Under the pieces are notes generated by a model. That model saw only the letters and a list, made by a program, of their open reading frames with translations. It was not told the DNA's origin and did not search any database. The position numbers were made by a program, and so were the translations under genes. A DNA stretch of 64,000 bases from Acidobacteriaceae bacterium (GTDB lineage Bacteria > Acidobacteriota > Terriglobia > Bryobacterales > Bryobacteraceae). The stretch lies in assembly GCA_019240405.1 (NCBI GenBank), contig JAFAYL010000013.1, positions 310,001 through 374,000 of the forward strand, given 5' to 3'. Below are positions 1 through 64,000 of this stretch, in pieces (the stretch's first letter is position 1; every line of letters starts with the position of its first letter).

Positions 1-1070
1 TGAACGGAGGGAACGACGCCCGTATCCTGAATTGCTTTGCCGCCGGGTGAGTAGTATTTTGCGACCGAGAGAATGACGGCCCCGCCATCTTCCATCTGAA
101 TTGTTTTGCGGAGACTTGCATCACCGTAGCTTCGCTCGCCGACAATCTGGGCTCGCTTGTCGTCGAGAAGCGCAGCGGCCGCAATTTCGGCACCGCCCGC
201 CGTCGCGCGATCGGTGATGACGACCAGCGGACCCTTCCAGAGATCGTCCTGGGACTTGGCGTCAAATTCTGTTTGCGCGGTTTTCTGACCTTTGAGCGCG
301 GCAATTTCGCCTGTGTCGAGGAAGAGATTGGCGAGTGGGACTCCCATTTCAGGATCGCCCGTAGAGCAATGCCGGAGATCGAGCACGATGTACTTCGCTC
401 CCTGTTTCTTCAGGTCTTGCAGCCTTGCTTTGGCTTCGTCGATTCGATTCGCGGCCAAGCTAGTCACGTGCAGATATCCGACTTTTTCGGGCAGAAGCTT
501 CTCTACAACTTGAGGAAATGCGATGACGGCCCGGCGGAGAGTGATTTTTTGAGGTTCCGGGCTGCGAAGGCGCAAGACGGTCACGTCGACTGCGGAATTG
601 GGATCTCCTCGAAGGAGCTGCTCGGCGTAAGCGAGCGGCATGTCGCGGGTGGCGATGCCGTTGATGCTCTCGATGAGATCGCCAGTCGTGATGCTCGCTT
701 GCTCGGCTGGGGAACCGGGCAAGGCGTCGACTACCGCGACGTAGCCGTAGCGCTTTGCCAAGATGAGGCCCACTCCGGCTTTGGCGAAATCTTGAGTTTT
801 TTCATATTGTCGGTATTGATCGGCGTTCAAATAACTGGCAAAAGGATCAACCGACTCGAGAAGGCCGTTGATTGCGCCTAAGGTAACGCTCTTCATGTCC
901 GGTTCTTCGACGTATTCCAACTTAATGCGCTCAAGAACTTCTGTATAGACCTTCAGATGGCCATAGACGTCGTCTGGCCCGACAGCGCGTCCGGTTCGAG
1001 CGCCTATCAAGAGGAGAACGACGACGCAAGTTGAACTTGCAAGAATGGTCCATTTAAAACGGCTGTTCAT
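1..1070 (-). CDS. S41 (C-terminal processing) peptidase-like protein, catalytic residues missing, partial
   Basis: The gene starts at an ATG at 1068-1070 and runs off the left edge; about 356 residues are in the window. I see a short N-terminal hydrophobic segment (signal peptide or anchor, about residues 5-25), a tail-protease N domain, a PDZ domain (about 95-170) and the S41 core. In E. coli Prc/CtpA the core carries Ser in SASASEI and Lys in TFGKG. Here the matching stretches read TAGGAEI and SYGDASL, so Ser is Gly and Lys is Asp. The fold seems kept (DDKRAQIVGERSYG, then VAKYYSPGGKAIQD), but the Ser-Lys dyad is absent. It may be a periplasmic peptide-binding or scaffold pseudoprotease, possibly cotranscribed with the sensor kinase ending at 1178. 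Family assignment is confident; function is inferred. Confidence 0.85.
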   Translation of the reverse strand, partial: MNSRFKWTILASSTCVVVLLLIGARTGRAVGPDDVYGHLKVYTEVLERIKLEYVEEPDMKSVTLGAINGLLESVDPFASYLNADQYRQYEKTQDFAKAGVGLILAKRYGYVAVVDALPGSPAEQASITTGDLIESINGIATRDMPLAYAEQLLRGDPNSAVDVTVLRLRSPEPQKITLRRAVIAFPQVVEKLLPEKVGYLHVTSLAANRIDEAKARLQDLKKQGAKYIVLDLRHCSTGDPEMGVPLANLFLDTGEIAALKGQKTAQTEFDAKSQDDLWKGPLVVITDRATAGGAEIAAAALLDDKRAQIVGERSYGDASLRKTIQMEDGGAVILSVAKYYSPGGKAIQDTGVVPSV

Positions 1071-1177
1071 TGGGATTTCAGGGCGTCATTCAAAGTATAT
1101 CGAATTGACAGTCCGGCGACGTAGACGTAAGCTGGCCCGTCGCTTCGCATAGGGCTCCACTTCTGCGGAGGAAATCT

Positions 1178-4100
1178 CTACGCCGGGATCGAAATAGGGA
1201 TGGCCGGTTCAGGGGCGCATGCGGAGGCCCCGGGCGCGAGATCAAAACGGGCGGTGAAGTGGAAGATACTTCCGATGCCCGGCTCGCTTTCGACCCAGAC
1301 GCGCCCACCCATCAACGCGACCAACTGAAACGAGATGGTAAGGCCGAGCCCGGTGCCTCCGTATCGCCTAGTCGACGAGGTATCTGCCTGCGTGAAAGCT
1401 TCGAAGATGCTCTTCTGCTTCTGCGTCGGGATGCCAATTCCTGTATCGGCGACGGCGAAATGCAACAGCGCTTGCCCATCCGAGATTCGCTCGGGAGTCA
1501 CCGAGACAGTGACGCTGCCTTGGCTAGTGAACTTGATGGCGTTGTCGGTGAGGTTCAATAAGACCTGGCGGACGCGAAGCGGGTCGCCGACCAGGTTTGT
1601 TGGAATGCTGGGCGCGAGCTCCGTGCGCAGATCCAAATTTTTCTGGCGGGCGCGGAGCGATACGGACCGAACCAGTTCATCAACAGATGCCAAAAGATTA
1701 AACGGCGTTTTTTCAAGCGTAAGCTTGCGAGCTTCGATTTTCGAGAAATCGAGTATGTCGTTGACGATGGCGAGAAGCGAATCGCTTGAAATCTTAACGA
1801 CCTCCAGATATTCCCGCTGTTCGTCAGTCAATTCGGTGCTGAGCGCGACGTCGGTCATTCCCAAAATTCCGTGAATCGGAGTGCGAATTTCGTGACTCAT
1901 GTTGGCGAGAAAATCGCCCTTAGCCCGGCAGGCGGCCTCGGCGGCTTCTTTAGCCATCGTGAGCTCTTCTTCGGTACGCTTTCGTACATCTATTTCTTCT
2001 TCGAGGGCCTGGTTCGAATACATCAATTCGCTTGTCCGCTCTTGGACCCGAAGCTCCAGCTCATCGCGAGAGCGGCGTAGTTGTTTTTCGCTTTCTTGCA
2101 AAGCGGACGTGCGCTCATCAACCAGTCTTTGGAGTTCGCGTTCACGCGCTTTTGCCTGGTTTACTTGCCAGCGATATATACCACTACAGAGACCAACTAA
2201 AAAGAAAGCGATCGAAAAATAGAAGAGCTTTGTTTGATAGAAGTGCGGTTCCAACGTGAGTGAAAGTACGGCACCGTTTGGGCTCCACACTTGATCGTTA
2301 TTACATGCCACTACGCGGAAGTTGTATTCGCCTGGGGGGATATTCGTGTAATAGGCTACGCGCCGGTTTCCGGCTTGAGTCCAATCCTTATCGAAGCCTT
2401 CGAGCATGTAGCGGAATTGCATCTTTTCCGGAGCGACAAAGCTCGGCGCAGTGAATTGAAATTCCAACTGTCCTTTCCCAGGAGGAACAACAAGAGCCTT
2501 GTCTAAGGGCTGTTCTTTGTTGTCCACGAGAATGCGCTCAAGCACAACTTTTGGCGGGATCTTGTTCTTGATCAAATGAGAAGGGTTCACGATGGCGAGA
2601 CCTCCCATAGTCGGGAAGCAGAGGCGCCCGTCTCTGGTACGCAGACCAGCGGGCTGGAATCCACCGTTGCACTCGCGGTTCTTCATTCCGTCGGCCGTGC
2701 CATAAACGGTTGAAGTGATGCGCGGGAGGCTACCATTAGCAAAAGCCTCGAGCTGCTGTGTGCTGACCGAGAACACGCCCTTATTTGAGCTCATCCAGAA
2801 GCGGCCGAGCCCGTCATCGAGGATTTGAAACACGGTGTCGTCGTATAGGCCGTTATCAATGTTGTAGGTGGTGAATTTTCCAGCGCTGAACCGGCTCAGG
2901 CCTCCGCCGTTGGTCGCAAGCCAAAGCGTGCCGTCTGGATCGCCATAAATGGACCAGACGAAATCATTAGCGAGCCCGTCATGTTTCGTGAATACGGAGA
3001 ACCTGCCGCTTTTCAAGCGATTCAAGCCACCGCCTGTAGCAATCCACAAGTTTTGCTGGCGGTCTTCATAGATTGAAAGGACGTTATTGTTGGACAGGCC
3101 GTCCCGGGTTGTATAAGTAACGAATCGATGGCCATCGAAGCGGCTCAGTCCGCCGCGAGTGCCTGCCCAGAATACGCCGCTGTGATCGATATAGGTGCAT
3201 CCTATGAAGCCGCCAGGTACGCCGCTCTTCTCGTCAAATTTTGTAATTCTTCCATCTCTCAGCCGTGCCAATCCGTGCGCCGTACCAATCCACATGCTGC
3301 CGTCAGGATCCTGGATGATCGAAGAGACCAGACTGTTTGGAAGGCCGTCGTTAACCCCGTAATTGGTGATCTGCCCGTTTTTCCAGCGCGCGAGGCCGTG
3401 ATCGGAGCCAAGCCAAAGAGCTTGATCGCGATCTTCGTAGACGGGTAGGATCACATCGCTCATCAGGCCATCGTCACGGGAAAGAGTACTAAAAGAGCCT
3501 CTTTTTAGACAGTTCAATCCACTGCCTCCAGCCCCGAACCATAAGGTTCTCTCGCGGTCCTCGAAGATGGCCCATACTTCCCGGCCCTGAAATCCTTCTC
3601 GGGCGGAAAAACTGCCGATTTTGCCATTTGCAAGCCGGTTCAGTCCTGAGCCTGTTCCGATCCAGAGACTCCCTGATGGTTCTTCATAAAGTGCCAAAAC
3701 GGTGTTGCTTGCCAGGCCGTCTTTGGTTGTGTATTGCGTTGTCCCGACCGGCGCGACATGATACAAGCCATCGCCATTTGTGCCTACCCAGAGCGACCCG
3801 TCCCGTGCTATGAAGCTCGAGCGAACGTGTGTCGCCGCGAGACCGCGCGGAATCTGAGGAGTTACGAATTTCCCGTCTGTGAACTCGTTCAAGCCGCTGT
3901 GCGTTCCAATCCAAAGATTGCCTTTGTGATCTCCACAAATGGAGAACACGGCATTATCCGAAAGCCCGTCGGCTTTTGTGAAAACACGAAATTTCCCGTT
4001 CGCGAAGCGAACCAATCCGCCGCCATCCGTCCCCAACCAAAGAGCGCCATTCCGGTCCATATATAGGGCGTGGACTGAATCATTGGGCAAACCATTCCGC

Positions 4101-4471
4101 GAGGTATAGGCGGTGAATTTGCCGTTTCTCAGGCGCGACAGGCCTCCTCCATTCGTGCCGATCCAGAGGTTTCCCTGTTGATCCGGCCACAGAGCCATGA
4201 TTTGGTTCTGCCGGAGTCCGCCGGTCGTGTGCTTATCGAAAACCGTGAAATGTACACCATCGAACCGGACCAGGCCTTCTTCGGTCCCGAGCCATAAATA
4301 TCCTTCGGCCGTCTGGGTGATGGACAAAACTGAATTTTGCGGTAGACCCTGAGCCGATTGCCAGGATTGATGGATGTATTGAGAGAGAGGTTTAACGGAG
4401 TCGAAATCGGTCCGGCTCTGCGCGTGTATAGCGGGAAGGAAAGGCAGAACAATCATTAAGGCGCGGAGCAT
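1178..4471 (-). CDS. Two-component-regulator propeller sensor histidine kinase
   Basis: Large membrane sensor kinase of about 1097 residues. The open frame extends to 4582, but I place the start at the ATG at 4469-4471. That start has an upstream AAGGAG and opens directly into a signal peptide ending near AIHAQS. Then come about a dozen Reg_prop repeats (motif x-LWIGT-x-GGL-x-RF) forming two seven-bladed-type propellers, a Y_Y_Y domain (EGFDKDW, PPGEYNFRV), one TM helix and a coiled coil. The kinase core has the H-box His at about 860 (MSHEIRTP), the N box LNLTDNAIKF, G1 DTGIGIP and G2 GGTGLGL. It ends shortly after the ATPase domain, without the receiver and AraC-type HTH found in many HTCS proteins. 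A separate response regulator is therefore needed; none is adjacent. By analogy with HTCS kinases the ligand could be a glycan, which is inference. Confidence 0.93.
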   Translation of the reverse strand: MLRALMIVLPFLPAIHAQSRTDFDSVKPLSQYIHQSWQSAQGLPQNSVLSITQTAEGYLWLGTEEGLVRFDGVHFTVFDKHTTGGLRQNQIMALWPDQQGNLWIGTNGGGLSRLRNGKFTAYTSRNGLPNDSVHALYMDRNGALWLGTDGGGLVRFANGKFRVFTKADGLSDNAVFSICGDHKGNLWIGTHSGLNEFTDGKFVTPQIPRGLAATHVRSSFIARDGSLWVGTNGDGLYHVAPVGTTQYTTKDGLASNTVLALYEEPSGSLWIGTGSGLNRLANGKIGSFSAREGFQGREVWAIFEDRERTLWFGAGGSGLNCLKRGSFSTLSRDDGLMSDVILPVYEDRDQALWLGSDHGLARWKNGQITNYGVNDGLPNSLVSSIIQDPDGSMWIGTAHGLARLRDGRITKFDEKSGVPGGFIGCTYIDHSGVFWAGTRGGLSRFDGHRFVTYTTRDGLSNNNVLSIYEDRQQNLWIATGGGLNRLKSGRFSVFTKHDGLANDFVWSIYGDPDGTLWLATNGGGLSRFSAGKFTTYNIDNGLYDDTVFQILDDGLGRFWMSSNKGVFSVSTQQLEAFANGSLPRITSTVYGTADGMKNRECNGGFQPAGLRTRDGRLCFPTMGGLAIVNPSHLIKNKIPPKVVLERILVDNKEQPLDKALVVPPGKGQLEFQFTAPSFVAPEKMQFRYMLEGFDKDWTQAGNRRVAYYTNIPPGEYNFRVVACNNDQVWSPNGAVLSLTLEPHFYQTKLFYFSIAFFLVGLCSGIYRWQVNQAKARERELQRLVDERTSALQESEKQLRRSRDELELRVQERTSELMYSNQALEEEIDVRKRTEEELTMAKEAAEAACRAKGDFLANMSHEIRTPIHGILGMTDVALSTELTDEQREYLEVVKISSDSLLAIVNDILDFSKIEARKLTLEKTPFNLLASVDELVRSVSLRARQKNLDLRTELAPSIPTNLVGDPLRVRQVLLNLTDNAIKFTSQGSVTVSVTPERISDGQALLHFAVADTGIGIPTQKQKSIFEAFTQADTSSTRRYGGTGLGLTISFQLVALMGGRVWVESEPGIGSIFHFTARFDLAPGASACAPEPAIPISIPA

Positions 4472-4691
4472 GAACCAATTTGTCTCCTTATGTGACAAAC
4501 CAAAGTTTGATTTTGCTGTCGAGCGGCAGTTTTCCTTTACGTGAGAGTGCTCCAACGTAGATCTGTTCTCGTAGAAAGGCAAGGTTTAGTCTTCCTACAA
4601 GTTGATCGGCTCGGATGGAGAAAAAGTTGAGGCGCTTCAGCTAGTGATCGAAGCAACTATACATCGGGGTTTTCTGAGGCGAGCCGTATTC
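4472..4691. other. Intergenic leader of the propeller kinase
   Basis: This 220-base stretch lies between the kinase start and the end of the 611-aa gene. It holds the kinase ribosome site (AAGGAG about 12 bases before the ATG) and in-frame upstream codons to 4582 that do not look like a mature protein start. I see no convincing promoter or hairpin. Confidence 0.4.
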
Positions 4692-6527
4692 TCACCAGAT
4701 GTATGCTTTTGCTTCCTCCCGGCGCTGATAGCTATCCAGGACATGAACCACGCGGATTTTTTTGAGCTTCGCAGGCGAGAGCTGGCCGAGAGGAACATAC
4801 ACAATTTTGCGATTCCTGCGAGCTGCCAATTGCCGGAACTTGCTTCGGGGAGGTTTGGCGGCAACGTAGACTACGTGATGCTCGACGGAATAGTCGAGAG
4901 CAGCCATAAGCAAGCGTTCTGGTTTCGTCTCGGCGGTATCGTAATCCGAATCAGACCAAACATCGTATAGGCGGCGGGGCGGCAGGGTCATTAGAAGTCC
5001 GCCGTATTCGGCGCGGCCTATACCCGGCCCGACCAGGTGTTCGAATGGGTGCGTTGAATAAAAGGCCATATCGGATTCATTCTGATGCTCACCCAGCCAA
5101 GTAGTCAGATAACGATAACGATCCGTTCGATCATCGTCGAAAATGATGACCAGCGCCCCCACGTCTCCAGAAAACTTTCCCATTTCGCGGACGTAGAGCT
5201 TGCCTTGTGTCCAGTTCCGAACGGTCTCACGAAGATCGAGGCCGTCGAGCATAGAGGTGGTGAAGGGCTCAACGCGAGAGCGTTCCTGAGAAAGCGTGGT
5301 TTTGGCGTAACGCTTTAGGAACCGGCCGTAATTTTCGATTACCAGATCTTCTAAAGGATAAGAGCAGATTGCTGTTCCGCTGGTCTGAGAGGCCCATTCG
5401 CCTTGGTGTTTCTCTTTCTTGCGCGGCTTGAGCCCAACGGGCTTAAACATCTGCTTCATGCGCGGCAGCCGTCTTCGGATGCGCAGTTTTTTGGTCCGAA
5501 TCCAGACATCCTCGCCCGAGATGTTCAAGGTTTCGAGAGGTGGATCTTCGGTTTGCTGGACGCTATAGCGGTTGGCCATTTGCCAAACTTCGTAGCCGTA
5601 ATTGTCGTCGACAATTGCGCGTGCGCCTAGCGTAAGGTCATAGGCACCCGGGACCAGGCGTCCATCGAGTAGCGAGAGATTGCGAGTGAACTTTGCAAGA
5701 GTGCGACGCTGCCAAGATTGCACGGAATCGCCTGTGTTGATGGAGTATTCTTTTTCGGCGTCGCGCAAAAGGGCAAGCTGCCAGCGGGAGCGGTCGAGGT
5801 GGAAAGCCTGAATATCCCCGGCGCGGACTTGTTCGTAGCGCTCCTGATAATTCGGCGGCTCGTTGGTCACTTCGGCGAGACTGTCTGGATGCAGGTTGAA
5901 CAACTCCGCTGGGCCGAATAACCGCACACGAGGCCGGGGCGGCTCGTCCTGTGGAATCTCCATTGCGTCGAGCAGCGGATCGAGCATGTTCAGCGAAACC
6001 ACAGCACAGGTGGCGGCCAGCGGATTGGACCCTTGCAGCTTCCATCCCATAGCAGCGGCATGTGATTCGATCTCAGCGGTTCGCTGCGGAGGGTGGAGAC
6101 GATACGCTTCGAGGTATTGCTCCAGTCCGATGAATTCGATTGAATAGGGTTCGGGATAGGCATCTGCGATGTGCGGCTTTGTGTGTGTTGGGGGCTCGAG
6201 AAGCACTATCTCAGCCGTGAATTCGTGAGCCGTGCGAAGCGCTTCGACGAAGGGATCTCCAGGCTCTACAGGAATATAGGTTGCTTGCTCCTCTTCATCG
6301 TCGCTCGCATCCGAAATGACGATTACGGACATTTGGGGCATGCGCTTGAGCGCGGCTTCGTATTGATGCTCGAGTGAACGAGGAAGCTCTACAGCAATGA
6401 CACGAGGCCGGTGCTCGAGTAGATATCGCCTGAGCCGGAGCGCAAATTCTATGCGCCCGGGAACCACCGGAAAGTAAGTTATGTTACCCCGGCTGAGAGT
6501 TCCTACTGCTGTCGGCTCGGAATGCAT
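4692..6527 (-). CDS. Unknown 611-aa protein paired with a MoxR ATPase
   Basis: I do not recognise a firm family. The first about 110 residues (PVVPGRIEFALRLRRYLLEHRPRVIAVELPRS... then VIVISDA) resemble the opening strand-helix pattern of TraB/PrgY/ChaN-like or DUF5682-like proteins. That match is weak. The middle has a basic stretch (KKLRIRRRLPRMKQMF, about 365-380) and the C-terminus is basic. There is no signal peptide or TM helix, so it is probably cytoplasmic. The gene starts 4 bases after the end of the MoxR-type ATPase gene (6532-7353), so the two are almost certainly one transcript and probably one complex. MoxR ATPases usually remodel or load cofactor into partner proteins encoded next door, and this protein is the obvious client or adaptor. 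No VWA-domain partner is present. Confidence 0.6.
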   Translation of the reverse strand: MHSEPTAVGTLSRGNITYFPVVPGRIEFALRLRRYLLEHRPRVIAVELPRSLEHQYEAALKRMPQMSVIVISDASDDEEEQATYIPVEPGDPFVEALRTAHEFTAEIVLLEPPTHTKPHIADAYPEPYSIEFIGLEQYLEAYRLHPPQRTAEIESHAAAMGWKLQGSNPLAATCAVVSLNMLDPLLDAMEIPQDEPPRPRVRLFGPAELFNLHPDSLAEVTNEPPNYQERYEQVRAGDIQAFHLDRSRWQLALLRDAEKEYSINTGDSVQSWQRRTLAKFTRNLSLLDGRLVPGAYDLTLGARAIVDDNYGYEVWQMANRYSVQQTEDPPLETLNISGEDVWIRTKKLRIRRRLPRMKQMFKPVGLKPRKKEKHQGEWASQTSGTAICSYPLEDLVIENYGRFLKRYAKTTLSQERSRVEPFTTSMLDGLDLRETVRNWTQGKLYVREMGKFSGDVGALVIIFDDDRTDRYRYLTTWLGEHQNESDMAFYSTHPFEHLVGPGIGRAEYGGLLMTLPPRRLYDVWSDSDYDTAETKPERLLMAALDYSVEHHVVYVAAKPPRSKFRQLAARRNRKIVYVPLGQLSPAKLKKIRVVHVLDSYQRREEAKAYIW

Positions 6528-6531
6528 GCCC

Positions 6532-7353
6532 TTACCGGCGCATACTGTAGCGGAGCGCTTCGTCTCCCAAAACAGCGCGAACCGCGGCTTGCAAAAGCAA
6601 ACGGTCGGGTTGGCCGGTTTCGTGTTTCAGCTTGAGAGCATAGCGGGCGATGTTCACCCCGTCGCGTACTGTGTAGCTTTCGTCTGAGGCGTGGGCCTGC
6701 TGCAGAAAATCGGTAACGTAATCGAGAATATCTGCGGGAGAGAAAGGAAGGTTCTCGCGCAAAATAGCAAGTTCTTCTTCGCGCTCTGGGAAGTCGATCA
6801 GGATTTGCGGCTGCAGGCGCGAGTGGATGTATTCAGGGAGATCGAATGTCGAGGAATCGTCATTCATCGTAGTGACGAGGCGGAAGTCCGGGTGCGCCTT
6901 GATCTTCACGCCAGCGACGATGGATTCAACGTACCGGCGGTTGTCGAGTAGCGGAGCGAGACTCGCCCAACTCTTTTCACTCATGCGATTGCCCTCATCA
7001 AGAATGGCTACTCCGCCGCGGATCATGGCAGTCACGAGCGGAGAAGCGACGTATTTGAGGCGTGATGCGCCTTCAATCACAGGCGTGATCAGGAGGTCTT
7101 CGGGCCGCGTATCGACGGTGGCTTGGTAGATGTACACCTCCCGTCCCAGCCGCCTGCCCGCGGCATATGCCATCGTAGTTTTGCCCACGCCTGGCTTGCC
7201 GAGCAGCCGCGGATTCATGGGAACGTCGCGCTCGGAGATCACCATCCATGCGGCCATGAGCTGTCGCATCGGTTCGTCTTGGCCCACCCAAGAGACGTTC
7301 AATTCATCAGGGTGTGCCAGATGCAGCTCGATTCCTTCAATAACAACTTTCAT
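6532..7353 (-). CDS. MoxR-type AAA+ ATPase
   Basis: AAA+ ATPase of the MoxR/GvpN/CbbQ-like group, about 273 residues. The open frame reaches 7434, but the extra 27 residues look non-coding. The ATG at 7351-7353 gives the more natural start MKVVIEGIELHL. Walker A is GKPGVGKT (about 52-59), Walker B AILDEGNRM (about 116-124), a sensor 1 Asn lies in VTTMNDD, and an arginine-finger region follows in YIHSRLQPQ. The C-terminal helical lid is present. MoxR proteins act as ATP-driven chaperones for a co-encoded partner, here the 611-aa protein immediately downstream. The neighbouring membrane genes at 7457-9090 are divergent. Confidence 0.88.
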   Translation of the reverse strand: MKVVIEGIELHLAHPDELNVSWVGQDEPMRQLMAAWMVISERDVPMNPRLLGKPGVGKTTMAYAAGRRLGREVYIYQATVDTRPEDLLITPVIEGASRLKYVASPLVTAMIRGGVAILDEGNRMSEKSWASLAPLLDNRRYVESIVAGVKIKAHPDFRLVTTMNDDSSTFDLPEYIHSRLQPQILIDFPEREEELAILRENLPFSPADILDYVTDFLQQAHASDESYTVRDGVNIARYALKLKHETGQPDRLLLQAAVRAVLGDEALRYSMRR

Positions 7354-7456
7354 GGGTATAGGCGTTCTGTCCGGGACCGCTATCCGCAATGCCAAACGAG
7401 CACTACATGGACAGCGGGCGAATGTCTTTCCCATCGTAGAATGAGAGTGCTTCAGG

Positions 7457-7819
7457 ATGAGGCCAAAACTGCTGCGGCTTGTCTACGCATTCGAGTTTCT
7501 CATCGCCCTGGTAGCCATTTTCACTGCTTGGTCAGAAATTGGAGGACAGGCGGCGCTCGACCTCATGCACTGGGGCTGGAAGTTCGGGTTGAGTTTGGCG
7601 CTGGCAGGAGCGATTGTCGCCTATACGGCCGCAGTGGTTTCTGAAGAGTCGATATGGAGCTTGCGTTCAGCGCGCTGGTTGACCGCGATCATCATCGTTA
7701 CCGTGGTTATGGGTGGCGTTACCTATTACTACGTTTTGCAGGAGGAAGCCAGCGAGTTCGATGACTCCGGGACCATTTCAGCCTATCGTTCGGCGGCAAT
7801 TCTGCCGTTAGATAGTTGA
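7457..7819 (+). CDS. Small inner-membrane protein, 120 aa
   Basis: No family recognised. Three hydrophobic segments fit TM helices at about residues 8-25, 38-60 and 73-93. A short acidic tail follows (EEASEFDDSG). The stop codon overlaps the start of the next gene (TGATG at 7817-7821), so the two are translationally coupled and the protein may be a membrane partner of the MPN-like protein. It is transcribed divergently from the MoxR gene across a gap of about 100 bases, which must hold both promoters. Confidence 0.7.
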   Translation: MRPKLLRLVYAFEFLIALVAIFTAWSEIGGQAALDLMHWGWKFGLSLALAGAIVAYTAAVVSEESIWSLRSARWLTAIIIVTVVMGGVTYYYVLQEEASEFDDSGTISAYRSAAILPLDS

Positions 7820-9090
7820 TGACAGCGAAGGATAGTACTACTGCATACGGCGCCTGGAGGCAGCCGGGCACTGAATTTACTATCAGTTATTCCCTCCTGC
7901 TGTTTCACGAGATCGATTTTCTAGTGAACGAAGCATACCGGCGAATTCCTTACGGGGGAATCGAAATCGGGGGCTTGCTTTTTGGATATCCGGATAGCGG
8001 GGAAGCTCGCATTGAAGCATTTCGGCCGATAGAGTGCGAGCACGCGTCGGGGCCGTCGTTTGTGCTTTCGGAACGCGATTTGGCGGCGCTCCGGGCACAG
8101 CTATCCGCGACGAGTGCCGACCCAGAGCTGCAAGGAATGATGGTGCTGGGATGGTTCATCTCGCATTCCCGCAGTGAGCTGCGGCTTACCGATCGCGAGG
8201 TTTCTCTATTTCAGGAGCTCTTTCCCGGGCCGGGAAAGTTCACTTTACTGATAAAGCCAGAGAGGTTTCAGGCGACCCGATTCGCGTTCCTTGTGCGTGG
8301 AGCAGACGGGAATATTGAGCGCGATGGAACACAGCAAGCGTTTATCTTGCCGCTTCCCGGACGATCTGATCGGAATAAGGTAGGCGGCCCGGTTCCGGGC
8401 ATTACTAATAGGGAGCCAGAGCCGCCGGTGCGTGAACACAGGCGGGACACGGCGATCGAGGCGGGCGAGTTACGGATACAGGCCAATTCTGACCCGCCAA
8501 CGCCCGTGGCAGCGAAAGAATCGAGCGTAATCGAAACGCGGCCAGAAATATCTGTGGTCGAGGCCGCTCGCGCTGGGGAAGCCCTTCCCGAATCGGACGT
8601 CGTGAAGAGCAAAACATTGCGTCCGCTCGAGGAAATCAGGAAAGCGCGGCCGCGTGACGTCCAGCGGAGCGAACGTGAGTTCGGCCATCGCGAATCTCAA
8701 AAAGGACCTGCGCGATTTCGAAAACATGTGAACTTCCGGCTAGCAGTCGCTTTACTGGTGGCTGCGGTTTTAGGCTGCGCGTTGGGATACGGGGCATACC
8801 AGCTTCTTTCACCTTCTCCAATTCCACTCGCCGTTGAAGCCAGGCCGTCGAGCCTGTTGGTCTCATGGCCGGCTAGCGAAACGCAAGGGAGCGATTTCGC
8901 AGCTCTCCGGATTGATGATGCAAGTGCGATCGCCCTCACCCCGGAGGAAAAGAGCAAAGGACAGGCTGAGATCAATGTAGCCCGCGACAATGTCAAGATC
9001 GAGCTCATTGTCCAACACCGAATGGGTGATGCGCGCGGAATTGTGCGCTTTGTTAAGGCGCAGGCCTCGGCGTCATCTCAGAACCCATAA
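7819..9090 (+). CDS. MPN/JAB-like domain protein with C-terminal membrane anchor
   Basis: About 423 residues. I prefer the ATG at 7819, which overlaps the upstream stop, to the in-frame TTG at 7816. The first about 150 residues follow the Mov34/MPN/JAB pattern: strand with EIGGLLFG, then VLGWFISHSRSELRLTDRE. Canonical JAMM metalloproteases have HxH followed by SxxD. Here the first His is Ile, while the second His and the Asp are kept, so zinc binding is doubtful. A charged low-complexity linker follows (about 190-300). Then comes one TM helix at about 303-328 (LAVALLVAAVLGCALGYGAY) and about 90 C-terminal residues presumably on the other side of the membrane. The biochemical role is unknown. 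Confidence 0.7.
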   Translation: MTAKDSTTAYGAWRQPGTEFTISYSLLLFHEIDFLVNEAYRRIPYGGIEIGGLLFGYPDSGEARIEAFRPIECEHASGPSFVLSERDLAALRAQLSATSADPELQGMMVLGWFISHSRSELRLTDREVSLFQELFPGPGKFTLLIKPERFQATRFAFLVRGADGNIERDGTQQAFILPLPGRSDRNKVGGPVPGITNREPEPPVREHRRDTAIEAGELRIQANSDPPTPVAAKESSVIETRPEISVVEAARAGEALPESDVVKSKTLRPLEEIRKARPRDVQRSEREFGHRESQKGPARFRKHVNFRLAVALLVAAVLGCALGYGAYQLLSPSPIPLAVEARPSSLLVSWPASETQGSDFAALRIDDASAIALTPEEKSKGQAEINVARDNVKIELIVQHRMGDARGIVRFVKAQASASSQNP

Positions 9091-9165
9091 AGAGCGTTAC
9101 TGCGGCGGTTCGAAGGTGATTTTGCTTTCGTGTCCGTCTACGTTGGAGCACCTGATCACGGCGGA

Positions 9166-10707
9166 TTACGCCAATCGCAGATCCTCGCCTTTCATCTCTT
9201 TTGGCTTATCGATCCCCATGATTCCGAGTATTGTGGGCGCAATGTCCTTCAGAGCGCCGTCTTTACGAAGTTTTACTGGCGGTTCTGTAACGAGAATCAG
9301 TGGCACTGGATTGGTTGTATGGTATGTGTGCGGACCTTTCGTAACAGGATCGATCATCGTTTCGGCATTGCCGTGGTCAGCGGTGATGATCCACGATCCT
9401 CCGGTGCGCTTGAGCGCGCGGTAAATTTCGCCTAATCCAACATCAACGGCTTCGCAGGCGCGAACTGTGGGCTCGAATTTACCGGAGTGGCCCACCATAT
9501 CGGCATTCGCATAGTTCATAACGATGACGTCGAAGCCATTTTGCTCAATTGCCTTTACGACTTTCTCGGTGATCCCCGCAGAACTCATCTCGGGTTGCAT
9601 GTCGTACGTGGGAACTTTTGGCGAGGGAATCAGCTCCCGCTCTTCCCCGGCATACGGCTTTTCGTTTCCGCCGTTGAAGAAGTAGGTGACGTGAGCATAT
9701 TTTTCCGTTTCGGCTACGCGCAGATTTTTGAGACCCGCCTTCGCCATAACCTCGGCAAGAATGTTGTCGGGGTGCTCAGGGGGCAATACGTACGGAAGAG
9801 TCAGGGTTTTGTCGTATTGCGTCATCATCGTGTAGGTGAGATTCTTAGGCACAAGCGAGCGAGATGGTTTTTCGAGCAGGAGATCGGTGAGGGCCAAAGT
9901 AATCTCACGAGCGCGATCCGCTCGATAGTTGAACGTGATCACGCTGTCGTCATCGCGAATCAGTCCGACCGGCTCGCTGCGGCCGTCTATGATCGTGATT
10001 GGCTCGATGAATTCATCGGTGATGCCGCGCTCGTAAGACTTGCGAACGGCGTCAGCGGCAGATTCGGACCTTATGCCACTTCCGAGCACCATTGCGCCGA
10101 ATGCGCGCTCGATTCTGTCCCAGCGTTTGTCTCGATCCATGGCGTAGTAGCGGCCGGAGACGGACGCGATCTGGCCACAGCCGAGCTCCCGAATTTTCCG
10201 CTCGAGCTGTTCGATGTATCCCGCGCCACTTTCGGGTGGCGTGTCGCGGCCATCCGTGAAGCAGTGCGTGAACACATGTTCAAGCCTGTGCATTTTGGCC
10301 ATTTCGAGTAGCGCGAACAAATGGGTGAGCTGCGCATGCACACCGCCGTCGCTGCACAAGCCCAGTAGGTGTAAGCGATGTCCTTGTGCCTTGTGCATGG
10401 CATTGAGCAGCGCCGGATTTTGGAAGAATTCGCCTGTGCTGATGAGAAGGTCGATGCGTGTTACGTCCATGTAGATCACGCGGCCGGCGCCCATATTCAT
10501 ATGACCGACCTCGCTGTTGCCCATCTGGCCTTCGGGGAGCCCGACGTACGGGCCCGATGTTTGGATCAAAGTGTTGGGATATGACTGGATCAAGTGATCG
10601 TATGTGGGTTTGCCCGCCGCTGCGATTGCGTTGCCTTTGATAGTCGGAGAATAGCCCCATCCATCCAGAATCGTCAGTACAACTGGTTTCGCCCGCAAAA
10701 GAGGCAT
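9166..10707 (-). CDS. gpmI: 2,3-bisphosphoglycerate-independent phosphoglycerate mutase
   Basis: Interconverts 3-phosphoglycerate and 2-phosphoglycerate in glycolysis and gluconeogenesis in the cytoplasm. At 513 residues it has the normal length for the manganese-dependent iPGM family of the alkaline phosphatase superfamily. The N-terminal LTILDGWGYS supplies the first metal Asp (D15). GQMGNSEVGHMNMGAGR (from about 61) supplies the nucleophilic Ser (S65) that carries the phosphate. The mid-region GRYYAMDRDKRWDR and the C-terminal TADHGNAE and HTTNPVP motifs are all present. It starts 3 bases after the end of eno, so enolase and mutase, consecutive pathway steps, are made from one transcript. 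Confidence 0.98.
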   Translation of the reverse strand: MPLLRAKPVVLTILDGWGYSPTIKGNAIAAAGKPTYDHLIQSYPNTLIQTSGPYVGLPEGQMGNSEVGHMNMGAGRVIYMDVTRIDLLISTGEFFQNPALLNAMHKAQGHRLHLLGLCSDGGVHAQLTHLFALLEMAKMHRLEHVFTHCFTDGRDTPPESGAGYIEQLERKIRELGCGQIASVSGRYYAMDRDKRWDRIERAFGAMVLGSGIRSESAADAVRKSYERGITDEFIEPITIIDGRSEPVGLIRDDDSVITFNYRADRAREITLALTDLLLEKPSRSLVPKNLTYTMMTQYDKTLTLPYVLPPEHPDNILAEVMAKAGLKNLRVAETEKYAHVTYFFNGGNEKPYAGEERELIPSPKVPTYDMQPEMSSAGITEKVVKAIEQNGFDVIVMNYANADMVGHSGKFEPTVRACEAVDVGLGEIYRALKRTGGSWIITADHGNAETMIDPVTKGPHTYHTTNPVPLILVTEPPVKLRKDGALKDIAPTILGIMGIDKPKEMKGEDLRLA

Positions 10708-10710
10708 GCT

Positions 10711-12006
<1,296 letters not shown>

Positions 12007-12065
12007 TTATTTAGCAGATCTTCTATTATCGTCGGCCTCTTGGCGAGCGAGATAATTTGTCGTCT

Positions 12066-14523
12066 TCACTCGGAACGGAGCGCATTCATTTGATCCATCT
12101 CGGCGGCTCGCCGGGCAGGAAAAAAGCCGGCGAGGATTGCTACGCTGATCAGCGCGAAGACTGTGGATCCGAGCAGCAGCGGATTCGTGGCCGAGGTTCC
12201 AAATAACAGATGTGCGATGAGCTTGCCTGTCCAAGCACATGCTGCAAGACCCGCGGCAGAGCCGGTGAGGCCGATTAAGAGAACCTCTTTCATTACCAGC
12301 GTAAGGACTTGCCGCCGTTGGGCTCCTAGAGCCACGCGGATGCTCATCTCCGCGGTTCGTTTTGTGACGTGAAACGATATAAGCCCGTAGATACCGATCC
12401 CAGCAAGAAGCAGTGCAACTCCGGCGAAAAATGCAGCAAGTAGCGCGGTCAATCGCTGGGCCGTGAGAGAAGCACTTAAACGTTCTTCGACGGTCATGGT
12501 TCTGAGTGATAATGCCGCCCGAGCATTCGGACAATGCGCTCGGCTTGACTCTTGATTGTGTGGGGATCGACTGTTGTGCGGATGTCGGCCGTTATTTCGG
12601 AATCGAGTGAGATGTCTCGGAGAAAGCGATAAATTGCTAACGGGCGGGAGCTCTCGATTTTCCAGAGACTAGCGCTGTTCACGACGCCTAAAATTTCCAA
12701 TTTCTCTGCGTACGGAACAGGCCCGAGATAAACCACGCGCCCTACTGAATCGGCTTTCCCGAATAAGTGCTCGGCGAGACTCTGGCTGATAATCGCCACT
12801 TCAGTACCTCGCGCATAATCCTGCCAACGGAATTCACGTCCACTCAGGACGTGCATTCCGGCGACCCTGAAGAAATTAGGTCCTACACCCTCCAGATCCA
12901 CTTGGATGGGACGCTCAGTAGGAGACTTGGATACAGGGTCTAACCACTCTTCCTCACTCGCTGGTCCAGTAACGGAGAAACTGACAGCTTCGACGCCAGG
13001 AAGGCGCCCGAGTTCTCGGGAAAGTTCCTTGTAATAAGCGCTCGAATCCTGGCCGCTTCCGCTTTTGCTCTGCGGAAACAGCAATATTGTCAAAAAGTGA
13101 TCTCGTTGATATCCGGCATCAGTATGAAGCAGTCTTAGGAGACTTCGACCGAGGAGCAGAGCCGACGCAACTACGACGACAGATAAAGTCATTTGACCCG
13201 TTAGCAAGAGTTTGCCGAAAATAGCCGATTTGCCGAGAATGGACCGCGAGGTGCGTTTGAGTACGTCGATCGGTTCCATTCGGGCTGCATACCAGGCCGG
13301 AGCAATGGCTATTAGCAGTGCTGTAAAGATTGCCACGGCTGCCGTAAACGAGAGCACTCGCCAGTCCGGAGACGTGCTCAAAGAAAGCGGCGTCAACCCG
13401 GTCCATGCGATAGCTATGAGAGCGCGGCTTGTCCAATGAGCCGGCAATAATCCGAATACAGAGCCTGCGAGCGACAACAAAAAGCTCTCAATGACAGGCT
13501 GCCGGAGGAGAACCCAAACATCCGCTCCTAAGGCGGCGCGAACTCCCGATTCATGTTGGTGCGTGATCGCCTTTGCGAGTGACAAGTTGGTGAGGTTTAG
13601 ACAGGTGATAAGCAGTATCGCGCTCACCAGGAGCTGCAGAATCCACAGAGAAGCCGAAAACTTTTTGCGCAAATCTGATACGCCGCGCTCCGCTGATTCA
13701 GTGTGAATGCGCCGCGCGAAGAACCGCGCCAGCCTTGCTCCTTCATAACCCGGCGGCCGCGTCGCTTCCTGAACATGAGGCCAGATTGTTTCAATGCGCG
13801 TTCGCGCCTGGTCAAGGCTGATACCCGGCTTCAATCGTCCGTACAATGTCAACCAGAGCAGCCGAGGATCGCGAAGATCCATTGAGCCGGAGTCGGTTGA
13901 GCGAAAAGATGGGGATTGTCACATCGGCAGATCCGTCGATAGTCAAGCCTGAAAAATTCCGTAAGGACAGCCGTTCACGGTTATCGATGTTGAGCCACCG
14001 ATCCAGCCGTCGTTGGAAAGCAGATTCGAATCGAGGAATTGAACCAATCACGCCATGCGCGAAAGCTGATGACAGCTACCTTTGGCGATATACCTGAGTT
14101 GAGCGCAACGTCGGAATCCGCAATGAAGCGGCCACGTAAGGGTACAACTTGCAAGGTCTCGTAGTAGTCACCCGAAACCGAAGCGAGCTCTGCCACATGG
14201 TGTGACCGGGCTGCATCGAAATTCGTGACTCCGCCGGCCTGATAGGCAAAAAGGTGAGAAAAGATCCGGTTTTGACGGCCGATCTCTTCGAACATTCGCA
14301 AGCTGAGCGGCTGATCCCCGTTGCCGCTATCGGGAATCGTCGTTCTCAGCGCGATCAACTGCTCGGGATGGGGAACCGGCAGCGGCCGCAGAACGATCGC
14401 GTTCAGCAAGGTGAAAATCGCCGTATTCGCGCCAATGCCGATCGCTAGCGTAACGATCGCGATTACGGCGAATTGCGGACTCTTCCGGATGGCGCGAAGC
14501 GCATACACGAAGTCTTTAGCCAC
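12066..14523 (-). pseudogene. MacB/FtsX-type permease (acidobacterial duplicated orphan permease), frameshifted
   Basis: Family proteins are about 800 residues with an N-terminal MacB_PCD segment, two FtsX permease units and no ATPase. Here the same protein is spread over four frames. 14523-13981 has the N-terminus (MAKDFVYALRAIRKSPQFAV, first TM, LRPLPVPHPEQL). About 14045-13900 has the end of the first MacB_PCD (FSGLTIDGSADVTIPI). 13882-12494 has the first FtsX unit and the second MacB_PCD. 12497-12066 has the last FtsX unit (RTAEMSIRVALGAQRRQV, PARRAAEMDQMNALRSE). The frames are 0, 2, 1 and 2 in order, so at least three indels are needed. The last junction is an ATGA overlap and might still be translated, but the first two break the protein. 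It is probably a dead gene, or else a poorly sequenced one. Confidence 0.85.
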
Positions 14524-14538
14524 AGCTACTACTCACGC

Positions 14539-14544
14539 TACAAT
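14539..14544 (+). promoter_or_regulatory. Possible -10 element of rpsU
   Basis: TACAAT lies 60 bases before the rpsU start. About 17 bases upstream is TTAGCC, a poor -35 match. It sits in the 80-base divergent gap between the permease pseudogene and rpsU, the only place a promoter for rpsU can be. Confidence 0.35.
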
Positions 14545-14604
14545 GGGCGTGTTTGCCCACTACTTCATGAGTGATGGGCGTTGCTGGGAAGGTGGTGAAT
14601 TTAA

Positions 14605-14802
14605 TTGGCAGAAGTCCATCTGCAAGACGGTGAGACGCTCGAGAGTGCGCTGCGCCGCTTCAAGAGAAAAGTGCAGCAGGAAGATATTGTTAAAGAGATT
14701 AAGCGGCACTCGTTTTACCTAAAGCCTGGAGAGAAGCGCCGCACCAAGGAAGCGCTCGCCCGCAAGCGCAACCGCAAGAAGCGCCCGCGCGAAATCGAAT
14801 AG
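14605..14802 (+). CDS. rpsU: 30S ribosomal protein bS21
   Basis: 65 residues, basic, typical of bS21 (LQDGETLESALRRFKRKVQQ, then KRHSFYLKPGEKRR and an Arg/Lys-rich tail). bS21 sits near the 3' end of 16S rRNA on the platform and helps initiation. The start is a TTG at 14605 with a GGTGG about 10 bases upstream. The gene is alone on its strand with a clear terminator right after it, so it is monocistronic. Confidence 0.97.
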   Translation: MAEVHLQDGETLESALRRFKRKVQQEDIVKEIKRHSFYLKPGEKRRTKEALARKRNRKKRPREIE

Positions 14803-14820
14803 TTTCAGTTGCTCATCTAG

Positions 14821-14868
14821 AAAGCCCGCAGGTCGTCAATTGCGATCGCGCGGGCTTTTGTTATTGTC
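14821..14868 (+). terminator. Rho-independent terminator of rpsU
   Basis: A 9-bp perfect stem, AAAGCCCGC at 14821-14829 paired with GCGGGCTTT at 14850-14858, is followed by a T-rich tail (TTGTTATTGT). It starts 18 bases after the rpsU stop. Because the stem is flanked by A and T runs it may also act on the minus strand, for the gene ending at 14836. Confidence 0.85.
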
Positions 14869-15708
14869 GAGACGTTCCGGCCCCGGGCTTTTCTTCGTGT
14901 AGCCCGCCGGAATTGCGAATTTGGAGTCGTCGACCGGCCCCGAAACAAAGTTCGAAGATTCGATTTCCGCTTCGAGAGTAAGCGCAACATTCGTCCATTC
15001 CGCGCCCGCAGTTGCCGGCAAGCGGATACCGCTGACTTCCATTTCAATCAGCGCTGGATACCCGTCCAGGTTCATAATTTGTTTGCTTGCCCACATGTCT
15101 ACAGACATCCAGGAGTTTCCAAAGACCGGGGCTGCCGTAAAAGCATCGGCAAACTTGGCAGACAATCGCTTCAATAAATCAGAAAGTTCGCGAGTGGCCG
15201 GGGTCAGTGGCACAATCCAAGCAGTCAACTTGCTAACCACGTCTCTATTCGCATTGCCAACACTGGCTTTCATAGTCGTAATCACCTCAGTGGCGGTCTG
15301 CCCGTCGATTGTGCGGGTTTGCCCCGGTTTGTCCACTGTTACGTTGAGGCCTTTGTTCGGATCCTCGCTGGTGCTCATTCCTTGCTGCTGGATCTGCTCG
15401 CGGATTGCATCGAATGTGGTGACAGAGTAAGTATGCGTCGTGCTGTTCACGAGGGTCACGGTGTGAGCGTCCGAATCGTAGATCACCGAAAACAGGTCGC
15501 CGACCCTCGCCATACGTCCCTCTTTCACGTACACCGTGAATTTCTGTTCCGGTATCGCCGCTGACTTGCCGCCTTCACTTGCCAAAATCTTCCCTATGTC
15601 GAGCAGAGTGCCGCCCTTGAAACGCATCGTCTCGTCATACGTGACATCGGCCAGCAAAAAACCTGCTGCGATACTCACAATTGAGGCGGCGCGTAGAATA
15701 CTTCTCAT
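14836..15708 (-). CDS. Secreted protein of unknown function, 290 aa
   Basis: The open frame extends to 15798, but the ATG at 15706-15708 has GGAGG 6-7 bases upstream and opens into a signal peptide (MRSILRAASIVSIAAGFLLA), so I use it. The mature protein is mostly strand and soluble, with no TM helix. Landmarks are DETMRFKGGTLLDIG, VTLVNSTTHTYSVTTFDAIREQ and IDGQTATEVITTM. The layout resembles periplasmic or outer-membrane-associated DUF4412-like proteins, but I cannot name a family. Its 3' end overlaps the rpsU terminator from the opposite strand. Confidence 0.7.
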   Translation of the reverse strand: MRSILRAASIVSIAAGFLLADVTYDETMRFKGGTLLDIGKILASEGGKSAAIPEQKFTVYVKEGRMARVGDLFSVIYDSDAHTVTLVNSTTHTYSVTTFDAIREQIQQQGMSTSEDPNKGLNVTVDKPGQTRTIDGQTATEVITTMKASVGNANRDVVSKLTAWIVPLTPATRELSDLLKRLSAKFADAFTAAPVFGNSWMSVDMWASKQIMNLDGYPALIEMEVSGIRLPATAGAEWTNVALTLEAEIESSNFVSGPVDDSKFAIPAGYTKKSPGPERLDNNKSPRDRN

Positions 15709-15750
15709 CAGCTTCCTCCAACGCAGAACTATAACAGATGAGACTAGGGC

Positions 15751-15789
15751 AAAACAAAACCGCCGAGCCCTTTTGAGCCAAGGCCCGGC
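15751..15789 (-). terminator. Rho-independent terminator downstream of the radical SAM gene
   Basis: Read on the minus strand, GCCGGGCC (15789-15782) pairs with GGCTCGGC (15769-15762) with one G-U pair. It is followed by GGTTTTGTTTT (complement of 15751-15761). It begins about 30 bases after the stop of the 705-aa radical SAM gene and insulates it from the secreted-protein gene that starts at 15708. Confidence 0.8.
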
Positions 15790-15819
15790 AGTTCCCATCC
15801 TCGGGTTTAAAAGGAGACT

Positions 15820-17937
15820 CTAGTCGCCCATCGCGCCGACTTCTTCGCGGGTTTCTTCTGCAGCGGGCTTCGAAACAGACCCGAGCAGTCCGTCGAGCGG
15901 CACAAAACCGTCTGATTTCTTTTCACCAAGGACATGTTCTCGATAGAGGCGCATCATTTTCTCGTCCTCGAGTTTCTTCTTGAGCGCCGCATCGCGCGCC
16001 CGCATCTTTTCTTCACGCGCATTCTTGGCAATGCCCTTCAGCTCTAGATCATGCTGGCGATCCGCTTTCACATGCTCTTCAACGAGGACTAAGTTGTGAT
16101 CTTTGCTGGCCAGCGGAACGGCCCTGTTGCCGGCGAATATCTCATGCCGTCCGTGCTCGGCGTACCACTTTGTGAGCGTAGCCGTCATGTGCATCTTCTC
16201 GATGATGTTTCTCCAGCCTACGCCGGTGTTGTAGGCGCAAAACGATATCTCGCCTTCTTGCGTAGCGTAAGGAATAATGCACTGCTCGGTGCGGCGGAAA
16301 TCGTAATTGAACAGATCCTGGAACCACATTCCTGCGACAAACAAGAAATTCCAACGATCCGCGCGGCGCTTGTCTATATCGGCGCGTGTTCGGTCGCCGG
16401 TAACTTTTCCGTATTCGCCGGATTGCGCCTTCCTTGACATCCCGAAGCATTTGTCAAATTTCGCGATCAGATCAGTGAGCCGGAAATGAGTCGGAGCCTT
16501 GAACGGGTTGTAATTGCGAAGCAAAGAAAGCGTCACACCGGCAACCGAGAGAAACCTGCCGCGCGCTGCGTCGTTGATGCGCGCGATGTCCTTGGCGAGT
16601 TGATCGGCGTGCAGAAACGCAGTGACAGGAACGTATTCCTTCGTTTCCTTGTCGCACATAACCGCCATTCCGATACCGCAGTTCGGATGACAGCCGCAAC
16701 TAAGCTGTCCCCAATCCGCGGAGGGGCCATGCACGAGGTCGGCAAAATCAGAAAACGTGCTCATGAAACTGATCGGGAACCAGTCGCGAACGGGTTCACC
16801 GATGCCCGTCTGATTCTTCACGTCGTGAGCGAGATGCGAAAGCGTGTAGCGCTGGGCGGTGCGGCGCTCATCTGTGATTCCCTCGTCACGGCCGGTGAAG
16901 GAAACGGGCTGAAACGAGAGGAATGGAATCTTCTTCGGATTATCGAGCGCGAACTGAACGACGTGCCCAACTTGCTCGTTATTGATGCCATTCAGAATCG
17001 TGATCACCGGGACGATATCGACGCCCGCTGTCCATAGATTCTCGATGGCGCGCAGTTTGACATCAAAAAGATTGCCGACGGCGCGGTGCGAGTTCGCCGC
17101 ATTGCCGATTCCATCGAACTGGAGATATGCGTAACGCAGGCCGGCTTCAGCGGCGGCTTTGCAGAATTCAGGGCTCTTCGCGAACTCGATGCCGTTTGTC
17201 GCTGCCTGAACGCTGTTGTAGCCGACTTCCCGAGCGTAACGGACGGCTTCGATGAAATAAGGAGAGAGCGTCGGCTCCCCGCCCGAAAACTGCACTGACA
17301 TCTGACGTCGCGGCTTAATTGAAATCGCGTTATCAAGAAGCGTCTTGATATCTTCCCAGCTCAGCTCATGAACGAAGCCTACCTGATTTGCATCCATGAA
17401 GCACGGATCACACATCATGTTGCAGCGATTCGTCAAATCGATTGTTAGGACCGAGCCGCGGCCGTGTTTGATCGTGCTGGTGCCATGATTGTGTAGCTTC
17501 TCGTCATTGTGGGCGCGAATGTCGCGGCCCGGGAATACGTCTTCGAGGTGCTTTGAGAAAGCCGGATCGATCGACATGACGTCTTCAAAGCGGCCATGCT
17601 TCGGGCACTCTTTGATCATCATGATTTTGCCGTCACGCTCGATGATGCTGGCTTTGATTTCGCCGACCGGTTCGTTCAGCAGAATCTTGTAATCGACTTC
17701 CCCATCGACGATTTTCTTGCGGATCTCAGGGACACACCTCGGGCACAGGGAATCGGTTTCGCGCGGCCAGCCGAGAGGCGGCTTGGATTTCTGGTAGCTC
17801 TTAAGCAGCGGCTTGTCGGACCACCTGGGGGTAAACGAGGGATTCTGGTGAATCTGGTTGAGTCTGTCAAAAACCTGCCATGCGGCGTTCGCACCCACGG
17901 CTACTGCTTTTTCGAAGTACTTAACGGGTTTATGCAT
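15820..17937 (-). CDS. Radical SAM enzyme of the tetraether/membrane-spanning-lipid synthase (Tes/Mss) type
   Basis: 705 residues. The radical SAM cluster motif is CNMMCDPC (C172, C176, C179), with the SAM-binding FSGGEPTLSP about 40 residues later. Upstream is a zinc- or rubredoxin-like site, C65-P-R-C68 with C111-P-K-H-G. Further Cys follow the barrel (SCGCHPNCGIGMAVMC), and a C-terminal block reads CIIPYATQEGEISFCAYN-x-GVGWR. This N-terminal CxxC...CPKHG, extra cluster Cys and FCAYN...R ending is what I recall for MJ0619-type proteins. That family includes archaeal Tes, which joins two lipid tails by a C-C bond, and bacterial Mss. The length exceeds archaeal Tes by a charged C-terminal extension. 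It is transcribed alone, with its own terminator. Radical SAM is certain; the lipid role is inferred. Confidence 0.75.
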   Translation of the reverse strand: MHKPVKYFEKAVAVGANAAWQVFDRLNQIHQNPSFTPRWSDKPLLKSYQKSKPPLGWPRETDSLCPRCVPEIRKKIVDGEVDYKILLNEPVGEIKASIIERDGKIMMIKECPKHGRFEDVMSIDPAFSKHLEDVFPGRDIRAHNDEKLHNHGTSTIKHGRGSVLTIDLTNRCNMMCDPCFMDANQVGFVHELSWEDIKTLLDNAISIKPRRQMSVQFSGGEPTLSPYFIEAVRYAREVGYNSVQAATNGIEFAKSPEFCKAAAEAGLRYAYLQFDGIGNAANSHRAVGNLFDVKLRAIENLWTAGVDIVPVITILNGINNEQVGHVVQFALDNPKKIPFLSFQPVSFTGRDEGITDERRTAQRYTLSHLAHDVKNQTGIGEPVRDWFPISFMSTFSDFADLVHGPSADWGQLSCGCHPNCGIGMAVMCDKETKEYVPVTAFLHADQLAKDIARINDAARGRFLSVAGVTLSLLRNYNPFKAPTHFRLTDLIAKFDKCFGMSRKAQSGEYGKVTGDRTRADIDKRRADRWNFLFVAGMWFQDLFNYDFRRTEQCIIPYATQEGEISFCAYNTGVGWRNIIEKMHMTATLTKWYAEHGRHEIFAGNRAVPLASKDHNLVLVEEHVKADRQHDLELKGIAKNAREEKMRARDAALKKKLEDEKMMRLYREHVLGEKKSDGFVPLDGLLGSVSKPAAEETREEVGAMGD

Positions 17938-18043
17938 GTTCCGTGTTTATTACCACCCAGTATAGAATCGGGGTAAGTCATTGATAAGAAAAAAGAGGCG
18001 AAGTGCGTGGATTGGTGGTTGTATGGGCAATTAGGGCTGCTGA

Positions 18044-20695
18044 ATTGAGCCGCCGTTTCGGAAGGATCTTCTTACGTTTCAAGAACTTAACCGTGCAATA
18101 AGGGCGCGTTTCTCGCGGACGCCCTATGTAGTCTTGCTCGTTTTCATTTTGCTGAGCATGGGCTATTACGTCGCGGGAGCGATAGCGCTCTATCAGGAAT
18201 GGTTCCATCCTTCATGGTATGCGCGAGTGCCTGTTGACATCGATGACGACACGCAGAAAATCGTCGGTGTCCAAACCGAGGCGAAGAGCGCCGGCATCTC
18301 GCAAGGCGACGTTATCAAAGCCTTAAACGGCGAGGCGTTCACAGGCGACCGCCAGCTCCTCAGAGATGTTCGGCAGCGGCACCCGGGTGAGACTCTGGCG
18401 GCGACCGTTAAGACCACGAACGGCATAACGAAAACCGCCTCGATCCGCCTTGCCTCGCGCGAAGGGCCGCCTTGGATTCCCACCATCATTGCGCTTTTCG
18501 TCACCATACTCGTTTTACCGGCACTCAGTTTGGTTATCGGCTATTGGGTAGTAGCCGCCAAGCCGAGGGATCCAAATGCCTGGCTGGTTCTCGTCGTCCT
18601 CGCCTTCAGCGAGACGTTCTTTGGCAACCTGGATTGGAGATTCTGGGGCGATCCCTGGTTCGAGCTGTTTGGCGTATGGGCTGTTCTCCTGCAAAAACTC
18701 GGCTTTCCGGCATTATTCCTGTTCGGCTTGTATTTCCCCGAGCGCTGGCGCGTAGATCGCCAGTGGCCGTGGATAAAGTGGCTCATTGTCATCCCACAAC
18801 TTGTTGGCATTTCCGTTGAGTTATGGGTTGACTACGTTCAGTTCTTTCACGCGACTTGGGGCCGCTTGTTTATGCCGCTGGAAACACCTTTTGATTGGGT
18901 ATTCAAGATTCTTCAACCCGCGTCGATTGTTCTTTACTGGATCGCCCTCTTCGATAAACTGCGCTCGGCGTCTACGGCCGACGCCAGGAGACGATTGCGG
19001 GTTCTGGTCGCCGGCAGCGCTCTGTCGCTCGGCCCGTTGTTAGTCCTATTCGGATTGTTGCCATTCTTTGGTTTTGATCCTCACCACGGCTCGTCGTACG
19101 AAATCATCGTTCCATTTTTCGCGATATTCCCGCTCACGCTCGCCTATGTAGTAGTTGTGCAGCGCGCGATGGACCTCCGGATCCTGCTGAGAATGGGTAC
19201 GAAATATGCGCTCGCACGGGGCTCATTGTGGCTGCTGCGGGCGGGTGTAATTGTTTTGCTTATTTTCCTTTTCACCAATTGGTCTTTGGCATCCCGTTTC
19301 GCAATTGCAGTCCGTATAACTGCGCTCGCGGCGCTCGTGTTTCTAATCCGGCATCCTCTTTTCAGAAATGCCTCGCAATGGGTTGATCGCAAATTTTTCC
19401 GAGAAGCGTATAACACCGAAATCGTATTGAGTGAGCTTTCCGAGCGCGCGCGGCAATTTACCGAGAAAGAGCCGCTCATCGAAACCGTTACGCGTCGCAT
19501 CTCCGAGACCTTGCACGTGCCGCAAATTGCGGTCTGGCTACGCGGAAGCCAAGTGTTCCAGTTGCAAGAAGCGCTTGGGTTCTCGATGATTCAGCCAATA
19601 CTGCTGACAGAAACCTCGTCGACAGTGCGAACGCTCACTGAGGCGAATCATCCTCTCACGCTGTATCGCGAGAATCCGGACGAGTGGTTCGTCGAGGCGC
19701 AACCCGATGAAAAACAGATGCTAAGTCAGATCAACGCTGAAGTACTGCTGCCTTTCCCTGGGCATGATCGCTTGATGGGCATCATGGCGTTAGGGCCAAA
19801 GAAGTCTGAAGAGCCATACAGCCCTTCGGACTTGCGGCTGTTGCAGTCCGTTGCCACGCAAACCGGGCTTGCCTTAGAAGTTAGCGAGCTCGCGCATTCT
19901 CTGGCCGCGGAGGCCGCGCAGCGTGAGCGGATTCATCGCGAAATTGAAATTGCGCGTGAAGTGCAGGAGCGCCTGTTCCCGCAGGAGCTCCCTGCGATCA
20001 ATGGCATTGATCTGGCGGGACACTGCCGTCCGGCTCAAGTCGTTGGCGGCGATTATTACGACTTTATTGCGCTTGAGGGCGCGCGGCTTGGGCTTGCCAT
20101 TGGCGATATTTCGGGCAAGGGAATTTCCGCCGCGCTTTTGATGGCGAGTTTGCGCGCATCACTGCGCGGAATGACGCTCTATGGTTCAAACGATCTTGCC
20201 GAGCTGATGCGCAAGGTGAATCAGCTCGTTTATGAAGCCTCGGCGAGCAATCGCTATGCAACGTTCTTTTTCGCCGTTTACGACCCCAAGACGCGTGAGC
20301 TTCGCTACGTCAACGCCGGCCATAACCCGCCGTTCTTGCTGCGCGGTAATGAAGCGGATGCATCTCAGGCGTTGCGGTTGGAAGCGGGAGGTCCGGTGAT
20401 TGGCTTGCTCCAGAGCGCTCCGTATGTTGAAGCGTCGCTCAGCCTGCGATCGGCCGATCTTCTGCTCGCGTACACGGATGGCATTAGCGAAGCGATGACA
20501 GTTGACGACGAAGAATGGGGTGAAGAGCGAATGGTTTCGGCTGTTAGCGGCGTACGAAGCAGCTCCGCCGGCGAGATCCTTTCAGCAATCTTCCGAGCCG
20601 CCGATGAGTTCACCTCTGGCGCGCCCCAGCATGACGACATGACGCTGCTGATCATGAAAATCTTAAGCGACGGAGAAAGTCAGAATAAGAACTAA
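18044..20695 (+). CDS. PDZ/membrane/GAF/PP2C (RsbU-type) regulatory phosphatase
   Basis: Large regulatory serine phosphatase. Order: one TM helix, a PDZ-like domain (VQTEAKSAGISQGDVIKALNG), about 8 TM helices, a GAF domain, a coiled coil (HREIEIAREVQERLFPQ) and a SpoIIE/PP2C domain. The PP2C domain has metal ligands in VVGGDYYDF, AIGDISGKG, YTDGISEA and QHDDMT. Such proteins dephosphorylate an anti-sigma-factor antagonist and release a sigma factor. The first standard start is the TTG at 18134, but it would cut into the first TM helix. The frame stays open and protein-like upstream (PPFRKDLLTFQELNRAIRAR) to a stop at 18041. The only candidate in that extension is an ATT at 18044, so the start is unresolved. 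No partner STAS or anti-sigma gene is adjacent. Confidence 0.85.
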   Translation: MEPPFRKDLLTFQELNRAIRARFSRTPYVVLLVFILLSMGYYVAGAIALYQEWFHPSWYARVPVDIDDDTQKIVGVQTEAKSAGISQGDVIKALNGEAFTGDRQLLRDVRQRHPGETLAATVKTTNGITKTASIRLASREGPPWIPTIIALFVTILVLPALSLVIGYWVVAAKPRDPNAWLVLVVLAFSETFFGNLDWRFWGDPWFELFGVWAVLLQKLGFPALFLFGLYFPERWRVDRQWPWIKWLIVIPQLVGISVELWVDYVQFFHATWGRLFMPLETPFDWVFKILQPASIVLYWIALFDKLRSASTADARRRLRVLVAGSALSLGPLLVLFGLLPFFGFDPHHGSSYEIIVPFFAIFPLTLAYVVVVQRAMDLRILLRMGTKYALARGSLWLLRAGVIVLLIFLFTNWSLASRFAIAVRITALAALVFLIRHPLFRNASQWVDRKFFREAYNTEIVLSELSERARQFTEKEPLIETVTRRISETLHVPQIAVWLRGSQVFQLQEALGFSMIQPILLTETSSTVRTLTEANHPLTLYRENPDEWFVEAQPDEKQMLSQINAEVLLPFPGHDRLMGIMALGPKKSEEPYSPSDLRLLQSVATQTGLALEVSELAHSLAAEAAQRERIHREIEIAREVQERLFPQELPAINGIDLAGHCRPAQVVGGDYYDFIALEGARLGLAIGDISGKGISAALLMASLRASLRGMTLYGSNDLAELMRKVNQLVYEASASNRYATFFFAVYDPKTRELRYVNAGHNPPFLLRGNEADASQALRLEAGGPVIGLLQSAPYVEASLSLRSADLLLAYTDGISEAMTVDDEEWGEERMVSAVSGVRSSSAGEILSAIFRAADEFTSGAPQHDDMTLLIMKILSDGESQNKN

Positions 20696-20708
20696 AGGCG
20701 CAAGCGAA

Positions 20709-21809
20709 GTGGCTATTACGGCGCAGCAAGTGAAAGAGCTATCTCAGGCTTGCGGCTTTGAGTTAGCGGGCGTCGCACCCGCTTTACCGAGCGACGATTT
20801 CGAACGGTTTGAGACGTGGCGGGCCGCCGGATTCGCCGGCGAAATGAGGTATCTGACGGACCGCCGCGGAGATTTGAGAAGCGATCCGCGCAACCTGCTT
20901 CCCGAAGCGCAATGCATCGTCTGCGTGGCGAAGCTCTATAACACTCCGCATCCGTATTCAACCGACCTTAAAGGTTCCCAGCGCGGATGGATTTCGAGAT
21001 ACGCCTGGGGCGGGGATTACCACGACTTAGTTCGCGAACGTCTTGAGCTGCTGGTCCAGCGAATTTCCGAGATTCACCGGGAACCGTTTACGTGGAAGAT
21101 ATGCGTGGATACAGCACCGTTACTGGAGCGATCGTACGCTCGAGCGGCTGGCCTGGGGTGGATAGGAAAGAACACGTGTCTCATTAATCATGAACAAGGT
21201 TCCTGGTTCTTTCTTGGTGAGTTGCTGTTATCGATTCCGTTGATGCTTGATGTGCCGCCTCCGGACCGCTGCGGAACTTGTCGCCGGTGCATTGACGCTT
21301 GCCCGACGGAAGCAATTGTGCCGAATGCGAACGGCGAATGGACGCTCGACGCGAGCCTCTGCATTTCGTACCTCACGATCGAGAAGCGCGGCGAGATTCC
21401 GCCAGGCTCGGCGGAACGGATGGGGAATCACGTCTTTGGTTGCGACATCTGCCAAGAGGTTTGCCCGTGGAATGGACGGGCGCGTGCAAGTAGTGAATCT
21501 ATGTTTCAGCCGCGCGAGTTCGCTCCACCGCTCAAAGATCTCAGCGAATTAACCGAAGAGGAGTTTCGAAGTGTATTCCGGCACACACCTGTGTGGCGAG
21601 CGAAGTACGCCGGATTTTTGCGAAATGTGGCGATTTCAATGGGAAATGCTCAAGATCCAGACTTGCGTGAACCTTTAGAAAAGCTCGGGCATCACAAAGA
21701 AGAGAGCGTTGCCACAGCGGCCAAACACGCGCTGAGCGTTTTGGATAACCGCAAGCACTACATACAAGATACGCAGAAAGACGTCCCATGTATTTCAGAG
21801 CCCGGCTAG
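20709..21809 (+). CDS. queG: Epoxyqueuosine reductase
   Basis: Cobalamin- and iron-sulfur-dependent enzyme for the last step of queuosine synthesis in tRNA wobble position 34. 366 residues, GTG start. The N-terminal domain carries GFELAGVAPA and LGWIGKNTCLI. The ferredoxin-like part has two [4Fe-4S] motifs, CGTCRRCIDACP and CDICQEVCPWN. It follows the PP2C gene by 13 bases, and its 3' end overlaps the TPR gene by about 20 bases, so the genes are likely cotranscribed. Confidence 0.96.
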   Translation: MAITAQQVKELSQACGFELAGVAPALPSDDFERFETWRAAGFAGEMRYLTDRRGDLRSDPRNLLPEAQCIVCVAKLYNTPHPYSTDLKGSQRGWISRYAWGGDYHDLVRERLELLVQRISEIHREPFTWKICVDTAPLLERSYARAAGLGWIGKNTCLINHEQGSWFFLGELLLSIPLMLDVPPPDRCGTCRRCIDACPTEAIVPNANGEWTLDASLCISYLTIEKRGEIPPGSAERMGNHVFGCDICQEVCPWNGRARASSESMFQPREFAPPLKDLSELTEEEFRSVFRHTPVWRAKYAGFLRNVAISMGNAQDPDLREPLEKLGHHKEESVATAAKHALSVLDNRKHYIQDTQKDVPCISEPG

Positions 21810-23005
21810 CGTCTTTAGTATTGGTGCTGGCCGCTTTGTGCCCGCCAATTGTTGCGGCGTCCGACTCCAATCTCCAACAGCCGCTCTCAAGCCCCGGATT
21901 CGTTCATTTCTACAACATTGAATACGATGAGGCGGTTGCGTATTTTGAACAAGAGCTCAAGACCCATTCCAACGATCCGGATGCGTACAACCATCTCGCG
22001 CAGAGCCTGCTTTACAGGGAGATGTTGCGCAACGGAGCGCTTGAAAGTCAGTTAGTAAGCAGCACGAACGCTTTCTTACAGCGGCCGAAGATGGCTCTTA
22101 GTGCCGAAGATAAAGCGCGTTTCAGCGATTGCATCAATCGATCTCTCGATCTGAGCCACGAGGCATTGGCGAAGAATCCGCGCGACATTCATGCTCTGTA
22201 CGCGCTCGGAGTAGCGCACGGACTTCGAGCGAACTACTCTTTCCTGGTGGATAAAGCCTGGATTTCAGCATTGCGAGATGCAACAGCCGCGCGCAAAGCG
22301 GATCAGCAGATCATTGAGATCGATCCGAACTTTGTCGATGCCCGACTGATTCCTGGTTTAGATGAATATGTAGTGGCCAATCTTCCGTTCCACCTGCGCG
22401 CCTTGGGATTCCTGGCAGGTGTTCACGGCAATAAAGAAGACGGCATCAGGCAACTGGAGCTCGTGAGAACTCACGGTTTTCTCAACCGGTACGACGCCGA
22501 GATCCTGCTCGCAGTGATCTATCGAAGAGAGCGGTGTCCGCAACAGGCAATTCCGTTATTAAGGGATGCAGCGAATGCTTTTCCAAGGAACTATCTGCTG
22601 CGGTTCGAGCAGGTGGAAATGTATAGCGATTTGGGCAACAAGCCTGCGGCGCTCCAGGTGCTTGCTGAGATTGAGGGTTTGCGACGCGCGTGCGCACCCG
22701 GGTACAAGGATCTGCCACCCGAAAAGCTCAAATTCCTGGAAGCGAATCTGCTGTTTTGGTATGGCGATCTGGATCCCGCGCTCGCAGATCTAAAACAGGT
22801 CACAAGCCGGGCTAATGAGGTCGATTTAGGGACGGCGGTTATGGCGTGGTTGCGGCTGGGACAAGTATATGATCTCGAAGGCAAGCACGCGCAGGCGATA
22901 GAGGCGTATCGTGAAACTATGAGGACGGCTCCCGAGTCAGCAGCCGCACTGGAGGCGAAGAGCTATATCTCCAGCCCGTACCGCCGGAAGCGATCAGCCG
23001 GCTAG
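21788..23005 (+). CDS. Secreted TPR-repeat protein
   Basis: 405 residues with a signal peptide (MYFRARLASLVLVLAALCPPIVAA). TPR-like helical pairs follow from about residue 38: YNIEYDEAVAYFEQELKTH, the classical repeat start, and more toward the C-terminus (RLGQVYDLEGKHAQAIEAYRE). TPRs are protein-binding scaffolds, so it is probably a periplasmic assembly or binding protein. The gene overlaps the end of queG. Specific function unknown. Confidence 0.8.
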   Translation: MYFRARLASLVLVLAALCPPIVAASDSNLQQPLSSPGFVHFYNIEYDEAVAYFEQELKTHSNDPDAYNHLAQSLLYREMLRNGALESQLVSSTNAFLQRPKMALSAEDKARFSDCINRSLDLSHEALAKNPRDIHALYALGVAHGLRANYSFLVDKAWISALRDATAARKADQQIIEIDPNFVDARLIPGLDEYVVANLPFHLRALGFLAGVHGNKEDGIRQLELVRTHGFLNRYDAEILLAVIYRRERCPQQAIPLLRDAANAFPRNYLLRFEQVEMYSDLGNKPAALQVLAEIEGLRRACAPGYKDLPPEKLKFLEANLLFWYGDLDPALADLKQVTSRANEVDLGTAVMAWLRLGQVYDLEGKHAQAIEAYRETMRTAPESAAALEAKSYISSPYRRKRSAG

Positions 23006-23026
23006 TTCAAATATTGAGGTCGATGA

Positions 23027-23557
23027 ATGCATAGTCTGTCTCGAGTGGAACCTGGCACATCGAAGAATGAGTTGTACCAGCAGATCTGCGAACAGCTCAG
23101 TGAGCTGCTCGGGGATGAAAAGAATTTTGTTGCAAACGCAGCTAATACCTCCGCGCTGTTATTTCAATCGTTGCCTGACGTCAACTGGGTCGGCTTCTAT
23201 GTCGCGGAGGGCAGGGAATTGGTACTGGGACCGTTTCAGGGCAAGCCCGCGTGCGTGCGCATTCGGTTTGGGAAAGGTGTATGCGGTACCGCAGCATCCC
23301 AGCAGAAAACGCTGATTGTGCCGGATGTCAGCCGCTTTCCCGGGCATATCGTGTGCGATCCGGCCTCGCAGTCTGAAATCGCTGTGCCGCTTCTCAACTG
23401 GGGAAAGCTGCTCGGCGTGCTGGATATAGATAGCGCAAGCGTGAATCGTTTCGATGATGAAGATCGAGACGGTCTTGAATCGATTGGGGCGGTATTCCTG
23501 GCCTCGCAGGCGACAAACGATATGCCGGATCTGAGCGAGGAAGCGGCCCTGCGGTAG
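23027..23557 (+). CDS. msrC: Free methionine-(R)-sulfoxide reductase (GAF fold)
   Basis: 176-residue single GAF domain. The family hallmarks are present: WVGFYVAEGRELVLGPFQGKPACVRI, GKGVCGTAA and GHIVCDPASQSEIAVPL. The three catalytic or resolving cysteines are C76, C86 and C110. The enzyme reduces free Met-R-sulfoxide, part of oxidative damage repair in the cytoplasm. It sits between the TPR gene and the M50 protease gene with gaps under 25 bases, consistent with one operon. Confidence 0.93.
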   Translation: MHSLSRVEPGTSKNELYQQICEQLSELLGDEKNFVANAANTSALLFQSLPDVNWVGFYVAEGRELVLGPFQGKPACVRIRFGKGVCGTAASQQKTLIVPDVSRFPGHIVCDPASQSEIAVPLLNWGKLLGVLDIDSASVNRFDDEDRDGLESIGAVFLASQATNDMPDLSEEAALR

Positions 23558-23565
23558 CGTACGTC

Positions 23566-24564
23566 TTGGCAGCATTCAGTTCACCACAAGGAAATTACTG
23601 TGCGAACTGCGGCACGTCGCTCGATCCGGGCACACTCGTCTGCTCGAAGTGCCGGCGATTTACACACGCGCGGGAACTTGAAGAGATTTCGACTCGAGCC
23701 CGGCAATTCGCTGCGACAGGCCAGCTTGCGGCTGCGCGAGATCAGTGGTTGGCAGCGCTTCAGTTGTTACCGCCGGGATCGAACCAGCAACGGGCAGTGC
23801 AGCGCGAAATCGACAAGCTTGATCAAAAGCTTTCTCCGCAGAAAACCGATTGGAAGAAACGGCTGGGTCCGCTCGGTATTCTGATTGCCGCACTCGTCAA
23901 ATTCAAAAGCGCAATTTTGATTTTGCTGACGAAGGGCAAGTTCTTGATCAGCATCCTGGCCTTCCTGGGCCTCTATTGGAGCTTATTCGGCTGGTGGTTC
24001 GCGGTGGGCTTTGCCGGTTCCGTTCTGCTGCACGAAATGGGGCATTACTTTATGGTGCGCCGCTTTGGTTTCGCGGCGGAGCTACCCATGTTCTTGCCTG
24101 GCTTGGGCGCCTACGTGAAATGGAACGGAGTGAATGTAGATCCCGGAATCAGAGGGCAGATCTCGCTCGCTGGACCGCTCTTCGGATTCATTTCCGGACT
24201 CATTTCGTATGGCATCTTCCTCTCGACGGGTCATGGGGTCTGGCTAGCGGTAGCTCACGTAGCCGGCTGGCTCAATCTGCTGAACTTAATACCTGTTTTC
24301 ATCTTTGACGGTGCGTCGGCATTGAACGCCGTAGGCTTGCAGGGGCGATTGGCGCTGCTCTTAGTGAGCCTCGTGATGTGGTATATGCTTCGCGAGAATC
24401 TGTTCCTTTTGGTCGCGCTCGGAACTGGTTACCGCATCTGGAAGAGAGATTTTCCCCCGGAGCCAAGACAGGGAATCGCGTATTACTTCATTGCTCTGGC
24501 CATCGCAAACGGTTTCCTTAGCTGGTTCAGCTTCAATCGCGCGCATCTACTTTTTCCGCGCTAG
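23566..24564 (+). CDS. Zinc-ribbon M50 (site-2-type) membrane metalloprotease
   Basis: 332 residues, TTG start at 23566, 8 bases after msrC. An N-terminal zinc ribbon (C12-x2-C15, C26-x2-C29) and a helical segment precede several TM helices. The catalytic HEMGH is at 156-160 and the second motif NLIPVFIFDG has N240 and D248, so the site-2-protease active site is complete. Such enzymes cut substrates inside the membrane; the substrate is unknown. The zinc ribbon may recruit partners. The 3' end overlaps convergent tsaB by 18 bases. Confidence 0.9.
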   Translation: MAAFSSPQGNYCANCGTSLDPGTLVCSKCRRFTHARELEEISTRARQFAATGQLAAARDQWLAALQLLPPGSNQQRAVQREIDKLDQKLSPQKTDWKKRLGPLGILIAALVKFKSAILILLTKGKFLISILAFLGLYWSLFGWWFAVGFAGSVLLHEMGHYFMVRRFGFAAELPMFLPGLGAYVKWNGVNVDPGIRGQISLAGPLFGFISGLISYGIFLSTGHGVWLAVAHVAGWLNLLNLIPVFIFDGASALNAVGLQGRLALLLVSLVMWYMLRENLFLLVALGTGYRIWKRDFPPEPRQGIAYYFIALAIANGFLSWFSFNRAHLLFPR

Positions 24565-25233
24565 TTCGCACGCGTCTCTCCAAAACAACTCCGCATCCGA
24601 GCGGCGAACGTAATTAGCATCGAGTTCGACCGGATCGCGCCATTGTCCCTTTTGCCCGTCGATCTCGGCGCAAAATGCAATAGCCTTCGCCAAAGCACGA
24701 GGAGCTTCTATGGAAGGCATTTCGTCGAACCTAGTCCCGAGGAGCATGGACCGGAATGGTGCGCCGTTGGGCCAAATGAACTCGTACGAAGGCAGGTGCA
24801 GGCTCTCCAGCCAAGCCGAAAATTTCATAACGGCTTCCGGTTGAGTCATCTGTTGCTCGGCATTGTAGACAGCGGTAAAAACGTCCCCCCGCCGGGCGTC
24901 GAGAACGACGGCTCGAACCGGCAAATTACCAAATGAACTCAGTGCCCGAAGATTGGAAATGCCCGCGGCCGGTTTGCCGGTGGCCTCAGCTAATCCTTTT
25001 ACTGCGGCGAGTCCGACACGCACGCCCGTAAATGAGCCTGGGCCACTGGCGGCTGCGAAACAATCAATCTCATTAAGCGCCACACCGGAGCTTTTCAAAA
25101 GTTGCTCGATTGCCGGAAAGATGAGATGGGCAAAGCCTTCGGTCGAGTGAAGCTCGCGTTCCGCTAGCGCTTTGCCGTCACGATGCAAAGCTAGGCTCGC
25201 GATCTCAGAAGTGGTATCAACGGCAAGAACCAT
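24547..25233 (-). CDS. tsaB: tRNA threonylcarbamoyladenosine biosynthesis protein TsaB
   Basis: 228 residues of the ASKHA fold: MVLAVDTTSEIASLAL, LLKSSGVALNEIDCFAAASGPGSFTGVRVGLAAVKGLA. TsaB partners TsaD and TsaE in making the t6A37 modification of ANN-decoding tRNAs. It has no catalytic metal site of its own, as usual for TsaB. It follows the DUF5060 gene on the minus strand (gap about 7 bases), so the two may share a transcript. Confidence 0.95.
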   Translation of the reverse strand: MVLAVDTTSEIASLALHRDGKALAERELHSTEGFAHLIFPAIEQLLKSSGVALNEIDCFAAASGPGSFTGVRVGLAAVKGLAEATGKPAAGISNLRALSSFGNLPVRAVVLDARRGDVFTAVYNAEQQMTQPEAVMKFSAWLESLHLPSYEFIWPNGAPFRSMLLGTRFDEMPSIEAPRALAKAIAFCAEIDGQKGQWRDPVELDANYVRRSDAELFWRDACELARKK

Positions 25234-25240
25234 CCTGCAA

Positions 25241-27025
25241 TCAGTAACTGAGCCGATAAACTTTATCTAGTTCATAAGCTTTGCCGTTTGCATTGATCGC
25301 AAACAGCCGGATGTTCAACGATTCCGATCCCGGTTGGATCAGTTCTTGCGGAACTGAAAAGGTTCCGGACGGACCCGCCCCGAGTAGACGAACACCCCGA
25401 TCACCCGGAACGATCTCGCCCCACCAGACGAACTGCATCAGGCGCGTAGCGCGGTTCGCTTTTGTCATCTTTATGCTGAACGGGGCTGGAATTCTAACGC
25501 TGATAGTATCGCCAGGGGGATCAAGTATTTGGAATGGAATTTTTGCAGGATCACTTTCAATCTCTTGCACGGGCGGATCCTGCGATTCGAAGTAGTACGA
25601 GTGAAGCATGTGTTCTTTTTTACCTTCGCGCGGAACCTGTAAAACCCAATCGTGTGATGCGTCGGGAGTCTGCCGGCTAAAGACCTCGCCTTTGTAATCC
25701 TTCAGCGGAATTTCTTCGCCTGTGATGGGATCCACCCAGAGGGGATTGTATTTGTGCTTCGGCAGAGTGATCTCGACAATCCCCGGAGTTTGTGCGTAAG
25801 CAAGATACTCGACTTCTTCGAGACCTGCGGCGCGCGCGCCATCGACATCAAAGTACGGCTCCAACTCCCAGTGCCGCGTGTCGGAGATTACTTTGACCCA
25901 GGTTTGTATCGCTCTGACGTTGGCTTCGTTTTTCAAAGCTTCGTAGGAGACGCTTGGATACTCGGCATTCGTGGTTAAGTTCCACAGCTCATGCCGGAAT
26001 GCGTCGGGCTCAGTCGCGTTGATGATGTGAATTTCGGGAGCTGCCGTGAATTGATGCTCAACTGCGCCGAGCTCCGGATGCGGCGAGGCCTCGATGAGGT
26101 AATTCATCCAGCCATCGGAGAGCAGAGGGAAAGAGCTGGCGCGAGCATCTGTGGAGCGCGGATGGCGGAAGGCATCGTATTTCTCCAAAGAAGCGCCCAG
26201 CTCTTTCAGGAGCATTCGCGCATCAGTGACATCTTCGAAATGCGCGAGACCTTGCCAGGTGACGTTAAGCCCGCCGTATCGAGCGATCAAATACCGCATA
26301 AGCGGATTGCGCTGATCCGGATTCGCGAGAATGCCGGACTGACTGAAGGATTCGTCGGCGATGAGCAGATCGAGAGTCAAGCCGCGATTATCGGCTGCGA
26401 TCAGGCGATCATCAAGCGCGGCGAAGTAAGCGAGGTTCGGCTGTGACTTCTCCGAGAGCGGTTTTTCGCGGTAGTGGAGCGTAAAGAGCGGACCTCGGAC
26501 ATGCGTGAAACCGTCGTGCTTGCGGTGGTCGAGCCATGTCTCAAAGCTTGCCTGGTCGATTTCAAGGAACGGCGCCGCTGCTGAGAGCCAAAGGTGCGGT
26601 TGTTTGTTTGTAGACTTCCAGTGGCGCACGTTTGCTATATCAACGAAACCGGGACTTGTGCTATCGGCGACAGTGAAGCTGAATTCTTGGTTGTCGTACC
26701 GCTTGATCAGGCTCGAAACGTGATATGTCCAAGCGCCCGGTTCAGTCGGTGAAAATCGGACGCGCAGCGTGTGCCCGCCATCCCAGAACGCGCGCATTAA
26801 ATAGGTGGTCGCGCGAGGTGAACGAAATTCAATATTCAGAAGCTCATCTCGGTACGGGGAAGCGGTGGGGGATAGTTCGCCCTCATGCCAATCGAAGCTA
26901 AGCTCGCAGGGTGAGAAAGCACGCGCGCCTTGGGAGCAGGAAGCTATGGAGGCGGAAGTGGCCCTCGGCGTGCAAACGATGAGAGTGAAAAGGATAGTCG
27001 CGGCACACCGGCCGGACGAACGCAT
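25241..27025 (-). CDS. Secreted DUF5060/DUF4038-like glycosidase-related protein
   Basis: 594 residues with a signal peptide (cleavage near ATSASIAS). The N-terminal about 100 residues match DUF5060 (DELLNIEFRSPRATTYLMRAFWDGG, RFSPTEPGAWTYHVS). A TIM-barrel-like middle follows (LWLSAAAPFLEID, FTHVRGPLF, LIARYGGLNVTWQGLAHFED), then a beta-rich C-terminus. Proteins of this layout are relatives of DUF4038 glycoside hydrolases. I do not see the usual catalytic Glu pair clearly, so enzymatic activity is uncertain. It probably acts on exported polysaccharide. Confidence 0.75.
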   Translation of the reverse strand: MRSSGRCAATILFTLIVCTPRATSASIASCSQGARAFSPCELSFDWHEGELSPTASPYRDELLNIEFRSPRATTYLMRAFWDGGHTLRVRFSPTEPGAWTYHVSSLIKRYDNQEFSFTVADSTSPGFVDIANVRHWKSTNKQPHLWLSAAAPFLEIDQASFETWLDHRKHDGFTHVRGPLFTLHYREKPLSEKSQPNLAYFAALDDRLIAADNRGLTLDLLIADESFSQSGILANPDQRNPLMRYLIARYGGLNVTWQGLAHFEDVTDARMLLKELGASLEKYDAFRHPRSTDARASSFPLLSDGWMNYLIEASPHPELGAVEHQFTAAPEIHIINATEPDAFRHELWNLTTNAEYPSVSYEALKNEANVRAIQTWVKVISDTRHWELEPYFDVDGARAAGLEEVEYLAYAQTPGIVEITLPKHKYNPLWVDPITGEEIPLKDYKGEVFSRQTPDASHDWVLQVPREGKKEHMLHSYYFESQDPPVQEIESDPAKIPFQILDPPGDTISVRIPAPFSIKMTKANRATRLMQFVWWGEIVPGDRGVRLLGAGPSGTFSVPQELIQPGSESLNIRLFAINANGKAYELDKVYRLSY

Positions 27026-27193
27026 ATACGCTCAGAATAACTCGGAGAGTATAAAACGTTTCTTGGTACTCTTGTTACTAAAAAGCAAACGAGCTTGTGG
27101 CTCAGAAACTTGTAAGGAAAGGTGGACGTCCTTACAATCGAAGGACGAGAGAAGGGTCGACCGGGTTGTCGATAACAGACAGCGAAGCTGCTT
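27026..27193. other. Divergent intergenic region
   Basis: This 168-base AT-richer stretch separates the DUF5060 gene from the 210-aa unknown gene, which is read away from it. It must hold both promoters. I see no strong paired -35/-10 or repeat. Confidence 0.35.
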
Positions 27194-27826
27194 ATGGACA
27201 TCATTGGTGATCGAAAGTTCGTAGAAGTTCCTGGGGCTAAGACGCATGGGCTTCCGCCTCTCCTGGTCAAGACTGTGCCGGGCGTGAAGCGTCTGGACAA
27301 GATGATGGGTATTGCGACGGACATCATCGAGCAGGAAGACATGGTTCCGTCGGTAGCGGCGGACCGATTCGCCGATGATGAATCCGTTGAGCGCCGCAAG
27401 ATGGATTTGGCGCTGAATCTGGTGGATCAGTATCTCGGTTTGCTGTGCCACTGGTACTGGGGCGATGCGGTGATCGAATGGATCCGGCAATGTGAGATCA
27501 CATTCGGCGGGCGCATGGAGCTTCGAAATCTGCTGCGGAGCGATCTATGGCCGCACGCGGGACGCAGCAGTTTCGTGACATTGCTTGAGGACAAAGCAGT
27601 GAAGACCGAAGGCGTCGGACTGGAGAAGGCAGTCGGGCTGAGACTCGCGTTCCGGCAAATGCCGCCGATCCGTTGCTGTTCCGATCAGTTTCTGTTTTAT
27701 CTGAATAATTCAGTGGCGGCAACGGCCTATCGCACATGGATCAATACGACACCCAGCCCCATCGCCTCGCTCCCGCCCGAGCGTTTCGAGTTCGAGGTCG
27801 TGAACATGTCGGTGGACGTTCACTGA
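27194..27826 (+). CDS. Conserved-looking hypothetical protein, 210 aa
   Basis: No family recognised. It is soluble, with no signal peptide or TM helix. There is a helical centre (KMDLALNLVDQYLGLLCHWYWGDAVIEWIRQ) and a C-terminal stretch ending FEFEVVNMSVDV. Codon use and position in a clear divergent slot support a real gene. It converges with the zinc-finger gene at 27832, with 5 bases between stops. Confidence 0.65.
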   Translation: MDIIGDRKFVEVPGAKTHGLPPLLVKTVPGVKRLDKMMGIATDIIEQEDMVPSVAADRFADDESVERRKMDLALNLVDQYLGLLCHWYWGDAVIEWIRQCEITFGGRMELRNLLRSDLWPHAGRSSFVTLLEDKAVKTEGVGLEKAVGLRLAFRQMPPIRCCSDQFLFYLNNSVAATAYRTWINTTPSPIASLPPERFEFEVVNMSVDVH

Positions 27827-27831
27827 ATCCG

Positions 27832-28095
27832 TCAGGCGAAATCCAGCTCAATCTGATCGACGTAACACCAGCCCCAATTCTCTTCTGGTTCAGCGGATCG
27901 CATGATCGGATGTTTCGTGGCGTGGAAGTGTTTGGTCGCGTGCTTGTTCTTGGATGAGTCGCAGCAGCCGACGTGCCCGCAAGTGAGGCATAGCCGGAGA
28001 TGGACCCAGCGGTCGCCAGTTTTCAGGCACTCTTCACAACCACGCGTGTGCGGTTGGACGTCTTGAATCTGATCTACGTGCGGGCACTGTCTCAT
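27832..28095 (-). CDS. UBP-type zinc finger protein
   Basis: 87 residues consisting almost only of a UBP-type zinc finger. Cys and His pairs sit in CPHVDQIQ, RGCEECL, HLRLCLTCGHVGCCD and KHFHATKHP. In eukaryotes this fold binds ubiquitin C-termini. Bacterial stand-alone versions often neighbour thioredoxin-reductase-like and kinase genes, and their ligand is not established. Its ATG overlaps the stop of the upstream kinase (ATGA at 28092-28095), so it is the last gene of the five-gene redox operon. Confidence 0.9.
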   Translation of the reverse strand: MRQCPHVDQIQDVQPHTRGCEECLKTGDRWVHLRLCLTCGHVGCCDSSKNKHATKHFHATKHPIMRSAEPEENWGWCYVDQIELDFA

Positions 28096-29531
28096 GTTTT
28101 CGCCTCCGCTGATTTTGCGAGTGGAATGCGCACCACGAATCGAGTCTCGCCGGGACGCGACTCAAAGCTGACATTACCGCGATGAGCGGTTGTGATCCGG
28201 TAAACGGCGTCCAATCCGAGCCCGGTGCCTTCGCCAATAGGCTTCGTCGTGAAGAACGGCTCGAAAATACGGCTTTGAATCTCCTGCGGAATCCCGGGAC
28301 CGTTGTCTTCTACCTCGACAACTGCCCAGTTTCCCTCGCGGGACGTGCGAATGCGGAGCTTACCTTTTCCCTTCATGGCTTCAGCCGCATTTGAAATCAG
28401 ATTGGTCCAGACTTGGTTCAGCTCACTGCCCCGCGCGCACACGGTTGGTAGGGCTCGGTCGTACTCCCGAACCACTTCGATGCCGTTTTTCAGTTGATGA
28501 CGCAGCATGAGCAATGTATTCTCCAGCCCGGAGTGGATATCGACCTCCTGTTCGGGCATCTGGTCCATGTAGGAGTATTCCTTCACGGCGCGGACGAGCT
28601 CGGAGATTTTTCCAACGCTGCTTTCGATTTGTTCGATTAAGCGCGTTATGGTGATGGAGGCGGTGACCCGCACGAAGGCATCAGCGAGAAATTCCGCCGG
28701 AATCTGATCGGCAACCTGCTCGAGAGTATTCCGATCACAACCTGCATCAACGAGCGAGGCGGCCAGATCCCAGGCGTTGGGAACATGATGGTCCTCTAGC
28801 CATATCGCAAACTCTTCCTCGCGCTCGCTGCGTTCCAGAGTATCGAGAGCGGATTGGGCGCCCACTTGTTTGATCCAATCGGTATCTAGCTGCGCAAGAA
28901 AGAGACGGGAGGAGAGAGGCAAGCCGCGTTTCTCTAGCTGGAGCGCAGCAGCGCGCACCGAGTTGAAGGCTTGGCGAAGATTATTCGCGGCGCGCCGGGC
29001 GGCGGACGCGGGATTATTCAGCTCATGCGCAAGGCCGGCCGATATCTTTCCCAGCGCCATTAATTTTTCACGCTGCTGATCGGCGGCAGCGGTTTCACGG
29101 ATGCGGTCCGCCAGAACACTGACAAGGCGTTGTTGCAGAACGGGAATGCGTTCCAGCATTTCCGCAAATTTGCTTTTGTGAAGCCGGGCCCCACGGCTCT
29201 CGACAATCGCAATGGCTGTGGAGGGATAGTGTGTGAGGCGCGAGTACGGAAGCAGCCCCGTCACCATTCCCGCGCGCATGATATAGACGCGGCCGTCTCC
29301 TCGCTCGGCGTGTACCTCGCCTCGAAACAGAACAACAAGATGCTCAGCGGGATCGCCGGCCCGAACCAGGATCTCGCCCGCTGGTATTTCGAAAACGACC
29401 ATCTCACTGGCAAGCCAGGCGAGCGCGTCAGGAGCAAGATCAGAAAAGATTGAGATCGCTTGTAGCTCACCCACATCCGGATTCTGGATGGTTTGCGCGA
29501 GCTTTTCTGAGTTAACCGTCGTAGTGCTCAT
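28092..29531 (-). CDS. Histidine kinase with N-terminal cyclic-nucleotide-binding-like domain
   Basis: 479 residues, no TM helix, so cytoplasmic. The cNMP-binding (Crp-like) sensor spans about residues 25-145 (LFRGEVHAERGD), followed by a helix. The dimerisation domain has GKISAGLAHELNNPA, phospho-acceptor His about 169. The ATPase has N box NLISNAAEAM, G1 DNGPGIP, F box FEPFFTTK and G2 GTGLGL. The HELNNPA signature is of the NtrB-like or 4-type kinases. It starts 1 base after the end of the response-regulator/flavoprotein gene, which is its obvious partner. Ligand unknown; the Crp-like pocket lacks the clear cAMP Arg-Ser signature by eye. Confidence 0.93.
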   Translation of the reverse strand: MSTTTVNSEKLAQTIQNPDVGELQAISIFSDLAPDALAWLASEMVVFEIPAGEILVRAGDPAEHLVVLFRGEVHAERGDGRVYIMRAGMVTGLLPYSRLTHYPSTAIAIVESRGARLHKSKFAEMLERIPVLQQRLVSVLADRIRETAAADQQREKLMALGKISAGLAHELNNPASAARRAANNLRQAFNSVRAAALQLEKRGLPLSSRLFLAQLDTDWIKQVGAQSALDTLERSEREEEFAIWLEDHHVPNAWDLAASLVDAGCDRNTLEQVADQIPAEFLADAFVRVTASITITRLIEQIESSVGKISELVRAVKEYSYMDQMPEQEVDIHSGLENTLLMLRHQLKNGIEVVREYDRALPTVCARGSELNQVWTNLISNAAEAMKGKGKLRIRTSREGNWAVVEVEDNGPGIPQEIQSRIFEPFFTTKPIGEGTGLGLDAVYRITTAHRGNVSFESRPGETRFVVRIPLAKSAEAKT

Positions 29532-29532
29532 A

Positions 29533-31203
29533 TCAGACCTTACTCAGGTATTGGTGAACGAATTGAATCGCTACAGATCCTTCGCCCACGCCCGAGGCCA
29601 CCCGTTTGATGGAACCGTGGCGGACATCGCCGACCGCGAAAATTCCGGGAATATTGGTTTCGAGAAGGCCCGGATCGCGCTCGAGCGACCAGCCTTTAGG
29701 ACGCTTGTTGTCGCGCATCAGATCGGGGCCGGTCAGGATAAATCCTCGGGGATCGCGCTCGATCACTCCGTCCAGCCATTCGGTCCGAGGCTCGGCTCCG
29801 ATGAAAATAAACAGCGCGCTCGCGGAAACGGTTTGTACGTCGCCGGTAGCGTCGCACGTAATTGAGATGGAGCGCAGGCGATCATCGCCATGCACTTCTG
29901 TTACGCGGCTCCGGTATTCGACTTGAATGTTTTCCGTTTTTTGAATTTGATCGATCAAGTACTGCGACATAGTAGCGGCGAGCGAGGGCCCTCGAACAAG
30001 CATCACAACGCGCTGCGCGTATTTAGAAAAAGACATCGCGGCTTGCCCGGCCGAGTTAGCACCTCCGACAACGTACACCTCTTCGTTGCGGCATGAGATC
30101 GCCTCGGTCGCAGCGGCACCGTAATAGACACCGGCTCCCTGTAGCCGCTCTATGCCGGGGATGTCGAGCGTTCTCCACTGGACGCCCGTCGCGAGCACCA
30201 ACGTGTGGCAGGAAACCTCTGTTCCGTCGCTGAGTTTGAGGAAGCGATACGACCCGTCGACGCGAATCGCGTTCGCTTGCTGGGGTGAAATAATCTCCAC
30301 TCCGAAACGCCGGGCCTGAGTGACGGCCCGCATCGCGAGGTCAGCACCCTTCAACCCGGCGGGGAAGCCGAGATAATTTTCGATATTAGAACTGAGTCCC
30401 GCTTGGCCTCCAGGCGCTTCCCGTTCAATCATCAGCGTCTTTAAACCTTCCGATGCTCCATAAACGGCGGCCGCCAGTCCGGCCGGGCCGCCTCCGACGA
30501 TTGCCACGTCATAAAACTCAAGACCTGCGCGCATACGGAGCCCGAGCTTGGCCGCGACATCTTGCCATTCGGGTTGCTCGAGGCGGTCTCCATCCGGAAA
30601 GAAAACCAGCGGAAGCTTCAATTCATTAGGGCCGAGACTTTCGACCAAACGGCTGACTTCAGCATCGCGCTGAGAAGCATCCGCGTCCAGCCACTGAAAC
30701 GGCACTTGGTTGCGAGCAAGAAAATCGCGCGTCTCGTAAGACTTTGACGACCAGCGGGTCCCAAGTACGCGAACCCCTTCGAACGGCGGTTTGTGTCTCG
30801 CAGACCATTCCGCGAGAAGATCATCCAGCACGGGATATAGCTGCTGCTCCGGCGGATCCCAGGGCTTCAGGAGATAGTGATGCAACTGGACGTCGTTGAT
30901 AGCCTTAATAGCCGCTTCGGTATCGGCATACGCTGTCAAAAGCACGCGCTTAGCTTCGGGATAAAGCTTCATCGCCTCGACAAGCGTCTCAATGCCATTC
31001 ATTTGCGGCATTCGGTGATCAACAAGCAGGAGCGCAACAGAGTCGTTTCGTTGTTGCAAGCGGCGCAACAGAGCGAGAGCGCTCATTCCGGAGTCAGCGC
31101 GCAAAATACGATAGTTTGCGTTATAGCGCTGTCGCAGATCGCGTTCTATCGCGTGCAGCACATCGAGATCATCGTCGATGGTTAAAATAACGGGTCTCGC
31201 CAC
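29533..31203 (-). CDS. Response regulator fused to glutaredoxin-like and thioredoxin-reductase-like domains, redox cysteines absent
   Basis: 556 residues. The receiver domain (1-130) has the acidic pair D10-D12, phospho-acceptor D62 in LLLVDHRMP, T90 and K113. A glutaredoxin-like domain (about 143-222) has SSKSYE where CxxC would be. The flavoprotein part (about 230-556) has FAD motif GGGPAG (237-242), GGQAGLSSNIENYLGFP and NAD(P)H motif VVGGANSAGQAA. The thioredoxin-reductase CxxC should sit just before that; here the residues are GAAA (362-365), so dithiol transfer is impossible. It can probably bind FAD and NADPH and may sense or respond by phosphorylation. The adjacent CNB-kinase is the likely phospho-donor. 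Annotated as TrxR-like, but not a thioredoxin reductase. Confidence 0.9.
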   Translation of the reverse strand: MARPVILTIDDDLDVLHAIERDLRQRYNANYRILRADSGMSALALLRRLQQRNDSVALLLVDHRMPQMNGIETLVEAMKLYPEAKRVLLTAYADTEAAIKAINDVQLHHYLLKPWDPPEQQLYPVLDDLLAEWSARHKPPFEGVRVLGTRWSSKSYETRDFLARNQVPFQWLDADASQRDAEVSRLVESLGPNELKLPLVFFPDGDRLEQPEWQDVAAKLGLRMRAGLEFYDVAIVGGGPAGLAAAVYGASEGLKTLMIEREAPGGQAGLSSNIENYLGFPAGLKGADLAMRAVTQARRFGVEIISPQQANAIRVDGSYRFLKLSDGTEVSCHTLVLATGVQWRTLDIPGIERLQGAGVYYGAAATEAISCRNEEVYVVGGANSAGQAAMSFSKYAQRVVMLVRGPSLAATMSQYLIDQIQKTENIQVEYRSRVTEVHGDDRLRSISITCDATGDVQTVSASALFIFIGAEPRTEWLDGVIERDPRGFILTGPDLMRDNKRPKGWSLERDPGLLETNIPGIFAVGDVRHGSIKRVASGVGEGSVAIQFVHQYLSKV

Positions 31204-31239
31204 AAAATCACCTCTGCGTCAGTTCACCTGAAGCGCGCA

Positions 31240-31797
31240 TCAGCCCCGCCTCGTTTCATTGAACTGGGCGAGGAACGATTTTACATCCAGCTCACCGTCG
31301 TGGCGAATGCCGTTGATGAATAGGCCGGGCGTTCCGTACACTCCGTTCGCAACTCCGCGGCGAAAGTCCTCGCGGACACGGTCTTCATAAGTCCGGTGTT
31401 TCAGTTCGTCACGGAAGCGCTTCGTATCGAGCGATAGCTGGTCGGCATAGCGGTTTAGATCCTTCGTAGTGAGCGCGTTCTGATTGGCGAACAACAGATC
31501 GTGCATCTCCCAAAAACGACCCTGAGCGCCCGCGGCTTCGGCCGCTTCAGCCGCTTGTTGTGCGTGAGGATGAATCCCGGAACGCGGGTAATGACGAAAA
31601 ACCAGGCGAAGCTGGTCTCCTTGCTGAGCGCGCAGATCGTGAAGGGTTATGAACAAACGCCCGCAATCAGGGCACTCGTAATCGCCATACTCGACGAGCG
31701 TATAAAGTGCGTCCGGCGCTCCTTGCACGTGATCATCGGGTTGGACGGGCAGAAGCAGTTTCGATAAGTCCAGATCTTCTTTTGAAGGCGATGTCAC
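31240..31797 (-). CDS. DsbA-family thiol:disulfide protein
   Basis: 185 residues. The open frame reaches a TTG at 31872, but GTG at 31797 has GAGGAG about 9 bases upstream and gives MTSPSKEDLDLSK, so I prefer it. The fold is thioredoxin/DsbA: YTLVEYGDYECPDCGRLF gives active site C42-P-D-C45, followed by helical DsbA inserts (AAEAAGAQGRFWEMHD) and the cis-Pro region VYGTPGLFING. No signal peptide is visible, so it may act in the cytoplasm, unlike periplasmic DsbA. The upstream in-frame TTG overlaps the final stop of the VTT-rhodanese gene, which ties the two genes. Confidence 0.9.
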   Translation of the reverse strand: MTSPSKEDLDLSKLLLPVQPDDHVQGAPDALYTLVEYGDYECPDCGRLFITLHDLRAQQGDQLRLVFRHYPRSGIHPHAQQAAEAAEAAGAQGRFWEMHDLLFANQNALTTKDLNRYADQLSLDTKRFRDELKHRTYEDRVREDFRRGVANGVYGTPGLFINGIRHDGELDVKSFLAQFNETRRG

Positions 31798-31868
31798 GCT
31801 ATTATTCTCCTCGCCAATTCCAACTGCTCGTTGGGATGCCGCAGGCCGATATTTAGTTGCGGCCGGGG

Positions 31869-32843
31869 TCAAGCACTGCGAGCAGCAATCATCTCACCCG
31901 CTGGTTCAATCGGAAACCCGAGGTCGCGCCAGGCCTCGAAGCCGCCCGCTAAGGGCCGAACCCGCTGAATTCCTGCTCTTTTCAGTTGGAGCGCCACCCG
32001 GGCGCTTGTGGCTTCATTTGGTCAGGTGCAATAAAGAATGATCTGCTGATTTTCCGGAATTTCATGGGACCGGGAGCGCAAGTCATCAGGCCGCAGAACG
32101 GTTGCGCCTGCGATTTTCATTCCCTCGCGCTCTATCTCGGCGGGGTGCCGCAGGTCGATGATTGTGACCCGTTCGCCGCTCTCGAGCAACACACGAGCTT
32201 GATCAGGCGTAATGCGATTGATTCGCAGTTTCCGTATGAAGCGTCTCCGCTGAACATATTTCGCTGCGACATAGAGACCGATCAGCGTCAGAACTATCAA
32301 ACCTGCTCTGCGGCCAAACAATCCAAGCAGCGAAACAAGTGCATCGACCTGACGATAGAAAATACGGCCCAGCAAGAGATAGGAGCCAGCCCAAAGGATG
32401 CAGCCCGCTGCATCTGCAAGTAAGAAGCGCCAGTATTGCAGTTTGGTTACGCCGGCCAGTGAGATGGAGACCAGCCCCATGCCCGGAACGAATTTGGCGA
32501 ACAGCAAAGCGCCAGCGCCACGCTTTGAAAACGCTGTTTCAGTTTTCCTTACACAGGTATCGGGTTCAAGCGAAACTTTGCATAATAGCGCCAGGACGGA
32601 GCGGCCTCGAAAACGGCCAAGCTCATACCAAAGAATGTCACCGACGAGCGAGGCAACAACCGCCGCGAACAAGGACGCAATAAAGGAATAGCGATGGTTT
32701 CCAACCATAGCTCCCATGAGCAGCAGGAGCGGATCGGCGGGAATTGGAAGGCCGATCGCCACGGCAAGCACGTACACGAAAAGAAACAAATAGCCGTGTT
32801 GTAGAAGAAGATCGCTAAATGAGAACAAATGCATGCGGCTCAC
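31869..32843 (-). CDS. DedA/VTT membrane protein fused to rhodanese, in-frame UGA at catalytic Cys position: candidate selenoprotein
   Basis: 324 residues if UGA is read. Residues 1-200 are a VTT/DedA membrane domain (GLPIPADPLLLLMGAM, GDILWYELGR, KFVPGMG). A rhodanese domain follows (about 205-324: TIIDLRHPAEIEREGM, QQIILYCT). The frame meets a single TGA at 32022-32024, residue 274. It then runs on unbroken with textbook rhodanese sequence (PNEATSARVALQLKRAGI, VRPLAGGFEAWRDLGFP) to TGA at 31869-31871. Cys homologues, as I recall them, read YC[ST]CPNEA, so UGA replaces the loop Cys aligned to the persulfide-forming residue. A SECIS-like hairpin follows. Conventional translation stops at residue 273 without an active site. 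Start is GTG 32843 or ATG 32834. First gene of the operon. Confidence 0.75.
31990..32006 (-). promoter_or_regulatory. Candidate bacterial SECIS hairpin
   Basis: On the minus strand a 17-nt hairpin, AGCGCC-CGGGT-GGCGCT, has a perfect 6-bp stem and a 5-nt loop with GGGU. It begins 16 nt after the UGA and the loop Gs lie 23-25 nt after it. Published bacterial SECIS rules ask for a small apical loop with a G in the first two positions about 16-37 nt from UGA. Size and placement resemble the upper stem-loop of E. coli fdhF (loop Gs about 19-20 nt after UGA, by my count). It lies within the rhodanese coding frame. Confidence 0.6.
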
Positions 32844-32870
32844 AAACTACAACGAGAATGCACGAATCAA

Positions 32871-32876
32871 ATTATA
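32871..32876 (-). promoter_or_regulatory. Possible -10 element of the redox operon
   Basis: A perfect TATAAT on the minus strand lies 28 bases before the first codon of the VTT-rhodanese gene, in the 166-base divergent gap facing the RND operon. The -35 match is weak (TTCGAA at 16-base spacing). Confidence 0.35.
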
Positions 32877-33009
32877 TTGATGACATCGCAAATTCGAAGG
32901 GCGCAAAGTATTTATTTCGTCGCCATCTCTCACCTACCCGAATGGGCAGGTCTGAATCATTCCGTTGTCGAAGAGCATCGGTCATGGTAATTACGCGGGA
33001 CCACCAGGA

Positions 33010-34317
33010 ATGAGCCTTTCAAGAGTCGTACAGTTCACAGAATTGATAGTTACGGTCGCGGTCGCATTCGGTTTGTCGGCTTGCGAATCCGCGTCCAAGG
33101 CTCAGAGCCATATGGCATTTCCTCCGCCACCTGTTTCGGTGATGGAAGTCCAGGCGCAAGATGTTCCTATTTACGGTCAGTACGCCGCGCAGACTTTCGC
33201 TCGCGACCTGGTTGAAGTACGCGGACGCGTCGACGGGTATATCGAAAAGCGGTTGTTTCAAGTCGGTGCGGATGTTCAGGCTGGTCAGACTCTTTACGTG
33301 CTCGACACGCGGCCCTATGCGGCGGACGTGGACAAAGCGAAAGCCGATCTCGCGCAGAGTGAAGCGAATCTCGAATTCGCGAAAAAGCAGGTTGCTCTAA
33401 TTCAGGCGGAAGCCAATCTGGCTCAAGCTAAAGCCAATTTTGTGAAGGCGCAGCAGGACGTCGACCGCTTGCAGCCGCTGGTGAGTCAGGAAGCGGCTGC
33501 GAAACAGGATCTCGATAATGCCCTAGCCGCCCTTGACGCGAATAAGGCGAACGTGGCGGCTTTGACGGCAAATGTCGAACAGACCCGGTTGCAAACCCGA
33601 ACTACGATCGATTCCGCCGCTGCCCAGGTTGCATCGAACAAGGCTCTCTTGCGCACCGCGGAATTGAATCTGGGTTATGCGACTATCACAGCGCCTATCG
33701 CGGGACGAATCGGTGACAGTCTGATCGAGGTCGGAGGTCTGGTCTCGAAAACGGCGCCGCAGCCGTTAACCACGATTGTTCCGCTCGATCCGATTTGGGT
33801 CCGCTTTAAAGTGAGCGAAGCAGAATATCTTGCATATCAAAAGTCGAAAGATGTTCGGAACAGCGTAGCTCTGCCGATTCATCTGATTTTGGCCGACGAC
33901 TCTGTTTTTCCGCACGAGGGACAGATTCGAAACGCAGTAAACCAGGTCGATCTTAAGACTGGAACACTTGAGATTCAGGGCACGTTTCCGAATCCGGAAC
34001 ATACAATTCTCCCCGGCCAGTTTGGTCGCGTCCGGCTCCGCATGCGCGAAGCGAAGAACGTCATTATCGTCCCGCAGCGGGCCGTTCAGGAACTGCAGAG
34101 CATGCAATCCGTTTTCACGGTGGGTCCTGATAATAAAGCCCAACTGCGCAATATCGTTACTGCAGACCGGGTGGGTGACGGTTGGATCGTAACGCAAGGC
34201 CTGAAGCCGGGCGACAAAGTGATCGTGGAAGGCGTGCAGAAGGTGCGGCCCGGCGCGCCTGTTCAGCCGGCGCCCTACAAAGCGCATAACAGCGCCACGC
34301 GACCGGTGCAGGGCTGA
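33010..34317 (+). CDS. RND efflux periplasmic adaptor (HlyD/AcrA type) lipoprotein
   Basis: 435 residues. I use the ATG at 33010, which gives a lipoprotein signal with lipobox LSAC, rather than the frame opening at 32965. Domains: beta-barrel and lipoyl halves (VEVRGRVDGYIEKRLFQVGADVQAGQTLYVLD), a long alpha-hairpin (about 100-190), lipoyl return (LNLGYATITAPIAGRIGDS), beta barrel and membrane-proximal domain (GDKVIVEGVQKVRPGAPV). It connects the inner-membrane pump with the outer-membrane channel; both are encoded next. Substrate unknown. Confidence 0.95.
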   Translation: MSLSRVVQFTELIVTVAVAFGLSACESASKAQSHMAFPPPPVSVMEVQAQDVPIYGQYAAQTFARDLVEVRGRVDGYIEKRLFQVGADVQAGQTLYVLDTRPYAADVDKAKADLAQSEANLEFAKKQVALIQAEANLAQAKANFVKAQQDVDRLQPLVSQEAAAKQDLDNALAALDANKANVAALTANVEQTRLQTRTTIDSAAAQVASNKALLRTAELNLGYATITAPIAGRIGDSLIEVGGLVSKTAPQPLTTIVPLDPIWVRFKVSEAEYLAYQKSKDVRNSVALPIHLILADDSVFPHEGQIRNAVNQVDLKTGTLEIQGTFPNPEHTILPGQFGRVRLRMREAKNVIIVPQRAVQELQSMQSVFTVGPDNKAQLRNIVTADRVGDGWIVTQGLKPGDKVIVEGVQKVRPGAPVQPAPYKAHNSATRPVQG

Positions 34318-34335
34318 GCGTTAGTGGGCTAGTCC

Positions 34336-37300
34336 ATGGCACGTTTCTTTATCGATAGGCCCGTATTCGCGATCGTGATTGCGATCGTAATCGTCATCCT
34401 CGGCTGTGTTGTTATTCCGACGCTGCCCATCGCGACTTACCCGGAAGTAGTGCCGCCTGTCGTGCAAATTACAGCGGTCTACCAAGGCGGCAACGCGACC
34501 GACCTCGAGAAGACAGTCTCCCAGCCAATCGAGCAGCAGCTCACAGGGCTCGACGGGATGCTCTACTACTTCGCGCGCGCTTCGAATAACGGCACGCTCA
34601 CGATTGATGTCACGTTCGAGCTTGGAACCGATCCCGATCTGGCTACGGTCAAAGTTCAAAACAAAGTGAGCGTGGCCCTGCCGCTGCTACCGCCCGAAGT
34701 GCAGCACGTCGGCGTGACTACGAAGAAAGTCTCTTCTTCGTTCCTGCTGTTTGTGGCCTTAACGGCTCCGGATAATCGCTACGACACGCTGTTTTTGAAC
34801 AATTACGCCGCCATCAATCTTGTCGACAAAATTGGAAGCTTGCCGGGCGTCGGCAATTCTGTATTGGCCGGAGCGCAGAACTACAGCATGCGTGTGTGGG
34901 TCAATCCGGACAAGATGGCGAAACTGGGGCTCACGGCTACAGACATTAATAACGCAATTCAGGCGCAAAACAGGCAGAATCCGGCGGGCGCTCTTGGGCA
35001 GCCGCCTGCGCCCAAGGGTGTCGACTATCAATATCCGGTGAATGCATCGGGCCGCTTGGTGACATCTCAGGAGTTTGGTGACATCATCATCCGGGCACAA
35101 CCCGACGGCTCCTTGCTGCGCGTGCGCGACATCGGCGAGGTACAACTCGGGGCGCAGGACTATTCGAACTTCACTTACTGGAACCGGCGCGAGGCGGCGT
35201 TCATCATTGTGTATCTCGCGCCCGGAGCGAATGCCGTGGAAACGCAGCGGCAAGTCGTGAAATTTATGCAGCAGGCCCGGCAATCATTTCCGGCGGGGCT
35301 CGAATACAAGATCCCTTACGATTCGACGCGTTTCGTGACGCGATCTATCGCCGAAGTTATTCAGACGTTATTTGTCGCCGTACTGCTCGTAATTCTGGTT
35401 GTGTTCATTTTTCTTCAGAACTGGCGCGCGACTCTCATTCCGTTACTCACGGTTCCGGTAGCCGTGATTGGAACGTTTGCTTTATTTCCTGCGCTGCATT
35501 TCTCGGTCAACACTACCAGCCTGTTCGGTCTCGTGCTCGCTATCGGAATCGTTGTTGACGACGCCATCGTGGTGGTGGAAGCAGTCCAGCTCAATATCGA
35601 TCGCGGTATGAGTCCGCGCGACGCGACCATCAAAGCTCTGGAGGAGGTTTCCGGGCCAGTTGTGGCCATCGCTTGCATCCTGGCGGCGGTTTTCATTCCG
35701 GTCGCTTTTCTCGGTGGCATCAGCGGACAAATTTACAGGCAATTCGCGCTCACCATCGCAGCGTCTGTGTTGCTGTCTGCGTTTAATGCACTCTCTTTGA
35801 GTCCCGCGCTGAGCGCTATGATCTTGAAGCCGAAAAGCGAGTCCAAGGGCGTACTTGCGCGCTTGTTCGGCAAGTTCAATCAAGGTTTTGATTGGACCAC
35901 CAACCGATACTTATTCGGTGTTCGCGGTCTGATTCGGAAAACTGTGTTCGCGCTGGTAGGCCTAGGAGTGGTGTATGTCTGCGCGGGAACGCTGTTCAAG
36001 ATCTTGCCGGGCGGGTTCCTTCCCGACGAAGATCAAGGCGTGTTCGTCTCCTCGGTTCGTTTGCCCGATGGTGCCTCCATCGAGCGAAACGAGACGACCA
36101 GTAAACAGGTCCAAGAGGTCCTGCTTACGACGCCGGGGGTTCAGGACGTTTCCGTAGTGGGCGGTCTCGATCTTCCGACCGCGACCAACAATTCAAACGT
36201 GAGCACCGTCTTCGCCACCCTCAAACCATGGGATGAGCGAAAAGCGAAAAACATGCAATTCGAAAGCATCCTCGGATCCGTGCAGCAAAGGTATTACGGA
36301 ATTAAGGACGGTTTTATTTTTGCGTTCGGTCTTCCGCCGATTTTGGGTCTCGGAACTTCGAACGGTTTTGAGTTCATGCTGGAGGATCGCGCGGCCGGCG
36401 ACGTGGAGGCGCTAGCGCAGGCTGCCGACCAGCTCGTTGCCGAAGCTCGCAGCAGACCTGAATTACAGAATGTGGTCAGCACGTTCCGCGACACAGTGCC
36501 GCAGTACAAGATCAACGTAGATCGTGACAAGGTTCAAACGATGGGTGTTCCGATCACGGATGTTTACGATGCGCTTCAGACGTTCTTGGGCGGCCTGTAC
36601 GTGAACGACTTCAATCGTTTTGGTCGCACCTGGCGCGTCTACCTGCAGGCTGAACCAGAGTTTCGCCGCCAACCGGCCGACATAAATCGGTTCTATGTGA
36701 GGACCGGGCAAGGCGATATGGTTCCGCTGAGCACGTTGGCGAGAACGGAGGCCACGCTCGGCCCGGAAGTGATTTATCGTTACAACCGCTACCGTGCGGT
36801 GAAGATTCTCGGAAGCGCCGCACCGGGTTACAGCTCAGGGCAAGCCGCCGCCGTTATGGAAGAGCTTGCAAAACAACTCCCGAACGGCTTCGGCTATGAG
36901 TGGACCGGCACCGTCTATCAGCAGAGACTCTCCGAAGGCAAGGAAGGCTACACCTTCGGCCTCGCTTCGGTCCTGGTCTTCCTCTTTCTCGCCGCTCTCT
37001 ACGAAAGTTGGTCCACGCCATTCTCAGTTATTTTCGCTGTGCCTCTGGGCATCTTTGGCGCACTGCTGGGTATTTTTCTGCGCAGTTATGCCTACGACGT
37101 CTACACGCAAATCGGCATTGTCACGTTGATCGGATTGGCGGCGAAGAATGCGATTCTGATCGTTGAATTCGCAAAGTTCCGGCAGGAGGAGGGCAGGTCG
37201 ATAGAAGACGCTGCCGTGGAGGCGGCGCACCTGCGGCTCCGCCCCATTCTCATGACTTCGTTTGCGTTCATCCTCGGCGTGACGCCGCTTGTCATCGCAA

Positions 37301-37491
37301 CTGGGGCAGGGGCAGGCGCTCGGCGAGCCCTCGGAACCACCGTGTTGAGCGGAATGTTGGCAGCTACGCTGCTGGCCGTATTTATTGTTCCCGTCCTTTA
37401 CGTTGTTGTGAATCGAATTGCTTCACGACGCCGCGCACCGGCGGAGGCGCCCGCGGGCGTAGAACCAGTTGCAGCAGGAGGAGGCGACTGA
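34336..37491 (+). CDS. RND multidrug efflux permease (AcrB/HAE1 family)
   Basis: 1051 residues, the standard size, with twelve TM helices and two large periplasmic loops. It opens MARFFIDRPVFAIVIAI, typical for AcrB. It has the porter motif VTTKKVSSSFLLF and the proton-relay Asp pair in TM4 (VVDDAIVVVEAV). The second-half RND signatures TLIGLAAKNAILIVEFA and LRLRPILMTSFAFILGV (about 960-1000) are intact. Proton-driven export of hydrophobic compounds as a trimer with the adaptor and outer-membrane factor. Middle gene of the three-gene operon. Confidence 0.97.
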   Translation: MARFFIDRPVFAIVIAIVIVILGCVVIPTLPIATYPEVVPPVVQITAVYQGGNATDLEKTVSQPIEQQLTGLDGMLYYFARASNNGTLTIDVTFELGTDPDLATVKVQNKVSVALPLLPPEVQHVGVTTKKVSSSFLLFVALTAPDNRYDTLFLNNYAAINLVDKIGSLPGVGNSVLAGAQNYSMRVWVNPDKMAKLGLTATDINNAIQAQNRQNPAGALGQPPAPKGVDYQYPVNASGRLVTSQEFGDIIIRAQPDGSLLRVRDIGEVQLGAQDYSNFTYWNRREAAFIIVYLAPGANAVETQRQVVKFMQQARQSFPAGLEYKIPYDSTRFVTRSIAEVIQTLFVAVLLVILVVFIFLQNWRATLIPLLTVPVAVIGTFALFPALHFSVNTTSLFGLVLAIGIVVDDAIVVVEAVQLNIDRGMSPRDATIKALEEVSGPVVAIACILAAVFIPVAFLGGISGQIYRQFALTIAASVLLSAFNALSLSPALSAMILKPKSESKGVLARLFGKFNQGFDWTTNRYLFGVRGLIRKTVFALVGLGVVYVCAGTLFKILPGGFLPDEDQGVFVSSVRLPDGASIERNETTSKQVQEVLLTTPGVQDVSVVGGLDLPTATNNSNVSTVFATLKPWDERKAKNMQFESILGSVQQRYYGIKDGFIFAFGLPPILGLGTSNGFEFMLEDRAAGDVEALAQAADQLVAEARSRPELQNVVSTFRDTVPQYKINVDRDKVQTMGVPITDVYDALQTFLGGLYVNDFNRFGRTWRVYLQAEPEFRRQPADINRFYVRTGQGDMVPLSTLARTEATLGPEVIYRYNRYRAVKILGSAAPGYSSGQAAAVMEELAKQLPNGFGYEWTGTVYQQRLSEGKEGYTFGLASVLVFLFLAALYESWSTPFSVIFAVPLGIFGALLGIFLRSYAYDVYTQIGIVTLIGLAAKNAILIVEFAKFRQEEGRSIEDAAVEAAHLRLRPILMTSFAFILGVTPLVIATGAGAGARRALGTTVLSGMLAATLLAVFIVPVLYVVVNRIASRRRAPAEAPAGVEPVAAGGGD

Positions 37492-37492
37492 C

Positions 37493-38905
37493 ATGCGCTC
37501 GGCGATAATTCCTGCAATTCTTTGCCTGACTCTGACAGGCTGCGCGATTGGACCGAATTACAAACGTCCCCTGGTCGACACGCCCGCGCAATACCGCCAG
37601 CCGCAACCGGTCACGGCGGCCCCTGACAAGGCCGCGCTTTCCGATATCGCCTGGGCGAGCCTGTTCCAGGACGAAGTTGTCACCGGGCTCGTCAAAACGG
37701 CGCTAGCGCAGAGTCACGATCTTGAAGCGGCCACGCAGCGCGTCCTCGAAGCTCGCGCTCAACTCGGAGTGACGCGGTCGCAGCTTGCGCCGCAATTGAC
37801 TGCTTCTGGCTCCTTCACAGCCGCTCGCACCTCGAGCATCGGGTCCTTCAATTTCATCCCTGCGGGAACCAATCTCGCCGCAAGCTATACGCAGGCGGGA
37901 CTCAATGTCTCATGGGAGCTAGACGTTTGGGGCCGTATTCGCCGGTTGACAGAATCGGCGCGGGCTCAGTACCTAGCCCAGGAAGAGGCCCGGCACGCAG
38001 TAATTTCGAGTCTCATCGCCGACGTGATTACCACATATCTGACGATGCGCGAGCTCGATCTGGAACTTGAGATTGCCCGGAAGACAAAGGAAATCGCGGA
38101 GAACGGCCTGAAGCTTACAAATCTTCGGAAAGAGCGCGGCGTTTCCACCGGCCTGGATGTTCGTCAAGCGGAGCAATTGCTTTATACGGCTACGGCTCAG
38201 ATCGCCGCAACGGAACGCGCTATTGCGGAAACAGAAAACTCGCTCAATGTTCTGCTGGGCAAAAATCCCGGCGAAGTCCCTCGCGGCAAATCTCTACTCG
38301 AACTGACCGGACCTTCGGCAGTTCCGGCCGGTCTTCCTTCGGATCTGCTCGAACGGCGGCCCGATATACGGCAAGCAGAACAAGGTTTAATAGCGGCAAA
38401 TGCGCAGATCGGCGCAGCGAAGGCATTGTTTTTTCCGCAAATCTCTCTGACGAGCGTGCTTGGCGTGCAGAGCCGCGCGCTCGGTGATTTGTTTACCGGT
38501 CCTGCGCGCAATCAAAGCATTGCGCCTGCCGGAGTCCTGCCTCTCTTCAACGCGGGTCAGCTTCGCAACAATCTCCGATTAACTGAGGCGCAGCAGCGGG
38601 AGGCTGTCGCGGATTATCGTAAAACGATTCAGGTGGCATTCCAGGAGGTCTCGAGCGCGCTTGCCGATTATCAAAAAAGCCGTGAGCAGCGTTCCCAGGA
38701 GGAGCTCCTGGTAAAAGCACTTCAGGATACGGACCGCCTTTCGACGCTTCGTTACAAGGGAGGCCTTGACAGCTATCTTCAAGTCTTGGACGCGGAACGA
38801 AATGAATTCTCAGGAGAGCTGACACTTGCTCAACTTCGGAAAAACGAGCTGCTTTCGATCGTGCAGCTCTATCGCGCGCTCGGCGGCGGTTGGCAGAATC
38901 CATAG
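37493..38905 (+). CDS. Outer-membrane efflux channel (NodT/OprM family) lipoprotein
   Basis: 470 residues from the ATG at 37493, which has AGGAGGAGG upstream and begins MRSAIIPAILCLTLTGCAIGPNYKRP. This is a lipobox followed by the NodT family start. Two repeats of the TolC-like outer-membrane efflux protein domain follow, with long helices (EARAQLGVTRSQLAPQL; ERRPDIRQAEQGLIAANAQIGAAKALFFPQISL). The start is 1 base after the permease stop, so translation is coupled. Completes the tripartite pump. Confidence 0.96.
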   Translation: MRSAIIPAILCLTLTGCAIGPNYKRPLVDTPAQYRQPQPVTAAPDKAALSDIAWASLFQDEVVTGLVKTALAQSHDLEAATQRVLEARAQLGVTRSQLAPQLTASGSFTAARTSSIGSFNFIPAGTNLAASYTQAGLNVSWELDVWGRIRRLTESARAQYLAQEEARHAVISSLIADVITTYLTMRELDLELEIARKTKEIAENGLKLTNLRKERGVSTGLDVRQAEQLLYTATAQIAATERAIAETENSLNVLLGKNPGEVPRGKSLLELTGPSAVPAGLPSDLLERRPDIRQAEQGLIAANAQIGAAKALFFPQISLTSVLGVQSRALGDLFTGPARNQSIAPAGVLPLFNAGQLRNNLRLTEAQQREAVADYRKTIQVAFQEVSSALADYQKSREQRSQEELLVKALQDTDRLSTLRYKGGLDSYLQVLDAERNEFSGELTLAQLRKNELLSIVQLYRALGGGWQNP

Positions 38906-38934
38906 ATCGCATCGCATATAGCGGGCGAGGCTTT

Positions 38935-39384
38935 TCAAAGCGGTTTTCGAGAAGCTTCCTCGTGGCTCGAATCGGGCTCCGGCGTAATCGTCCGGATTTC
39001 ATCGAAACCCTCTTTCAACGACGGCGGCTGGAGATGCTTCGCCGCTCGTAGAATTGCCGGAACGGGAATAGGCTTCTTATCTTTTCGGTGATTGTTTCGG
39101 CCAATTGCAGTTCGAACCGGCGTATCGAAGAAGTAGCCCAGAACATTGAATTGCGCGGCTTTTGCCTCGCGGATAAAAGAGGCTCGGGCGGCTTGTGTTC
39201 CGTTCGTATCGTCAACGACAAATGACCGTCCCGAGCGCAAGCACTCCCGAACCAGCGCAATTTCGCGCTCAGCCGTCGCCTGAATGTCGCGGCTGATGTG
39301 CGCGTGTGTAGCGGCGAAGTGCTGATTGAAGTAAGTCGTCTTGCCCGACCCTTGCACGCCAACGAAGATTACGGCTTCCGCCAT
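38935..39384 (-). CDS. Small P-loop kinase (AAA_33/zeta-like)
   Basis: 149 residues. Walker A is GVQGSGKTTYF (9-19). Then come RDIQATAEREIALVRECLRSGRSFVVDDTN, the nucleoside/polynucleotide kinase-like second motif, and a lid region (RTAIGRNNHRKDKK). This layout is typical of AAA_33 ATP-dependent kinases such as the PNK or zeta-toxin group. No antitoxin-like gene is seen, so a toxin role is not supported. The gene overlaps the end of the upstream unknown gene by 16 bases (coupled translation). Confidence 0.85.
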   Translation of the reverse strand: MAEAVIFVGVQGSGKTTYFNQHFAATHAHISRDIQATAEREIALVRECLRSGRSFVVDDTNGTQAARASFIREAKAAQFNVLGYFFDTPVRTAIGRNNHRKDKKPIPVPAILRAAKHLQPPSLKEGFDEIRTITPEPDSSHEEASRKPL

Positions 39385-39992
39385 CGCTCTAACTTGGGCG
39401 GGCGAGCACCGTGCAGCGCGGCTCCTTGTACCGGGACATACGATAATTCGGTTCCTGATCGCGCGCAGCGCAGCATAAGCCCACCCCGGCTCATGTCGCC
39501 GCGACCCACGAAATCAGCCGGAAATACGAGCCGTTCTCCAAACACTTCAAGAAGCGGTTCCGTATACTTCGCACTCGCAACGCTGCCGAGCAACACGTAA
39601 AGGCACTGCGGCCCGGTGTATTCGTCCAGCAGCTTCGCTGCCTTAGACAACGCTCCTCGATAGGCGTCGTTCCGCTCATCGACGGGGATCCGGGAGATTG
39701 CACGCAACTGCTCGATACAAACTGGTGTCTCAGGAGGAACAAGTCCCACTCCGGGCACGATGACCAGCGCCGTTGGAATGCCTGCCGGCGCCGACCGAAA
39801 AGCCTCGGCGTAGGCCATCTTGCCACGGAAATACAAGCCGCTGATAAAGCTGTAAATTTCGCCGATCGAAGCTCTGCCTTGCCGAACCTTCAAAGCCAAA
39901 TCGAAGCCGGCCTGCTCGCGTACCAGCATCTCGTATCGCGGGCCGCCAGCCTTGGCCGGAGATAGCAGGAAAACTCGATTTGGCGATGCCAC
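39369..39992 (-). CDS. Hypothetical protein, 207 aa, coupled to the P-loop kinase
   Basis: No family recognised. No TM helix or signal peptide. It begins VFLLSPAKAGGPRYEML. Other landmarks are SGLYFRGKMAYAEAF, a strand-helix block (YVLLGSVASAKYTEPLLEVFGERLVFPADFVGRGDMSRGG, given from 130 to about 170) and a C-terminal Arg/Pro-rich end. The glycine and Asp pattern suggests an enzyme, but I cannot assign it. Its overlap with the kinase gene suggests they act on the same substrate or complex. Confidence 0.65.
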   Translation of the reverse strand: MASPNRVFLLSPAKAGGPRYEMLVREQAGFDLALKVRQGRASIGEIYSFISGLYFRGKMAYAEAFRSAPAGIPTALVIVPGVGLVPPETPVCIEQLRAISRIPVDERNDAYRGALSKAAKLLDEYTGPQCLYVLLGSVASAKYTEPLLEVFGERLVFPADFVGRGDMSRGGLMLRCARSGTELSYVPVQGAALHGARPPKLERWRKP

Positions 39993-40010
39993 TATGGGCC
40001 GAATTGCCCT

Positions 40011-40394
40011 CTACATGTTGTAGAAAAACTCTTCGTATACGATTTTGCCGTTCGCGACTTTGTAAATAGCTACTTCTTCCATCTGGAAGCGTTTGCTTTG
40101 CGGCTTGAACGTAACATCGAGTCTAAAAACCACGGCGAAATGGGAACCCGCGACGAGCGGCCCTTCGACCTTAGACGAGTGGACCTCATGATTGGATACC
40201 CACCACTCGCCTTTCGCCAAAACCGCGTCGAGGCCCTTCGATTCGCGCGATTGGCCCGGAGGCGCGCCGGCTTCAATGCTGACGATATCCGGTGAGTAAA
40301 GGGTTTTTGTCGCTTCGTCAAACTTCCCCTCGGAGCAGAGTTTGACAAGCGTGTCGGCAACTTTCTGGGTGGTCATAACTTCCTGAGGCGTCAT
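40011..40394 (-). CDS. SnoaL-like/NTF2-fold protein
   Basis: 127 residues with the cone-shaped SnoaL/NTF2 pattern: a helical start (ADTLVKLCSEGKFDEATKTLYSPDIVSIEA), then strands (EVHSSKVEGPLVAGSHFAVVFRLDV; EEVAIYKVANGKIVYEEFFYNM). Members range from isomerases to small-ligand binding proteins; no catalytic residue is decisive. Start ATG 40394 with AGGAG 7 bases upstream. It is transcribed divergently from the ECF sigma factor gene. Confidence 0.85.
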   Translation of the reverse strand: MTPQEVMTTQKVADTLVKLCSEGKFDEATKTLYSPDIVSIEAGAPPGQSRESKGLDAVLAKGEWWVSNHEVHSSKVEGPLVAGSHFAVVFRLDVTFKPQSKRFQMEEVAIYKVANGKIVYEEFFYNM

Positions 40395-40473
40395 AATGGA
40401 TCTCCTAAACTATTCCTGGGATTTCATTTCAAATTAACAGAGTAGACCGGTGATGCGTCCCTTTTGACGATAC

Positions 40474-41121
40474 ATGACGGGAGATGGATTCAAAACTTTT
40501 GGAACTCTCGGAGACTTCAAGGCAATACGGAGTGAAGAGATTGCACGCCGCTTGAGAAGCAAACCGGAATTGGAGGAGTTGAGCGATGGCGAATTGCTGA
40601 ACCTCTCTGATAAAGGGAGTGAGGATGCGTTCTTGATCCTGTTCCGGCGGCATGAAGGTAGCGTCTTTCGTTTCGCCTTGCATATGTCAGGACGGCGCGA
40701 AACCGCGGAAGAAGTGACGCAAGAGGTGTTTTTGATGCTGCTTCGAAAGCACAAGAGGTACACGGAAGAGCGCGGAGGCTTGCAAGCATACCTCATTGGT
40801 GCGGCGCGCAACATCGTCCGGCGGCATCTTATAAAGGATCGGATTTCTCGCGCACGAATGCTAGACGGGAGAAGCGCTATTAAGCCGAATCTGGATGAGG
40901 AATTGAGTAGGGATCAAGAGCTCGAAGCGCTTCGCGCGGCGATATTGCGGCTGCCGGTAAATTACCGCGAGGTAGTTGTGCTCTGCGAGCTGGAAAATGC
41001 CAGTTATGCGGAAGCTGCCCATCAATTAGGCTGCGCGATTGGAACGGTGCGTTCAAGACTACACCGGGCGCGAGCGATATTGGCGGCGAAACTCAGAAGA
41101 GGAGAAAGGTGTCCGGCATGA
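40474..41121 (+). CDS. ECF-type RNA polymerase sigma factor
   Basis: 215 residues. Region 2 (about 55-120) includes FLILFRRHEGSVFRFALHMSGRRETAEEVTQEVFLMLL. Region 4 (about 150-205) has LPVNYREVVVLCELENASYAEAAHQLGCAIGTVRSRLHRARAIL, an HTH. It directs transcription of stress or envelope genes once released from an anti-sigma partner. The gene overlaps the next one by an ATGA, which makes that protein the likely regulator. The start codon has no clear ribosome site, so a few N-terminal residues are uncertain. Confidence 0.95.
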   Translation: MTGDGFKTFGTLGDFKAIRSEEIARRLRSKPELEELSDGELLNLSDKGSEDAFLILFRRHEGSVFRFALHMSGRRETAEEVTQEVFLMLLRKHKRYTEERGGLQAYLIGAARNIVRRHLIKDRISRARMLDGRSAIKPNLDEELSRDQELEALRAAILRLPVNYREVVVLCELENASYAEAAHQLGCAIGTVRSRLHRARAILAAKLRRGERCPA

Positions 41122-41603
41122 GCGAGCGCAGCGACTTGCAAGATCGATTCCGAAGACTGGCAATGGTAGTTCCTCAGAAAGCTAGCCCGGAGGTTGAGAA
41201 AAAACTGCGTCTCGTGTTTCGTCGACGATTTTCTTCGACACGGAGGCTCTGGAATTACGGAAGAAAGGTCGCCGCAGGGATAGCAATTCCGGCTGGTCTG
41301 TATGTGATCTGGACCCGCGCGAAAACGTCCAGTAATGAATCGACCCGGGACGACACGCGGAGCGATCATACGAACGCCGCGATCGCCACAGTGCGCGAGA
41401 TGCCTGGATTCATTGCGCTGCCGTATTCGCAGAGCGATGTGCCAATGGAAGAACCGGTCATCGTGCGCGTCCAGATTCCGGTTTCGGAGCTGGCCGTGAT
41501 CGGGATGCAACCTGCGCCCATCGCGGCGAGAGACAGGATCAGCGCGGACTTCTTGGTAGGGCAGGACGGAGTCGCGCGGGCCGTGAGGGTGGCCCAGCAA
41601 TAA
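41118..41603 (+). CDS. Putative anti-sigma/regulator membrane protein
   Basis: 161 residues from the ATG at 41118, which overlaps the sigma stop (ATGA) and has AAGGTG about 7 bases upstream. An N-terminal cytoplasmic segment of about 45 residues precedes one TM helix (AAGIAIPAGLYVIWT) and an outer part of about 100 residues (VPMEEPVIVRVQIPVSELAVIGM). There is no zinc-binding anti-sigma motif (HxxxCxxC), so it is not a ZAS protein. Position, coupling and topology suggest it controls the sigma factor; that is inference. Confidence 0.65.
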   Translation: MSERSDLQDRFRRLAMVVPQKASPEVEKKLRLVFRRRFSSTRRLWNYGRKVAAGIAIPAGLYVIWTRAKTSSNESTRDDTRSDHTNAAIATVREMPGFIALPYSQSDVPMEEPVIVRVQIPVSELAVIGMQPAPIAARDRISADFLVGQDGVARAVRVAQQ

Positions 41604-41631
41604 TTCTTAGCTTTAAAGAAAGGAAATGAAT

Positions 41632-42537
41632 ATGAGTAGAGGATTGACAGTTTTGTTTCTGTGCGCGGGGTGCGCACTCGGGCAGACGGCAGTGACATCT
41701 GGACAGAAACAGGTAGTGGTTCAAGTAGGCGACCCCGCAGAATTCGGCCCAGTAGGCATTACGACGGCGATTGCCGGTCCGATGGGAACTGTTCCTGGCG
41801 CCCCCTATTCCGCCGAGGTCAATACGCAACGAGTGCAGGTGCTGGCGGACGGAAATAGGATCGAACAAACGACATCCGGCAGTGTGGCGCGAGACAGCCA
41901 AGGCCGGGTCAGAAGAGACGAAGGGCTTCCGGGATTGACATCTAGTAATGGCGATGCTCCGCACTTTGTCATGATCGACGATCCGGTCGCTCAAGTGCAC
42001 TGGACTCTGGATGCGCAAACTAAGACCGCGATAAAGATGCCGATTCCTAGTGGAAAGAATGGTGCACCTGGTCCTTTCGGCATGCCTCCGATTCCGCCGC
42101 CGATGGCAGAGACCAAAAGCTTTTTCTACGTTCAAGGAGGTCCGGCGGCCAACCCCGGTGTTGCGGATCAGGTTTTTATCAAAAATAGCCTTTCGCCAGT
42201 TTCCCCAAATGATCACGACGTTTCGAAGACGGATCTGGGAGCGCAGACGATTGAGGGCGTTCGAGCGAATGGCACACGAATCACGCGGACGATTCCTGCT
42301 GGGCGAATCGGGAATGTGCAGCCGATTGTGATCACGACCGAGAGTTGGTACTCACCGGATCTGAAGGTTTTAATGATGAGTAAAAGCAGCGACCCAAGAA
42401 TGGGCGAGACGGTTTACAAGCTCACCAACATCCAGCGTTCAGAGCCTGCGGCTACCCTGTTTCATCCTCCTGACGACTATACGATTAAGGACCAGCCAGG
42501 ACCGGTTTTGGTGACGCGGGAAAGCAAGAAGAACTAG
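41632..42537 (+). CDS. Secreted protein of unknown function, third gene of the sigma operon
   Basis: 301 residues from ATG 41632 (AAAGGAA 6 bases upstream; an ATG at 41626 is also possible). Signal peptide MSRGLTVLFLCAGCALGQ; a lipobox-like CAGC is present, so lipoprotein is possible. The mature part contains VTTESWYSPDLKVLMMSKSSDPRMGE and EPAATLFHPPDDY, a pattern seen in many acidobacterial secreted proteins downstream of ECF sigma genes. Function not known. The end of this gene is followed by an inverted repeat. Confidence 0.7.
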   Translation: MSRGLTVLFLCAGCALGQTAVTSGQKQVVVQVGDPAEFGPVGITTAIAGPMGTVPGAPYSAEVNTQRVQVLADGNRIEQTTSGSVARDSQGRVRRDEGLPGLTSSNGDAPHFVMIDDPVAQVHWTLDAQTKTAIKMPIPSGKNGAPGPFGMPPIPPPMAETKSFFYVQGGPAANPGVADQVFIKNSLSPVSPNDHDVSKTDLGAQTIEGVRANGTRITRTIPAGRIGNVQPIVITTESWYSPDLKVLMMSKSSDPRMGETVYKLTNIQRSEPAATLFHPPDDYTIKDQPGPVLVTRESKKN

Positions 42538-42792
42538 GACGTTTCCTGCTTCCACGGCTGACGGACGCGATCCGAAAAGGCACTCGCATTCTAGGTGTTC
42601 GTCAGCCGAACCTTAACCAGTACTCCTTTCTCCCGCTGCATCGCCGATCTACCGTTTACCTGCCTAAAGCCAACTCGTTAAACCTCCGATAACATCACTA
42701 GTCCTCCGAATACGGGGGACGAGTATCTCTCTACGGGAGAAGGGTTTGGACAACCGGCGTATTTCGGACGTGCAACGAAGGGGTGAAGGGAA
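42538..42792. other. Intergenic region with inverted repeat
   Basis: 255 bases without a gene between the secreted-protein gene and the hybrid kinase. It contains the inverted repeat at 42556-42607 and several CT-rich tracts. No clear promoter is seen, though the kinase promoter must be here. Confidence 0.5.
42556..42607. repeat. Inverted repeat (11-bp arms)
   Basis: GGCTGACGGAC at 42556-42566 and GTTCGTCAGCC at 42597-42607 pair along 11 positions, with one G-U pair in RNA and a loop of 30 bases. No T run follows, so it is not a classical terminator, though it sits 20 bases after the stop of the secreted-protein gene and may end or protect that transcript. Confidence 0.65.
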
Positions 42793-45700
42793 GTGATAAT
42801 TCGACGCTTCTCCTCGCTCACAACGTTAATTGGCCATCCTTTCGACGGGTTCCAGTTTGCTCGTCCTAGTCTCTCGAGCGTCGCGGGGATACTCGGACTG
42901 GTTCTGGTGCTTCGTGCTTCAGCGGCACAGAACCCGTTACCCACACTCACGAGCACTCAGCAGATCAGGGAACTCAGTCAAGCTGAAGCCGTGAAAGGCT
43001 ATCCCGTGCGGATCAGAGCGGTTGTGACCTACTACGCGCCTGGGATACCCGACGAACATGGCACCCAACCCAGCCCGGACTTATTTATACACGATGCCAC
43101 GGGAGGCGTTTGGGTGAACGTAGACCCGGGCCTGCCCGGTCCGCAGGTAGGAGACCTCATCGAGATCACTGGAAAAAGCGAACAGCCGGATTTTGCCCCG
43201 CAAATTGGCCACCCGCATTGGATAACGCTCGGACGTGCGCCGCTGCCGAATGCCCGCCGAGTAACGTTCAGCGAAATGATTTCCAGCCGGGACGATGGCC
43301 AGTGGGTCGAAGCCGAAGGAATCGTGCGAAGCGCTCACATCGAACCGAAATCGAAGCTCCTCATGCTACGAATCGCGATGTTGGACGGGTTGATTACCGC
43401 TCAGATCCCGGACTATCGCGATTTCGACTCCCGCCAACTTATCGATTCCAAAGTGGTCCTTCGTGGAAACTGCGGTGCAATATTCAATCTGAAGAATCAG
43501 CTCATTGGAATCGCGCTGTACGTCCCCAACCCAGAAAATATTCGAGTTGTCGACCAACCAACGGCGAATCCGTGGAACGTGGCCGTGCAATCTTTGGATC
43601 AATTACAGCGGTTTACGTTGAGCCGCGCAGCAGGGCACCGCGTCCGCATTCGAGGTACCGTTACCCTTCATTTGTCTGACGACTCGTTCTATATCGCCGA
43701 CTCTACAGGAAGCGCTTACGTTCAGACTACTCAGCGTACACCCCTCAAGCGCGGAATGCAGGTTGAAGTCTTGGGCTTTCCGGGAATTGTTGAGCAGCAT
43801 CCCGCTGTGGAGGACTCAGAGGTCCGGATTCTGGGGAGCGGACCGGCTCCCGAGCCTGTTTCAATTCAGGCGAGTGCAGCACTCCAGGGCCAGTTCGATT
43901 CCACGCTGGTCAGCATCGACGCGCGCCTGACACAACTCGCGATTACGCCCAAAGAGGGCTTGCTAGTTCTCCGGCAGGGATCGACCATGTTCACGGCCGT
44001 ATCGAAGTCCCCGGGTCGTATCGCTAATCTGAAATGGCTGCGCGAAGGTAGCTTGCTTCGAGTAACCGGAGTGTGCGTGCTCGAGAGAGATGCAGATAGC
44101 CAGACAACGTCGTTCAAGCTCTACTTCGATACGCCGCAAGACATTACGCTTTTGCGAAAACCTGCTTGGTTGACGGTGGGGAGAGCGCTCGCGTTGGGCG
44201 GCATTCTCTTGTTCGGAATTCTGGCTGTGCTGAGTTGGGCCGCGACACTGCGCCGCCGCGTCCAGAGCCAAACCGAGTTGATCCGCGCGACGCTCGAATC
44301 GACAGGCGACGGCATTCTCGTGGTGAATTTGCAGGGAAAGATTCTTAATGCAAATCGCAGGTTTGCAGAAATGTGGCGAATCGCTCCCAGCTTTCTGTTG
44401 GCCCGGCGGGTCTCTCATCCCTCCGATTTCATGAGCTCGCAACTAGTAAATCCCGACGGCGACCGCAAAAAGATTCTCGAGCTTTATTCGAACCCGCACG
44501 CAAAAAGAGACGACATCATGGAATTTAAAGATGGCCGGGCATTCGAACGTCATTCTGAGCCGCAGATGGTAAATGGCGCCTGTGTAGGGCGCGTATGGGC
44601 GTATCGAGATATTACAGCTCGCCGGAAGGCCGAAAAAGAAATCGAACAAGCCAAAGAAGCCGCCGAGGCCGCGAGCCTTGCGAAGAGTGAGTTCTTGGCG
44701 ATGATGAGTCACGAAATCCGAACTCCGATGAATGGCGTGATGGGTATGAACGGCTTGCTGTTGGATACGCCCCTGACGCCGGAGCAACGCGAATACGCCG
44801 AAACAGTGCGCGACTCCGGCGCCGCTCTACTGACCATCATTAATGACATCCTTGACTTTTCTAAGATTGAGGCTCGCAAGATGGTGCTCGAGCCGATTCC
44901 TTTCGACTTAGATGCGGCAATCGAGGATGTTATGGATCTGCTCGCGCCGCGTGCCGCGGAGAAAAATATACGGATCCTGTTGAAACAGGAGCGCGACACG
45001 CCCCGATATTTGATTGGCGATTCCGGGCGCATCCGCCAGATCCTCGTCAATCTCTTGGGCAACGCCATTAAATTCACTGCTGAAGGCCACGTCGCGATTG
45101 GCGTAGCCTGTCTGGAGCAAAACGCGGAACAGGCGCTGCTGAGAATTTCTGTTGAGGACACCGGGATCGGTATCGCTCCGGAACAACAGGCACGTTTGTT
45201 TGATAAGTTCACGCAAGCTGATGCGTCGACTACGAGAAAGTTCGGTGGAACCGGCCTGGGCTTGGCGATTTCGAAACAGCTTGTCGAGTTAATGGGGGGC
45301 GCAATTCACGTCGCGAGCGTACCGGGCGAGGGATCTACCTTCTCTTTTACGCTCCAGCTTCCGCTAAGTCCGCCTATTCCGGCAGATGTCCGAACCGAGC
45401 CGAGGAAATTAAAGCGCAGCGCTCCAAATCAACCGTGCGCAATCGTAAATCAACCCCAACTCGTTCCGAGCTCGCCGCTGCGGGTTCGTATTCTGGTGGC
45501 GGAAGACAACGCCACAAACCAAAAGCTGATTGTGCGCCTTCTCGAAAAATTCGGATGCCGCGTAGATGTAGCCTCGAACGGAAAAGAGGCGGTTGAGATG
45601 TGGAACCAACTCCCATACGACTTAGTGCTGATGGATTGTCAGATGCCGGAAATGGACGGATATGAGGCCACCGTGGAAATTCGCCGGCGTGAAGCGAAAA

Positions 45701-45903
45701 ACGCCACGAAAGAACGAACGCCTATCGTAGCTCTCACAGCAAGCGCCATGCAGGGCGATGCAGACCGGTGCCTCGCGTCGGGCATGGATGAATTTATTTC
45801 GAAGCCACTACAGGTTGAACGGCTTCGCCAGATTATCGAGCGCTGGACGCGGCCTTCCAAGACCGATGAATTGCTCCTCACGCCGGTTGCTGAAGTGTGC
45901 TAG
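42793..45903 (+). CDS. Hybrid sensor histidine kinase with OB-like extracytoplasmic domains and receiver
   Basis: 1036 residues, GTG start at 42793. N-terminal signal/anchor (LGLVLVLRASAAQ). The sensor region of about 400 residues is made of OB-fold-like repeats (VRIRAVVTYYAPG, VWVNVDPGLPGPQVGDLIEITG; VRIRGTVTLHLSDDSFYIADSTG). Then one TM helix (ALALGGILLFGILAVLSW), a PAS domain, and kinase core with H640 (MSHEIRTPMNG), N box NLLGNAIKF, G1 DTGIGI and G2 GGTGLGL. A C-terminal receiver has D948 (LVLMDCQMPEMDG) and K in FISKPL. The ligand of the OB-like part is unknown. The output partner may be the NarL-type regulator at 47704. Confidence 0.95.
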   Translation: MIIRRFSSLTTLIGHPFDGFQFARPSLSSVAGILGLVLVLRASAAQNPLPTLTSTQQIRELSQAEAVKGYPVRIRAVVTYYAPGIPDEHGTQPSPDLFIHDATGGVWVNVDPGLPGPQVGDLIEITGKSEQPDFAPQIGHPHWITLGRAPLPNARRVTFSEMISSRDDGQWVEAEGIVRSAHIEPKSKLLMLRIAMLDGLITAQIPDYRDFDSRQLIDSKVVLRGNCGAIFNLKNQLIGIALYVPNPENIRVVDQPTANPWNVAVQSLDQLQRFTLSRAAGHRVRIRGTVTLHLSDDSFYIADSTGSAYVQTTQRTPLKRGMQVEVLGFPGIVEQHPAVEDSEVRILGSGPAPEPVSIQASAALQGQFDSTLVSIDARLTQLAITPKEGLLVLRQGSTMFTAVSKSPGRIANLKWLREGSLLRVTGVCVLERDADSQTTSFKLYFDTPQDITLLRKPAWLTVGRALALGGILLFGILAVLSWAATLRRRVQSQTELIRATLESTGDGILVVNLQGKILNANRRFAEMWRIAPSFLLARRVSHPSDFMSSQLVNPDGDRKKILELYSNPHAKRDDIMEFKDGRAFERHSEPQMVNGACVGRVWAYRDITARRKAEKEIEQAKEAAEAASLAKSEFLAMMSHEIRTPMNGVMGMNGLLLDTPLTPEQREYAETVRDSGAALLTIINDILDFSKIEARKMVLEPIPFDLDAAIEDVMDLLAPRAAEKNIRILLKQERDTPRYLIGDSGRIRQILVNLLGNAIKFTAEGHVAIGVACLEQNAEQALLRISVEDTGIGIAPEQQARLFDKFTQADASTTRKFGGTGLGLAISKQLVELMGGAIHVASVPGEGSTFSFTLQLPLSPPIPADVRTEPRKLKRSAPNQPCAIVNQPQLVPSSPLRVRILVAEDNATNQKLIVRLLEKFGCRVDVASNGKEAVEMWNQLPYDLVLMDCQMPEMDGYEATVEIRRREAKNATKERTPIVALTASAMQGDADRCLASGMDEFISKPLQVERLRQIIERWTRPSKTDELLLTPVAEVC

Positions 45904-45977
45904 TAAAGCGGCTTACAGAGTCTTGATTGTGATGCAGCCAGACTTGATCCGAGATCGATGTTAAGCTGCGACTTGCT

Positions 45978-47588
45978 GTGAATCGCCGATTGATTCTCTT
46001 ACTGCTTGCTGTCCTGGCAATTAAAGGCATTTTTCTTGCTTTTGATGCGGAACCGTCGTTTTACTTTGGCGATTCCGGAGCGTATCTTACAACCGCCATC
46101 GGCAAATGGATTCCGCCAGACCGGAGCTTCGTATATGGTCTTTTATTACGTCCCCTTGCTGTCTGGCCGCGATCTCTGGAGCCGGCGGTGGTAATGCAAG
46201 CTGCACTCTCGGGAGTCGCTAGTTGGCTAGTTGGAGTGTGTCTGGCTCGGTATTTTGCCGCGCGGTTTACTGTGGCGGCTTCGTGTGCGCTGGTGTGCGC
46301 TATCGAGCCGTTGCAGCTCATGCAAGAGCGCTACGTGCTAACGGATTCTATGGCGATTTTCGTCTTCGCACTATTTCTCTGGGTCTCGTTTAGTTATATG
46401 AAGACGAGCGGCTTGTCTACATTAGCGTTGGTCCAGATTATTGGTGTTGTGCTGGTTAGTCTTCGTTTAAGGTTTTTGCCGATCGTGTTAGCGATTTCAT
46501 TTCTACTCCCGCTATTGTCACGGCGCTCTATTTCTTGCTGGAGGGCTTCGCAAAGATCGGGCGTCAACTGGATGAGAGCACTCCGCTTCGTCGTGCTGCC
46601 GTTAGTGATTTCTGTGATTACTAGCCAGATCTTGTTACATGCTTACCAGCACCTGTATGGGGAGTTACTCAACAAGCCGCCAGCCTATACCTATCGCGAG
46701 GGAGTCTTGCTTGCGGCGGACTTCGCGCCTTTAATTCAGCCTATTGATTTTCCGATTGCAAGCGAGCGGCAAGCCATTTTCGACAAGCTGAAATTCGCGC
46801 TCGCTAATCCAGACGAGCGCCGAGCCCACCGATGGATGAAGGGTGGTCTTTGCGACGTCATTAACCGCAGCACGGGAGATAAGGAAGAGGAGGCGAATCG
46901 ATTGGAGCATGACACAGCGATACACGCAATAGAGCGCGATCCGTTGGGAGTTTTGAGGCTCGCTTGGTTTACGTATGCTGAATTTTTCGACTACAGCACT
47001 TTGAAATGGAATTTACAACTTGAAGAAGGACGGTATGTAGACCCGCAGCCCCGCGAAGCTCAAGCTATAAAGGACGTGTTCGGGATAGATGTTACAAAAC
47101 GCCGGTTCATCAGCGTAACGAAACGATGGGAGGAGCGATCGGCCTTCTGGTGCTGGCTTCTGCTCATTCTTCCGCTACTCTACCCGCTGTCATTAGCTTG
47201 GCAATGGCGTCGTGTTCGTTCGCCCGATATCATCACGGCACTATGCGGGCTCATGCTTTTGGCCGACGCAGTCGTACCGGTTGAGTATCCTAATCCGCGC
47301 TATTTAACTCCACTAGCCTGGTTGGCGTTTCTTATGATCGGTTCCTTGGTGACACGTGGAATACGAGGAATGCCGTTCCCATGGGCTCACAAAAGGGTTG
47401 CGACCGGATCGAGAAAAAGAAACGTTAGCGTGGAGGATGCCGCTGACATTCGGCGTGGCCGCACTCACAAAAGTCTTTCTCCAGCGCATGCGCAGTCGCC
47501 TGTTCGCAGTACTCACTACAATACTGAGTATCTGGGGGCACTTGGCATTTGCACGGGGTATGCTGGCATTTCTTCTTTTCCGGCATAA
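45978..47588 (+). CDS. Glycosyltransferase-like multi-pass membrane protein (GT39/ArnT-like)
   Basis: 536 residues, GTG start, about 9-11 TM helices. The N-terminal segment LLLAVLAIKGIFLAFDAEPSFYFGDSGAYLTTA, with Asp in a luminal loop after TM1, fits the GT-C fold used by dolichyl-phosphate-mannose and ArnT-type transferases. PEQLMQERYVLTD-like features are loose. The substrate cannot be told. Codon use is more AT-rich than the neighbours, which may indicate recent acquisition. Confidence 0.65.
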   Translation: MNRRLILLLLAVLAIKGIFLAFDAEPSFYFGDSGAYLTTAIGKWIPPDRSFVYGLLLRPLAVWPRSLEPAVVMQAALSGVASWLVGVCLARYFAARFTVAASCALVCAIEPLQLMQERYVLTDSMAIFVFALFLWVSFSYMKTSGLSTLALVQIIGVVLVSLRLRFLPIVLAISFLLPLLSRRSISCWRASQRSGVNWMRALRFVVLPLVISVITSQILLHAYQHLYGELLNKPPAYTYREGVLLAADFAPLIQPIDFPIASERQAIFDKLKFALANPDERRAHRWMKGGLCDVINRSTGDKEEEANRLEHDTAIHAIERDPLGVLRLAWFTYAEFFDYSTLKWNLQLEEGRYVDPQPREAQAIKDVFGIDVTKRRFISVTKRWEERSAFWCWLLLILPLLYPLSLAWQWRRVRSPDIITALCGLMLLADAVVPVEYPNPRYLTPLAWLAFLMIGSLVTRGIRGMPFPWAHKRVATGSRKRNVSVEDAADIRRGRTHKSLSPAHAQSPVRSTHYNTEYLGALGICTGYAGISSFPA

Positions 47589-47703
47589 GCAATAGTGTAA
47601 GCGGTTATAAATTACGGCGGGGTGCCGAGGAGTTCCAAATGCTTAAACAAACCTGTGTCTCAAAGTGAAAACGGGTAGAGAATAGAAACACGAGGTATTC
47701 GCG

Positions 47704-48342
47704 GTGCACACACGCGTTTTGATCGCGGACGATCACAAGCTGGTTGTGGAAGGCCTCGCGAAGATCATCGAAGGGGAGTGCGATCTCATTGGAGTAGTAA
47801 CCAATGGGCGTGAGGTAGTCGCCTCAGCTATCGAGCGGAAGCCAGATGTGGTTCTCCTAGACATCGCCATGCCGCTTCTGAACGGGCTAGAAGCCGCGCG
47901 TCAGATAAAACGCGAGGACCCTAACATCAAGATCATATTTGTCACCATGCAATTGAGCCGCGACTATGTTAGAGAGGCTTTTCAGGCGGGCGCCTCCGGA
48001 TACGTCTTGAAGCAGGCTGCAGCCTCGGAGCTGATCATGGCGATTCGAGAAGTTCAGGAGGGACGAACCTTCGTTTCGCCGATGATCTCAGACCGCTATT
48101 TAGGTCACAAATTGCCACCCGGAAAGAACCCCATAAAGCTCTTCAGTTGCCTCACATCGCGCCAGCGTGAAGTGCTGCAACTCGTGGCAGAAGGAAAGCC
48201 GGCTAAGGAAATCGCACAAGAGCTATTTATATCGGTGAAGACCGTGGAGTTTCACAAGAAACACCTACTCGAAGAATTGAACTTACGTAACACCGCTGAG
48301 TTAATCCGTTATGCAGTGGAAAACGGCTGGGTTTCCTCCTAA
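47704..48342 (+). CDS. NarL/FixJ-family response regulator
   Basis: 212 residues, GTG start. Receiver with D9-D10, phospho-acceptor D53 (VVLLDIAMP), T in FVTMQ and K in YVLKQA. C-terminal LuxR-type HTH: LTSRQREVLQLVAEGKPAKEIAQELFISVKTVEFHKKHL. It regulates transcription when phosphorylated. The cognate kinase is not obvious; the hybrid kinase at 42793 is the nearest. Confidence 0.96.
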   Translation: MHTRVLIADDHKLVVEGLAKIIEGECDLIGVVTNGREVVASAIERKPDVVLLDIAMPLLNGLEAARQIKREDPNIKIIFVTMQLSRDYVREAFQAGASGYVLKQAAASELIMAIREVQEGRTFVSPMISDRYLGHKLPPGKNPIKLFSCLTSRQREVLQLVAEGKPAKEIAQELFISVKTVEFHKKHLLEELNLRNTAELIRYAVENGWVSS

Positions 48343-48451
48343 GCGCTAATGAGCACCGTCGGACTTGTTTCCAGCTACGTTCCGGCTCGTCCCGCCAGCC
48401 TCGTGGATCCGACCCTCGCTCTTCGCAGCGAGTAGCCGTAGAATAACAGTC

Positions 48452-49252
48452 GTGAGAGTGGCGGTTTTATTTTTCACCGCGGCCCTACTACTCGCGGCCG
48501 ACATCTTCAAGCTTTACTTGAAGGATGGCGACTACCACATTGTTCGCGAATACCAGGTTCTCGGGGATCGAGTCCGGTACTACAGCACAGAGCGCGGCGA
48601 CTGGGAAGAAATTCCCAAGGAATTAGTCGACCTGGACAAAACGGAAAAAGAGCGGAGCGCGAGAAGGGATTCAATCCAGAAGGAAACGCGGGAAGCGGAT
48701 GAAGAGGAGCGCGCCGAACGCGACTTGCGCCGCGAGATTGGAGCGATTCCGGTGGATGCTGGTACGTATTATAAGACTGGCGATCAGATAAAAACACTTA
48801 CTCTTGCCGATTACAAGGTGATTACTAATAAGACGCGTCAAACACTTAAGGTATTGTCACCGATACCGCTGGTTCCGGGAAAAGCTTCCGTCGTGATCCA
48901 AGGCGCACGCTCGAGTTTTGTTGTAAATGAAGACCGGCCGAGTTTCTATTTCAGATTGGCGAAACAGGAGCGATTTGGAATTGTGAAACTCACACCAAAG
49001 AAAACGGTCCGAGTGGTCGAGAATATCTCGATCATCCCCGTAACAAAAGAAAACTACGAGGAGCAGAAGCAGGTTGAGACATTCGAGCAGGAACTGGGGC
49101 CTGGACTATACAAAATCTGGCCTGAGAAACCACTAACGGCGGGCGAGTATGCAGTAGTCGAATACACCGAAGGAGAGGTGGAGCTGCTGATTTGGGATTT
49201 TGCATATCAGCCGCGCGAAAGCGTCACACACTCAGCAGTTGCTAAGAAATAG
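48452..49252 (+). CDS. Secreted hypothetical protein with central charged helix
   Basis: About 266 residues. The open frame begins at 48365, but the GTG at 48452 gives a signal peptide (MRVAVLFFTAALLLAADIF), so I prefer it. A strand-rich start (KLYLKDGDYHIVREYQVLGDRVRYYS) precedes a charged helix (KEERSARRDSIQKE region, about 65-95), then beta-rich repeats. No family recognised. The N-terminal KLYLKDGDYHIVREY pattern recurs in acidobacterial secreted proteins. It converges with the LolC/E-like gene. Confidence 0.65.
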   Translation: MRVAVLFFTAALLLAADIFKLYLKDGDYHIVREYQVLGDRVRYYSTERGDWEEIPKELVDLDKTEKERSARRDSIQKETREADEEERAERDLRREIGAIPVDAGTYYKTGDQIKTLTLADYKVITNKTRQTLKVLSPIPLVPGKASVVIQGARSSFVVNEDRPSFYFRLAKQERFGIVKLTPKKTVRVVENISIIPVTKENYEEQKQVETFEQELGPGLYKIWPEKPLTAGEYAVVEYTEGEVELLIWDFAYQPRESVTHSAVAKK

Positions 49253-49277
49253 ACGGAGGCTGACTCACCCAATACCC

Positions 49278-50510
49278 CTATTCATAACGGAGAGCTTCCG
49301 CCGGGGCAATACGTGAAGCGCTTCGAGACGGATGTAATGTCGCGAAGAAACTCGTGATCAACGCAAGTGCAGCAACCCAGATTCCATCAACCCAGTGACT
49401 TTGAAAGGGCACATAGCTCAATGCATAAATTTGTTCGTCGAGCTTGAGCCAGCGATAGTGATTGAAGAGCGCGGCAGTTGAGTACCCGGCGGCCAGACCA
49501 ATTGCACACCCAAGAGCGCCGATCATCAAGCCTTGAATAACGAAAATACGTTGAATTTGACGGCGGCGAGCGCCCATTGAGACGAGAATCGCGATATCGC
49601 GGTGCTTTTCCATAACGAGCATCACGAGGACAACCAAGATATTCAGCGCCGCAACGAGCTCGATTAGCCCGACAGTGATTACGCTGACCAATTTTTCGAG
49701 TCGCAATGCATTCAGGAGAGAACGGTTCTGCTCCATCCAAGTAGTCGCGATTAATTTGGGCCCGGTGATCCTTTCAGCGTCGCGGGCCACGTTGCGTGCT
49801 TCAAAGATATTGTCAAGCCTGAGCTCGATCGTATTCACGACATCGCTGAGATCGAGCACTCGTTGTGCATCTTCTAGCGAAGTGAACGCCCACTCCGAAT
49901 CCAACTGATAGAGCCCCGATTCGAAGATTCCCGCAACACGAAAACGGAAGAGGCTCGGCATGACACCGAGTGGCGTCAACCGGCCTTGGTAACTGATCAC
50001 CGACACGGGACTGTGAAGGACGACTCCAGCCTGCTCCGCCAGCCGCGACCCCAAAATGATTCGGCTTTCACTGGGCTTGCTGCCGAATTCAGACAATGAT
50101 CCCGCCTTTAAGTGCCGGAGGAAATCGGGAACAGAAGCACCGATTCCCAACGGAATCCCTTTCAGAACTGCACCGGCGCCGACAAGTGGACCTTTTAATG
50201 CAACTTGCCCGTACAATCCTGGAGTGACGTTTATGACATGTGGAATGCGGCGTAGCTGCGGGATCAAGCTCTGCCAATTCTGAATGCCGAACTCAGGATT
50301 TCGCTCGAGGATGTTGACATGTGCTGTAGCGCTGAGAAGGCTCGACTGTAATGTGCTTTGAAAGCCGTTATTAATAGCAAGAGCGATGATCAGTGAAGTC
50401 ACCCCAGCGGCAACGCCCAGGACCGAAATAATCGTTATTATCGAGATTACGGTTTGCTTACGCTTCGCTCTCAGATAGCGGAGTGCGACCATCCACTCGA
50501 AGCGAGACAA
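49278..50510 (-). CDS. LolC/LolE-type lipoprotein-releasing permease
   Basis: 410 residues, one TM helix, a MacB-type periplasmic domain, then three TM helices. It begins MSRFEWMVALRYLRAKRKQTVISIIT and has the FtsX core (VSMGARRRQIQRIFVIQGLMIGALG; FFATLHPSRSASRIAPAEALRYE). LolCDE extracts lipoproteins from the inner membrane for transfer to LolA. LolD is not adjacent. It lies directly downstream of lysS on the same strand (gap 11 bases), an order common in Gram-negatives. I cannot separate LolC from LolE. Confidence 0.88.
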   Translation of the reverse strand: MSRFEWMVALRYLRAKRKQTVISIITIISVLGVAAGVTSLIIALAINNGFQSTLQSSLLSATAHVNILERNPEFGIQNWQSLIPQLRRIPHVINVTPGLYGQVALKGPLVGAGAVLKGIPLGIGASVPDFLRHLKAGSLSEFGSKPSESRIILGSRLAEQAGVVLHSPVSVISYQGRLTPLGVMPSLFRFRVAGIFESGLYQLDSEWAFTSLEDAQRVLDLSDVVNTIELRLDNIFEARNVARDAERITGPKLIATTWMEQNRSLLNALRLEKLVSVITVGLIELVAALNILVVLVMLVMEKHRDIAILVSMGARRRQIQRIFVIQGLMIGALGCAIGLAAGYSTAALFNHYRWLKLDEQIYALSYVPFQSHWVDGIWVAALALITSFFATLHPSRSASRIAPAEALRYE

Positions 50511-50521
50511 CAGCTAGCCTC

Positions 50522-52042
50522 TCACTTCGTTCGGAACTCCGAGCCGTCTAACTCACGAAAACGCTCGACTAACCCGATTTCGCCCTCGGGCCGCAGCAGC
50601 GGAAAGAGAATGACATCGCGAATTGTCCTGGAATCGGTCAATAACATCGTCAACCGATCGATGCCGACGCCTTCGCCGGCGGCGGGAGGCATTCCGTAAC
50701 TTAGCGCCCGGATGTAATCTTCATCCATGACGTGCGCTTCTTCATCTCCGCTTGCTTTTCGCGCGATTTGAAGCTCAAACCGGCGGCGCTGTTCTTGAGG
50801 GTCATTCAGCTCGGTGAAAGCGTTTCCAATCTCCATGCCTGCGATATAGATCTCAAAACGTTCGACAAACTCTGGCTCATCAGATTTATTCTTCGACAGA
50901 GGCGAAATTTCAGCCGGATAGTCATAGATGATTGTAGGTTCGACAAGCTGACTTTCAATACAACGTTCAAAGATATCGACGAGCGCGAGAGCCGGCGTGG
51001 TTTCCTTGGAGTGACCAAGAAGCCACTCGGGATCCTTTACGTTTTCTAGATTTGGTTTATCGTTCGAGGGCCAGAACTCTACCAAAGACTCGCGCATGGA
51101 ATAGCGGCGACAGTGGCTGAAATCAATCGTACGGCCTTGGTACGGCACTGTTGCAGAACCCGTTGCATCGATAGCAGTTTGATGCAATAGCTCGATCGAT
51201 AGATCCATCAGAATGCGGTAATCCGCATAGGCCTGATAGAACTCGAGCATCGTAAACTCGGGATTCCATCGCCAGCCGAGCCCTTCGTTTCTGAAATTGC
51301 GATTGATTTCATAGACGCGCTCAATGCCGCCAACCAGAAGGCGCTTCAGATAGAGCTCAGGTGCGATCCGCAGGTATAGGTCCATGTCGAGTGCGTTGTG
51401 ATGAGTGACAAACGGACGCGCTACGGCCCCACCGTGAAGCGGCTGCATCATGGGAGTCTCGACTTCCAAGAATCCTCGTTCATCGAGCTGGCGGCGCAAG
51501 GATGTTATGATCTTCGCGCGTGTTGTGAAAACGTTTCGAAGCTCAGGAGTTGCGATGAGATCCAAGTAGCGCTGACGATATCGAATCTCGACATCTTCCA
51601 ATCCGTGCCATTTTTCGGGTAACGCGAGCAAGATCTTAGAAAGAAAGAACAGCTCGTCGGCATGTATGGTCAATTCGCCGGTTTTGGTCCGGAACAAATA
51701 ACCGCGGACGGCGATAATATCGCCGATATCGAGTAACTCGTAAAGTTTATAGTTACTCTCGTTCACGGCATCCTTCTTGATGTAAACCTGAATCTTGCTC
51801 CCACCCTGAATAAGGTTTAGGAAGCCTGCTTTGCCCATTCGCCGAATGGTCTGAATCCGTCCGGCAACTTGGACCTCAATCCGGTCTGCTAACTCTTCGG
51901 CAGTTCTTCGGCCGTATGTAGATAAAATTGCCGGAATGGTGTGCGTATAAGTGAACGCGTGACCGTAGGGCTCATATCCAAGTTCCCGTATGCGGGCTGC
52001 CCGTTCGTAGCGATGGCCTAACAGCTCATCTTCCAATGCCAA
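50522..52042 (-). CDS. lysS: Lysyl-tRNA synthetase, class II
   Basis: 506 residues. N-terminal OB-fold anticodon-binding domain (VAGRIQTIRRMGKAGFLNLIQGG) and class II catalytic core with motif 1 (FLEVETPMMQP), motif 2 (NRNFRNEGLGWRWNPEFTMLEFYQAYADY) and motif 3 (GMPPAAGEGVGIDRLTMLLT). Charges tRNA-Lys. TTG start at 52042 with AAGGAG about 9 bases upstream. The length is normal and no editing domain is expected. Confidence 0.97.
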   Translation of the reverse strand: MALEDELLGHRYERAARIRELGYEPYGHAFTYTHTIPAILSTYGRRTAEELADRIEVQVAGRIQTIRRMGKAGFLNLIQGGSKIQVYIKKDAVNESNYKLYELLDIGDIIAVRGYLFRTKTGELTIHADELFFLSKILLALPEKWHGLEDVEIRYRQRYLDLIATPELRNVFTTRAKIITSLRRQLDERGFLEVETPMMQPLHGGAVARPFVTHHNALDMDLYLRIAPELYLKRLLVGGIERVYEINRNFRNEGLGWRWNPEFTMLEFYQAYADYRILMDLSIELLHQTAIDATGSATVPYQGRTIDFSHCRRYSMRESLVEFWPSNDKPNLENVKDPEWLLGHSKETTPALALVDIFERCIESQLVEPTIIYDYPAEISPLSKNKSDEPEFVERFEIYIAGMEIGNAFTELNDPQEQRRRFELQIARKASGDEEAHVMDEDYIRALSYGMPPAAGEGVGIDRLTMLLTDSRTIRDVILFPLLRPEGEIGLVERFRELDGSEFRTK

Positions 52043-52080
52043 AATTAAACTCCTTCTGGACCGTTAGACACGTCGGGAAA

Positions 52081-52722
52081 TTAGCGGCGTACGATCAGCT
52101 CGCGAAGGTTATCGCGTGTCAGGAAGAATTTTACCGAGGAGGCGCCGTGAAAAAGACGTTCCAGAAGCCGGTTATGAAAGAAGTGGACATTCTGGTACGT
52201 GCCGCGGGGCGAAAGAAGCAGAGTCCTGTGATCCTGGATGCGGTAATTGTAAGTCGGCATGCGCGTGGCCTTCTCGTCAGCCCCAAAGAAGAAGAGCATT
52301 AGTCCACTGGGCCGCATAACTCGAAGCAATTGCGCGATGGCCTGGTCGAGCAAAGGCGAAGCAAGGAACTGGAAGGTATCCCAAACCAGCGCTCCATCAA
52401 ACGATTCTTCAGCAAACGTGAGAGTCTGGTCAAGAAAGCGCTGGGCCTTACTCGCGGTCTTTTCGTTTTCGAGGAAGTCAGCGCCGAAGCACTGCTCCAT
52501 TGTGCCTAAGATATCGTCGGTCGAGATCCGGTGGCCTAGGCCAGTAATGAAACTGACGTTTGCCTGACTCGCGCCAGACATATCGAGAATCGAGAGGCCA
52601 TTCGATTTCTGCAAAACGCTTGAGAACTGGTCGAAGCCATTGCTGTAGCGAACGATCGGGGCAAGCGCCTTTTTCTCAAGCGATTTGCTCTCAGTTTCCC
52701 TGGTAGCGGCGCTGAATTTCAT
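52081..52722 (-). CDS. SAM-dependent methyltransferase-like protein
   Basis: 213 residues. Rossmann-type pattern: ILDMSGASQANVSFITGLG (motif I with SGAS in place of the glycine-rich GxGxG), FDGALVWDTFQFL (motif III to IV) and LLRVMRPSGLMLFFFG (post-motif). The motif I loop departs from the consensus, so SAM binding is doubtful and the protein may be a degenerate methyltransferase fold. Substrate unknown. Between lysS and the bactofilin gene, same strand. Confidence 0.6.
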   Translation of the reverse strand: MKFSAATRETESKSLEKKALAPIVRYSNGFDQFSSVLQKSNGLSILDMSGASQANVSFITGLGHRISTDDILGTMEQCFGADFLENEKTASKAQRFLDQTLTFAEESFDGALVWDTFQFLASPLLDQAIAQLLRVMRPSGLMLFFFGADEKATRMPTYNYRIQDHRTLLLSPRGTYQNVHFFHNRLLERLFHGASSVKFFLTRDNLRELIVRR

Positions 52723-52818
52723 AACCGGCTGGATCCCGTACCCGATGACATAGCGGGTCGGACAGAAAGGGAAACGCTTGACTGCGAATGCCGCGGAGCA
52801 GCGCTCCCTTGCGCGTTT

Positions 52819-53394
52819 CTATTTCAGCGTGCTCGCCGCTCCGGAAGCTACGGCGGTGGCGGGCGCTGCCGGTTGACTTACTGGCGGAGCCGGAGGTGCC
52901 TGCGGAGGCTTAATGGGGGCCGCCTTCGAAATGTCAATGCTTCCCTTGAAGTAAGCGCCATCTTCGATGACCACACGGCTAGTCTTGATGTCTCCAACAA
53001 GCTTGGCTTCTTTCTTCAAATCGATCTTGTCCGCAGCTTCCACATTGCCTTGAATAGATCCGTGAATCACGATTTCGCGAGCTTTCAAATTGCTTTGAAC
53101 ACGTGCGTTGGGACCAATGGTGAGGCGGTGCTCATGACATTCCACGGTTCCTTCGACCTCTCCATCGATGGTCAAATCCTCACGGGCGATAATCTGGCCC
53201 TTAACGGTTACATTTTTTCCCAGGGCGGCCGAGCCGCTTCGGACTGCAGCTCCCTCCGGCTCGAACGTTCTGGATGGTGTCGACATTGTACTAATTTCTC
53301 TCCTCGGTGGTTCTGCTCCAGACGTGCCTCCCGGCGTGACAGCGGGCCGCTCCGGCCTGGGCGGGAATTCATCTTCTTTGCGTTTACTCCACAT
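52819..53394 (-). CDS. Bactofilin (polymer-forming cytoskeletal protein)
   Basis: 191 residues from the ATG at 53394 (the open frame goes to 53421). The central bactofilin beta-helix (about 60-145) has LTIDGEVEGTVECHEHRLTIGPNARVQSNLKAREIVIHGSIQGNVEAADKIDL (given by position). Flanks are disordered and Pro-rich, as usual. Bactofilins form nucleotide-independent filaments linked to cell shape and the envelope. Confidence 0.9.
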   Translation of the reverse strand: MWSKRKEDEFPPRPERPAVTPGGTSGAEPPRREISTMSTPSRTFEPEGAAVRSGSAALGKNVTVKGQIIAREDLTIDGEVEGTVECHEHRLTIGPNARVQSNLKAREIVIHGSIQGNVEAADKIDLKKEAKLVGDIKTSRVVIEDGAYFKGSIDISKAAPIKPPQAPPAPPVSQPAAPATAVASGAASTLK

Positions 53395-53519
53395 GCGAAG
53401 GGGTCTCCTCGGAATGCTCAATTCATCGTACTACTACTGATGAGTGTTCCAGCCTGCCGGGATATCTCTGTCCTGGAAGTTCAAAGACAAGTGCGGTCTG
53501 ACGGGGCCTTCCAGGGTCT

Positions 53520-54086
53520 GTGATAATGAGATCGGTGTCCCGCAATCGTGAGCTTGAGGCTCGCTTGGAGAGAGCCGAGCAGCAGCTTCGCCTGTTTCAG
53601 CGCGTGAGTCGCCTGATGACCCGTGATATTGACCTGGACGACGTGCTGCATGAAATTGTCGATCTGGTGCAGGAGTTCCTGCAGTGCGACTCGTGCTTGG
53701 TTTATTTGGTCGAGGATGGTGAATTAGTGCTGACCGCCTCGAATGAGCCGACCCGAAAGAACATTGGAAAGGTACGGCTGCGATTGGACGAAGGCTTGAC
53801 CGGATGGGTGGCGCGCGAGCGGCGACTGCTGGCAATTTCGCGTGAGGCATACAACGACCCGCGATTCAAGTACTTCAAAGATCTGCCTCAAGACACCTTT
53901 GAAGCGTTTCTTTCGGTCCCGATTATTTCTCAAGGCAAAGTGGTCGGCGTAATTAATGTCCAGCACCGGCAAGCCTACACTCACTCGGGCAGTGATATGG
54001 AGATGCTGGGCACGCTCGGGGAGCAGATTGGTTGTCTCTTGGTGCTTTCCGCCCAAAAGAGCGCCGCGCCGTCAAGCCTGGGTTAG
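53520..54086 (+). CDS. GAF-domain protein
   Basis: 188 residues, start at GTG 53520 or ATG 53526. A helix (SRNRELEARLERAEQQLRLFQR) leads into one GAF domain (CDSCLVYLVEDGELVLTASNEP, GKVRLRLDEGLTGWVARERR, SVPIISQGKVVGVINVQH). No output domain is present, so it is either a ligand-binding regulator or a dimerisation partner. It converges with the aminotransferase gene, overlapping by 15 bases. Confidence 0.85.
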   Translation: MIMRSVSRNRELEARLERAEQQLRLFQRVSRLMTRDIDLDDVLHEIVDLVQEFLQCDSCLVYLVEDGELVLTASNEPTRKNIGKVRLRLDEGLTGWVARERRLLAISREAYNDPRFKYFKDLPQDTFEAFLSVPIISQGKVVGVINVQHRQAYTHSGSDMEMLGTLGEQIGCLLVLSAQKSAAPSSLG

Positions 54087-54947
54087 CTGAGCCGAGCTTC
54101 GTTCGGCAATATAAGCTCCGCGATAATCCAAGAACGCTTGTTGAAGTTCGCTGAAGATCTCTCGATTCTGAGCAAGTGGTTCGCCGTCGATTGAAAGTAC
54201 CGGAAGTAAGTCGCGGGTCGTAGAAGTCATAAAGACCTGATCGCTCCACTCTAAGTCAGACGGTGTAAGTTCGCGTCTTGCGATCGTAATTCCTGGGACT
54301 TGAATCTCATCAAGTAAGATTGCGCGAGTAACGCCTGCCAAACAGCCGGACGATTCGACTGGGGGCGTCAAGACCTGATCATCCTGAATGATGAACACGT
54401 TTGCGGAGGTGCATTCACTGACTTGACCTTCTTCATTGAGCAATAGAACCTCGTCCAAACCGCGCTGGTGAGCTTCTTCATACCAAGTGAGGTTTTGACC
54501 CCATGAAGTGAATTTTGTTCCAGAAAATGGGGATGCGCCGTGCCTACCGTTGGAGACGTAGCCGAGTCTCACTCCGTCGCCCCAATCTGAAAGATCCGCG
54601 GTGAAGGCGATGAGATCGGATTCGAGCGCGATGCGCGGGCCTTCAAATAGCCCCCCCTTATTTCGAATTACGGCGACTCTTAATGTGGCATTTTGCGCGG
54701 AGTTGGCCTGCACCAGGCGTAAGAGCGCTTTTTCGAGATCGGTTTTAGATAGATCGAACGGCACATGCATTCGAGCAGCATCGCGCGTGATTCTTTCATA
54801 GTGCCTCTCGAACGCGAACAAGACTCCTTCACATACCCTGATGGTGGTGAAGACTCCCCAACCATTAAGAAATCCGACTTGGCCTGGAGACAGTAAGGGT
54901 GTGCTGGTGTCCCGGATGTCGAAATTGTGAAGCAAGTACGGATGCAC
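54072..54947 (-). CDS. PLP-dependent class IV aminotransferase
   Basis: 291 residues of the BCAT/D-amino-acid aminotransferase/ADC lyase fold. The PLP lysine is K145 (SGTKFTSWGQNL). The carboxylate in EEGQVSECTSANVFI (E178) and the GCLAGVTRAILL motif fit the family. Starts GTG 54947, overlapping the TAG of rdgB. The substrate (branched-chain amino acid, D-amino acid or aminodeoxychorismate) cannot be told from sequence alone. Confidence 0.9.
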   Translation of the reverse strand: MHPYLLHNFDIRDTSTPLLSPGQVGFLNGWGVFTTIRVCEGVLFAFERHYERITRDAARMHVPFDLSKTDLEKALLRLVQANSAQNATLRVAVIRNKGGLFEGPRIALESDLIAFTADLSDWGDGVRLGYVSNGRHGASPFSGTKFTSWGQNLTWYEEAHQRGLDEVLLLNEEGQVSECTSANVFIIQDDQVLTPPVESSGCLAGVTRAILLDEIQVPGITIARRELTPSDLEWSDQVFMTSTTRDLLPVLSIDGEPLAQNREIFSELQQAFLDYRGAYIAERSSAQLTQA

Positions 54948-55573
54948 TATTCGATCTTATCGGAGATCGCAGTGTTTTCGTGGTGCAGCTCTGCGAGGTA
55001 AGCAAATAGTTTGCGAAAGGCATTTCCCCGGTGACTAACGGCGAACTTTTCGTCGAGCGTCAGCTCCGCAAACGTGCAGTTCAACGGAGGATAAAAGAAC
55101 AGAGGATCGTATCCGAATCCGCAATCACCCCGAGGAGCATTCAGGATTCTGCCTTCTGCAACGCCGCGAAACGTGGTCAGGACATGACCAGCACGCGCTA
55201 ACGCCAGCACACAAACGAAACGAGCGCGGCGATCCGCCACATTTTGGAGATTCCGCAAGAGTAACTCATTGTTGGCCGCATCCGTGGCGTTCGGGCCGGC
55301 GTACCTTGCGGAGTAAACGCCAGGAGCCTCACGAAGCGCCGCAACCTCGAGCCCCGAATCGTCGGCGATCGTAAGCTCTCGCGTGAAGCGCGAATAATAA
55401 ACGGCCTTCGTAAAGGCATTCTCTTCAAAAGTCGCACCCTCCTCCGAAGGAGTTGGAATTGTTTGTAGCCGTGGAAGCGGTTCGAGAACGAGTTCCCGCA
55501 AGCCTGATTCCTGCCCGGCCAGAACAAATTCGCGCAGCTTGCCTGGATTAGTCGAGCAAGCGTACACGATCAT
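54947..55573 (-). CDS. rdgB: XTP/dITP diphosphatase (HAM1/RdgB)
   Basis: 208 residues. It begins [16 protein letters not shown] with the family STNPGKL, then [54 protein letters not shown] and the C-terminal [12 protein letters not shown]. Hydrolyses non-canonical purine nucleotides (XTP, dITP) to monophosphates, keeping them out of DNA. ATGA overlap with rph upstream. Confidence 0.97.
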
Positions 55574-56298
55574 GCCGCCGGGCGATCGGAGAGGATCTGT
55601 TGCTGAAGCGAGAGCAAGTCCCGAATGCCCTTCCGGGCCAGTTCAAGCAGATCTGACATCTGCGAATCGTGAAATGGCGTACGCTCTGCAGTTGCCTGGA
55701 TCTCGACAAACCGGTTCGAGCCGGTCATGACAACATTCATATCGACATCGGCTCGCGAGTCTTCCTCATAAGATAGATCGAGCATGGATATTCCGCCGAC
55801 GACTCCCGCGCTCGTGGCCGCGATGGAATCTATGAGCGGGTTTCTGGAAACGACCTTGAATCTGACGAGAGTTCCGAGCGCGATCGCGAGCGCAACATAA
55901 GCTCCTGTGATAGCGGCTGTTCGCGTCCCGCCGTCCGCCTGAAGAACGTCACAATCGACGATCACACTTCTTTCGCCCAGCGCCGTCAATTCGACAATCG
56001 CTCTCAGCGAGCGGCCGATTAGGCGCTGAATTTCGTGCGTTCGGCCAGATGGCTTGCCTTTACTCACTTCGCGCGGAGTGCGAGTAACGGTGGAGCGTGG
56101 CAGCATTGAGTATTCGGCTGTGACCCAACCCTTCCCAGTGCCGCGGATGAACGCCGGAACGGTATCTTCAACAGTCGCAGTACACAGGACGCGAGTGTTG
56201 CCAAGTTCGATCAGGGCCGAACCTTCTGCTGTCATCAGGTAATCGGGCGTGATGCGAACGGCGCGGAGCTGGTCGGCGAGTCTGCCATCAGTTCGCAT
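55570..56298 (-). CDS. rph: Ribonuclease PH
   Basis: 242 residues from ATG 56298 (frame open to 56331). Trims the 3' ends of tRNA precursors by phosphorolysis. Family blocks: [33 protein letters not shown]-like start, [63 protein letters not shown]. Followed directly by rdgB, a common pair. Confidence 0.96.
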
Positions 56299-56305
56299 CT
56301 TAGAC

Positions 56306-56455
56306 TCAGCCCGTTGTGCGGAGCGAAGCAAAAAAGAAGAAGCCGGCGATTGCGAGCACGATAACCAGCAGGATCAAGCAGGGAATTGCTCCCTGACGCG
56401 GCAGGGGAGAAGCTTTCTCAGAGGTTGTCTTCTTCTTGATTTTGGGTCCAGCCAT
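56306..56455 (-). CDS. Small single-pass membrane protein, 49 aa
   Basis: Reading the minus strand from the ATG at 56453-56455 gives 49 residues: a basic, Lys-rich N-terminus ([17 protein letters not shown]) and one TM helix ([20 protein letters not shown]), then a short tail and TGA at 56306-56308. It lies 8 bases upstream of rph on the same strand. Topology is positive-inside with the C-terminus outside. No family recognised; small hydrophobic proteins like this are often missed. Support is its topology and position, not homology. Confidence 0.6.
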
Positions 56456-56531
56456 TCAGTGGTTCAGACGCCATGACGCGCGCAGCCGGAATGGTTCTCG
56501 CTGAACGCTGCCGCTCTACCCAGTTACGTTC

Positions 56532-57008
56532 CTATTTCTTGAACAGGCTATCAAAGGCGGCCCGGGCATCGTTCGGGTTACGCGGAGCCGGAGTGGATCC
56601 GTTCTCGTTAACTTTTCCGAAAGCGGCGGAAGGTAGCGCGTCCCGAGCAACTGTTACGCGCGGGGTGAAGAGCTCACAGGAGTTTGCCTGGTCCTTCACC
56701 GGGATCCGAGCCACAACAGCTTTTGTGCACTGAAACCGGGCAGAGGGATCGAAGTTGACGCATTGCTTGCAACAGTGAAGATGCGCGTGGCATTTAGGAC
56801 ACTGGCCATTGAAATTGATTCCGCCAGCCAGCGTGACGCCGCAATTGAAGCACCGCGAGGCAATTACGTTTTCGACCAATCGCGGGAGTCGCGGCCCGGT
56901 TACCTCTACAGGGGCTTTGGGACCGGGCGGCCGGCGCCGTTCAGAAGGCGCTGATCCTCGATCAGAATCCTGATAACCACGTTGTCTATATTTACGATCT
57001 CCGTCCAT
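56532..57008 (-). CDS. Zinc-ribbon protein
   Basis: 158 residues. The centre has CFNCGVTLAG, then CPKCHAHLHCCKQCVNFDPSARFQC and SCELF, three or four metal sites with four-Cys spacing, flanked by disordered basic and Pro-rich ends. No enzyme motif. Starts ATG 57008 with AAGGAG 10 bases upstream. A short hairpin lies just before the ribosome site. Function unknown; the flanking charge fits nucleic-acid or protein binding. Confidence 0.75.
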   Translation of the reverse strand: MDGDRKYRQRGYQDSDRGSAPSERRRPPGPKAPVEVTGPRLPRLVENVIASRCFNCGVTLAGGINFNGQCPKCHAHLHCCKQCVNFDPSARFQCTKAVVARIPVKDQANSCELFTPRVTVARDALPSAAFGKVNENGSTPAPRNPNDARAAFDSLFKK

Positions 57009-57323
57009 GCTTGACGGGCTCCTTGAAGCATCCGTGAGGATGCAAAAACAAATTTCTGCGACCGGTTGCCCGGCTGAAACGAGAGGGCATACTTCTCCCT
57101 CGGTGATCTAACACAGTGCAGCGTCCATTACTTTGGAAAGCTTTTGCTTTAGAAAAATACCAGCGGCTGCTTTACAAAATTTCCCGGCGGTGCTGGAAAT
57201 CTCCTTTGAGATTGTGGGGCCCGAATCGGAAGGACTTAGTCAGCAGATCCCCGCCCGCACCTGATTAGTATGTACCACGAATTCAAGCAATATGCTAGTG
57301 GCTAATGTCAGATTATAACATTC
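57009..57323. other. Intergenic region upstream of the zinc-ribbon gene
   Basis: 315 bases without a gene, between the end of glgP and the zinc-ribbon gene on the same strand. A GCATCC-GTGA-GGATGC hairpin (57028-57043) sits just above the ribosome site of the zinc-ribbon gene. A TATAAT (minus strand, 57312-57317) with a weak -35 could start its transcript. I see no other gene or repeat. Confidence 0.5.
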
Positions 57324-59882
57324 TTAATTTCCGTCAGAAACCCATTTAAGTAGGGCATTACAGGGGCGCGTGACCGGGTCGTCAAAATGGTTGGGGCTGA
57401 TCCGCACGGAATAGCCTACGCGGCCTGACTCTTGGACAGTAAATTCATTGGCGAAGGTAACTGCGCTTCCGCGCTCCTCAATGGGTACGAGGGTCAAGGT
57501 GTGGGTGCCCTGAAGCTCGCCATTGGGGCCGACGTGCCCAATGACAGCTTCCACCCGGACATCAGATGGTTTTAGACCCGCGAGGTCGACAGTTGCTCGA
57601 AGCGGCACAGTCGAGCCGCTCATTACCTGATCGCCTGGACCGTCACCTAAATCCACGAACCTTATAAGGTGCCAAGCTTGGTTCATTCGGGTATCCCAAA
57701 CGGCTCTTTCGCGTGCCGCTTCAAAATTGTTCGCAGAGAAGCTGGTCCACAGCTCGTGCGCGGGCTGATAGAGCCGGGACATGTACTCGGCAACCATGCG
57801 CCCGCAACTGAACCGGGGAGTAATGTTGGCAAGACACGTCTTCATCCGGCTCACCCATTCGACTGGGATTTCTTGCTCCGAGTGCCGGTAAAAGAGAGGA
57901 AGGATCTCATTTTCGAGGGTGGAATAAATCGTGCTGGCGTGAATCTCGGCTTGATCTTCTGCATACGGAATTCGGTCCCCGATGGCCCAGCCGCCGGAAC
58001 GATCGTAGCCTTCGTCAAACCAGCCGTCGAGCACGCTGAGATTTAACACGCCGTTCATCGAGGCTTTCATTCCGCTGGTTCCACACGCCTCCTCGCCTCG
58101 GCGCGGCGTGTTGAGCCATAGATCGACGCCTTGAACCATTTCGCGGGCCACCTGAATGCTGTAGTCCTCCACGAAGATCAGGCGCTTTGTCAGTTCAGGA
58201 TCACGCGAAAGACCGACGATTTCGCGGATCAGCGTTTTCCCCGGGTGATCTTTTGGGTGAGCCTTGCCGGCAATCACGATTTGAACCGGCATGTCCGGAT
58301 TGTTGATGATCTTCTTCAGGCGATTGACGTCGCGGAATAGAAGCGTGGCGCGTTTGTAAGTCGCAAACCGGCGGGCGAACCCAATTGTGAAGACATCCGG
58401 GTCCAGAACTTCCGAGAGCCGCCGCACCTCGGAAGCCGACGCTTTCCGATGCAATGCTGATTCGACAGCGCGCTCGCGGACGAAAGTTACCATGCGGCGC
58501 TTGCGCTTACGGTGCATTTCCCACAATTCCTGGCTGGGAATCTCGTAAATTAACTCCCACATCTTGGTGTCTTCAACACGCTCGCGCCAATCAGGCTGTA
58601 GGTATTGGTCGTAAAGCGTGGCCAGATCGCCGTTGATCCAGGTGGGCGGATGAACGCCGTTGGTTATCGCGATAATCGGAACCTCATGCACGGGCAGACG
58701 CGGCCAGAGATCCTGGAACATCTCTCTCGACACGGTCGTGTGCAACGCGCTCACGCCATTGCGATAGGCCGATGTTTTCAAGGCCAGAACTGCCATTGAA
58801 AATCGTTCGGCGGCATCCTGCAGATTTCTGCGCCCCAACGCCAGAAGCTTTTCGAACGGTATGCCGGCTTGCTCGCAGTAATGGCCGAAGTATTCGTAAA
58901 CAAGACCGGAATCGAATAGATCGATTCCCGCGGGAACGGCAGTATGCGTGGTGAATACATTGCTCACGCGCGTGGCTTCGAGCGCCTGGTCGAAGGTGAG
59001 ACCGTTCTCTTGCATCAACACGCGGATGCGCTCAATAGCGAGGAATGCCGAATGCCCTTCGTTCATGTGGTGGACGGTGGGACGGATGCCAAGTTTCTTG
59101 AGAGCCCGGAGACCGCCGAGAGCGAGCACAATTTCCTGACAGATGCGTTTGTGAAAATCGCCGCCATACAACTGGTCGGTGATCTCCCGGTATTCAGGAA
59201 TCCGATTTTGCGGGATGTTGCTATCCAGCAAAAACAGTTTCACGCGGCCAACGTCGATGTACCAAACTTTCAAGAAAACTTCCGCTTTCGGCAGCACAAC
59301 ACTTACAATGACTTCCTGGCCTTTTTCATCGAGGCAGGGCCGCACAGGCAAAGTGTAGAAATCGTTCAGCGGAGTGGTTTCCTGCTGCCAGCCATCCGGG
59401 TTGAGAAACTGTTTGAGATAGCCACGCTGATAGAGGAGACCCACGCCCGTAAGAGAGAAATCAGAATCGCTCGCGGCCTTCAGATGATCGCCAGAAAGTA
59501 TTCCCAAGCCGCCGGAATAGATTTGCATGCAGTCGAGAAGCCCGTACTCCATCGAAAAGTATGCGACTTGCGGACTGCCTTCCGTGGGAGCGCCTGCCTG
59601 CAAATAGCTATCGTGACGCTCACACGCGCGCCGATACAGAAGCAGGAAGCGTGGATCGGCAGCGGCTCTGTCCAGCGTCGGCTGTGGAATACGCCCAAGC
59701 AACTGAATCGGATTGTGATTGAATTCCTTCCACAAACTGGGTTCCAGACGGCGGAATAGGGAGCGGATCAAGTGATCCCAGCTCCAAAGCAGGTTATAGC
59801 CGAGCTCTGACAGCCGGCCAAGCGCAGGTGGAAGCGCTGGGCGAACCAGGAACTCCTTTAACGGCTGAATCTGATACGGCAT
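57324..59882 (-). CDS. glgP: Alpha-glucan (glycogen/maltodextrin) phosphorylase
   Basis: 852 residues, GT35 family of the shorter, DUF3417-containing type. N-terminal LGRLSELGYNLLWSWD is the DUF3417 domain. The catalytic core has HMNEGHSAFLAIERIR, TNGVHPPTWI and FARRFATYKRATLLF. The PLP-lysine block is GTSGMKASMNGVLNLSVLDGWFDEGYD (given by motif). It releases glucose-1-phosphate from glycogen or maltodextrin with phosphate. Monocistronic by context. It faces the tandem secreted-protein genes across a 260-base gap. Confidence 0.96.
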   Translation of the reverse strand: MPYQIQPLKEFLVRPALPPALGRLSELGYNLLWSWDHLIRSLFRRLEPSLWKEFNHNPIQLLGRIPQPTLDRAAADPRFLLLYRRACERHDSYLQAGAPTEGSPQVAYFSMEYGLLDCMQIYSGGLGILSGDHLKAASDSDFSLTGVGLLYQRGYLKQFLNPDGWQQETTPLNDFYTLPVRPCLDEKGQEVIVSVVLPKAEVFLKVWYIDVGRVKLFLLDSNIPQNRIPEYREITDQLYGGDFHKRICQEIVLALGGLRALKKLGIRPTVHHMNEGHSAFLAIERIRVLMQENGLTFDQALEATRVSNVFTTHTAVPAGIDLFDSGLVYEYFGHYCEQAGIPFEKLLALGRRNLQDAAERFSMAVLALKTSAYRNGVSALHTTVSREMFQDLWPRLPVHEVPIIAITNGVHPPTWINGDLATLYDQYLQPDWRERVEDTKMWELIYEIPSQELWEMHRKRKRRMVTFVRERAVESALHRKASASEVRRLSEVLDPDVFTIGFARRFATYKRATLLFRDVNRLKKIINNPDMPVQIVIAGKAHPKDHPGKTLIREIVGLSRDPELTKRLIFVEDYSIQVAREMVQGVDLWLNTPRRGEEACGTSGMKASMNGVLNLSVLDGWFDEGYDRSGGWAIGDRIPYAEDQAEIHASTIYSTLENEILPLFYRHSEQEIPVEWVSRMKTCLANITPRFSCGRMVAEYMSRLYQPAHELWTSFSANNFEAARERAVWDTRMNQAWHLIRFVDLGDGPGDQVMSGSTVPLRATVDLAGLKPSDVRVEAVIGHVGPNGELQGTHTLTLVPIEERGSAVTFANEFTVQESGRVGYSVRISPNHFDDPVTRPCNALLKWVSDGN

Positions 59883-60144
59883 TTCAGGCTAGATAAAGAT
59901 AGTGCGAAAACGCTTACAACGATAGCAGAATTTCGGAGTATTGTTTGTTAAGAATCTTTCCACAAGCTGCGGGTATCGCTCGTGTCTACGCATATTCTCG
60001 CGCGCCACGGCCTGCAAAAACTGGCATATACTGTAACCCAAGCGTACAGCGGGGATTGGGGCTGAAGAAAATCTAGACACTCGTGGGCTCACGAGCGTGC
60101 GACAATCTGCGGCATTTCGGCTGCAGACGCAGAAGGAGGCTCAC
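59883..60144. other. Divergent intergenic region upstream of glgP and the tandem secreted genes
   Basis: 262 bases between glgP and the first tandem gene. It contains a TATACT at 60027-60032 on the plus strand without a good -35, and a hairpin CTCGTG-GGCT-CACGAG at 60080-60095 in the leader of the tandem gene. The ribosome site AGAAGGAGG precedes the ATG at 60145. Confidence 0.5.
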
Positions 60145-61849
60145 ATGAAATCGAGAGTTTGGATCGCCACACTCTGCCTTTTGGCAGGGTTTACGCTTCA
60201 CGCTCAAACCACGGTCACGACCACCGGCGGGACGGCCAATACGGTCGCCAAATACTCCGGCTCATCGACCATCGTCAATTCACTGCTGTTTGATAACGGC
60301 TCGAGCGTGGCGCTCGGCACCACGAGCCCTACAGCTACGTTCCAGATCGCGAACCCGGAAACAGCTTCCAAACCCGGGCTGCTGCTGAGCGGTTCGTGGT
60401 TCACGGGCGGCACCGCGAGCACGAATCTGCCGGAATTGCTGATTCAGCCGGCGGGAACGACGTCGAACTACTGGTCAACGAGCGGCACGGCGCTGGGCAT
60501 CAACGCTTCAACCGGATTCAAAGGCTACTTCATTGTTACGCAGCTAAATGGGGTCCCTCAGTTCAATGTCACGAGCACGGGCGGAGTGAGTGCGAACTAT
60601 ATCGCAAATCCTGTCTCGCTGAACTACGTCGAGCTGGCGATGGGCACGACCGGCGCGGTCATGAGCCGCAATATCGCGGACTCGCATCCCGCTCTGATTG
60701 TGAATCAGCAGAATGCCGGCTCCACCGGGCGACATTCTCGATCTGAAGAACAACTCGTCTACGGTTATGGTGGTGCAGCATGGCGGCAATGTGGGCATCG
60801 GCACCACTTCGCCATCCTCGCTGCTGACCGTAGCGGGTTCGATTCAATCGACCAGCGGCGGGTTCACATTTCCTGATAGCTCTGTCCAGACCACGGCTGC
60901 GGTGAGCGGTCTCAGTTCGGTAAGCCATGACGGCACGCTCACCCGGGCCGGAACGGGCGCATCGCCGCTCGGGATTGCCGTTCCTCTGACACTCACAAGT
61001 AACGTAGTGACCCTGACCGTCGCCAGCGGGGGTGACGGAGATGACGCCCTCACGGCTCAGGGCGGCTATAGCGGCCCCGGAATTCTGGCATCCGGCGGCA
61101 ACACCGACGGCACATATAGCGGCGGCTTCGGCGGCCAATTTTCCGGCGGGATTGGGAGCGACTCCACCTTTGGCGGGTCGGGCGCTCAAGCGCAGGGTGG
61201 CAACGGATATGACGGCGGCGATGGCATTGAGGCCTACGGCGGAACCGCCCTCGTAACCAGTGGTGGCTATGGCATTTATGCCCGAGGTGGCCAAAACTTC
61301 GCGGTTGGAACGAATGCCCCGGCCGGCTATTTCGATGGCGACGTGTACGTCGCCGGAAATCTGTCTAAAGGCGGAGGTTCGTTCAAGATTGACCATCCGC
61401 TCGATCCGGCGAATAAGTATCTGTACCACTCGTTCGTCGAGTCGCCGGACATGAAGAATATTTACGACGGGAACGTCATCACCGATGGAAGCGGTTTGGC
61501 GATCGTAACGCTCCCGGACTGGTTCGAAGCGCTCAATCGCGACTTCCGTTACCAGCTGACCACAGTTGGCCAACCCGCTCAGGCTTGGATCGCCTCCAAG
61601 ATCGCCGGAAATCAGTTCACCATCCGAACCGATAAGCCGAATGTCGAAGTCTCGTGGCAGGTGACCGGCATACGGCAGGACGCGTGGGCCAATGCGCACC
61701 GCATCCCGGTCGAAGAAGAGAAATCCGAGAAGGACCGCGGCTATTACTTACATCCGGAACTGTACAATGAGCCGCCCGAGCGCTCCGTGCTCTCAGCGGA
61801 GCGCCCGGATCTGATGCGCAAGCGTCAGGAGCGGCGCAATCCACGATAG
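60145..61849 (+). pseudogene. Secreted glycine-rich repeat protein, copy A, one-base frameshift
   Basis: The frame opens with a signal peptide (MKSRVWIATLCLLAGFTLHA) and shares all conserved blocks with copy B: VAKYSGSSTIVNSLLFDNGSS, GTTSPTATF and HGGNVGIGTTSPSSLL. Near 60721-60730 it has TCCACCGGGCGAC where copy B has TCGACGGGCGAC, one extra base. This shifts the frame until the overlapping ORF from 60713 takes over. The span is 1705 bases against 1704 in copy B, exactly one insertion. The C-terminal about 170 residues (GSFKIDHPLDPANKYLYHSFVESPDM, given by motif) are intact. It is a frameshifted gene, or possibly a sequencing error. Confidence 0.85.
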
Positions 61850-61876
61850 CGTTTCCACTGGCAGAAAGGAGCTCAC

Positions 61877-63580
61877 ATGAAATCGAAAATTTGGATCGCC
61901 ACACTCTGCCTTTTGGCAGGGTTTACGGTTCACGCTCAAACCACGGTCACGACCACCGGCGGGACGGCCAATATCGTCGCCAAATACTCCGGCTCATCGA
62001 CCATCGTCAATTCACTGCTGTTTGATAACGGCTCGAGCGTGGCGCTCGGCACCACTAGTCCCACGGCTACGTTTCACATCGCCACGCCGGAAACAGCTTC
62101 GAAACCCGGTCTGTTGTTGAGCGGTTCGTGGTTTACTGGCGGCACCGCGAGCACGAATCTGCCGGAGTTGCTGATTCAGCCCGCAGGTGCCACATCCAAC
62201 AACTGGTCCTCGAGCGGCACGGCGCTGGGCATTAACGCTTCAAGCACATTCAAGGGGTACTTCATTGTTACGCAGCTAAACGGAGCGAACAGGTTCTATG
62301 TCTCCAGTGGCGGCGGAGTGGGCGCGAACTATATTGCAAATCCTGTCTCGCTGAACTACGTCGAACTGGCGATGGGCACGACCGGCGCGGTCATGAGCCG
62401 CAATATCGCGGACTCGCATCCCGCTCTGATCGTGCAGCAGCAAAATGCCAGCTCGACGGGCGACATTCTAGATTTGAAGAGCAGCTCGTCAACGCTGCTG
62501 GTTGTGCAGCATGGGGGTAACGTCGGCATCGGCACGACTTCGCCGTCGTCGCTGCTGACGGTAGCCGGTTCGATCCGCTCGACCAGCGGCGGCTTCACAT
62601 TTCCCGATAACACGGTGCAGACCACGGCAGCGGTGAGCGGTCTGAGTGCGGTAAGCCACGACGGCACTCTCACCGGGGCCGGAACGGGCGCATCCCCGTT
62701 GGGCATTAATGTTCCGCTGTCGCTCACAAGCAGTTTCACGACTCTGAGCGTCGCCAGCACGGGCGCCGGATATTACGGCGCCGCGGTTTCCGGAGGCCCC
62801 AGCGCTATCGGGATTTGGGCAGCAGGCGGCGCCACCGACGGGACAGGCGAACCCGGACCTGGGACGTACTTTTTGGGAGGACAAGGAAACGCATCGATAG
62901 GCGGAGCTAGCGGTGCTCAGGGACAGGGCGGCACCGGATCTATCGGCGGGGATGGCGTCGATGGTTTTGGTGGCAGTGGCATCTCGGACCAAGGTGGCTA
63001 TGGCATTTATGGCGCTGGCGGTCAAAATGCCGATGGATCCTGCTGCTATTTTGCCGGCTATTTCGATGGCGACGTCTACGTAAACGGCAATGTAGACAAG
63101 AGCGGCGGTTCATTCAAAATCGACCATCCGCTCGATCCGGCAAATAAGTATCTCTATCACTCGTTTGTCGAATCGCCGGACATGAAGAATATTTACGACG
63201 GTAACGTGATCACCGATGGAAGCGGCTTCGCAACCGTAACGCTCCCCGAATGGTTTGAGGTGCTGAATCGCGATTTCCGTTATCAGCTTACGGTGATCGG
63301 ACAGTTCGCGCAAGCCATAATCGCCAAAGAAATCGACAACCACCAATTCACAATCAGGACGGACAAGCCGAACGTCAAAGTCTCCTGGCAAGTAACCGGC
63401 ATCCGGCAGGACGCCTGGGCCAATGCGCACCGCATTCCGGTCGAAGAAGAGAAATCGGAGAGAGCCCGCGGGCACTACTTGCATCCAGAGCTCTATAACG
63501 AGCCGCCCGAGCGATCCGAGCTTTACGCTGAGCGCCCCGATCTGATGCGCAAGCTTGCGGAACGGCGCAAGCCGCGGTAG
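61877..63580 (+). CDS. Secreted glycine-rich repeat protein, copy B
   Basis: 567 residues with a signal peptide (cleavage after HAQ). Then come fibre- or head-domain-like repeats (NSLLFDNGSSVALGTTSPTATF, GNVGIGTTSPSSLLTVAGS) like those at the start of phage-tail-like and adhesin proteins. A Gly/Ala-rich variable centre (about 310-400) precedes a conserved C-terminal domain of about 170 residues with IDHPLDPANKYL, FVESPDMKNIYDGN and WQVTGIRQDAWANAHRIPVEEEK. It looks like an exported surface or matrix protein. The exact family is unknown to me. Start ATG 61877 with AAAGGAG 6 bases upstream. Confidence 0.8.
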   Translation: MKSKIWIATLCLLAGFTVHAQTTVTTTGGTANIVAKYSGSSTIVNSLLFDNGSSVALGTTSPTATFHIATPETASKPGLLLSGSWFTGGTASTNLPELLIQPAGATSNNWSSSGTALGINASSTFKGYFIVTQLNGANRFYVSSGGGVGANYIANPVSLNYVELAMGTTGAVMSRNIADSHPALIVQQQNASSTGDILDLKSSSSTLLVVQHGGNVGIGTTSPSSLLTVAGSIRSTSGGFTFPDNTVQTTAAVSGLSAVSHDGTLTGAGTGASPLGINVPLSLTSSFTTLSVASTGAGYYGAAVSGGPSAIGIWAAGGATDGTGEPGPGTYFLGGQGNASIGGASGAQGQGGTGSIGGDGVDGFGGSGISDQGGYGIYGAGGQNADGSCCYFAGYFDGDVYVNGNVDKSGGSFKIDHPLDPANKYLYHSFVESPDMKNIYDGNVITDGSGFATVTLPEWFEVLNRDFRYQLTVIGQFAQAIIAKEIDNHQFTIRTDKPNVKVSWQVTGIRQDAWANAHRIPVEEEKSERARGHYLHPELYNEPPERSELYAERPDLMRKLAERRKPR

Positions 63581-63659
63581 CCCAGCCTCTATTCGTTCTC
63601 GATGCGTAGCTGAACGCCTGGAACCCCCACGACCATAATAAGGCTGGAGGTGCGGCGGC

Positions 63660-64000
63660 CTGGCGTTTCTTTCTTTTCAGGACGTGAGTTACCGCGCAGG
63701 CGGGCTCACGATCCTGGACGGCCTCAGCTTGGAGGTCGAAAGGAGCGAGACGCTTGTATTACTGGGCAGAAGCGGATCCGGGAAAACCACAGCGCTGCGG
63801 CTGATTAATCGCATGCTGAAGCCGACCGGTGGGAGTGTGTGGATTGACGGACAGAATACAAGCGATCTCGACGGAATCGAGCTGCGCCGCAGAATCGGAT
63901 ACGTCATCCAGGAGTTTGGGCTGCTGCCGCACTGGACAGTCGAACAAAATGTCACTCTGGTTCCGCGCCTTTTAGGATGGCCAATTGAACGGCAGCGGCA
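63660..64000 (+). CDS. OpuCA/ProV-like ABC transporter ATP-binding protein, partial
   Basis: The frame runs off the right edge. Walker A is GRSGSGKTT, followed by LRLINRMLKPTGGSVWIDGQ and IGYVIQEFGLLPHWTVEQNVTLVPRLLGW. The Q-loop YVIQEFGLLPHWTV fits quaternary-amine/osmoprotectant uptake ATPases (OpuCA, OsmV, ProV). The most natural start is a CTG at 63660 (LAFLSFQDVSYRAGG), 9 bases after GGAGG; a GTG further in (63690) would drop the first strand. The start codon is therefore unusual. The permease and binding protein should follow in the next window. Confidence 0.85.
   Translation, partial: MAFLSFQDVSYRAGGLTILDGLSLEVERSETLVLLGRSGSGKTTALRLINRMLKPTGGSVWIDGQNTSDLDGIELRRRIGYVIQEFGLLPHWTVEQNVTLVPRLLGWPIERQR

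Follow-up and report, generated by a model that had tools for sequence, protein, structure and literature searches.

A VTT(DedA)–rhodanese gene of an acidobacterium with a UGA codon very probably read as selenocysteine

The window, as the whole analysed stretch of 64,000 nucleotides is called here, carries on its minus strand a gene for a VTT(DedA)–rhodanese protein (31869..32843) in which an internal TGA codon (32022..32024) very probably encodes selenocysteine (Sec274). This reading, already put forward in the initial annotation, is supported: the genome encodes the selenocysteine machinery, position 274 is occupied by Cys or UGA in homologues, constraint behind the codon shows no relaxation, and the UGA comes with a SECIS-like hairpin. 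Judged from the aligned sequences, UGA 274 is a sense codon that is interchangeable with Cys. The hairpin, with its loop 21 nt downstream of the codon, would recruit SelB and Sec-tRNA(UCA); selenocysteine would be inserted at codon 274, and the frame would then continue to the TGA at 31869. The predicted product is a DedA/VTT membrane protein whose C-terminal rhodanese-like domain probably lies in the cytoplasm.

Reading frame and the VTT membrane domain

The minus-strand frame 31869-32843 comprises 325 codons, that is, 324 codons from GTG 32843 and the stop TGA at 31869-31871 (codon 325), as defined by translation, Pfam matches and the homologue alignment, while the alignment of relatives makes ATG 32834 (residue 4) the more likely start over GTG 32843. 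Translation bears out the initial annotation in that the frame has one in-frame TGA, at codon 274, with no other stop before codon 325, and in that the motifs PNEATSARVAL and VRPLAGGFEAW are present in frame. With codon 274 written as Cys, Pfam places a VTT/DedA membrane domain at residues 34-160 (32364..32744, minus strand; PF09335, VTT_dom, 54.3 bits against a gathering threshold of 33.9), where the AlphaFold2 model has helices, and a rhodanese domain at residues 212-306 (31926..32210, minus strand; PF00581, 42.8 bits against a threshold of 22.2), which matches solved rhodaneses in Foldseek and whose Pfam match spans the TGA. The open tail alone proves nothing and was not used as evidence, because the window holds 28 sites where a stop ends a run of 150 or more open codons and is followed by 45 or more further ones (the selenoprotein gene counted among them; 11 of these stops are TGA). 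What goes beyond chance, as the homologues indicate, is that TGA is kept at exactly codon 274 and that the domain continues behind it.

The VTT domain contains Cys88 and Cys97 (C-x8-C; 32553..32582, minus strand) in a turn flanked by the two AlphaFold2 helices 54-90 and 94-114, and both are invariant in the 138/138 covering rows with TGA or Cys at codon 274. It is doubtful that undecaprenyl-phosphate flipping of the COG0586 DedA type is the main activity of the protein, with the rhodanese tail only regulating it. The VTT part does resemble NCBIfam UptA models, below their cut-off, and the COG0586 DedA proteins, rhodanese fusions among them, have been proposed to be flippases (PMC10127716). However, the two arginines called essential in E. 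coli YghB, R130 and R136 (PMC10127716), are both absent, which makes plain undecaprenyl-phosphate flipping less likely: the R130 equivalent is Lys (K117) in 146/146 covering rows, and the R136 equivalent (residue 123) is basic in none of the 146, being Ser in 58, Asn in 39, Gly in 32, Asp in 9, Ala in 6, Thr in 1 and Gln in 1.

Codon 274 in homologues and the constraint behind it

A six-frame search of 150 related genomes, together with named genome contigs and further stretches, gave 168 homologous loci, of which 149, the window included, are distinct and all cover codon 274. Among the six-frame matches listed, site-covering ones down to about E 1e-39 were used, and the weaker ones left out are mostly VTT-only or rhodanese-only; from the scan of named contigs, the best 80 of 586 matches were used. 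Four of the loci used are partial (L041, L109, L110 and L111). Since the contig scan was queried with one peptide pattern carrying Cys at the site, any bias would be toward Cys. Among the matches listed, codon 274 is TGA in 101 of the 149 distinct loci, a Cys codon in 40 (TGC in 27 and TGT in 13), a Ser codon in 7 and Gly (GGC) in 1, and neither TAA nor TAG was found in any of them, which agrees with the expectation that homologues have Cys or UGA at this position.

The TGA loci, 55 of which come from the 150 genomes and 46 from named records only, belong mostly to Acidobacteriota, with some from Methylomirabilota, Rokubacteria and others. By title, four of the records are Methylomirabilota/NC10 (L123, L134, L155 and L169), five Rokubacteria (L136, L138, L158, L159 and L179), two Deltaproteobacteria (L151 and L163) and one Nitrospiraceae (L162); as most relatives are metagenome bins, some of these taxon assignments may be wrong. 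One gammaproteobacterial record (L170, Nevskia soli BOG_genome_mining.15) carries a TGA gene that is placed within an acidobacterial clade, and its contig is probably misbinned.

When codon 274 is masked and three short rows are removed, the resulting tree of 146 rows requires no fewer than 19 Sec/Cys changes, and its well supported branches force the Sec label to change 8 times or more. Six of the 8 rows without Cys or Sec at residue 274 form one clade on this tree. The VTT–rhodanese proteins of this clade (L094, L099, L100, L103, L107 and L108) have Ser at residue 274, and in 4/6 of them C272 is also replaced by Ser, so that the rhodanese site looks dead; 5/6 of these genomes also carry the Sec form.

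Relaxed constraint behind the codon had been named as a point against selenocysteine, and the constraint is not relaxed. In 12 close relatives, the median dN/dS is 0.116 over the 39 codons after the TGA (57/66 pairs usable) versus 0.163 over the 39 codons before it (32/66 pairs), with 0.251 further upstream (42/66 pairs); because dS is saturated (medians above 1.4), these values are taken only to mean that constraint is not relaxed. Outside the hairpin, at codons 12-39 after the TGA, the median of 0.157 (23/66 pairs usable) is about equal to that before the TGA.

In addition to encoding selenocysteine, the UGA might act as a selenium-dependent switch, with the full VTT–rhodanese protein made when selenium is available and a truncated but functional VTT-only protein made without it. 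Such a role would fit a VTT domain that is complete before the UGA and a family in which 93% of the COG0586 DedA proteins consist of the DedA domain only (PMC10127716), but the 40 of 149 loci with Cys make the long form only, and we regard the switch as quite improbable.

Selenocysteine machinery and the SECIS-like hairpin

The source genome was found to carry every component searched for, namely selA (508 bits), selB (363 bits), selD (349 bits) and selC, a tRNA-Sec with a UCA anticodon. A formate dehydrogenase alpha subunit gene in the same genome (G000:C47:3051-3803, L205) also has an in-frame TGA at the usual Sec site, in the context VENQARI-U-HSSTV, and is probably a second selenoprotein gene.

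The selB cut-off is passed by 126 of the 150 genomes and the selA cut-off by 130. Co-occurrence was counted at E <= 1e-60 for selB, E <= 1e-50 for selA and E 1e-10 for tRNA-Sec. Among the 55 genomes with a TGA copy, 44 have both selA and selB, 10 have one and a single genome has neither (G056, 85% complete), in which tRNA-Sec is present; at least one machinery gene is found in each of the 55. One of the TGA genomes (G092, 64% complete) has selA and gave no match for selB or tRNA-Sec. Sixteen genomes have Cys and no TGA copy, with both selA and selB in 11, one of them in 1 and neither in 4; these last four (G117, G132, G138 and G144, 99-100% complete) gave no match for selA, selB or tRNA-Sec, and they use TGC. 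Neither selA nor selB is seen in 7 of the 77 genomes that have no scored site. Since most Cys genomes keep the machinery, loss of the machinery goes with Cys and not the reverse.

These data also bear on the question of whether UGA, as a sense codon, might specify another residue, such as Cys or Ser delivered by a differently charged tRNA-Sec. Cys is indeed an accepted alternative at the site (40/149 loci), but the full set of selA, selB, selD and tRNA-Sec (UCA), the second TGA gene at the usual formate dehydrogenase site, and the use of TGC in the four Cys-only genomes that lack selA, selB and tRNA-Sec make this highly improbable.

Behind the UGA, a bacterial SECIS-like hairpin is predicted at 31990..32006 (minus strand) from fold and conservation. 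The published bSECIS model has a loop of 3-9 nt with G in the first two loop bases, an upper stem of 4-16 bp, a UGA-to-loop distance of 16-37 nt and an MFE of at most -7.5 kcal/mol (PMC13188914), and the window hairpin falls within these limits, with a 5-nt loop (CGGGU, which starts CG), a 6-bp stem, a distance of 21 nt and -9.9 kcal/mol over 40 nt. Compared with shuffled sequences, the window's hairpin shows no excess stability (z -0.43; another fold z 0.47), and a 55-nt fold of the window prefers a competing GCCAC/GUGGC stem. The single-sequence fold is therefore uninformative, and the case for the hairpin rests on comparison.

For the comparison, the stem was defined as bases 19-23 paired with bases 29-33 (the U of UGA being 0) around a 5-nt loop. 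All five pairs are intact in 99/101 TGA genes, in 7/40 Cys genes and in 0/8 others; the two exceptions among the TGA genes (L057 and L162) have lost only the lowest pair, and a G stands in the first two loop bases of 101/101 TGA genes. Of 8 independent Sec/Cys contrasts, an average of 6.7 have the hairpin on the TGA side and an average of 0.0 show the reverse (200 random pairings; median sign-test p 0.016). The wobble positions of the stem codons are nearly fixed in TGA genes, where Ala+7 is GCC in 98/98, Val+9 is GTG in 66/66 and Ala+10 is GCG in 97/98, while the same codons are used in 47%, 56% and 53% of Cys genes, respectively. With RNAalifold, the TGA set yields the stem (-8.7) and the Cys set yields nothing. 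Moreover, when synonymous codons directly behind the site were randomised, TGA genes had a mean z of -1.03 (se 0.08) and Cys genes one of -0.31 (se 0.15); in the upstream controls, values for TGA genes were near 0 and those for Cys genes ranged from +0.12 to -0.39. A compensatory change from G-C to A-U keeps one pair in L095, L101 and L104; covariation in the stem is thin, consisting of this one double change, and most pairs are invariant. Across the homologues, the putative SECIS-like hairpin persists in genes that use UGA and has mostly disappeared from the others.

That the TGA is an ordinary stop, a sequencing error or the mark of a decaying gene, which would leave a 273-residue VTT protein with a broken rhodanese and a dead tail, is next to impossible: standard translation does end the ORF at this TGA and the window has 28 comparable open extensions, but the homologue codon counts (TGA in 101/149 loci, no TAA or TAG) and the purifying selection behind the TGA rule it out, and the hairpin is tied to the TGA.

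Active site, relatives and possible function

The initial annotation had placed the selenocysteine at the catalytic Cys of the rhodanese. After L-Y, the loop of the window protein reads LYCTU, that is, a C-x-U motif whose first member, Cys272 (32028..32030, minus strand), is invariant in 141/141 TGA and Cys rows and is kept in 4/8 rows without Cys or Sec at 274. The AlphaFold2 model (Sec written as Cys, 36 sequences; mean pLDDT 83.4, pTM 0.72) matches solved rhodaneses in Foldseek with probability 1.00, and the 50 matches listed, of 369, are rhodanese-type or unnamed small proteins by title and aligned length. Strand-anchored alignments, which need a gap of two residues, bring C272 onto the catalytic Cys of 3tp9, 5ve3, 6pfz and E. 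coli GlpE, while helix-anchored ones bring residue 274 there with no gap (6mxv, both domains, and 3iwh). In five solved rhodaneses the catalytic Cys lies 17 residues from the helix Gly, and in the window protein this Gly lies 19 residues from C272 and 17 from residue 274; no gap occurs in residues 272-291 in 149/149 rows. The active-site loop of rhodaneses has six residues, and the turn in the model is shorter, with three residues between strand 267-271 and helix 275-289. Under either alignment reading, the predicted active site is the C272-x-Sec274 pair; the pair itself stands, and the placement on the catalytic Cys is split between its two members.

As the most likely chemistry, with chances slightly below even, we tentatively propose that the C-x-U pair acts in a redox mechanism together with partners of the thioredoxin type. 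In this putative reaction, C272 or Sec274 would take sulfur from a persulfide or perselenide, or a disulfide, the other residue would attack, and the reduced product would leave; a Cys–Sec selenenyl-sulfide would remain and be re-reduced by thioredoxin-type partners, for which the adjacent DsbA-like and thioredoxin-reductase-like proteins are candidates where they are present. The VTT pair C88/C97 may pass on electrons or the oxidation state. A wider scheme, which we consider unlikely, is a membrane chalcogen relay, in which the VTT domain would move or bind a species of sulfur or selenium, such as a persulfide or selenium compound, while C88/C97 with C272-x-Sec274 would reduce or transfer it at the cytoplasmic face. 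This relay is suggested because the four thiol/selenol positions C88, C97, C272 and 274 are kept together in 138/138 covering TGA and Cys rows, and because C97 is lost in 3/8 rows without Cys or Sec at 274 (six of these 8 being one clade).

Downstream of the selenoprotein gene, all on the minus strand, lie genes for a DsbA-like thioredoxin-fold protein (31240..31797; ECPDC; Pfam PF13462/PF01323; likely start GTG 31797), a response regulator receiver fused to a thioredoxin-reductase-like FAD oxidoreductase (29533..31203; Pfam; TIGR01292 225.5 bits, below cut-off), a cNMP-binding-domain histidine kinase (28092..29531; Pfam) and a UBP-type zinc-finger protein (27832..28095; Pfam PF02148). Only part of the genus bears out the claim that the gene heads a redox signalling operon. 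Fourteen loci with longer flanks were compared, namely the window, 11 of 14 other same-genus genomes with at least part of the gene, G024 and G083. The DsbA-like gene adjoins in 6/14 of them (G000, G001, G003, G006, G012 and G013; in G008 the contig end is too near), and the response regulator–reductase gene follows in 3/14 (G000, G001 and G003). The latter gene precedes the selenoprotein homologue in G016, a Cys genome, and a similar gene, 41% identical, lies nearby on the opposite strand in G013. None of six tested neighbour genes was found at 77/93 loci (duplicates included, flank lengths varied), so the partnership is plausible and not general. In an all-versus-all clustering of neighbours, the largest cluster is the antisense frame of the selenoprotein gene itself, the second spans 50 loci, and the remaining clusters reach at most 18/149 loci. 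An operon conserved throughout is rejected; only part of the genus keeps it. On its other side, the gene adjoins a divergent RND efflux operon (32965-38905; adaptor, pump and outer membrane factor). Elsewhere, the window has a tandem pair of similar secreted repeat-rich proteins (60097-63580), the first as two overlapping ORFs (60097-60876 and 60713-61849) and the second as one (61877-63580).

Selenocysteine-containing rhodanese-like proteins of other bacteria, invoked in the initial annotation, are indeed tabulated as stand-alone proteins (PMC13188914, PMC9312934). The closest is NF041203 (rhodanese_LYCAU), given in a 2026 review as "Rhodanese-like domain-containing protein form 3", a stand-alone CxU selenoprotein (PMC13188914). 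It shares the rhodanese-like domain and C-x-U with the window protein, is its best NCBIfam match, and is matched by 36/36 aligned family members at E <= 1e-10. However, NF041203 is a single-domain model of 126 positions, while the window protein adds a VTT domain with an invariant Cys pair and reaches 81.6 bits where the cut-off is 115. The window protein stays below the cut-off of every NCBIfam model. A DedA protein was reportedly linked to selenite resistance by Ledgham et al. in 2005, which would connect the family with selenium, although by its title that work concerns resistance and not a selenoprotein. Among the rhodanese-only matches, five of about 90-120 residues have one in-frame TGA (G157:C38:15089-15385, G140:C8:18436-18750, G122:C41:6614-6964, G004:C673:2781-3098 and G047:C17:61906-62172) and are possibly the stand-alone NF041203 selenoprotein.

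DedA–rhodanese fusions are also known: they exist in COG0586 (PMC10127716), and PA1209 of P. aeruginosa has DedA followed by rhodanese (PMC12893004). These fusions share both domains with the window protein, and the domain order is stated for PA1209; selenocysteine is not mentioned for them in the accessible parts of the two papers, whereas the window gene has a putative loop Sec and a SECIS-like hairpin. TsoB (NF045694, rhodanese/DsbD fusion-like) is a rhodanese selenoprotein tied by name to a membrane redox protein, but it has UxxxxU with two Sec (PMC13188914), and at E <= 0.01 the window protein does not match NF045694. The selenoprotein of the YeeE/YedE thiosulfate transporter family likewise has Sec in a sulfur-related membrane transporter family, yet it differs in Pfam family (PF04143) and motif (GUxSG; PMC13188914). 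In addition, deep-Sep is reported to have recovered three known selenoprotein genes, and none that were new, in one acidobacterium (PMC12013277). A Sec DedA/VTT–rhodanese was not found in the accessible portions of the open-access literature searched, so the claim of novelty stands for the fusion and not for the CxU rhodanese, which is already listed (PMC13188914); the gene represents a new architecture for an already known kind of selenoprotein.

The membrane selenoprotein architecture described here, found at 101 distinct loci, is cut short by standard translation, so that its active domain can readily escape notice. It also links selenium with the DedA family, in which the relation between rhodanese tails and function has been called unclear (PMC10127716). 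The 19 or more switches on a single tree, together with a hairpin that goes with UGA, make the family a natural Sec/Cys experiment on why selenium is kept, and close relatives of the gene occur in many soil and groundwater bacteria.
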